Below are positions 1 to 32,659 of a stretch of DNA of 32,659 bases, in pieces. Each line of letters opens with the position of its first letter. The stretch's first letter is position 1. The DNA is taken from the NCBI GenBank assembly GCA_035495615.1, contig DATJFP010000049.1, positions 1-32,659 on the forward strand. The letters run 5' to 3'. A program made the position numbers and the translations under genes. Under the pieces are notes generated by a model. The model was not told the origin of the DNA. It searched no databases and saw only the letters and a program-made list of their open reading frames with translations. The DNA comes from Verrucomicrobiia bacterium. Lineage in GTDB: Bacteria > Omnitrophota > Omnitrophia > Omnitrophales > Aquincolibacteriaceae.

Positions 1-1668
1 GTGATTTACGCCCGGAAGTTCAGGCCCCAGAATTTCGAAGAGGTCGTGGCGCAGGACGCCGTGACCACCACCCTGAAGAACGCGATCCGGCAGAAACGCA
101 TCCCCCAGAGCTTTCTTTTTTCCGGGCCCCGCGGCGTGGGCAAGACGTCCGTCGCCCGCATCCTGGCCAAAGCGCTCAACTGCGCGAAGGGGCCGGCGGA
201 AATTCCCTGCGATAAATGCGACAGCTGCCTGGAGATCGCGAAATCCACGTCTCTCGACGTGCTGGAAATCGACGGCGCGTCCAACCGCGGCATCGAAGAA
301 ATCCGCAACCTGCGCGAGAACGTGAAGTTCAAGCCCGCGAACGGCAACTTCAAGATCTACATCATCGACGAAGTCCACATGCTCACGACCGAAGCGTTTA
401 ACGCGCTGCTGAAGACCCTCGAAGAGCCGCCCCCGCACGTGAAATTCATTTTCGCCACGACCGAGTCGCACAAAGTGCCGCTCACGATCCTGTCGCGCTG
501 CCAGCGCTTCAACTTCAAGCGCATTCCCACGCCCGAGATCGCCAAGAAACTCGAAGAGATCGCCAAGCGCGAAAAATTGAAATACGAAAAGAACGCGCTC
601 TTCCTGGCGGCCAAGGCCTCCGAAGGCGGATTGCGCGACGCGGAAACGCTGCTCGATCAGCTCGCGAGTTTTTCGGACGAAAAGATCAACGAAGAAGACG
701 TCCTCTTCCTTTTGGGGCTGGCGTCGGAAGACCTTTATTTCAAGGTGCTGGAAGCGCTGGCCGCCAAAGATGCCAAGGCGCTTTTTGCCATGATCGAGGA
801 ACTTTACCAGGGCGGCCGCGACCTCATGCAATTTGCCAAAGGCCTCCTGGAAATTTTCCGCAACCTGCTGCTCCTGCAATGCGCGCAGGAGCCGGGAGAA
901 TTCATCGAGATGTCCGAAGACGGCGTCGAGCAGCTCAAAAAGCGCAAGGACCTGTTCACGCGCGGCGAACTGCTCATGGGACTCAGCCTGATCGGCAATC
1001 TTCAAGGCCAGCTCCGGCGCAATCTCGCGCCCCCGAAGCTGCTCGTCGAAACGACGCTGCTGAAGCTCCTGCATCTGGACGGGCTGCGTTCGCTGGAAAG
1101 CGCGGTTCCCGCAGCGCCTGCGGCCGCGCAAGCCGCTCCACGGACGTATCAGGCTCCGGCTTCAGCTCCCGCTCCGGTCCGGACCCAGGCCGCGCCTTCG
1201 CCGGTTCCGGCCGCGGAAAAAAAAAGCCAGCCCGCCGTTAGGGAAGCCGCGGCTCCCGCCGCCAAAGCCGCATCCGGCGAGGCCGTGACTCTGGCCGAAG
1301 TGGAAGCCGCGTGGGCCCAGATCGTCGAATACGTCAAAGCCAAGCGCATGTCCATCGGCATCTTCCTTTCCGAATCCCAGCCCGTTGAAACGAGCGGCGC
1401 GCTCGTCACGCTCGCGCTGCCTTCGGAATTCCAGTTCCACAAAGAGACGCTCGATAAAAGCGCGAACAAGAAACTCGTCGAAGAGGCCTTTGAGACCATC
1501 ACCGGGAAAAGGGCGGGTATCCAGTTTGTGATCACGAAGCTGACCGACCCGCCCGCCGAAAACGGCGAACCCGCGCCCGCTGCTGCGGGACAGGCCGGAC
1601 CCTTGCCGGACATCATCATGAAGGCGCTCGACATTTTTGACGGCGGACGGATCGTCCGCAAAGAATGA
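1..1668 (+). CDS. dnaX: DNA polymerase III subunit tau/gamma (probably 5'-truncated by the window)
   Basis: Clamp-loader ATPase that loads the sliding clamp and links polymerase cores at the replication fork. Residue numbers count from the first codon in the window. The AAA+ core shows a Walker A motif (GPRGVGKTS, about residues 43-51), a four-Cys zinc site between residues 60 and 77, a DEVH Walker B near 124 and a sensor-1/arginine-finger stretch ending in ILSRCQRF. An Ala/Pro-rich linker (about 365-425) leads to a tau-type C-terminal domain. Family members normally begin with M-S-Y-x-V(L)-x-A-R-K, so the GTG at position 1 probably encodes an internal Val and the true start lies a few codons upstream. 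A nine-A run in the linker could produce a short gamma form. recR follows after 1 nt. Identification is secure; the start is not. Confidence 0.96.
   Translation: MIYARKFRPQNFEEVVAQDAVTTTLKNAIRQKRIPQSFLFSGPRGVGKTSVARILAKALNCAKGPAEIPCDKCDSCLEIAKSTSLDVLEIDGASNRGIEEIRNLRENVKFKPANGNFKIYIIDEVHMLTTEAFNALLKTLEEPPPHVKFIFATTESHKVPLTILSRCQRFNFKRIPTPEIAKKLEEIAKREKLKYEKNALFLAAKASEGGLRDAETLLDQLASFSDEKINEEDVLFLLGLASEDLYFKVLEALAAKDAKALFAMIEELYQGGRDLMQFAKGLLEIFRNLLLLQCAQEPGEFIEMSEDGVEQLKKRKDLFTRGELLMGLSLIGNLQGQLRRNLAPPKLLVETTLLKLLHLDGLRSLESAVPAAPAAAQAAPRTYQAPASAPAPVRTQAAPSPVPAAEKKSQPAVREAAAPAAKAASGEAVTLAEVEAAWAQIVEYVKAKRMSIGIFLSESQPVETSGALVTLALPSEFQFHKETLDKSANKKLVEEAFETITGKRAGIQFVITKLTDPPAENGEPAPAAAGQAGPLPDIIMKALDIFDGGRIVRKE
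1217..1241 (+). promoter_or_regulatory. dnaX A9 slippage site with -1 frame stop
   Basis: Nine consecutive A at 1217-1225 are read GAA AAA AAA AGC in the dnaX frame. A shift to -1 (ribosomal slippage, or one extra A in the transcript) reads AAG CCA GCC CGC CGT TAG and stops at 1239-1241. The product would end at about residue 413, after the ATPase and oligomerisation domains and inside the linker, as gamma does in Escherichia coli. Thermus thermophilus dnaX uses a comparable A9 run for transcriptional slippage. Use of the site here is inferred. Confidence 0.6.
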
Positions 1669-1669
1669 C

Positions 1670-2269
1670 ATGAGAGGCTATTCGGAGTGGATGGGCGATC
1701 TCGTGCAGGCGCTGTCAAAGCTGCCGGGGATCGGAAGAAAGTCCGCGGAACGCATCGTTTTCTACCTCCTCAAATCCAAACGCGAAGAAGTGCAGCGCCT
1801 CTCGGCGCTGATGATGAACGCCAAGGAAAACATCTTCTTCTGCGAAATCTGCCATAACTTCGCCAATGCGAAAATCTGCGAGATCTGCGCGAATCCCGGC
1901 CGTGACAAAGGCGTGATCTGCGTGGTCGAAGATCCCAAGGACGTGCTTTCGGTCGAGAAGACCCAGCATTTTTTCGGCACCTACCACGTGCTGCTCGGCG
2001 CGCTTTCCGCGCTGGACGGCATCGGCCCGGACGAGATCCAGATCCCGGGCCTCGTCGAGCGCGTTAAGAAAGGGACAGTGCGGGAAGTGATCCTCGCCAC
2101 GAATCCCAATACCGAGGGCGAAACCACCGCCCTTTATATCTCCAAGCTGCTCAAACCTTTGAAAATCCAGGTCACGCGCATTGCCCGCGGCGTGCCTGTC
2201 GGAAGCAATCTCGAATACGTGGACCAGGCCACGCTTGCCCGCGCGCTCGAAGGCCGCCTTCCCGCCTGA
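1670..2269 (+). CDS. recR: Recombination mediator protein RecR
   Basis: RecR works with RecF and RecO to load RecA on gapped DNA. The 200-residue protein has the family's usual length and order. A helix-hairpin-helix occupies about residues 10-35 (ALSKLPGIGRKSAERI), a four-Cys zinc finger uses C58, C61, C70 and C73, and a Toprim domain runs from about 81 to 175 with the acidic segment VVEDPKDV and the ATNPNTEGE motif. I chose ATG 1670, 1 nt after the dnaX stop, because it gives the normal length; a TTG at 1637 in the same frame would add 11 residues overlapping dnaX. There is no strong Shine-Dalgarno sequence, which fits translational coupling to dnaX. The small gene ybaB/ebfC, often found between dnaX and recR, is absent. 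Confidence 0.97.
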   Translation: MRGYSEWMGDLVQALSKLPGIGRKSAERIVFYLLKSKREEVQRLSALMMNAKENIFFCEICHNFANAKICEICANPGRDKGVICVVEDPKDVLSVEKTQHFFGTYHVLLGALSALDGIGPDEIQIPGLVERVKKGTVREVILATNPNTEGETTALYISKLLKPLKIQVTRIARGVPVGSNLEYVDQATLARALEGRLPA

Positions 2270-2275
2270 GTTCCT

Positions 2276-3226
2276 TCATTCCTTGATTTTTCCTTTGCGG
2301 CGCTCACGCGCAATCCCTTCATCAGGACCGTAGGGATGGCCTCCGAATCCGTGCCTCATCATGGCGATCGCGCGCGCCCAGTTTTTTTTGCCGTCGCGGG
2401 AAGCGAAAAGCTGCATCACGGCCTGCGCGATCACGGGAACCGGAACTTCCATTTTAATCGCATCATCGACCAGCCAGTTGACCTCGCCCGTATCCTCGAC
2501 GTAAGGAGGAATTTTTTCGAGCCCGCCGTTTGAACGATAGGCCTCCTCCATGAGATCGATCAGCCAGGAGCGGATCACCGAACCGTTCCGCCAGCACCGG
2601 AGCACGTCGGCAATGTTCAATCGTTCCGGGTAATGCTCGAGCAGATCCATGCCTTCGCCGATGGCTTGCAGCATCCCGAATTCGATTCCGTTATGAACGA
2701 GCTTTGTGAAATGTCCCGCGCCAGGAGGGCCGGCATGCAGAAAGCCGTCCGGAACGGCCAGCAGCTTCAAAATCGGCGCAACTTCGTCAACAATCTCTTT
2801 CTCGCCTCCGGCCATAAAGCACGCGCCGTTCCTCGCGCCGTCCATCCCGCCGCTCGTTCCCAGATCCACGAAGCCGATTTCTTTGGGTTTTAATTTCTGG
2901 TAACGCCGGATCGAATCCCCCCAATAGGAATTGCCGCCGTCGACGAGAATGTCCTTTTTTTCGACCCGTGAGGCGAGCTGGTCGAGAAGTCCGTCAACGG
3001 CAGCCCCGGCCGGAATGTAGATGAAAATTTTTCGCGGCCGGGCCAGCCGGCTCACCAAGGACTCAAGCGAATCCGCCGGAATGACTCCCGCCTTTTGGAG
3101 TTCCTGCGAAACCCCGCCCAGCGTAAACCCCGTCACGCCTATTCCTTTTTCCAACGCATGCAGCGATAGATTGGCTCCCATTTTCCCCAGGCCCACGATT
3201 CCGATTTCCTTCTTCGCATTTTCCAT
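2276..3226 (-). CDS. gnd: 6-phosphogluconate dehydrogenase (decarboxylating), short type
   Basis: Predicted to oxidise 6-phosphogluconate to ribulose-5-phosphate and CO2 in the pentose phosphate pathway. The N-terminus has the dinucleotide-binding GLGKMG. Family motifs follow in order: DGGNSYWGDS, FVDLGTSGGMDGARNG, GAGHFTKLVHNGIE with the catalytic Lys, and C-terminal FGGHPYG. At about 316 residues it matches the short Gnd class rather than the roughly 470-residue one; the cofactor is not clear from the loop after beta-2. Two in-frame ATGs compete. ATG 3226 has AAAGGG at good spacing and is preferred. ATG 3232 overlaps the upstream cyclase stop as ATGA but sits too close to that site. The gene is cotranscribed after the cyclase and converges tail-to-tail on recR with a 6-nt gap and no visible terminator. 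Confidence 0.9.
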   Translation of the reverse strand: MENAKKEIGIVGLGKMGANLSLHALEKGIGVTGFTLGGVSQELQKAGVIPADSLESLVSRLARPRKIFIYIPAGAAVDGLLDQLASRVEKKDILVDGGNSYWGDSIRRYQKLKPKEIGFVDLGTSGGMDGARNGACFMAGGEKEIVDEVAPILKLLAVPDGFLHAGPPGAGHFTKLVHNGIEFGMLQAIGEGMDLLEHYPERLNIADVLRCWRNGSVIRSWLIDLMEEAYRSNGGLEKIPPYVEDTGEVNWLVDDAIKMEVPVPVIAQAVMQLFASRDGKKNWARAIAMMRHGFGGHPYGPDEGIARERRKGKIKE

Positions 3227-3228
3227 GT

Positions 3229-3876
3229 TCATTTCCCTTTCATAGGCCTTAAGACGGCCCGGCAAGAAGCTCCATCCGAGTTTTGAATTTTCAAGGGGAG
3301 GCAGATCAGCTCATGGTTTCCTTCGCGGACCCGCGAAAGATTGAGGCCTTCGACGATCCAGATGCCGGCTTTGAGAAGGGTCCGGTGGATGCGTGCGCCA
3401 TCCTCGAAGAACCCGCCGACGGAAAGATAATCCACGCCGACCAGGAGCGGTTTCTTTCGGGCCAGGAATTCCGCGGCTTCTTCGGCGATAAAAACAAAGT
3501 CTTTGATGAATTCGTCCGTTTTCCAGCAGCGTGCGGAATTTTTGGTTTTGAAAAGGATCCGTTCGCCGGCCCGGATATTTTTGAGGCGCAGCTCGTCCAG
3601 GGTGACGGCGCGGGGATTTTTGATTTCCACGATCCGGGCGGGTCCGATGCCGGCTTCAAGCGGCATGCGGTCCAGGCTTGTTCCTTTTTCAACGAAATGA
3701 AACGGCGGGTCCATGTGCGTGCCGGTATGGGATCCCATGGAAATCAGGGAAACGTTGCACTTGTCGCCGCGCCGCATGTCCAATTTCCTTTGGATGCGGA
3801 CGGCGGGATCATGCGGCCAATGAACCATTCCGTCTTTGATCGTCACGGTGACATCAAGCCAGCGATGAGGATTCAT
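3229..3876 (-). CDS. Cyclase-family (arylformamidase-like) metal-dependent hydrolase
   Basis: The 215-residue protein carries the hallmark metal-binding motif of the putative cyclase/KynB family, HTGTHMDPPFHF, near residues 50-61. A downstream VGVDYLSVGG segment and a C-terminal HELICLPLK strand are also typical. Family members include kynurenine formamidase and isatin hydrolase, zinc or manganese enzymes that open amide or cyclic substrates. The substrate here cannot be read from sequence, and no tryptophan-catabolism genes are nearby. A GAGG ribosome-binding site lies 6 nt before ATG 3876. The stop overlaps the alternative gnd start, so the two genes are probably one transcript. Family assignment is firm, function is not. 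Confidence 0.85.
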   Translation of the reverse strand: MNPHRWLDVTVTIKDGMVHWPHDPAVRIQRKLDMRRGDKCNVSLISMGSHTGTHMDPPFHFVEKGTSLDRMPLEAGIGPARIVEIKNPRAVTLDELRLKNIRAGERILFKTKNSARCWKTDEFIKDFVFIAEEAAEFLARKKPLLVGVDYLSVGGFFEDGARIHRTLLKAGIWIVEGLNLSRVREGNHELICLPLKIQNSDGASCRAVLRPMKGK

Positions 3877-3976
3877 GCAAAACCTCGATCGGGGGGATTC
3901 CTTAAGAAGGCCTAAGGGATTTTGTAAGCGTGCCTGGGATCATCATGGCGCGCTCGAGGAGGGAAGGGTATCGGGC

Positions 3977-3989
3977 AATTTCTGAAATT
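3977..3989. repeat. 13-bp perfect palindrome upstream of the cyclase gene
   Basis: AATTTC-T-GAAATT is a perfect inverted repeat about 100 nt upstream of the cyclase start. It lies between that start and the terminator of the EF-hand gene, so it could be an operator for the cyclase-gnd transcript. No clear -35/-10 pair was found beside it. Confidence 0.3.
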
Positions 3990-4017
3990 CTATTAAGGCG
4001 TAGCGGCGGCGAAGCCC

Positions 4018-4052
4018 AAAGCAAAAGGGGACAGCCCTTGCGGACTGTCCCC
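4018..4052 (-). terminator. Rho-independent terminator after the EF-hand gene
   Basis: On the - strand an 11-bp stem GGGGACAGTCC/GGGCTGTCCCC (one G-U pair) closes a GCAA tetraloop at 4027-4052. It is followed by TTTTGCTTT. The stem begins about 20 nt past the stop codon of the EF-hand gene, the right place and orientation to end its transcript. Confidence 0.8.
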
Positions 4053-4071
4053 TCTGCCTTTGCCGGATTTT

Positions 4072-4875
4072 TTACCCGTGGCGGCCGTGAGATCCTCCGC
4101 CGCGGCGGTCGGGACTCGCGCCCGGCCCGCCCTGCGGCCCCGGACGATTTTCCCAGTTCGTGCCCGGACCTCCGCGCATTCCCGGAGGATTGTTGTCCCG
4201 ATCTCCGCGGTAGCCGCCGCGGTCAGGGCTCGCGCCCGGCCCGCCCTGCGCCCCCGGACGGTTTTCCCAGTTCGTGCCCGGACCTCCGCGCGGTCCCGGG
4301 GGATTGTTGTCCTTATCCCCGTGGTTTTCGCGGAACTCGTGCATCTTTTCGCGTGACGCCTTGAACTCCGAGGCGTCCACGGATCCGTCGCCGTTGGCAT
4401 CCATTTTTTCTTTCAGCTTCGGATGATTGTCCAGGTACTTCTCGCGCCGTTCTTCCCGCCCCGCCTGGAATTCGCTTTTGTCGACGCTGCCGTCGCCGTT
4501 GGTATCCAGCTTCTTCTTTAATTCGGGATGCTTATCCAGATACTTGTCCTGCATTTCTTCACGCTTTTCCTGGCGATGCGCCTTGAATTCATCCTTGTCC
4601 ACCGTCCCGTCGCCGTTCGTGTCGAGTTTCTTTTTCAGATCGGGATGATTTTCCAGGAATTTTTCTTTTCTCTCATGGCGCCAGCCCTGGGCGTCCGAAG
4701 AGGAAGACGCATCGGTAACCGCCTGCGATCCCGTGTCCACGGCCTGTGTGACCGTGTCCGCCGGTGTCGAAGCCGCGGTGTCTTCGGCAAACGCGATCCC
4801 CGCCGAAATTCCCGCGAGCATCACCGTAAGCCCTACTGCCTTCATTGCGTTGAGGTTTCTTTTCTTCTTATTCAT
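4072..4875 (-). CDS. Secreted protein with three EF-hand loops and a Gly/Pro-rich repeat tail
   Basis: The 267-residue protein starts with a signal peptide (basic start, hydrophobic core 11-28, likely cleavage after AFA30). Three canonical EF-hand loops of the D-x-N-x-D-G form lie at about residues 85-96, 124-135 and 159-170. Each is preceded by a charged helix containing L(E/D)(N/K)HP. The tail from about 187 on is a 38-residue Gly/Pro/Asn-rich unit present twice. I infer periplasmic or extracellular Ca2+ binding with a flexible tail; no enzyme domain is visible. The start ATG has AAGGAG 7 nt upstream. The gene is divergent from the sigma-factor operon, shares a matching promoter element with it, and ends in a strong terminator. 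The first gene of the divergent operon carries the same LENHP motif, so the two products may act together. Confidence 0.88.
   Translation of the reverse strand: MNKKKRNLNAMKAVGLTVMLAGISAGIAFAEDTAASTPADTVTQAVDTGSQAVTDASSSSDAQGWRHERKEKFLENHPDLKKKLDTNGDGTVDKDEFKAHRQEKREEMQDKYLDKHPELKKKLDTNGDGSVDKSEFQAGREERREKYLDNHPKLKEKMDANGDGSVDASEFKASREKMHEFRENHGDKDNNPPGPRGGPGTNWENRPGAQGGPGASPDRGGYRGDRDNNPPGMRGGPGTNWENRPGPQGGPGASPDRRGGGSHGRHG
4109..4314 (-). repeat. Tandem repeat encoding the Gly/Pro-rich tail (2 copies, 114-bp period)
   Basis: Two near-identical copies starting at about 4109 and 4223 encode the 38-residue unit containing NNPPGxRGGPGTNWENRPG. The period is a multiple of three, so copy-number change would keep the frame. 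Confidence 0.75.
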
Positions 4876-4923
4876 GGTCTTGCTCCTTTCCTGAATTACA
4901 GGATTTTTAAGCCGTTCTGACCT

Positions 4924-4952
4924 TAAGACGTCTTCCGGGAGGAAAGGTTTAA
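4924..4952 (-). promoter_or_regulatory. ECF-type promoter candidate for the EF-hand gene
   Basis: On the - strand TTAAACC (4952-4946) is followed after 15 nt by CGTCTTA (4930-4924), about 49 nt before the start codon. AAC-containing -35 and CGTC-containing -10 elements at this spacing are typical of ECF sigma promoters. The same pattern occurs on the + strand toward the sigma-factor operon, including the TTTCCT that follows the -35. Confidence 0.6.
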
Positions 4953-4986
4953 TGGCCCCTGCAAAAAAATAGGGTTTAAAATCGTC

Positions 4987-5015
4987 TTAAACCTTTTCCT
5001 TATTATTCCGTCTAA
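4987..5015 (+). promoter_or_regulatory. ECF-type promoter candidate for the sigma-factor operon
   Basis: TTAAACC at 4987-4993, a 15-nt spacer, and CGTCTAA at 5009-5015, about 25 nt before ATG 5040. The elements and spacing match the divergent candidate at 4924-4952, suggesting one sigma factor, probably the one encoded downstream, reads both. This would make the operon autoregulated. Confidence 0.6.
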
Positions 5016-5039
5016 TGGGTAAGGAAAGAGGCGGAGATT

Positions 5040-5750
5040 ATGAAGAAAGTTCCCTATCTTATTGTGATTGCATTGGTTATGGCATCCGTGACGGCCCGGG
5101 CGGAAACGCCGGCGGAGGCGCCCGCGACCGACGACACCGTGCTCGAGGAAGTGCGGCAGCTCCAGGCCCTGAAACAGGAAAACCCGGAGGCCTACCGCGA
5201 GAAAATCGAAGAGAAAAAGGCCCGGCTGCGCCGGGAGTTTCAGCGCATGGGCGGGGAAGACGGGCCGCGTTTTCATCAGTTCATGGAAAAGCGCCGCGAG
5301 TTCCGCCGGCAGCGCGTGGAATATATGAAGAGCCACAATCCCGGGGAGTACAGCCGCTTCATGGAAAACAGGCGCGCCCGGTTCCAGGAGTTCCAGGCCC
5401 GGAATCCCGAAGGCGCCCAGCGCTTCCTGGAAAACCATCCGCGCTTCCGCGAGCGCATGAATTCCTCCGGTCCCCGCGGCGGACGCGAATCCTACGAGAG
5501 GCAGAACGGCGGGCATGATTTCCAGGGGTCCGGCCGCGGCCGCTTCCGAGATGCCGATTCTCCAAGGCAGGGAGAATTCCGTTCGAGGGGAGGATCCGGA
5601 CGTTCTGATTTCGATTCCGGACCGCAGGACAGGCAGGACAACCGGCGCGGCTGGGGGCGGGGCGAGCGCCGCCGTCCCAGCGATGATTCGCTGGGACAGG
5701 AAAGGCCGTTCGGTTCTGGACGAACCGAACGCCGCAGGCAGGCCTCTTGA
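5040..5750 (+). CDS. Secreted charged protein, first gene of the sigma-factor operon
   Basis: The 236-residue product has a signal peptide (hydrophobic core 5-17, likely cleavage after ARA21). A highly charged, probably helical body (about 33-140) repeats a pattern of NP followed by F/Y and an EN/EK-rich turn, and includes FLENHP at 129-134. A Gly/Arg-rich, low-complexity tail follows. It has no recognised enzyme domain. The architecture recalls small periplasmic stress proteins of the Spy/CpxP type, but the LTxxQ motif of that family is absent, so this is only an analogy. FLENHP is shared with the divergent EF-hand protein. The last 30 codons contain two strong stem-loops of a dispersed repeat, and the stop overlaps the sigma start as TGATG. 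I infer an envelope-sensing or target protein of the regulon. Confidence 0.8.
   Translation: MKKVPYLIVIALVMASVTARAETPAEAPATDDTVLEEVRQLQALKQENPEAYREKIEEKKARLRREFQRMGGEDGPRFHQFMEKRREFRRQRVEYMKSHNPGEYSRFMENRRARFQEFQARNPEGAQRFLENHPRFRERMNSSGPRGGRESYERQNGGHDFQGSGRGRFRDADSPRQGEFRSRGGSGRSDFDSGPQDRQDNRRGWGRGERRRPSDDSLGQERPFGSGRTERRRQAS
5674..5730. repeat. Double stem-loop palindromic element (copy A)
   Basis: Stem-loop 1 is GTCCCAGCG-N6-CGCTGGGAC at 5674-5697 (perfect 9-bp arms). Stem-loop 2 is GTTCGGTTC-N5-GAACCGAAC at 5708-5730 (perfect 9-bp arms). Stem-loop 2 differs from the copy at 25751-25773 by a single loop base. The element encodes the C-terminus of the upstream gene and ends 19 nt before the sigma-factor start, so it could also influence translation of that gene. 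Confidence 0.75.
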
Positions 5751-6334
5751 TGGAGGCTCCCGGGCGCGAGCGGGACGGCGTCTTGATCGCGCAGTTCCAA
5801 GCGGGCCGCGAGTCGGCCTTCGACGAGCTGGTGAAACGGCACATGGAAAAGGCCGTGCAGCTCGCGCGCACCGTGTGCGGCAATTACGAGGACGCAAAGG
5901 ACATTTCTCAGGAGGCGTTCGTGAAGGCGTATCACGCGCTGAAGAACTTCAAAGGCGAAGCGCAGTTCTCGACCTGGTTTTACCGCATCCTCATGAACTC
6001 GGCCAAGGACTATCTGAGGAAGAAAAAACGGCTGCGTCTCGCGGATTGGGACGACGCGCAGTCCAAAGACCATTTCCTGGAATCCGTGGCCTCGCCCGAG
6101 CCGGGCCCCGCGGGTTCGGCCCTCTTATCGGAATTCGAGCGGCAGGTGACGGCCGCGATCGAGAAGCTTCCCTTCCAGCAGCAATGGATTTTCATCCTGC
6201 GTTTTTTGGAAGGTTTTTCCCTGAAAGAAATCGCGCAGGCAACGGGCCTTGCGGAAGGCACAGTGAAGGCCGCGCTGCATTTCGGCATGAAAAAATTCAA
6301 GGCGGAAATTTCCGCTATCTCGGGAAAGGGGTGA
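5750..6334 (+). CDS. ECF-type RNA polymerase sigma factor (sigma-70 family)
   Basis: The 194-residue protein has a region 2 domain (about 20-92) with FDELVKRH, DAKDISQEAFVKAYHAL and FSTWFYRI, and a region 4 helix-turn-helix (about 132-185) with LP-x5-IFILRFLEGFSLKEIA and EGTVKAAL. There is no region 1 or 3, the hallmark of ECF sigma factors, which redirect RNA polymerase to a small regulon and are usually held by an anti-sigma factor. ATG 5750 overlaps the upstream stop (TGATG), indicating translational coupling; TTG 5747 would add one residue. The next gene, 6 nt away, encodes a one-TM protein in the anti-sigma position. Two matching ECF-like promoters upstream suggest it controls its own operon and the divergent EF-hand gene. 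Confidence 0.94.
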   Translation: MEAPGRERDGVLIAQFQAGRESAFDELVKRHMEKAVQLARTVCGNYEDAKDISQEAFVKAYHALKNFKGEAQFSTWFYRILMNSAKDYLRKKKRLRLADWDDAQSKDHFLESVASPEPGPAGSALLSEFERQVTAAIEKLPFQQQWIFILRFLEGFSLKEIAQATGLAEGTVKAALHFGMKKFKAEISAISGKG

Positions 6335-6340
6335 AATCCC

Positions 6341-6820
6341 ATGAGCCATGAGGAAGAGAAAGAGATCGAGAAGATCTTCGAAAATTACCGCCTGAAAAAA
6401 GTGCCCCAGAGCCTCATGAAAGACTATGCGGCGGAGGTGCGGAGAAAAATCGAAATGACGCCCGGGCCGTCCTTTCCCCTGGGCGCGCTGGCCGCTTTTG
6501 CCGTGGGCCTGGCCTTTGCCGGGACTGTTGCTTTTGTTATGTTACGGCCGCATCAGCCGGCCCTCGAAATCAAGGCGCCCGAAGGGGTGTCCGCGCCTTC
6601 GGGGACCCTTGAAACACCCGCCGTCCAAGGGCCGCAGGCCGTCCAGCCGGCGCCTTCCGCCGCTCTCGCGGAGGAAGAAGGCGTCGAGCCTGGAGGCAAT
6701 CAGGAAGCCCTTGCGCGCGAACTTTTCGTCCTCGAAATGCTGGGGGAAGATGACGGTGTTATGACGGACGCGTCGCGCTTTGATGTCGAGCCTGATTTTC
6801 TCGGGCCCGGGCCAGCGTAA
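6341..6820 (+). CDS. Putative membrane anti-sigma factor
   Basis: The 159-residue protein has a charged cytoplasmic N-terminus (1-45), one clear transmembrane helix (about 46-68) and an Ala/Pro-rich, then acidic, exported tail. It lacks an obvious HxxxCxxC zinc anti-sigma motif. Assignment rests on its position directly after the ECF sigma gene (6-nt gap), its size and its topology, with a short N-terminal segment available to bind the sigma factor. A GGAAAGGGG ribosome-binding site lies 9 nt before the ATG. The role is inferred, and a simple membrane accessory protein is the alternative. No strong terminator follows. Confidence 0.65.
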   Translation: MSHEEEKEIEKIFENYRLKKVPQSLMKDYAAEVRRKIEMTPGPSFPLGALAAFAVGLAFAGTVAFVMLRPHQPALEIKAPEGVSAPSGTLETPAVQGPQAVQPAPSAALAEEEGVEPGGNQEALARELFVLEMLGEDDGVMTDASRFDVEPDFLGPGPA

Positions 6821-7001
6821 AAAAAGCGCGATTTTTTGGCCCGGAAAGCGATTTCGACGCACGCACCTTATCAGCTCCTTCAGCACCCTGAGACAGCCCC
6901 TGATTCCTTCCCGCATCCTCCAATAAAATGCAGTAATTTATAGCGCACTCCGACACCCTGAAACGATTGATAATTCTCGTCTTTTTTGTGATTTCTTCGC
7001 A

Positions 7002-7030
7002 TTGACAGTGAAAAGTCCGTGTGGTTAACT
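7002..7030 (+). promoter_or_regulatory. Candidate sigma-70 promoter for the giant gene
   Basis: A perfect TTGACA (7002-7007) is followed after 17 nt by TTAACT (7025-7030), which matches the -10 consensus at only three positions. It is the best -35 in the leader, and would give a 5' UTR of about 275 nt containing both inverted repeats. Confidence 0.3.
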
Positions 7031-7053
7031 TTCCGCTACTAACGCGAAATTGT

Positions 7054-7096
7054 GGACATCCGGGTTAAAAAAATTTAAGCAAAAAAACGGATGTCC
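7054..7096 (+). promoter_or_regulatory. Leader inverted repeat with A-rich loop
   Basis: GGACATCCG at 7054-7062 pairs perfectly with CGGATGTCC at 7088-7096 across a 25-nt loop rich in A. It is not a terminator because no T-tract follows. It could be a protein-binding site or an RNA structure in the leader. Confidence 0.45.
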
Positions 7097-7262
7097 GTAC
7101 CAGCGTTGCAAATCCGGAGAAGAAATTTCGAAGCAGCCTAGCTCAGAATTTTTTTGCAGGATCCGGAAGTTTCTCCAGTTTTAAAAAGTTTCGCCTTCGA
7201 TGAATTTTTACTGCGTACTTACTTCGCGGGTTTATAAAGGCAAGCCGAAGTATTTAGAAGCA

Positions 7263-7306
7263 ATTGACTGAAGGCAAAGTTTGTTAGTCAATGATCGATT
7301 CAGGAG
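7263..7306 (+). promoter_or_regulatory. Hairpin and ribosome-binding site before the giant gene
   Basis: ATTGACT (7263-7269) and AGTCAAT (7286-7292) form a perfect 7-bp inverted repeat 10 nt upstream of AGGAG (7302-7306). The AGGAG lies 7 nt before ATG 7314 and fixes that start. Confidence 0.55.
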
Positions 7307-7313
7307 CGACTGA

Positions 7314-7430
7314 ATGACGCAATATTCCAAGGGAGGCCGGGAGTTCAGCCGAGGCTTACGTCTCGCGGCGGCCGTCCTTGTTTTCTTTTTCTCGTTCGAT
7401 ACGGTAGCCCGTTCCGCGCCGTTGGCCGCG
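7314..7430 (+). other. Signal peptide or N-terminal membrane anchor of the giant protein
   Basis: Residues 1-16 hold five basic residues, followed by the hydrophobic stretch LAAAVLVFFFSF (17-28) and a small-residue region ARSAPLAA (32-39) that could be cleaved. The feature predicts Sec-type export or anchoring, which is unexpected for a protein carrying glycolytic enzymes. Confidence 0.75.
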
Positions 7431-10400
7431 AAATTCGTCCCGGCCCATGCCTCGGGCTCCTTCGATTCCATTTCCCACTTCGTCCACGATTTCCAGATCC
7501 CGGAAGCGTTCGGCCGCGTGGAATCGCGATTCGAAGCCGATGCGCCGTCCAACGCGCTCGTCATTCACATCCAGGACGCGCACTCGCAGCCCGAAGCGCA
7601 GCGCAACATCGAAGCCATCCTCGAATACCTTTCCGACGAAGGCCATCTCGGCAAGATCTCCGTCGAAGGCGCGTTTGACCGCGTCCAGCCCGGCGTCCTC
7701 GAAATTTTCAAAGAGCCCAAGCTCAACCTCGCGCTCGCCGAATCGCTCGTCGATCTCGGCGAACTCACCGGCGCGGAACTCTACGCGCTGAAGCGCGGCA
7801 AGAACGGCGCGCCGGTCGTCGGTATTGAAAACAGCGAACTTTATAAGAAGAGCTTCACGCTTTTCCGCGAAGTCAAAGCCGAAAAAGAACCGGTCCAGGA
7901 GCTCATCCAGTTTTACCGCCGCCAGCTCGAACGCCTCGAGATCGGCCTGCTGAACGAATCCCTGCACGAGTACGTCCTGAAAAAAACCGCGTGGGAAACT
8001 CATAAGGAAAACGCGTACGAATACCTCGACCTCCTTGGCCGCGATGCGAAGGATCTCCTCAAGCTCGATCTTACGGACGCGCGCTATCAGTTCGAATGGC
8101 CCGCGATGGTGCGCCTGCTCCTGGTCAACAAGCTCGAAAAAGAATTGAATCAGGAATCCGTGAAGGCCGACTGGGACCGCCTTGTCAGCGCGGTGCAGTC
8201 CGGATTCGGCAAGCCGGCGAATCAAGACGCCGCCCGCAAAAAAGATTTCATCCTCGAAACCCTGAAGACGCTCGTCCGCGAGTCGGAAGAGCTGCCGTCT
8301 GTCCGCCGGGACGTTTACCCGGAAGTGAATTCCATCCGCACGTTTTTCGAATTCCTGAGAAAAGAAATGGCCGGGCGCAAGATCGACCTGCTGCGCTTCC
8401 CGGACGCCATGAAAAAAGCCGGGACGCTCATCCTTCACGAAGAAATCGATGCGAAGGTGCTCTTCCGCGAAATCGAGCTCCTCGAAGGCCGGCTCGAAGA
8501 AACGCTCGTCAAGACGCCGGAAGAAAAAGAGCTGCTCGGCCTCGCGAACGATTTCCGGCTCCTCGAAAATCTCTTTTCCCTTTCCATGACGCGGGAAGAT
8601 TACGAAAAGTACCAGGCGCGCAAAGCCGAGCTCGAGCCTCGCCGGATCATCGCCCGCTTCGAAAAGCTCGAGAAAAACAAATCCTCGAAACCCGCTTATC
8701 CGGTACTGGATGCCGCGACGACCCGCCGCGCCGAAGAATTTTACGCGCTTTCGCGCCAGCGCGACGAAGTGCTCGCGGGCAACGCGCTCAAGCTTACGGG
8801 CAGTTCTAAAAAAATTCAGGCCACGGTCATCATCACCGGCGGTTTCCACAGCCAGGGCCTGACGAACATCCTTAAAGAAAAAGGCGTTTCCCATGTCGTC
8901 ATCAGCCCGAAGATGACGTCGCTCGAAAACGACGGGCTCTACGAAAAGGCCATGCTCGGCACGGGCGTGAACATGGAGATCGTCAAGCAGCAGGCCTCGG
9001 CGCTCGTCAAACAGCTTCTTGCCCAGGCCGGCGAGGTGTACGGACGCGGCGCGCTTACGGCCCAGGACCAGCGCATCATTCTCGCGGCCGGCCTCCAGAA
9101 ACTTGTCCAGGATACGCTGAAAGACATGCCTCTTTCCGAAGTGCAGGCGCTCCTGGCGGACGCCCTCACGGGTTCCGAAATTTCCAACGGCATCCAGATC
9201 GTGCATGACGAAAAAGCCGGCTCCCTGTGGCTGCGTCTTCCCGTGGACGGGGGATACGGCAAGGTGACGCTGGTCGAAGGACGCGAAGAACGCGCCCAGG
9301 CCAAGCCGTCCGCGGCTCCCGCGAGCCGGACGAAAGTCGAAGCTCCGGCTGAAACCGCCAAAGCGGAACCCGTTCGGGCCGAGCTGCGCACCTCCCGCGT
9401 GCGTCAGGCCATCTCTGACTTCGTGCGCGGCAAACTCTACCAGTGGCGCCGCTATCTTATTTTCGGCGCGGGCGTGACCGCGGCCGCCGCGGCCCTTCTC
9501 TATTTCGCAACGCCGGTTTCCGGCTGGATCAGCGCGCTGATTCTCGCGCTCGCGCTTCCCGTCGGCGCGAAAGGCCTTGCCGACCGTTACGGAACGGCTT
9601 TCGGCTGGAAGCTGCACACCTTCCGCGACGCCTCGGCGCGTGAAGCTTTCCGTGAAAAACTCACGGCCGCGTGGGGCGTGCGCGAATACCGCAAAAAATT
9701 CCACGATCTCCTGGAAAAGAGCGCGGGCAACTGGGACGAGTTTCTCGATCTTCTGCGCCGCCAGCCCACGGGCAGCTTTACCGAATACTTGAACCGCGAA
9801 CTTGCGGCGCCCGCAGGGCGCGAACGTTTCGAACGTCTCGTGCGCGAGCTCGAAGCGGAATACGTCGAAACTCTCAAGAAAGACCAGCCTGCTTACAAGC
9901 CGTACGGCATCACCGTGCAGCCGGACAACAGCCTCGTTCTCGCGCTCAACCTCGACGCGGACGGCAAGCTGCGGCCCGCGACCGACGCGGAAATCGCCTC
10001 CGGAAGCGTGCTCGTCGAAGTGATCGCGCCTTCGGACCGCACGGCCGCGCGCATGGCCGTCGAAAGCCGCGGCGACCGTTCCGTCGCCGTGCAGGAAGAA
10101 GTCAGCTATTATCACGATCTCTCGGGCATCGATCTTACGGGCGTGCGCGTGGAAGACAATGCGCGCCAGGCCACCAATTACGGCTTCGAAGCCGACGAAA
10201 TCTGGCAGCACCTTTACGGACGCCGTTCGACCGCGAATGTGCGCAGCGACGAAGCAGCCTGGCATCTCGAGCACGGCACCGCGCTTCCTCCGGGCCTCGA
10301 GCTTTCGCGTGATCATTACCTGAGCGGCGGGCCGGTGCGCCACAGCCTCGACACGGTCAGCGCCGCGAAGTTCGTGGACCAGCAGGCCGGAGCGCTCCAT

Positions 10401-13400
10401 CCCGAAGGCAAGTACCGCTGGGTCGTCACTCCTGAAGCGCTTCAAAATGTCGCGTATCAATTCAACAATCCGGTCGTCCGTGAGAGCTTGCTCTTCCGCC
10501 AGGGCCGCGGACAGCCCATCCTTGCCAACGTCCAGATCGCGGGCGTGGCCAGCTTCACCGACCTCACGGACAAACTGAATTCCGAGCCCGGCCTTGCCGT
10601 GACTTACAGCCGCCGCGCGCTCGAAGTGAACGAAAAGCTTTCCGACCTCGGACTTGTCCGCAACTACGTCGATTACGTTCCCGCGCTGCGCGAAGTGCAG
10701 ACGACGAAGCTGCAGCCGCTCTCCGGAAAAGTGGACGCGAAGGCGCTTTGGATTTACCAGGCCATTTATGATGAATACCTGATCGACCGCGTGCGCGAAC
10801 GCGTGACCGCGGCACACACCGAAGCGGCCGCGGCGCAGGTGGTGCGCAACCTCCTGAGCGGGGACTACGATCTCGTGGGCCTCAAGCAGGCTTTCCTCGA
10901 CCTCGGCTTCCTCACGCCGAACGAAATTTTCGAAATGGAGCTCGAACGTCCCGAAGGCTTCAATCTTTTTCTCAGAAAACTCTGGTACCGCCTGACCGAA
11001 AGCGCGGCCGTGGAAACGCTGCCGGCCGGTGTCTCGCAGGTCGTGCACCGCGCGAACATGCCGTTCGAAATCCGCGGCGTGGTGAAGGGCTCGGAAAAAG
11101 CGGCGGTCGCTGCCGCGGTTCCGCTGCTCGGAACCGCCAATGCGACGGTCCTCGTGGCCGAGGGCCTGTACCCGGTTTTCCCGCGCGGCACCACGGCGTC
11201 CGTCGAAGCGCTCCCGTCGCTCGAACAATTCCAGCAGGCCGGCTTCCGCAACGTGGAAGAAGCCAAGGCCTTTGCGCGCCGCGAAGATTTGATCCGGCCC
11301 ATCGCGATCCGGTTCGCGAAAGGCATTCTCCAGAATCTTTTGACGGGTGAGGCCGCGGACAGCCCCTTTATCCCGACGGTTTCTCCCGAAGGCGATTTGA
11401 TCCTGCAGATCCCGCAGGCGCTCCTGCACGGCTCGCGCGTGCCCGCGTGGCTTTCCACGCTTGCCGCGGAAATTTACGGCGACCTTTCCGGCACGGAAGT
11501 CGCGGCGCCCCAGGCGGACGCGGTCAACGCGCTGCTCGGCCGCTTCATCGTGCTCGCGGCGCAGGCGTTCCCCGAATGGTTCAAGTACGAAGGCGAAGCG
11601 CGCAGCGATTCCGGCGCTTTGAATCCCCGCCTGACGCTGAAGCCCCGCTTTTTCGAAGACAACAAAGGCCTTGCCGCCCTCATCCCGTCGGTGCCGGGCG
11701 TGCAGCGCTGGAACGAATTCGCAAAACGCATCGAGAGCGGCGCGCGGCTCGAGCCGCCCGTCCTCCAGCTCGAGCGCAAGAAAGATGAAGCCGACTCGCA
11801 CGAACAGACGCTGATCCGCCTGGCCGCGCTCATGACGCTGAACCTCCGGCTCCGCACGTGGGACGGCACGAAGCAGAACGTCATTTACCTTCCGGACAAC
11901 CTTCTTTTCTGGGTGAATTATTTCTGGGACCGGCCGCAGGAAATTTACCGCGCGCTGGAACAGCCCATTTACCGCCCGACGCGCGAGGAGCTGGAATCGG
12001 CCCGCGCCATCATCTTCGGCGACTTCCGCTGGGAAGCGCTCGGCATTTTCCACCGCGTCCTGATCTCGCGCGCGCAGTCGATCTTCGGCGCCGAGTGGAA
12101 AGAAAAACTCCTTCGCATCCTGAACCCGCGGCAGAATCCGGCGACACCGCTCGTCACTTCCGCCCGCAGCCTGGAAGAAGTCATCCAGGCGTTGAAGGCC
12201 TACCGCCTTCTCGGCGAGGAAGAAAAATTCGAAAGCCACGAGTCCCGCGCGCAGCTCGCGCTGGATCTCGACCGCGTTGCCAAGAGCCTGACGGACGCGC
12301 GCACCGTGAATTCGCTTTCGCTCGACCGCTCGCAGCCCGGCCCGTTCGATTTCAAGATTGGGGACATGCAGGTGAACGTGGTCGCGCTCAACACGGACGT
12401 GATCGGCGACGCGGAAAAAGAAGTCCTCAAGAGCCTGCGCGACAAAGCCAAGCGTTCCGGCGAAGTGGTCGTGTTCACCGTGGAAGGCGGCAAGAACACC
12501 CTGATGCGCGCCGACGACGCCCCGAACGTGATCGACCTTTTCGAATTGCTGGCCATGGGCGCGGAAAAAGTGGGCTTTGAATCCGATCCGTTCTTTGATT
12601 ACATCATCAGCCGCGAACTCGCGCCGAAATGGCTCGGCTCGCAGATGAAGCTGCGCATGCAGCAGGCCCAATGGGCCCGCCAGGCGCGCTGGGCGCCCGA
12701 AGGTTATGTGTATCCCCGCTCCGAAGAATACTGGACGTCCGTCGCACAGCAGGCGCTGTACCAGCACGCCGTGGACGTGCGCGCGCCGTACACGCTGCGC
12801 ATCAAGATCAACGGCCAGGAAGGCCTGATCCAGGGCCAGCTCCCGGGCCTTCTTTTCGAACGGGTCCGCGACCTCGGCGGCATCATCGACGATTTCGATT
12901 TCTTCCGCGCGCTCGAAGTTTACCAGAGCCTCGCGCTGCATCCCAAGCGCCCCGCGGGCGGCTCGGTCGACCTCGCGGGCGACATTCGCATCCTGCGCTG
13001 GATGCCGTTCATCTCCGAAAATTATCCGTTCATCCGCAGCTTCATGGGCGAAAGCGGCCGCTCGTTCCAGCCGTCGGAATCCGCGAGCGAGCTCGGGCGT
13101 TCCGAACCGGTTTACGGCAATCTCGCCATCGACGAAATCACGCGCATGAAAAACCAGACGCGCCTTGCGATCGACGCGGTCATCGGCCGCCTCGCCGCGG
13201 TGCAGGACCCGGAAGCTTCGTTCGACGAGCCGGGCAGCACGCGCAACCTGGTGGAACGCGTCCTCGAAAACGCGCGCTGGCATTATCCGTCCCGCGACGT
13301 GCGCGACGTGGTGCGCGAAGCGCTCGGTTTCCTGAACTGGAACACGGCGAAAAGCTATGGCTACAACACGCATCCCTCGGAAGTCGTTAACACCCTTTGG

Positions 13401-16400
13401 CTCAAAGGCCTTCTCGATCTCGAAACCGCGCGCAGCCTGAACCCGGACAATCCGCAGGACCGTTTCTGGGGCGTCGTCAGCGTGCTCAGCGTCATGGCGC
13501 GTTCCGAATTACGCGTCGAGGCCCGTGCCTCGACACCGGAACAACCGTCCGGCGCCCGACGCGCCGAACTCCGGCCCGGCGAATACGAAGTTTCTCTGAA
13601 GAACGGCCCGGCTTACCGCGTGGTCGGCGTGTACGACCGCGCCCGGCTGAACGAAGTCGTGGGCTCGGCCCCGGCGGGACAAACGGTTTACACTCAGGAA
13701 ATGCTTCCCGAAAGGCTGCTGCCGGACGCGGCGGAGCTTGCCGCGGCCCGCAACCGCACGCAGTCGCTCGAAGATCTGCGCCGCATGCCTTTTGACCAGC
13801 GCCACGTGACCGAAGCCGACGCGGTGAAACTTGCCGGCGACGAATCGCTCGCTTTCTTCCACGCCACCGACCGCCGCCACGAAGCGGGCGAAGTCCTGGC
13901 CGGCGTGCTGCTCAGCCAGCTCCAGGGCCGCATGACTTCCGAAGCGCAGAACACGCCGGACATGGGCGTTCAGTTCCGCCTTGCCGCGGATCTTCTTCCT
14001 TCTCTTTTCAAAGACATCCGCCGGGACGTCAGCGCCGCTGAACGGCTGCAGCAGGCTGTTGCCCGCATCCCCGGCGTGGAGCTCGAAACTCTCGAAGACA
14101 ATCAGATCGCCCTTCGCTTCAGCCCGCTCGCGCTTGTCGCGCTGCGCCGTAATCCCACGGTGCAGCCGGTCCTTGCCGCGTACGACGACCGCTATTTGAA
14201 GCCCGTGATGGAACAGGCGCTTCCGCCGCACCTGCGCGCTTCCTATGAAAAGGCGAGAGGCGGCCTCAACAAATACAGCGATGATTTCTACCGCGACGTG
14301 GAGCTGGCCTGGCGCGCGAAGATCCTGCGCTCGGACCGTCCCGTTACCGCACTGATCGGCTCGAACGTCCGCCTGAACGGCGTGGAATATCAGGTGGCCC
14401 GCGGCGCCGCCGCGAACAGCATCCGCCTCACGCCCGCCGAAGGCGAGGCCGTGGAATCCGCCGAAGGCGCCCGGAGCTTCAATGCCGGCGACAAATCTTA
14501 CCGTTTCGAAATTTCCGGAGACAGCGTCGCGTTCCGCGAAGAAGTCATCGTGGTCGTGGACGCGCACCGCGCCGAACGCGTGGCCGCGCTGCTCTCGCAT
14601 GACCGCGAGCTGCGTTTCCTTCTCGACCTCGACCGCCACCAGATGCGCGGCTTCTACACGGCCGTCGGCGAATTCAAGAGCTCGCTGCGCTGGGGCTTCA
14701 ATTATATGTTCACGACCCGCAAGACCCTCGGATTCAAAGTGAAGCACGACCTGGCCTTCCTCGGCCTGCTGACCAACTCGTGGCTGCAGAAAGTCCGCAG
14801 CGCGGCCGGAGAAATGGCCCGCGAAGTGCGCAATGTGCGCAAATGGTGGAAGTGGCCCGCGGTCGTCGCGCTCAATCTCGGCTATTTCGCCCTTTATGGC
14901 CTTTCGTTCGTGGTCAACGGCGCCGCGCTTCTGGTCACGCTTGCGACGGGCCTGCCGCTTTACCACCGCTCGGCCTACGGTTATCTCACGCAGTTCCTGT
15001 ACGAAAATCTTCCGCGGCGCGCGGGCTACCGGCTCATGGACCAGGCCGAAGAAACGCGTGAAGACGCGCTCAAGCACCTGGTCGACGAGATCACGACCCG
15101 CACGAGCCTGGAAGAACTCGAAGCCTTCTTGCAGCTTTTCGAAGTGATGAACGCGCGCGACGACCGCCTGACGCGCGACGACGACGTTTTTGCCGGCCGC
15201 GTGCAGCAGTACGTGAGCGATGCGTGGCGCTACTGGCGCTCCGGCGGCAAGACCGACCAGGTCAACCGCATGACGCTCGTCTACAAACAGGAAATGTTCC
15301 GCGAGGCGCTGGAAGTCATCCTCGCCCCGCTTGTTTTTCCCGGCCGTCCGAGCGCGGCTTCGGCCAATGTCGCCGTGGCGCTTTCGCCCGAAGGCATGAC
15401 CGAACGCAAGGTCCGGACTTTCGGCGACCGCGAAGGCCTCCGCCGCAACGGACGCGACGAAGTGACCGGCCCGGACGGCAAGATCGACGCGTCCCGCGCG
15501 ACGCCCGGCCCGTCCAACATTATTCTCGGATTCAACCCGCACGCGCCCGAACAGTCCGCGACGCAGGTTCGCACGGCGCTCGAACGCCTGGGCAACGACA
15601 AAGACGCGAAGGTCTTCGTCAGCGAAGGCGTGTGGTCGCTCATGAAACTTTCTCCCGCGGAAGAAGCGAAGGTCAAGGCCCTCGCTGAGGAAACGCCGCA
15701 GGTCACTTTTGCTTACGAAATCATGGGACAGAATGCCGCCAAGATCGCGGACGCGGGCGAACAGGCCGCTTTCCGCGCCGAACGCGAGGCCTTCCGCCAG
15801 TACGAACAGCAGAACATGCTCTCCTCGTCGCTGACGGCCGGGGAAAAGACGAGCCTCTTCTTCCGCAAAATCGCCGTGGCCGTGAAGGCCGGCGTGCTCC
15901 GCTATCTCGCCGGAATCACGGTCGCCAATTCCGCGGGCGCGCTCCTCTCGATAGCTTCCTGGTTTGCCGTGCTGGCTTTCGGGCCGCCGCTTGCCACGCT
16001 TACTGTGTTGGCTCTGGCCGCCGCGCTGCTCGTCGCGCTTCCGGCATGGTTCCTGGTTCCCGGTTCTTCGATCGCCAAACGCGTTATCACATATCCCATT
16101 GGCCTTGTGCTCTGGGCCGTGAATTCCCTGATCTACTGGATTCCATTTGTCGGCGGTTTCCTGAACGCCCTCCTGCATGAAACCGGCCAGCGCATCCTGA
16201 ACACGGACGAAAAAGATCCGGACCGCAAGAACGGTTTCCTCGACGCGCGTCCTTTCCGCGACGCGGTCGTCAATTCCCATCTCTATAACCAGGCGCGGCT
16301 CGAGAACGAATACCGCCAGCGCGGGCTGCTTGGCCTTTACGAGCCTTCGCTCCTGCCCGCGGCGCTCCGAATCGCCGAAGCGCGCGAACATCCGGAAGAT

Positions 16401-19400
16401 GCCGCGCTCTGGGCCACGATCCTCGAAGCGGCCAGCTACGCCGTGGACTACTATAAGAAGACGCTCCGGGGCAACATGCGCACGGTGCACATCGTCGAAG
16501 AACGCATCGCGCCGCTCGTCGCATGGCTGATCGAAAACAACGCGGTCGCGGACGCGATCCTTGCCCGCGGCACCCAGTTCGCCATGCCGGGCTCCGAAGA
16601 ACTGGCGCGCCGCAAGGCATTCGCGCCTCTGCCCGCGGTCGTGATCCGCGCGGCACGCGAAGCCGCGGCCGAAGGCCAGGCCCTTCCTTTCCACCTTTCG
16701 GAATTCGCGGCGCTCAGCCCGTTCGAAGCGTCGGTCTTTGATTCGTCGCTCGAAGGCAATGTTTCGCGCGGCACGGAAAAAGACAATGCCTGGCAGCTTG
16801 CCCAGATCTATGCCTGGGCCGTCACGCAGTACGCGCGCCAGCGCAGCCAGGAAGCCCTCGGCACGCAGGACACGGCCGCCGCCGAAGCGCGCGCGCGCCG
16901 CGAAGTGAAGGCGCTGCTCGATGCCTCCTACAATATCGAACGCATTTTTAAACGTTTCGTCGCCGTGGGCTGGCTTCCGGAAGAAGAAGCCTACAACATC
17001 AAATACTGGATGAAAGATGACCAGAAAACCGCGTGGGCCGTCGTCCATCTTTTGTGGCAGTGGTCGCAGGGCCCGGCGGCGCCGGCGCGCGAAGGCGAGC
17101 TTCCGGTGTTCGTGAAGACGCAGACCGCCAAATACACGCAGAAGATCAACGAAGGCCGCGACGATCAGACCGTCGCCGAAGTCACGTACTATCTCGTTCC
17201 CGAAGGCCTGGAAAAGCAGGCGGCCGCCGCGTTCGAAGCGCAGGGCATCCGTCCGGACTATGTCGAGCAGAACCCCGCGTACCAGGAAGCGTTTCCGGCC
17301 GCAGGCTCCTTGCGCGAACTCGACCAGCTCGCCACCGACACGCAGTTCAACAACTGGCCGACTCCCGCGGAGCGCGACGCGTTCCATAACGATCTCGACG
17401 CCTACAACCAGGTCCTGCAGCGCCGCGCGCCCATCCTGCGCAACATCGCCGCGGGCTGGATCGGGCTCCTGAGCCGCCAGCCGTTTTCCCAGATCGAAGA
17501 AGGCCGCATTCTGACGCCGTTCTCCGCGCCGGAACTTTTGCGCGCCGCGGAGCAGACCCCTTATCTCCAGAGCATTGCCGACGGACTCGACGCGCTGGAA
17601 CGCGAAGAGCCGGGCGTTCAGTTCCCGGAAATCGCCGCGCCGAACGCGGTGGACGCGCTGAAGGCGCTGATCCGCACGAACCCGCGCGGCTTCCTCGCGA
17701 TCCTGGACCGCATTTTCCCGGCCGGCACGTTTGAATTCGACGAAGCCCGCCAGCAGCTTGCCATCAGCCCGGACCTCGCGCTGAACGGAAATCTTTTCGA
17801 ACGCGATGCGCACCTCACGCCTGCGGGCGCGGGCAAGGCCTGGCGCGCGTGGATCGACAACGTCGTGAACGGACGCCAGGGGCTGCCTCAGCCGCTCGCC
17901 GCTTTCCATGACCGCGCGTTTTCGCCGGACAAGCATTACGACATGGCCGAATTCCACGGCACCATGTTCTCCGACCTTCTGATCCAGGAAATCCACCACC
18001 GCAGGGCCGCAAGCCCCGACGCGCCGGTGAAGCTGACCGTCGTCATGAGCGCGCGCGCCGGCGGTTACAGCCAGTGGCAGGTGCACGGCAATCCCAAGCA
18101 GATGGAACGTTTCAAGGCGGCCAAGCACGCTTACGTCCCGAACGGCCTTTACATCCAGGAAGACAAATCCGAACGCATCAAGCGCGCGCCCACGTGGTTC
18201 GAGCGCCACTTCAGCCGTGCCGAGTTACGTACGGCACCGGAAGCGCCGCATACCATCGCCGCGCGCAACCCCGAGACGCCGGTTCGGCCGGAACTGCGCA
18301 CGGCCCGCGGCATCATGCCGTGGAGCAAAGTCGCCGGAGTTCCCGGCCCGTCGCGCATGGAAACCTGGGGCTACAGCTGGAAAAAGAGAAGCAACCCGCA
18401 ATACCTCCCGAGCATCAGCGGACTTTCCGCGGGCGACCTGCGCGGCAAGACCGTGCTGGTGCGCATCGGCGCCGACGTTCCGCTCGATGAAAATACCGGA
18501 CGCATCCTGAACAACAAGCGCGTGCGCGCTTCGCTCGACACGATCCAGTACCTGATCGACCGCGGCGCCACCGTCGTCATCCTGAACCACATCGGACGCC
18601 CCGGCGGACGCGCGGACGCGAAGCTTTCCAACCGCGTCGTGGCGCAGGAAATCGACAAGCTCCTGAAAGAAGCCTATGCCGGCCGCACCGCGCCGCGCGT
18701 GAACTTCCTCGAAGGCAGCGTGAACGGCAACGGCGTGCAGGTGGACCGCTCGAAGATCGTGGCCGGGGCCGTGAACGTGCTCGAAAACACGCGTTTCGGC
18801 CCGGACGAAAACAATTCCCGCTTTTTTGCAAGCCAGATGGCCGCGCTCGGCGACATGTACGTGAACGACGCGCCCAGCGTCGCGCACCGCGACCAGTCTT
18901 CCACGACCGGCCAGATTCTCCAGGGCCGCGGCGCGCCGTACGTCGGCCTTTCCATGGAACGCGAAGTGAAGGCGCTTCAGGAAGTGACGCCCGACTTCGT
19001 GCTCTCCGGCGGCGCGAAAGTTTCCGACAAAGCGAAAGTCCTCATGAAGATCGTCGAGCGCCTGCCGCAGGGCGGACGCATGACGCTCGGCGGCGCCATG
19101 GCCTATACGTTCATGGCCGCGCTCGGCCGCAAGGTCGGCAATTCGCTCGTGGAATCCGGCCAGGAAGCGGTTGTGAAGGAAATCGTGGCCGCGGCGAAAG
19201 CCAAAGGCATTTCTGAAAACGACCTGCTCCCGCTCGACCACGTGATCGTGGACAATTTCGATAAGCCCACGCAGGTAAAGGTCGTCGAAGGCGACATCCC
19301 GGACGGCTGGGTCGGCGTCGGCATCGGTCCCAAGACCGTCGCGCGTAATGCGGCGTGGGCCAAGAGCTCGAAAAATATTTTCTGGAACGGCCCGATGGGC

Positions 19401-22400
19401 GTGTTCGAACGGTTTGAAAACGACGGGTCGCTGGCCATGGCCGCGGCCCTTGCCGAAGCCACCAAGGCCGGCGTGAAGACTTTTATCGGCGGCGGGGAGA
19501 CGGCAACCGTCGCCGAACTTTATGAAGAGAAGAACAAGGCGCAGAACCAGTTCACGTACGTGTTCCTGGGCGGCGGCGCCACGCTCGAGCATCTCGAAGG
19601 TTCGGTGTGGCCGGTGCGCCGCGCGATCGACGACTGGTGGTACGGCCGGCTCGCGGAACAGAAAGCCGCGAAGAAAGAATCGCAGCACACGCCTTTCGCG
19701 CTTGAAATGCCGAAGCGCGCGTTTTACTGGGGCCTGAACGGTCCCGGCCCGACCGGCGGCGAAGCCTTCAAGGCCGGTTTTGCCAGCGTGGAAGAAGACG
19801 AATTCTTCCAGGCGATCTACGACGGCGTGGTGGACCAGCGTGCCGACATCGCGATCCTGAAAGTCATCAACGGCGTCAGCGAGCTCGACCGCTTCGGCGC
19901 GGAAAAGGGCGCGGAAGCTTTTGCCCGCCGCCTCATGAAACATTCCATCCACGGCCGCTTCCGTTCGCACGGCCGCAGCGTCAAGGCGACCTACGGCATG
20001 GAAGGCACGCAGCCTTTCATCAAGATCGGGGTCGAAGTGGCCCGCGGCCAGGTCAAGTGGTCCGAGCCGATTTATCTCTTCAACCAGCGCGGCGACGACC
20101 GCACGTTCGACTGGGGCCGCAATTGGGGCAAGCACGGCGGCGTGAAAGTCGTGTTCGACGCGTCCGGCAGCGGCAAGAACGACACGGACCTCGTGAAATT
20201 CCTCGACCGTTCCGTCGTCGAGCGTTTTTACCCGCATCTTTTGAAAGAAGCGCGCACGGAACAGAACCCGCGCGGCGCGAAGCGCGTCGTCTACGCCACG
20301 GGCTCCAACGTCCCGATGGTCATGATCGGCGTCAACCACGAGATCCTCGAAGAGCATCCCGAAAACAAGATGAGCTCGAATGCGAGCTGCACCACGAACT
20401 GCCTCGGCCCTGTCGCGAAGACCGCGGTCGAGCGCGTGGGCGTGCACCGCGCCATCATGGGCACCACGCATCCTTATACGAACGACCAAAAGCCGCAGGA
20501 CCTCGGCCATGACGACGCCGAGAGAGGCCGCGGCGCAATGGCTAATACGCTGCGCTCGAAAACCGGCGCGGCGGCTAACATCGGCGAAATTATTGCAGAC
20601 CTGGCAAAGAAGTTCGATGGCCAGGCGCTCCGGGTTCCCGTGGCCGACGGCTCGCTCGCCTACATGGTCATGGTCGTTCCCGGAAAATGGACGGTCGACG
20701 AGATCAACGGTGTGATCCGCGCGGCTTCCGAAACCGATATGCGCGGCATCATCGAATACCGCGACGAAGACATTGTTTCGCAGGACATCATCAACAGCAC
20801 GGCATCCGCCATCTTCCAGCCGAACAAGACGAAAGTCATTCAGCTTGCCGACGGCACCACGATGGTGAAGTTCGGCGCGATCTGGTACGACAACGAAACC
20901 GGTTTCTCCACGCGTTCGCTCGATCACGTGATCCAGGCCGCGCTCGTCGAAGAAAAAGTCGAAGACGGCCGCCTTGTCATTCCCGCGGGCGCGGTCGTGG
21001 CGCCGGTCGCCAAGAAAGAAAAGAAGAAAAAAGGCGGGGCCGCTCCCAAGGTTGAAGCCGCGGCGCCTTCCAAGCTTCCGAAACTCGAACTTCCCGTGCC
21101 GTCGAAGACGCGGCGTGTCGCGATCAGCGGCGCCAAGAATCCGACGACGCGCGCGCTTGTCCGCCGGCTTCTGACCGGCGACGCCAAGGCCGAACTTTTT
21201 GCCGTGAGCGGCATCTCGGGCGTGCTCGCGGGCGACGCTTCCGCTCCCGACGCTAAGCGCCAGGCGGCTCTGATTGCCGCGCAGGAATTCGCGCATTATC
21301 TCCGCCATGATTCCAATTCCGCCAAATACATGCTGTTCCCGGCCGAAGGCCAGGGCTCGATCAAGGCCGTCGAAGGCGGGCTGCAGAACGGCCAGTACGT
21401 GCCGGGCGGCCGCGGCTACAACTTCGTGATCGTGACGCTCAAGAAGGGCGAAAGGACCGAAGAAAAACCCATTCTTGTTCTCGACGGCGCGAAACCCATG
21501 TGGGGCGCGTTCCAGGTCGAGTCTGTTTATGAAACCGCCGGACAAAAGAAACAGTCCGAGCTCGAAACCCATCTTACGAACGGCGCGAAGCGCGTGATCT
21601 ATGTCGGCCACGTGGACCGCGGTGCGGTCGACGCCAAGCCCGTGGAATTCGGCGTGAACCACACTTCGCTTACCGCTTCCGACCGCATCGTGTCCAGCCC
21701 GCATTACGTGACGAGCGCGGCGGCGCCGGTCATCAAGGTCCTCAAAGACAAATTCAAGGCGCTCGGCATCATGATCGACGGCACGCTGCAGCTCGACGAA
21801 CTCGACAGCCATCAGGAAGTGGCGCGCGAGCGTTCGGCACGCCTGAACATCATGCCCAAGGAAGTCGCCGCGATCGGCGAGCTGCGCAAACTCGTTCCCG
21901 GCATCGGAATCGACGGCAGCATGACGAAAGTTCCGGACCAGAATGCGTCGGTCATCATCATCGACGCCGTCTTTTCCGCGGATGCGAACGTTACGGCCGA
22001 CGACATCAACAAAGCCCTCACCGAAGCCGCGGGCACGTCCTTCAACGGCGTGGTGCAGATCATCACGCCCGGCGAGCTCGGCGAATTGGACCAGAAGCTT
22101 GTTTCCTCAGATTTCCGCGACAACGCGAATGTCGCGAACATCAATCCTTTGCAGACCATGGTGGTCGACGGCCGCATGGTGAAAGTCATGATCTGGGTGG
22201 ACGGCACGGAAGCGTCGGTGACGAACGCCGTGAACGTGGACCAGGCCATGGCCTATCAGGCCGAGCATCCGGAAAGTTACAAAGCCGCGGCTCCCGTGGC
22301 CGCTGCCGCGCCCCGCGCTGCGACGGGCCGCAAACTCGAATTCCCGGTTTCGGAAGAGACCCGCAGCCGCTACCTGAACGGCGCGACCGGCGAACGCCGC

Positions 22401-25400
22401 GCGATTTCGGCGGTGCTGGGAGCGGAAGGCAAAGGCAGAGTGCTCGCGTTCGACCAGGACAACTCGATCGCGGAAATGTCGATCGATTCGCTCGATTACG
22501 TCTGGTACATCCAGCGCGGCACGAATGCGAAAGTGACAAAGGCCGAATACGAAGCCGACCGCAAAAATGCCGAAGCGTCCCGCACGATCGACCGCGTGCT
22601 GAAAAAGTGGGGCGAATTGTCGGCGGACGAACAGCGCATCGCCAAGGAATGGCAGTACCGCACCAAACGCAACCTCGCGAAGTATTCCGCGCGTCCTGAC
22701 GTGGCGGGCCCCGCGCTTGCGACCGGCGTTCTTACGAATGCTCCGGACGGCGCTCTTCAGCTTTTGCTGGAAGAAGGCCAGATCCTCGCGGGCAAGACCG
22801 GCCTCATCGGCCGCATCGAACTCTCTTATGCTCCGGCCCCGGCCGAAATCGAACCTGTCCTCCTCGCGGATGAGAACGGCTCGCTCGACTGGCTGCCTCG
22901 CATGAAAAATGCCGAAGGCCAGTATGTGCGCAAAGTGGTGGATCCGAAGACGACGAAGTTCGCGGTGAAAGACAATCAGTGGGTGACGGAAGTGGTCACC
23001 AATCCCAAAGACGCGTCGCCGGACCTCGGCAGCTGGGAAGCGGTGGACGCGGCCGTGCGCAATTTCAAGCGCATGGGCGTCGACGCCATTAAGCTCCTTG
23101 TTTATACGAAGCCGGGCGATGCGAAATTCATGGCCGCTCAGGAAAAGTTCCTCGAGCACATGAAGCGCGCGGTGGCTTACTACGACATGTTCCTGATGCT
23201 GGAAGAATTGATCGACGGCGACGGGCTCGGATTGAAATTCAAAGAGAACCCGAAAGCGACCAAGGCCGAAAACAAACAGGCCAAGCGTGAATTCCTGCTC
23301 GCGACCAACGACAAAAAGGCGAAAGCCGTTATCGATTCCGTCCGCTTCATCCAGCCTTACGCGGGCATCCTGAAACTCGAATATCCGGGCGACGGCGACA
23401 TCATCGCGGCTCCGGGCGACGAGAAGAAGCTGACCGCTTGGCTCGAAAAACTCGAAGAAGCGCAGGCGGGCGAAAGCCGTTACGAATCCTTCATGCGCCA
23501 GTTGGAAGCGCAAAAGGCGAACTTCCAGCGCGAGACCTACGAAATGTTGAAAGTCACGGCCGGACACCTGCGCCAGCTGAATCAGGCCACCGGCGGCAAG
23601 CCGTGGCTCCTTCTCTCCGCCGGCAAAGACTTCGGCGACGTTTTCAAACCTGAAATTATCTTAGCGATGTACGTCGGCGAAGCGTCCGGTTACATGGTCG
23701 GCCGCGCGTTCTGGAAAGACGTGCGCGATCCGAAGAACGTGACCGAAGCGGCGCAGGAAAAATTCCTCGCGGACGAAACCGAAAACGGCATGGCCGGGCG
23801 CATGATCTGGACCAACCGCATGGTTGATAAGTTCGCGGTGTCCTTCTGGGACCGCCTGGGCATTACCGCCGAAGACCGCGCCGAAGCGGCCCTTCAGCAG
23901 GCCAACAATTACGCTTCGCCGGTGCCTCAGCGCACGGCCGCGCGCCTCAACGATACACAGACGCTTCCTCCGGCGCCCAAGCGCGGCGGCGGACGCGACC
24001 TGGATTTCCGTGTTTCCCCGGATACCCGCGGCCGCTACCTCAACGGTTACAGCGGCGAGCGCCGCGCGATTTCGGCCGTGCTCGGTCCGGACGGCAAAGG
24101 TAAGGTTCTCGCGTTCGACCAGGACAACTCGATCGCGGAAATGTCGATCGACTCGCTGGATTACGTCTGGTACGTTCGCCGCACCGACGGCGCGAAAGTC
24201 ACGAAAGGCGAATACGAAGCCGACCGCAAGCAGCCCGAAGCTGCGCGCACGATTGACCGCGTGCTGAAGAAGTGGGGCGAATTGAACGGGGAAGAACAGC
24301 GCATCGCCAAGGAATGGCAGTACCGCACCAAACGCAACCTCGCGAAGTATTCCGCGCGCACGGGAACGGACAAGCCCGCGCTCGCGACCGGCGTTCTCAC
24401 GAATGCTCCGGACGGCGCCTTGCAGCTGTTGCTGCAGGAAGGCCAGATTCTCGCGGGCAAGACCGGCCTCATCGGCCGTATCGAACTTTCTTATGCTCCG
24501 GCCCCGGCCGAAATCGAGCCCGTGCTGATCGCTGACCAGAACGGTTCGCTCGACTGGCTGCCGCGCATGAAAAATGCCGAAGGCCAGTACGTGCGCAAAG
24601 TGGTGGATCCGAAGACGACGAAGTTCGCGGTGAAAGACAACCAGTGGGTGACGGAAGTGGTCACCAATCCCAAAGACGCGTCGCCGGACCTCGGCAGCTG
24701 GGAAGCGGTGGACGCGGCCGTGCGCAATTTCAAGCGCATGGGTGTGGACGCGATCAAATTGTTGACCTACACGAAGCCGGGCGATGCGAAGTTCATGGCC
24801 GCGCAGCAGCAATTCCTCGAGCACATGAAGCGCGCCGTGGCGTACTACGACATGTTCCTGATGCTCGAAGAGCTGATCGACGGCGACGGGCTTGGGTTGA
24901 AGTTTAAAGAAGATCCGAAAAAGACGAAAGCCGAGAACAAACAGGCCAAGCGCGAATTCCTCCTGGCCACGAATGATAAGAAAGCCCAGGCGGTCATTGA
25001 TTCGGTCCGCTTCATCCAGCCTTACGCGGGCATCCTGAAACTTGAATATCCGGGCGACGGCGACATCATCGCGGCCCCGGGCGACGAAAAGAAGCTGACG
25101 GCATGGCTCGAGAACCTGCAGGAAGCCCAGGAAGGCGAGAGCCGTTACGAAGCTTTCCTGCGCCAGTTGGAAGCGAAGAAGTCCGACTTCCAGCCGGACA
25201 CCTACAAAATGTTGAAAGTCACGGCCGATCACCTGCGCCAGTTGAATCAGGCCACCGGCGGCAAGCCGTGGCTCCTGCTCTCCGCCGGCAAAGACTTCGG
25301 CGACGTTTTTAAACCTGAAATTATTTTGGCCATGTACGTCGGCGAAGCGTCGGGTTACATGGTCGGCCGCGCGTTCTGGAAAGACGTGCGCGATCCGAAG

Positions 25401-28400
25401 AACGTGACCGAAGCGGCGCAGGAAAAATTCCTCGCGGACGAAACCGAAAACGGCATGGCCGGACGCATGATCTGGACCAACCGCATGGTCGACAAGTTCG
25501 CGGTGTCCTTCTGGGACCGCCTTAACATCAGCGCGCAGGACCGCGCGGCCGCGGCGCTTGCCGAAGCCAACGATTACAGCTTTCCGTACGGAGTCGAAAC
25601 CGCGGACCGCGGCAAGATCCAGGTCGCCGAAACTCCGAAGGACCGCATGGCGCCCGTTGTCACGCGCGTGGGCGTTGCCGGACTCGGCTTCCGCATGAAC
25701 CAAAAATCGGAACTCCGCGCCAGCACCGATGTGCTGGCACTGGAAGAGCAGTTCGGTTCTGGAAGAACCGAACTCCGGACCACCGAAGACGACTTTGCGA
25801 CTTACGACGCGCCGACCACGAACCACGGCCCGAACTTCGTGCGCCGCTTCGGCGAAATGGAACCCGTGCTGCCGCAGGCGGAGCGCAAAGCGCTGACGCC
25901 CGTGAAGCGCAACGAAATCGCTTACGCCGCGCATCGCGCCGTGTACCGCGATGACCGCCACTTCCAGACGGCCCAGGACAACCGCCAGAGCCACGACATC
26001 ACGTATTTCGATCCCGAAACCTACACGCTCGGCCACGCGCACAAAGGCGTGGAGCGCACCGGCTACACGCTGACCGGCGAAATTTACCAGGTCTATCAGA
26101 TCGGCCAGGAAGCCATCGGCGAAACGACGGACGGCAAGTACGTCATGTGGTTCCAGCACTTCAAGCCTGTCCTCAACGCGCGCGGCGAAATCGTCGGCGT
26201 CGAAGACGTCACGGTCGTTCCCGCGAAAGTCGGCGAATTTTATTCCGTGCCCGCCGGCTACGCGCACCAGACCTTCAACCCGAACAAAGTCCGCGCGGCG
26301 ACAGCCAACTGGAATTCCATGGACGCGGGCGCCGACTACGAACCCATCCGCCAGATTCACGGCTTCCCGTTCTATCCCGTGTTCAAGGACGGCAAGCTCG
26401 ATCACTGGGTGCCGAACCCCGACTATATCAAGAAGGGGATCAAGCTGCCGGCCGCGCCGAAAGTCCTTTATCCGAATCCGAAACTTGCCGAGCTCGGGCT
26501 CGCGCGCAACGAACCCATTTACTGGGTGGTCGAAAACGATTACCAGTTCCGCCGCCTGGCCAGCTTCATTAATCATCCGACCGCGGACGACAAGGCCATC
26601 CAGGCGCGCGCGCTCATTTCCGAAGCCGAATACCTCGCGCTGACCTCGAAAAAACCCGTGGCTGTCGAAGCCCCGGCGGCCAAGCCCGTGAAGACCGTGG
26701 CGGGCGCTCCCGAAGTCACGTTCCGCGCCCTCGAGCCCTGGAAAGAAGCCGAATCCACCGCTTCCGGAACCGGTGCCTCGGCCCGCGTGGCTTATGCCGC
26801 GCCGCTCATTTCCGGCTACGGGCCGTGGAGCTGGTACAAAGCTGAAAATCTTGCGGCCGTCGAAACCGCGGGACGCACCGCGCAGGAAGTGGCCGGCGAC
26901 ATCCGCCAGGCGATCGCGCAGAGCAAGACGCCGGTCCTCGTGTTCGGCGGCGATTATTACGCGTTCCAGAACACGTTCGGCGGATTGAAAACGCTGCTCA
27001 CGTCCAAAGAACAGGGCAAGCTCGTGATTTCGTTCGAGTCTCAGGAAGCGCGCAGCGACAACACGCAGCGCGATTACCGCAGCATGATCACGCGCAACGT
27101 GCTCCCTTCGATTTCCTCGAGCTGGATTATTTTCCACCGCACGGATGCGGCGGCTGCCGCGGCCGCGGCGCCGGTCACGACGTCCGGTCTTCCGGATTCC
27201 TGGCAGTCGGGCCTCAAGCAGGCGCTGCTCAACCTTGCCATGGTCGAACGCGACGGCACGGGCGAGGATTTCCCGCAGGCCCTGGATTTCGTGGTGAGCG
27301 ATCTAAAACGTTATCCCCGCGCGCTCGGGCTTGTGCAGCAGGAACTGATTTCTTATTTGAAACGCGACGAGCTTTCGCTGCGCCGTCCCGCGGCCGGCCT
27401 TCTGGCCGCCCTGCAGGAAGCGGGCGTCACGCTCGAACCCGCCGCCGTCGAAGCGCTGAAGCAGGCGTTCAGCCGTGAAAAAGACGCGTCCAATCTCCTG
27501 ATTCTCGCGGGCGTTCTCTCCCGCGCCGGACAGGCCGCATGGCTCGGCGCTCAGACCCGCGACGCGCTTGCCAAACGCAAGACCCTTTCCGAACCCGTTG
27601 TTCTCGCGCATCTCGCCGTTGCCGCGCATCTGCCTAAAGGCCGCGTGGACCTGCGGCGCGAACTGGAAGACGCGGTGCGTACCGGCTCGAGCGATGCCGT
27701 CGTGTTCGCGGCATGGACCGCCCTTGAAAACCAGACCGCGGCCGCGGACTATTCCCGGCTCAGCGCCGACCTGAAAACGCGCGGCGACCAGGCGCGTCTT
27801 GCGCTGCTCGGACAGATGAAACTGCCCGGCTCCGCTTATTTTACGGAAGCCGCGGGCGTCAAAGTTTTCCGCACGGGCCAGAAGGTCCGTCCCGCGGGAA
27901 CTCTCGAAAACAGTCTCGGCCTTTTCGCGGCTTCGGATGCCGGCGCGGCCGCCGCGGCGGAATTCCTCGCGAACCTGAAAGACAAAGAAACGATCAAGCG
28001 CGTCAAAGACGCGGCGGACGAAGCCGCGGCCGATGAAATCGGCACGCGCCTCGACCTCATCGCGGACCTTCTCGCCACGGTGCTCATCGGCGAAGGCGGC
28101 CTGGACGAAGTCCGGACGCTCGGCGAAGGCAGCAAGGCCGGCGGCGCGCACCGCACGTTCGCGCAGTTTGCGATCAACACTCTGAGGGCCGGCATCGCGG
28201 TCGACCCTGTCGAACTCACCGAAGGCCTGCGGCTTGATGCGACGAAAGGCTCCACGGCCGTTCTCATGCTGGCCGAAGAAGGCACGGTGGCGAAGCTTCC
28301 CGAAAGCGACGTCACGTACATGGCTGAACTTCACGCCCGGGCCGGAGCGCGCATCGACATTACGAAGTCGGTCGCCGAAAACCTGAAAGAGATCGCGGGC

Positions 28401-31400
28401 ACGAAGAAAATTTCCGACGTGAAGATCGCGCAGCTTTTCCGTCCGCGCCACGACAGCGTCGTGCGCCAGCTCATCCAGGCAGGCATCAAGGCGGCTTATA
28501 AAAATGAAAGCGGCCTGTGGGTGCCGAGCACGGAATGGAAAGATAATTTCGAAACGCATTTCCAGAAATTCCTCGCTTACGCGAAGACGCAGATCGACGG
28601 GCCGGACGGCACGTTCGGCGTGACGGGCGAGTCCGCTACCTATAATAATATGAAGTTCTTCAAGAATGGCACGGTCGGCGCGGTGCGCGCGCTGGGCGAA
28701 GGCCTGGTCGACGCGGTTTACGAAGCCGCGGCCCCGGCCGAAGCCACGGTGCAGGCGGGCATGGCCAAGGCCTACGGGCTTGCCAGCTCCATGCGGCTTG
28801 TCCCCGGGGACACCAAAGACATGCTGAATGCCGACAAAAGCCTGATTACCGCCGACAAATGGCGCGAGCTCGCGGCTTACGGCATCACGTCTGAAAATTA
28901 CGATGACCAGGTGTGGACGCATTATCCGGACGGCAATTATGCCTCCAAACCCGCCGGCGCGGACCGGGAGCTGGTCAAGGGATTCAACTTCGTCGTCCAC
29001 ATCACTTCACTCAAAGACGATGCGTGGGACGCTTCCGTGAAAGGTTTCGACGTGGACCGCCAGAACGGCACGGCCCGCGTTTACCACAACGTGATCGGCG
29101 GCTCCGGCCTCACGCAGACGCTCACGATCGATTACCGCACGAAGCTCGCTTCGCCCGACACCTACGATCAGGCCGCGGCGCTCATCGCGCTCGGCAACGG
29201 CACGTCGCGCCGCGAATACCTCGATTTTGCCTCGGGCATGCTGCGCGGCATCAATACAAACGAAGCGCGCGCGCTCGAACAGGTGGTCATTGCCAAGAAG
29301 CTCGTTGTTTCGCCGGAGAAAGAACAGATCGCGGACGCGAAGAAGGACGCCGTGGCCGCGCTCGAAAAAGCGCGCCAGCTCGATCCGTCGGACCGGTCCG
29401 GCATGATCGCGACGCTCTTACAGCTCATCAACCGCCTGGCGCCCGAACAGCCGCGCCGGCTCAACATCCGTTACGAGGGCGGAACGCCCAAACAGGAATT
29501 GCGCCTGGCCGGTGACGTGGACCGCGCCGCGCTTGCCGCGCGCACGCGCGTGATCGCGGGCAATTGGAAGCAGGGCGTCCTGGACGGATTCATCGCCGGA
29601 CGGAACGCCGCCGCGATCGTGGAAAAAGTCGCGGGCTTTAACGACATGGGGCCGCTCGAAGTCGTCATTCTTCCCACGGACAAACACGCGGGCATCGTCC
29701 GCGACGCCATTGCCAAGGCCGGGGCCGAAAACCTGATCCAGACGGGCCTGCAGAACCTGACGCCGGAAACGGCGTCCGCGGCTCAAGCCGGAGACTGGGT
29801 GATCCTCGGCCATTCGCTGCAGCGCCGCGGCACGCCGGCCGAAACCAGCCAGACCGTGCGCGCGAAAGTCCAGGACGCGCTCGAGAAAGGCCTGAAACCC
29901 ATCGTGGTGGTGGGCGAGATTCTCAGCGAACGCCAGGCCGGCGACGAATTCAATGTGGTGCGCGAGCAGGTCACGCAAAGCCTTGAAGGCCTCACGCCCG
30001 AACAGATGGCGCAGGTCACGCTGGCCTATGAACCCGTATGGGCCGTGGGCACGACCCAGGACGCCACGCCCGAGCAGGCCGAGGCCATGGCCCGCTTCAT
30101 CCGCTCGATCATTTTCGAAACCTACGGCTTCAACATGGCCGCCGGGGTCCGCATCCTTTACGGCGGCAATGCGAACAAAGGCAATGCGGCTGCGCTGATC
30201 CGCCAGCGGAACATCGACGGCTTCCTGCTGGGCCGCGCTTCGCTGACGCCGGAAGATTTCACGGCGGTCGCTGAGGTCACAGGCAAGACGCCGCGCGCGG
30301 AACTCCGTGCCGCGGAAACGGAAACTCCCGCCGTCGAAAAGCCCCGTACCGAACTGCGGTCGGAACCCAAAATCGAAATGACGCGCGAAGCCGCGGCTCC
30401 TTCCAGCGGCCTTGTCGTGAAAAAAGCGCCGGCCACTGAAGACCTGCGCAACGACGAAGAAGTTTTTTACACGCGCCTGAGCCAGAGGTACCGCATCCAG
30501 CAGGCCATCGAAAAATTAAAGCTCGTCGAGAAGGCCGCGGACACGGCGCAGGATTCGGCGAAGGCCGCAACCGCCCGGCGGCTTCAGAGAGATCTCGAAC
30601 CCAAGTCCACGACCGCTCACGGCGAATTCATGCTGCTTCCTTCGGACGAGACTTTGAAAGAATCGCGCGACTTCCTCAAGATGCACAAGGCGGATTACGA
30701 AACCGCCGCCATGCCGTACTGGACGGACGTGCAGAATGTCCCGCAGGCCATCAAAGACAAGGTCCGTGAGTTTTTCCCGCTGGACCTCGAAACGCGGCGC
30801 AACCTGGGCCTCGCGACGGGCGATCCGGCCAACAAGACGGGCAGCGAACGCCGCGAACCGCAGACGTTCAAAGAACAGCTCGCCGTGCTGCTCAGTTACG
30901 ACATCGTCCGCTTCCAGATCGACGACATCGGAGAAGCGCACGAAGGGTTCATCAAGGACGAGGCCGAAGCGCACTCCAGCCGCAACGTGGAAATGCCGGA
31001 GATCGCCCGCAAGGTGGACGGCGCGGTCGAGTTGAGAAAAGGCTACCTGTACCCGCGCTTCAAGGACCAGGACAATCCCATGGGCGTCATGAGCTTCCTC
31101 ACGCTCGAACAGGTCGACGGAAAATACACGGCCATCATCCATATCTCCAAAAAACTGTGGGACGAGCTCCAGCCCGGGGACGGCCAGGCGTGGGAGGCGA
31201 AGAGCCTTCACATGCTGACGCAGATCGTCATCCACGAAGCCATCGAAAGCTTCATGGGCGCGCTCGCGCAGATGACCAAGCACCGCTTTGCCGGCATGCT
31301 CGAACTTTTCCTGGCCAGCCCGGAGGCGCGCAGGCAGGGTGTCAGCGACGTGAACCTGTGGTTCATCGAAAACGGAACGAAGGAATACCTGAAGCACCTG

Positions 31401-32659
31401 GACGAAAGCTACCAGCTCCACAAGGATCCGACGCTCGGTAATTTCTACCGCCGTTTCCGCGAGGAAGCGCACAAAAAAGGCTTCCGCATGGGCTCGACCC
31501 GGCTCGAAACGCCGTGGCAGCCGCGCGTGGGCGGCAATTACGCGGTCAACCGCGCCATGGGCGTGGCGCCGCTCACTTCCGACCAGCGCGAATGGCTCGA
31601 CAACAAGTACGTGAACATCGCGGAAACCAGCAAGCGCGTCGAGGAAGTGCCGGCCGAAGTCGTCCATCACATTGCCGTCAACCAGATCGGGAACATGTTC
31701 ACGCCGCCGCCGTACAAGAAATTCGGCGCCGACCATCAGAGCAACGGACTTCTCGAATTCATCGACCCTGACTTCAAGGTCGCGGGACACGAAAAGCCGG
31801 CCAAGGTCATCATGGACGCGGTCAAGTCCCACGAGAAACTCGTCTTCGTCGTCGATGATCTCGGCGACAAATATTTCTACGATCTCCCCGAGACGCAGGG
31901 CGACCGCAATCCCGGCATCCTCTTCTTCCTGGCCCAGAAGCGGGACGCGCTCGGCACGCCCAAAGGCCCCATCGAAATCCACCTGACGCGCGCGACGTGG
32001 AACAAGGTGTGGGCAAACTGGCACCCACAGACCGATCTGCCGGAAGAGAAGCGCGAAGAGGCGCCGGTCGACCGGCCCGCGTTCCTCGCCCAGACTCTGA
32101 TTTATTCGTACATGCAGAATTTCCTGCCGCCCGACATCGAAGGCCTGAACCGCGATTCGTGGGCCAACCTGAACGCGCTCCATTTCGGTTCCCGCCGCGC
32201 CCGCTTCGAGTGGATCAACGACCTGAAGCTTTTCGTGCTCGACGTCGCCGCCGAAGCCAAGAACGTCAGCTATTTCTACGACGTGCTGTGGAACTACGAC
32301 ATGATGCGCGACACGCAGGGCAATTCGCGCCGCGCCTTCTTCGACGCGATGAACAAGATCTACAAGCAGAGCGGCAACAGCCTGGACCTTTTCATCGACG
32401 CCATCGCGTCGGAAAAAGATCTCGTGATGTTCTACGCGTACCTTTTCGAAGAGCATTTCGGCCACGTGCCGCTCGACCGCCGCCTCCATGCCGTGGCCGA
32501 GGAACTGGAAAAGGCCGCCTGGTACCAGCACGGCGACGTCAGGACCATCCGCAACCGCGTGGTCGCGCGTCACCTGGATCCGGCCAACAACACGATTCTT
32601 TTCAAGGAAGAACTGGAAGTCCTGGACAACGACGGCAAGCCCATTCCGCTGGGCAGCGA
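7314..32659 (+). CDS. Giant multidomain protein fusing gluconeogenic/glycolytic enzymes (3'-truncated by the window)
   Basis: A single frame runs from ATG 7314 to the window end without a stop, at least 8,448 codons. The start has AGGAG at 7-nt spacing and begins a signal/anchor sequence. Recognisable domains in order are a DAH-motif N-terminal domain (about residues 80-650), unassigned modules with hydrophobic clusters near 714-750, 2514-2553 and 2861-2952, phosphoglycerate kinase (3709-4109), GAPDH (4132-4543), a second GAPDH-like domain (4600-4979), two LacD-type aldolases (5007-5536 and 5562-6091), cupin-type glucose-6-phosphate isomerase (6164-6383), helical repeats, GlpX-type fructose bisphosphatase (6840-7283), triosephosphate isomerase (7412-7657) and an HEAIE-containing region. 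Together these cover 3-phosphoglycerate to glucose-6-phosphate. ELR boxes mark many boundaries. Long antisense frames are codon-aligned shadows. Cellular location and processing are unknown. Confidence 0.95.
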   Translation, partial: MTQYSKGGREFSRGLRLAAAVLVFFFSFDTVARSAPLAAKFVPAHASGSFDSISHFVHDFQIPEAFGRVESRFEADAPSNALVIHIQDAHSQPEAQRNIEAILEYLSDEGHLGKISVEGAFDRVQPGVLEIFKEPKLNLALAESLVDLGELTGAELYALKRGKNGAPVVGIENSELYKKSFTLFREVKAEKEPVQELIQFYRRQLERLEIGLLNESLHEYVLKKTAWETHKENAYEYLDLLGRDAKDLLKLDLTDARYQFEWPAMVRLLLVNKLEKELNQESVKADWDRLVSAVQSGFGKPANQDAARKKDFILETLKTLVRESEELPSVRRDVYPEVNSIRTFFEFLRKEMAGRKIDLLRFPDAMKKAGTLILHEEIDAKVLFREIELLEGRLEETLVKTPEEKELLGLANDFRLLENLFSLSMTREDYEKYQARKAELEPRRIIARFEKLEKNKSSKPAYPVLDAATTRRAEEFYALSRQRDEVLAGNALKLTGSSKKIQATVIITGGFHSQGLTNILKEKGVSHVVISPKMTSLENDGLYEKAMLGTGVNMEIVKQQASALVKQLLAQAGEVYGRGALTAQDQRIILAAGLQKLVQDTLKDMPLSEVQALLADALTGSEISNGIQIVHDEKAGSLWLRLPVDGGYGKVTLVEGREERAQAKPSAAPASRTKVEAPAETAKAEPVRAELRTSRVRQAISDFVRGKLYQWRRYLIFGAGVTAAAAALLYFATPVSGWISALILALALPVGAKGLADRYGTAFGWKLHTFRDASAREAFREKLTAAWGVREYRKKFHDLLEKSAGNWDEFLDLLRRQPTGSFTEYLNRELAAPAGRERFERLVRELEAEYVETLKKDQPAYKPYGITVQPDNSLVLALNLDADGKLRPATDAEIASGSVLVEVIAPSDRTAARMAVESRGDRSVAVQEEVSYYHDLSGIDLTGVRVEDNARQATNYGFEADEIWQHLYGRRSTANVRSDEAAWHLEHGTALPPGLELSRDHYLSGGPVRHSLDTVSAAKFVDQQAGALHPEGKYRWVVTPEALQNVAYQFNNPVVRESLLFRQGRGQPILANVQIAGVASFTDLTDKLNSEPGLAVTYSRRALEVNEKLSDLGLVRNYVDYVPALREVQTTKLQPLSGKVDAKALWIYQAIYDEYLIDRVRERVTAAHTEAAAAQVVRNLLSGDYDLVGLKQAFLDLGFLTPNEIFEMELERPEGFNLFLRKLWYRLTESAAVETLPAGVSQVVHRANMPFEIRGVVKGSEKAAVAAAVPLLGTANATVLVAEGLYPVFPRGTTASVEALPSLEQFQQAGFRNVEEAKAFARREDLIRPIAIRFAKGILQNLLTGEAADSPFIPTVSPEGDLILQIPQALLHGSRVPAWLSTLAAEIYGDLSGTEVAAPQADAVNALLGRFIVLAAQAFPEWFKYEGEARSDSGALNPRLTLKPRFFEDNKGLAALIPSVPGVQRWNEFAKRIESGARLEPPVLQLERKKDEADSHEQTLIRLAALMTLNLRLRTWDGTKQNVIYLPDNLLFWVNYFWDRPQEIYRALEQPIYRPTREELESARAIIFGDFRWEALGIFHRVLISRAQSIFGAEWKEKLLRILNPRQNPATPLVTSARSLEEVIQALKAYRLLGEEEKFESHESRAQLALDLDRVAKSLTDARTVNSLSLDRSQPGPFDFKIGDMQVNVVALNTDVIGDAEKEVLKSLRDKAKRSGEVVVFTVEGGKNTLMRADDAPNVIDLFELLAMGAEKVGFESDPFFDYIISRELAPKWLGSQMKLRMQQAQWARQARWAPEGYVYPRSEEYWTSVAQQALYQHAVDVRAPYTLRIKINGQEGLIQGQLPGLLFERVRDLGGIIDDFDFFRALEVYQSLALHPKRPAGGSVDLAGDIRILRWMPFISENYPFIRSFMGESGRSFQPSESASELGRSEPVYGNLAIDEITRMKNQTRLAIDAVIGRLAAVQDPEASFDEPGSTRNLVERVLENARWHYPSRDVRDVVREALGFLNWNTAKSYGYNTHPSEVVNTLWLKGLLDLETARSLNPDNPQDRFWGVVSVLSVMARSELRVEARASTPEQPSGARRAELRPGEYEVSLKNGPAYRVVGVYDRARLNEVVGSAPAGQTVYTQEMLPERLLPDAAELAAARNRTQSLEDLRRMPFDQRHVTEADAVKLAGDESLAFFHATDRRHEAGEVLAGVLLSQLQGRMTSEAQNTPDMGVQFRLAADLLPSLFKDIRRDVSAAERLQQAVARIPGVELETLEDNQIALRFSPLALVALRRNPTVQPVLAAYDDRYLKPVMEQALPPHLRASYEKARGGLNKYSDDFYRDVELAWRAKILRSDRPVTALIGSNVRLNGVEYQVARGAAANSIRLTPAEGEAVESAEGARSFNAGDKSYRFEISGDSVAFREEVIVVVDAHRAERVAALLSHDRELRFLLDLDRHQMRGFYTAVGEFKSSLRWGFNYMFTTRKTLGFKVKHDLAFLGLLTNSWLQKVRSAAGEMAREVRNVRKWWKWPAVVALNLGYFALYGLSFVVNGAALLVTLATGLPLYHRSAYGYLTQFLYENLPRRAGYRLMDQAEETREDALKHLVDEITTRTSLEELEAFLQLFEVMNARDDRLTRDDDVFAGRVQQYVSDAWRYWRSGGKTDQVNRMTLVYKQEMFREALEVILAPLVFPGRPSAASANVAVALSPEGMTERKVRTFGDREGLRRNGRDEVTGPDGKIDASRATPGPSNIILGFNPHAPEQSATQVRTALERLGNDKDAKVFVSEGVWSLMKLSPAEEAKVKALAEETPQVTFAYEIMGQNAAKIADAGEQAAFRAEREAFRQYEQQNMLSSSLTAGEKTSLFFRKIAVAVKAGVLRYLAGITVANSAGALLSIASWFAVLAFGPPLATLTVLALAAALLVALPAWFLVPGSSIAKRVITYPIGLVLWAVNSLIYWIPFVGGFLNALLHETGQRILNTDEKDPDRKNGFLDARPFRDAVVNSHLYNQARLENEYRQRGLLGLYEPSLLPAALRIAEAREHPEDAALWATILEAASYAVDYYKKTLRGNMRTVHIVEERIAPLVAWLIENNAVADAILARGTQFAMPGSEELARRKAFAPLPAVVIRAAREAAAEGQALPFHLSEFAALSPFEASVFDSSLEGNVSRGTEKDNAWQLAQIYAWAVTQYARQRSQEALGTQDTAAAEARARREVKALLDASYNIERIFKRFVAVGWLPEEEAYNIKYWMKDDQKTAWAVVHLLWQWSQGPAAPAREGELPVFVKTQTAKYTQKINEGRDDQTVAEVTYYLVPEGLEKQAAAAFEAQGIRPDYVEQNPAYQEAFPAAGSLRELDQLATDTQFNNWPTPAERDAFHNDLDAYNQVLQRRAPILRNIAAGWIGLLSRQPFSQIEEGRILTPFSAPELLRAAEQTPYLQSIADGLDALEREEPGVQFPEIAAPNAVDALKALIRTNPRGFLAILDRIFPAGTFEFDEARQQLAISPDLALNGNLFERDAHLTPAGAGKAWRAWIDNVVNGRQGLPQPLAAFHDRAFSPDKHYDMAEFHGTMFSDLLIQEIHHRRAASPDAPVKLTVVMSARAGGYSQWQVHGNPKQMERFKAAKHAYVPNGLYIQEDKSERIKRAPTWFERHFSRAELRTAPEAPHTIAARNPETPVRPELRTARGIMPWSKVAGVPGPSRMETWGYSWKKRSNPQYLPSISGLSAGDLRGKTVLVRIGADVPLDENTGRILNNKRVRASLDTIQYLIDRGATVVILNHIGRPGGRADAKLSNRVVAQEIDKLLKEAYAGRTAPRVNFLEGSVNGNGVQVDRSKIVAGAVNVLENTRFGPDENNSRFFASQMAALGDMYVNDAPSVAHRDQSSTTGQILQGRGAPYVGLSMEREVKALQEVTPDFVLSGGAKVSDKAKVLMKIVERLPQGGRMTLGGAMAYTFMAALGRKVGNSLVESGQEAVVKEIVAAAKAKGISENDLLPLDHVIVDNFDKPTQVKVVEGDIPDGWVGVGIGPKTVARNAAWAKSSKNIFWNGPMGVFERFENDGSLAMAAALAEATKAGVKTFIGGGETATVAELYEEKNKAQNQFTYVFLGGGATLEHLEGSVWPVRRAIDDWWYGRLAEQKAAKKESQHTPFALEMPKRAFYWGLNGPGPTGGEAFKAGFASVEEDEFFQAIYDGVVDQRADIAILKVINGVSELDRFGAEKGAEAFARRLMKHSIHGRFRSHGRSVKATYGMEGTQPFIKIGVEVARGQVKWSEPIYLFNQRGDDRTFDWGRNWGKHGGVKVVFDASGSGKNDTDLVKFLDRSVVERFYPHLLKEARTEQNPRGAKRVVYATGSNVPMVMIGVNHEILEEHPENKMSSNASCTTNCLGPVAKTAVERVGVHRAIMGTTHPYTNDQKPQDLGHDDAERGRGAMANTLRSKTGAAANIGEIIADLAKKFDGQALRVPVADGSLAYMVMVVPGKWTVDEINGVIRAASETDMRGIIEYRDEDIVSQDIINSTASAIFQPNKTKVIQLADGTTMVKFGAIWYDNETGFSTRSLDHVIQAALVEEKVEDGRLVIPAGAVVAPVAKKEKKKKGGAAPKVEAAAPSKLPKLELPVPSKTRRVAISGAKNPTTRALVRRLLTGDAKAELFAVSGISGVLAGDASAPDAKRQAALIAAQEFAHYLRHDSNSAKYMLFPAEGQGSIKAVEGGLQNGQYVPGGRGYNFVIVTLKKGERTEEKPILVLDGAKPMWGAFQVESVYETAGQKKQSELETHLTNGAKRVIYVGHVDRGAVDAKPVEFGVNHTSLTASDRIVSSPHYVTSAAAPVIKVLKDKFKALGIMIDGTLQLDELDSHQEVARERSARLNIMPKEVAAIGELRKLVPGIGIDGSMTKVPDQNASVIIIDAVFSADANVTADDINKALTEAAGTSFNGVVQIITPGELGELDQKLVSSDFRDNANVANINPLQTMVVDGRMVKVMIWVDGTEASVTNAVNVDQAMAYQAEHPESYKAAAPVAAAAPRAATGRKLEFPVSEETRSRYLNGATGERRAISAVLGAEGKGRVLAFDQDNSIAEMSIDSLDYVWYIQRGTNAKVTKAEYEADRKNAEASRTIDRVLKKWGELSADEQRIAKEWQYRTKRNLAKYSARPDVAGPALATGVLTNAPDGALQLLLEEGQILAGKTGLIGRIELSYAPAPAEIEPVLLADENGSLDWLPRMKNAEGQYVRKVVDPKTTKFAVKDNQWVTEVVTNPKDASPDLGSWEAVDAAVRNFKRMGVDAIKLLVYTKPGDAKFMAAQEKFLEHMKRAVAYYDMFLMLEELIDGDGLGLKFKENPKATKAENKQAKREFLLATNDKKAKAVIDSVRFIQPYAGILKLEYPGDGDIIAAPGDEKKLTAWLEKLEEAQAGESRYESFMRQLEAQKANFQRETYEMLKVTAGHLRQLNQATGGKPWLLLSAGKDFGDVFKPEIILAMYVGEASGYMVGRAFWKDVRDPKNVTEAAQEKFLADETENGMAGRMIWTNRMVDKFAVSFWDRLGITAEDRAEAALQQANNYASPVPQRTAARLNDTQTLPPAPKRGGGRDLDFRVSPDTRGRYLNGYSGERRAISAVLGPDGKGKVLAFDQDNSIAEMSIDSLDYVWYVRRTDGAKVTKGEYEADRKQPEAARTIDRVLKKWGELNGEEQRIAKEWQYRTKRNLAKYSARTGTDKPALATGVLTNAPDGALQLLLQEGQILAGKTGLIGRIELSYAPAPAEIEPVLIADQNGSLDWLPRMKNAEGQYVRKVVDPKTTKFAVKDNQWVTEVVTNPKDASPDLGSWEAVDAAVRNFKRMGVDAIKLLTYTKPGDAKFMAAQQQFLEHMKRAVAYYDMFLMLEELIDGDGLGLKFKEDPKKTKAENKQAKREFLLATNDKKAQAVIDSVRFIQPYAGILKLEYPGDGDIIAAPGDEKKLTAWLENLQEAQEGESRYEAFLRQLEAKKSDFQPDTYKMLKVTADHLRQLNQATGGKPWLLLSAGKDFGDVFKPEIILAMYVGEASGYMVGRAFWKDVRDPKNVTEAAQEKFLADETENGMAGRMIWTNRMVDKFAVSFWDRLNISAQDRAAAALAEANDYSFPYGVETADRGKIQVAETPKDRMAPVVTRVGVAGLGFRMNQKSELRASTDVLALEEQFGSGRTELRTTEDDFATYDAPTTNHGPNFVRRFGEMEPVLPQAERKALTPVKRNEIAYAAHRAVYRDDRHFQTAQDNRQSHDITYFDPETYTLGHAHKGVERTGYTLTGEIYQVYQIGQEAIGETTDGKYVMWFQHFKPVLNARGEIVGVEDVTVVPAKVGEFYSVPAGYAHQTFNPNKVRAATANWNSMDAGADYEPIRQIHGFPFYPVFKDGKLDHWVPNPDYIKKGIKLPAAPKVLYPNPKLAELGLARNEPIYWVVENDYQFRRLASFINHPTADDKAIQARALISEAEYLALTSKKPVAVEAPAAKPVKTVAGAPEVTFRALEPWKEAESTASGTGASARVAYAAPLISGYGPWSWYKAENLAAVETAGRTAQEVAGDIRQAIAQSKTPVLVFGGDYYAFQNTFGGLKTLLTSKEQGKLVISFESQEARSDNTQRDYRSMITRNVLPSISSSWIIFHRTDAAAAAAAAPVTTSGLPDSWQSGLKQALLNLAMVERDGTGEDFPQALDFVVSDLKRYPRALGLVQQELISYLKRDELSLRRPAAGLLAALQEAGVTLEPAAVEALKQAFSREKDASNLLILAGVLSRAGQAAWLGAQTRDALAKRKTLSEPVVLAHLAVAAHLPKGRVDLRRELEDAVRTGSSDAVVFAAWTALENQTAAADYSRLSADLKTRGDQARLALLGQMKLPGSAYFTEAAGVKVFRTGQKVRPAGTLENSLGLFAASDAGAAAAAEFLANLKDKETIKRVKDAADEAAADEIGTRLDLIADLLATVLIGEGGLDEVRTLGEGSKAGGAHRTFAQFAINTLRAGIAVDPVELTEGLRLDATKGSTAVLMLAEEGTVAKLPESDVTYMAELHARAGARIDITKSVAENLKEIAGTKKISDVKIAQLFRPRHDSVVRQLIQAGIKAAYKNESGLWVPSTEWKDNFETHFQKFLAYAKTQIDGPDGTFGVTGESATYNNMKFFKNGTVGAVRALGEGLVDAVYEAAAPAEATVQAGMAKAYGLASSMRLVPGDTKDMLNADKSLITADKWRELAAYGITSENYDDQVWTHYPDGNYASKPAGADRELVKGFNFVVHITSLKDDAWDASVKGFDVDRQNGTARVYHNVIGGSGLTQTLTIDYRTKLASPDTYDQAAALIALGNGTSRREYLDFASGMLRGINTNEARALEQVVIAKKLVVSPEKEQIADAKKDAVAALEKARQLDPSDRSGMIATLLQLINRLAPEQPRRLNIRYEGGTPKQELRLAGDVDRAALAARTRVIAGNWKQGVLDGFIAGRNAAAIVEKVAGFNDMGPLEVVILPTDKHAGIVRDAIAKAGAENLIQTGLQNLTPETASAAQAGDWVILGHSLQRRGTPAETSQTVRAKVQDALEKGLKPIVVVGEILSERQAGDEFNVVREQVTQSLEGLTPEQMAQVTLAYEPVWAVGTTQDATPEQAEAMARFIRSIIFETYGFNMAAGVRILYGGNANKGNAAALIRQRNIDGFLLGRASLTPEDFTAVAEVTGKTPRAELRAAETETPAVEKPRTELRSEPKIEMTREAAAPSSGLVVKKAPATEDLRNDEEVFYTRLSQRYRIQQAIEKLKLVEKAADTAQDSAKAATARRLQRDLEPKSTTAHGEFMLLPSDETLKESRDFLKMHKADYETAAMPYWTDVQNVPQAIKDKVREFFPLDLETRRNLGLATGDPANKTGSERREPQTFKEQLAVLLSYDIVRFQIDDIGEAHEGFIKDEAEAHSSRNVEMPEIARKVDGAVELRKGYLYPRFKDQDNPMGVMSFLTLEQVDGKYTAIIHISKKLWDELQPGDGQAWEAKSLHMLTQIVIHEAIESFMGALAQMTKHRFAGMLELFLASPEARRQGVSDVNLWFIENGTKEYLKHLDESYQLHKDPTLGNFYRRFREEAHKKGFRMGSTRLETPWQPRVGGNYAVNRAMGVAPLTSDQREWLDNKYVNIAETSKRVEEVPAEVVHHIAVNQIGNMFTPPPYKKFGADHQSNGLLEFIDPDFKVAGHEKPAKVIMDAVKSHEKLVFVVDDLGDKYFYDLPETQGDRNPGILFFLAQKRDALGTPKGPIEIHLTRATWNKVWANWHPQTDLPEEKREEAPVDRPAFLAQTLIYSYMQNFLPPDIEGLNRDSWANLNALHFGSRRARFEWINDLKLFVLDVAAEAKNVSYFYDVLWNYDMMRDTQGNSRRAFFDAMNKIYKQSGNSLDLFIDAIASEKDLVMFYAYLFEEHFGHVPLDRRLHAVAEELEKAAWYQHGDVRTIRNRVVARHLDPANNTILFKEELEVLDNDGKPIPLGS
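7554..9260 (+). other. N-terminal DAH-motif domain of the giant protein
   Basis: Roughly residues 80-650. Conserved-looking features are IHIQDAHSQPEAQ (at 7563), ISVEGAF, VVGIENSELY and, near the end, IITGGFHSQGLTNIL (about 8835) with an acid- and Lys-rich helical region between. The order of an early D-A-H, an EG, a GIE and a late GxxHxxG loosely resembles TraB/TIKI- or ChaN-like folds. That is a weak inference from motif spacing, and no catalytic role can be assigned. Confidence 0.4.
9381..9389 (+). other. ELR box 1 (single)
   Basis: RAELRT follows an Ala/Pro/Glu-rich linker and precedes the first internal hydrophobic segment. Just upstream CCCG-TT-CGGG forms a short palindrome at about 9370. 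It marks the boundary between the N-terminal domain and the next module. Confidence 0.5.
9453..9561 (+). other. Hydrophobic transmembrane-like segment 1
   Basis: Residues about 714-749 contain YLIFGAGVTAAAAALLYFA and, after a short turn, ISALILALALPVGA. It looks like one or two membrane helices preceded by basic residues. Confidence 0.65.
9562..13502 (+). other. Unassigned module 2 of the giant protein
   Basis: About 1,310 residues with no family I recognise. The composition is that of a folded, mixed alpha/beta protein, with regions such as VNVVALNTDVIGDAEKEVL followed by VVVFTVEGG near residue 1700. No repeat, catalytic signature or low-complexity stretch was seen. It is bounded on the left by a hydrophobic segment and on the right by ELR pair C. 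Confidence 0.5.
13506..13574. repeat. Double stem-loop element with ELR pair (copy C)
   Basis: Encodes S-ELR, 17 residues, A-ELR. Stem-loop 1 is GTCGAGGC-N4-GCCTCGAC at 13515-13534 (perfect). After 12 nt, stem-loop 2 is GTCCGGCGC-N5-GCGCCGAAC at 13547-13569 (one mismatch). Geometry (4-nt loop, 12-nt gap, 9-bp arms, 5-nt loop, ELR spacing of 17) is the same as copy B at 25.7 kb although the arms differ in sequence. The first ELR uses TTA for Leu, rare in this gene. Confidence 0.7.
13575..18221 (+). other. Unassigned module 3 of the giant protein, with membrane-like segments
   Basis: About 1,550 residues without a recognised family. It contains two hydrophobic clusters, 14853-14970 (from WPAVVALNLGYFALYGL) and 15894-16167, and otherwise soluble, charged sequence. 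Near its end lies a stretch with EFHGTMFSDLLIQEIHHR and LTVVMSARAGGYS that may be a separate domain. It ends at ELR pair D. Confidence 0.5.
15894..16167 (+). other. Hydrophobic multi-helix segment
   Basis: Residues about 2861-2952 hold three or more likely membrane helices, including the segments LLSIASWFAVLAF, LTVLALAAALLVALPAWFLV and IGLVLWAVNSLIYWIPFVGG. With the earlier hydrophobic segments this implies an integral membrane section in the first third of the giant protein. Confidence 0.7.
18222..18299 (+). repeat. ELR pair D between module 3 and the kinase domain
   Basis: Encodes A-ELR, 20 residues, P-ELR. A 6-bp inverted repeat GTGCCG-N9-CGGCAC (18217-18237) covers the first ELR, which again uses TTA for Leu. 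GTTC-N5-GAAC (18282-18294) covers the second. The stem-loops are weaker than in copies A-C and may be decayed. Confidence 0.5.
18438..19640 (+). other. Phosphoglycerate kinase domain
   Basis: Residues about 3709-4109 align with a full-length PGK, which interconverts 1,3-bisphosphoglycerate and 3-phosphoglycerate with ADP/ATP. Conserved motifs are NHIGRP (normally SHLGRP), LENTRF, VNDA..AHR, SGGAKVSDK with both lysines, LGGAMAYTF, FWNGPMGVFE, GGGET and GGGATLEHLEG. Deviations are notable: the substrate motif RxDxN reads RIGAD, so Asp becomes Gly and Asn becomes Asp, and DIGPKT reads GIGPKT. Two acidic or polar active-site residues are thus changed, so catalysis is doubtful although the fold looks intact. 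The GAPDH domain follows. Confidence 0.9.
19708..20940 (+). other. GAPDH domain 1 (catalytic residues present)
   Basis: Residues about 4132-4543 match glyceraldehyde-3-phosphate dehydrogenase. The N-terminal NAD loop reads LNGPGPTGGE, keeping GxGxxG, but the Arg of INGFGRIGR is missing and the usual ND after beta-2 reads NG. The catalytic half is well conserved: SNASCTTNC with the active Cys at residue 4359, TTHPYTNDQ with the catalytic His, KTGAA, RVPVADGS and WYDNETGFS. Activity is plausible, with coenzyme preference uncertain. A Lys-rich linker (AKKEKKKKGG) connects it to the second GAPDH-like domain. Confidence 0.92.
21111..22250 (+). other. GAPDH-like domain 2, catalytic Cys lost
   Basis: Residues about 4600-4979 follow the GAPDH pattern in diverged form. 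A start like RRVAISGAKNPTTRALVRRL matches the NAD-binding strand, GAKRVIYVGH matches the GAkkViiSAP strand, EFGVNHTSL matches GvNh, and MVKVMIWVDG matches the kvvaWYDNE strand. Where SNASCTTN is expected it reads SSPHYVTS, with Tyr (codon 21705-21707) in place of the nucleophilic Cys, and the NAD loop has lost GxGxxG. It is probably a non-catalytic duplicate used for assembly or ligand binding. The alignment is by eye, so confidence is moderate. Confidence 0.7.
22332..23921 (+). other. LacD-type class I bisphosphate aldolase domain, copy A
   Basis: Residues about 5007-5536 resemble tagatose/fructose-1,6-bisphosphate aldolase of the LacD family. VLAFDQDN matches AFDQRG, VDAIKLLVYTKPGD matches ADAIKFLLYYDVDGD, LMLEELI matches FFLE, ILKLEYPGD matches VLKVEVPV with the Schiff-base Lys at residue 5354, and LLSAGKDF and GRAFW match LSAGV and GRATW. 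The core catalytic set therefore appears intact. Family enzymes cleave or form fructose- or tagatose-bisphosphate from dihydroxyacetone phosphate and glyceraldehyde-3-phosphate. Copy B follows with a 1,665-bp period and very high identity. Confidence 0.85.
23997..25586 (+). other. LacD-type class I bisphosphate aldolase domain, copy B
   Basis: Residues about 5562-6091, a near-copy of the preceding domain with the Schiff-base Lys at residue 5909. The offset is 1,665 bp at both the domain start and the Lys codon, so no net indel separates the copies over that stretch. Long stretches are identical or differ at one or two bases, for example around 22905-23080 against 24570-24745. The copies are joined by a Pro/Arg-rich linker (about 25 residues). 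Tandem duplication with recent homogenisation is the simplest explanation. Dimerisation within one chain is one possible benefit. Confidence 0.85.
25710..25778. repeat. Double stem-loop element with ELR pair (copy B)
   Basis: Encodes S-ELR, 17 residues, T-ELR between the aldolase and isomerase domains. Stem-loop 1 is GCCAGCAC-CGAT-GTGCTGGC at 25719-25738. After 12 nt, stem-loop 2 is GTTCGGTTC-TGGAA-GAACCGAAC at 25751-25773. Stem-loop 2 matches copy A (5708-5730) at 22 of 23 bases, including both 9-base arms. The following GSGRTELR corresponds to GSGRTERR in copy A, so both are read in the same frame. Confidence 0.8.
25803..26460 (+). other. Cupin-type glucose-6-phosphate isomerase domain
   Basis: Residues about 6164-6383 match the archaeal-type (cupin) phosphoglucose isomerase, which interconverts fructose-6-phosphate and glucose-6-phosphate. 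Metal-binding GHAH (26031-26042), the later GEIYQVY strand, VPAGYAHQTFN with the second-motif His, and DAGADYEPIRQIHGF matching DAGHDYxxIxxxGF are all present, followed by the usual VPNPDY end. Key metal ligands appear conserved, so activity is plausible. The domain follows ELR pair B. Confidence 0.8.
26461..27830 (+). other. Unassigned segment with alpha-helical repeats
   Basis: After the isomerase come about 230 residues of unknown character, including TPVLVFGGDYYAF. From about 27190 a helical, Leu/Ala-rich region resembles HEAT-like repeats (LGLVQQELISYL, AGLLAALQEAG, LILAGVLSRAG). No catalytic motif was seen. It may act as a spacer before the bisphosphatase domain. Confidence 0.45.
27831..29160 (+). 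other. GlpX-type (class II) fructose-1,6-bisphosphatase domain
   Basis: Residues about 6840-7283. The N-terminal half follows Escherichia coli GlpX closely: IGEGGLDE (IGEGEIDE), GIAVDPVELTEG (DIAVDPIEGT), TAVLMLAEEGT, DVTYMAEL (DMYMEKL), SVAENLKEIA and FRPRHDSVV (AKPRHDAVI). The C-terminal half is diverged, and the GIGGAPEG loop is not recognisable. GlpX hydrolyses fructose-1,6-bisphosphate to fructose-6-phosphate and is specific to gluconeogenesis. Metal-binding acids of the first half look present; full activity is uncertain. Confidence 0.72.
29496..29504 (+). other. ELR box at the bisphosphatase-triosephosphate isomerase boundary
   Basis: KQELRLAG lies about 18 residues before the start of the triosephosphate isomerase fold. 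It is single, without a strong stem-loop. Confidence 0.45.
29547..30282 (+). other. Triosephosphate isomerase domain
   Basis: Residues about 7412-7657 form a complete TPI barrel, interconverting glyceraldehyde-3-phosphate and dihydroxyacetone phosphate. All catalytic residues are present: Lys in AGNWK (residue 7419), His in LGHS (7500) and Glu in AYEPVWAVGT (7573). The phosphate loop reads LYGGNANKGN, and the end reads DGFLLGRASL instead of DGxLVGGASL. Of the fused enzymes this is the best preserved. ELR boxes lie on both sides. Confidence 0.93.
30300..30359 (+). repeat. ELR pair E after the triosephosphate isomerase domain
   Basis: Encodes A-ELR, 14 residues, T-ELR in a Glu/Pro/Thr-rich linker. 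No strong stem-loop remains, though CCGCG/CGGAACTCCG fragments resemble the other copies. It separates the isomerase from the C-terminal region. Confidence 0.5.
30360..32659 (+). other. C-terminal region with HEAIE motif (continues beyond window)
   Basis: At least 765 residues, largely helical and charged, with a DVQNVPQAI stretch and a LHMLTQIVIHEAIES segment (His codon at 31233) followed 14 residues later by His in KHRFA. H-E-x-x-E with a distal His can be a metallopeptidase-type metal site, but it is not the canonical HExxH and no family is recognised. A peptidase that processes the giant chain would be attractive but is speculation. Confidence 0.45.

Follow-up and report, generated by a model that had tools for sequence, protein, structure and literature searches.

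Does a run of nine A's (A9) in the dnaX gene of an Omnitrophota bacterium give rise to gamma, the form of the polymerase subunit without the tau C-terminal domain, and if so, does the shift occur during transcription or on the ribosome? The question is raised by the first gene of the window, by which we mean the whole stretch of 32,659 nucleotides analysed here (contig DATJFP010000049.1). In Thermus thermophilus, gamma is produced from dnaX by transcriptional slippage on A9, with stops in both other frames (PMC1088944, PMC5009743). A second arrangement, in which dnaX is split into two ORFs, mostly at A10, was recorded in a GeneTack survey for 17 genes from 12 genera (PMC3711429). According to a review from 2012, most bacteria beyond enterobacteria and Thermus are without a dnaX frameshift signature and may make no gamma (PMC3290774).

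The dnaX gene and its A9 run

The features discussed below are the following.

1 to 1668, forward strand: dnaX, DNA polymerase III tau/gamma, 555 codons (NCBIfam TIGR02397 and PRK05563, Pfam domains)
52 to 1086, forward strand: domains I-III (ATPase, lid, domain III), amino acids 18 to 362 by Pfam, common to tau and gamma
1217 to 1225, forward strand: A9, putative slippage run, in GAA AAA AAA AGC (E406-K-K-S, codons 406 to 409 of the 555-codon frame)
1239 to 1241, forward strand: TAG, stop of the -1 frame, five codons past A9
1273 to 1581, forward strand: DnaX_C, the tau C-terminal domain (Pfam PF20964, amino acids 425 to 527), which would be missing from shifted products
1286 to 1288, forward strand: TGA, stop of the +1 frame, 20 codons past A9
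1670 to 2269, forward strand: recR, the next gene in the same direction (NCBIfam TIGR00615, 250.7 bits), listed as context

The identity of dnaX is supported by NCBIfam profile scores of 501 bits for PRK05563 and 442 bits for TIGR02397, the latter above the curated cut-off of 250 for the dnaX N-terminal family. Pfam matches cover amino acids 18-175 (PF13177), 179-225 (PF22608) and 230-362 (PF12169, domain III), such that both domain III and the tau C-terminal domain are present. The contig begins at base 1 with the frame already open and therefore the gene may miss a few N-terminal codons. Its nearest named relatives are metagenome genomes of Omnitrophota.

An earlier note on this DNA had described A9 in dnaX with a -1 stop five codons later, and had placed the run in the linker past the ATPase and oligomerisation domains. 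Both statements agree with the sequence and with the Pfam boundaries, as the run follows domain III (ending at amino acid 362) and precedes DnaX_C (starting at amino acid 425). The +1 stop was absent from that note. Across the site, the frame reads GCC GCG GAA AAA AAA AGC CAG, and beyond the run the zero frame continues for another 147 codons, a layout different from the split genes of the GeneTack survey (PMC3711429).

The run could have arisen by chance, as a selectively neutral stretch within the disordered Ala/Pro linker of a gene for which tau is the sole product in meaningful amounts. When the codons of the 78-codon linker were shuffled synonymously with the peptide fixed, the E-K-K-S peptide led to A9 or longer in 4.5% of trials, which leaves room for chance, but shuffling the order of the codons produced such runs in just 0.15%. 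A pattern search over both strands of the whole 3.16 Mb genome retrieved 51 exact A9 sites, and 14 of the 30 sites inspected fall in a long sense-direction ORF, as judged by a rough longest-ORF rule. Intragenic A9 is therefore rare yet not unknown in this genome; A9 is not strictly avoided, and the toleration of other sites is in line with chance. On the other hand, nine A's are prone to slippage in many bacteria even if they are neutral in origin (PMC1088944). For the window gene taken alone, the case for function is suggestive only.

A9 runs in the order and in the remaining Omnitrophota

For a wider view, dnaX genes of the order, of other Omnitrophota and of further phyla were collected and scanned for A runs. 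The linker was defined by fixed offsets without alignment, starting at codon 355 and ending 123 codons short of the stop. Most of the genomes compared are metagenome assemblies, labels such as "same order", f1 or f2 were assigned by the tool, and the dnaX genes of the remaining Omnitrophota are best-scoring matches. Because the statistics rest on related genes and on shuffles, the comparative p-values are to be read as guides.

Within the order, the linkers of 33 intact dnaX genes contain 16 A9 runs and one A10. Shuffling predicts 0.35 A9 runs for these linkers when codon order is randomised and 2.97 when synonymous codons are exchanged, although such probabilities overstate the significance since the loci are related. 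Only one A8 is present in the same linkers, and the other 47 kb of the 33 genes contain no run of nine or more A's. A phylum-wide occurrence of A9 in Omnitrophota was considered and rejected, as only 3 A9 runs are found in 104 genes outside the order, near the 1-2 that are expected. Short dnaX frames in four further Omnitrophota loci (L105, L107, L149 and L155) were likewise rejected as split genes, because they end at contig ends.

The runs occur in all three codon phases: the family of the window genome has phase 1 (GAA AAA AAA Axx), families f2 and f3 have phase 0 (CAG AAA AAA AAA GAx), and family f6 has phase 2 (xTA AAA AAA AAC). This argues that a nucleotide run is kept and not one peptide. 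The window's family includes ten other A9 genomes; in these, the run is followed by a codon for Ser (AGC or AGT only), Thr or Ile, and the first base of this codon is always A. The probability that all 11 family genes use GAA AAA AAA is approximately 9e-9 given their own codon use, if the genes are treated as independent. Codon identity at same-residue sites ranges from 0.42 to 0.63 in the gene pairs measured, and thus synonymous sites are far from frozen.

These data bear on the view that the run is maintained for a Lys-Lys motif of the linker and not for slippage. It is true that every run encodes at least two lysines. However, with the peptide fixed, synonymous shuffles account for the 2.97 A9 runs given above against 16 observed; the flanking residues vary with codon phase (EKK[STI], KKK, [VL]KKN); and a motif cannot explain split genes with A10, which are described below. 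Among the members without A9, no linker that was read carries a conserved Lys-Lys motif encoded with AAG. We consider selection for the peptide to be highly improbable.

Nearest relatives and the history of the run

The earlier note had proposed conservation in relatives as a check on the A run, and the outcome is divided: exactly nine A's are retained in roughly half of the order, but the linkers of the two closest relatives, L085 (71% identical) and L086 (66% identical), contain no A9-like run. In a tree of the DnaX core, A9 occurs in a ten-genome clade and in families f2, f3 and f6, the window gene is the sole A9 carrier among its close kin, and parsimony requires eight changes. The context of the window run, A-E-K-K-S-Q-P, is similar to that in several A9-clade genes, x-E-K-K-[ST]-[QH]. 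This likeness speaks for retention with repeated losses; an independent gain may be the alternative. The linker of L104 reads Q-E-K-S with A6, which looks like a loss of the run through one lysine codon.

The isolated position of the window gene on the tree and the lack of the run in its nearest relatives fit a neutral origin. Against this, runs of equal length recur in the family at the same place and in a similar peptide context, with stops near in both other frames. Taken together with the codon-order shuffle of the linker, this makes chance an improbable explanation.

In one gene of the same order, L113, codons ~397-401 include GAG AAA AAA AAG, an A8G that places the E. coli heptamer A_AAA_AAG in frame; the -1 stop follows three codons on. 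Other members of its clade include A9 and A10, and a switch from transcriptional to ribosomal shifting is possible for L113, as far as its sequence indicates.

Transcriptional or ribosomal shift

A -1 ribosomal shift needs a -1 stop only, whereas slippage enters both shifted frames, and thus both stops should be close if the runs act during transcription. In the Omnitrophota-centred set, both stops lie within 11 codons for 80% of linker runs of nine or more A's (A9+), compared to about 20% of A5-A7 runs (Mann-Whitney p 4e-8; p 1.7e-5 with one gene per lineage). Simulated downstream codons showed that -1 and +1 stops are each significantly near when considered separately (p at most 0.001). One feature of the window gene speaks against slippage, as its +1 stop, 20 codons off, is farther away than in most A9 genes.

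The competing possibility is -1 ribosomal frameshifting as in E. coli, in which two tRNA-Lys would slip back on A_AAA_AAA and translation would terminate at the TAG at 1239-1241. Every nine-A run includes an in-frame A_AAA_AAA, the -1 stops are close, the L113 heptamer with its nearby -1 stop represents the E. coli type, and such shifting could act together with transcriptional slippage. Nevertheless, the ribosomal model predicts selection of the -1 stop only, yet +1 stops are equally close. Moreover, seven or eight A's or A6G would suffice, yet the order holds the sixteen A9 runs and the single A8. The window run provides A_AAA_AAA as its sole heptamer and does not offer A_AAA_AAG in frame; in E. 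coli, A_AAA_AAA shifts far less than A_AAA_AAG (PMC5009743).

Stimulatory elements of the E. coli type were searched for as well. In the A9 and A10 genes examined, the sequence ahead of the run never contains a Shine-Dalgarno-like word; the only one was found in L113, which is an A8 gene. This includes the window gene, where the 20 nt upstream of A9 contain no such word and no significant stem-loop lies downstream (fold z -0.16). Across genes, no consistent RNA structure surrounds the runs (mean z -0.1 upstream and -0.5 downstream), and a structure-stimulated ribosomal shift was set aside on these grounds. We judge E. coli-type frameshifting as the explanation for the window site to be unlikely.

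The window dnaX therefore follows the Thermus pattern rather than that of E. coli frameshifting: an intact tau frame with nine A's in its linker, close stops in both other frames, and neither a Shine-Dalgarno-like element nor a stem-loop. It is likely, judged from these sequence features, that the A9 acts as a programmed site of transcriptional slippage, like that in Thermus thermophilus dnaX, and yields gamma; the site is probably functional. The earlier note had suggested that the A9 could make a gamma subunit, and this proposal gains support from the excess of A9 in the linkers of the order, the constrained codons and the near stops in both frames. As to mechanism, on which the earlier note took no side, the evidence favours a transcriptional one, to which a ribosomal contribution may be added.

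RNA polymerase would stutter on the nine A's and generate mRNAs with varying A counts. Transcripts with 9 (or 12) A's would encode full-length tau of 555 amino acids. One extra A (10 A's), or a -1 ribosomal shift, would lead to the TAG and to a gamma of 413 amino acids with the C-terminus ...EKKKPARR, while one A fewer or two more (8 or 11 A's) would lead to the TGA and to a gamma of about 428 amino acids. Because A9 sits between domain III and DnaX_C, the shifted products would be gamma-like, keeping domains I-III without the tau C-terminal domain. Slippage in this organism, its ratio and the cellular use of gamma are what we infer from this pattern.

Other phyla and split dnaX genes

Among 80 loci from named genomes, A9 linkers were found in Ignavibacteria (1), Verrucomicrobia (1), Bacteroidetes (2) and Gemmata (1). 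Bacteroidota, Verrucomicrobiota and Planctomycetota were then sampled, and the analysis covered all sampled genomes in which dnaX was matched strongly. Linker runs of A9-A11 are present in 24/40 genomes of Bacteroidota, 18/59 of Verrucomicrobiota and 4/35 of Planctomycetota, counts that include one genome per phylum put in the sample because of its known A9. In 27 of these genes tau is encoded in frame, and 19 are split. For intact genes of the three phyla, both stops lie within 11 codons in 27/29 with A9+ but only in 23/113 with shorter runs (Fisher p 3e-13).

In the split genes, the zero frame ends at most nine codons from the run and a long ORF occupies the -1 frame; the run is A10 in 16/19. 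For 13/19 split genes, blastp matches this ORF to tau C-termini from relatives with tau in frame. The other six (L351-L356, Verrucomicrobiota) encode -1 frame proteins of 117-172 amino acids that are conserved in two groups of three, and a profile of the Verrucomicrobiota tau C-terminus gave no clear match to them. Since split genes need a shift for read-through, they provide independent evidence that such runs work.

Several further observations were made in these phyla. L268 and L270 (Verrucomicrobiota) each have two linker runs, an A9 at codon 374 and an A10 at codon 400/401, and after each run a stop soon follows in both other frames. Zero frames of 375-478 codons without poly-A were seen in L302, L316, L381, L382 and L383 (Planctomycetota) and in L282 (Verrucomicrobiota); perhaps these encode a gamma-only DnaX or use another type of recoding. 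L297 also has a short zero frame without poly-A, and this frame runs off its contig.

A giant open frame downstream of dnaX

Apart from dnaX, the window contains a single open frame at 7314-32657 (forward strand) of at least 8448 codons, which is still open at the contig end. Pfam domains in this frame correspond to phosphoglycerate kinase, the GAPDH C-terminal domain (two stretches), a GPI-like domain, GlpX-type fructose bisphosphatase and triosephosphate isomerase. In its translation, two long segments in tandem closely resemble one another, each of them around '...GERRAISAVLG...GKGKVLAFDQDNSIAEMSIDSLDYVWY...'. To judge from its sequence, the product is apparently a giant fused glycolytic/gluconeogenic protein.

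Relation to known systems and significance

The window site belongs to a known kind of slippage, and the comparison with Thermus thermophilus is the closest in that both genes have exactly nine sense-strand A's in a single tau frame with near stops in both other frames. The two differ in phylum and in the position of the run, at seven-eighths of the gene in Thermus (PMC1088944) and at about 73% in the window dnaX, for which slippage and gamma are predicted. With the two-ORF genes of the GeneTack survey (PMC3711429), whose architecture recurs in the 19 split genes reported here, the window dnaX shares an A-run at the gamma/tau junction. The assignment of products is however reversed, as gamma is the zero-frame product in the two-ORF genes and tau requires a shift. 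Escherichia coli dnaX is similar in being one gene with zero-frame tau and with gamma made through a -1 shift that ends soon after domain III; its A_AAA_AAG, its Shine-Dalgarno-like stimulator and its stem-loop are missing in the window, where the +1 stop is also near.

In the earlier note, the spread of dnaX frameshifting was called poorly known. In our comparison, the spread appears to be much wider than what we found recorded: the open-access literature, with subscription papers mostly outside, yielded no survey that deals with in-frame A9 genes, and no survey for Omnitrophota. Judging by the sequences, gamma or tau may arise through slippage in roughly half of the order and in many Bacteroidota and Verrucomicrobiota. 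In a broader version of this idea, poly-A slippage in the linker would be an ancient and widespread means of controlling the tau/gamma ratio in Omnitrophota, Verrucomicrobiota, Planctomycetota and Bacteroidota, with evolutionary switches between in-frame A9 (gamma by slippage) and split A10 (tau by slippage); we give this proposal an even chance of being correct.

Baranov et al. pointed out that slippage of the truncating kind is not easily revealed by comparison (PMC1088944). Near stops in both other frames, combined with a run of nine A's, no more and no fewer, in whichever codon phase, offer a pattern by which it can be recognised. Some of the A9 and A10 lineages are culturable and hence open to testing. 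If the broader proposal is true, many bacteria would depend on the stutter of RNA polymerase for an essential subunit of the replisome. The suggested spread of slippage bears on the purpose of gamma and on the way in which an error of the polymerase was turned into a programmed step.
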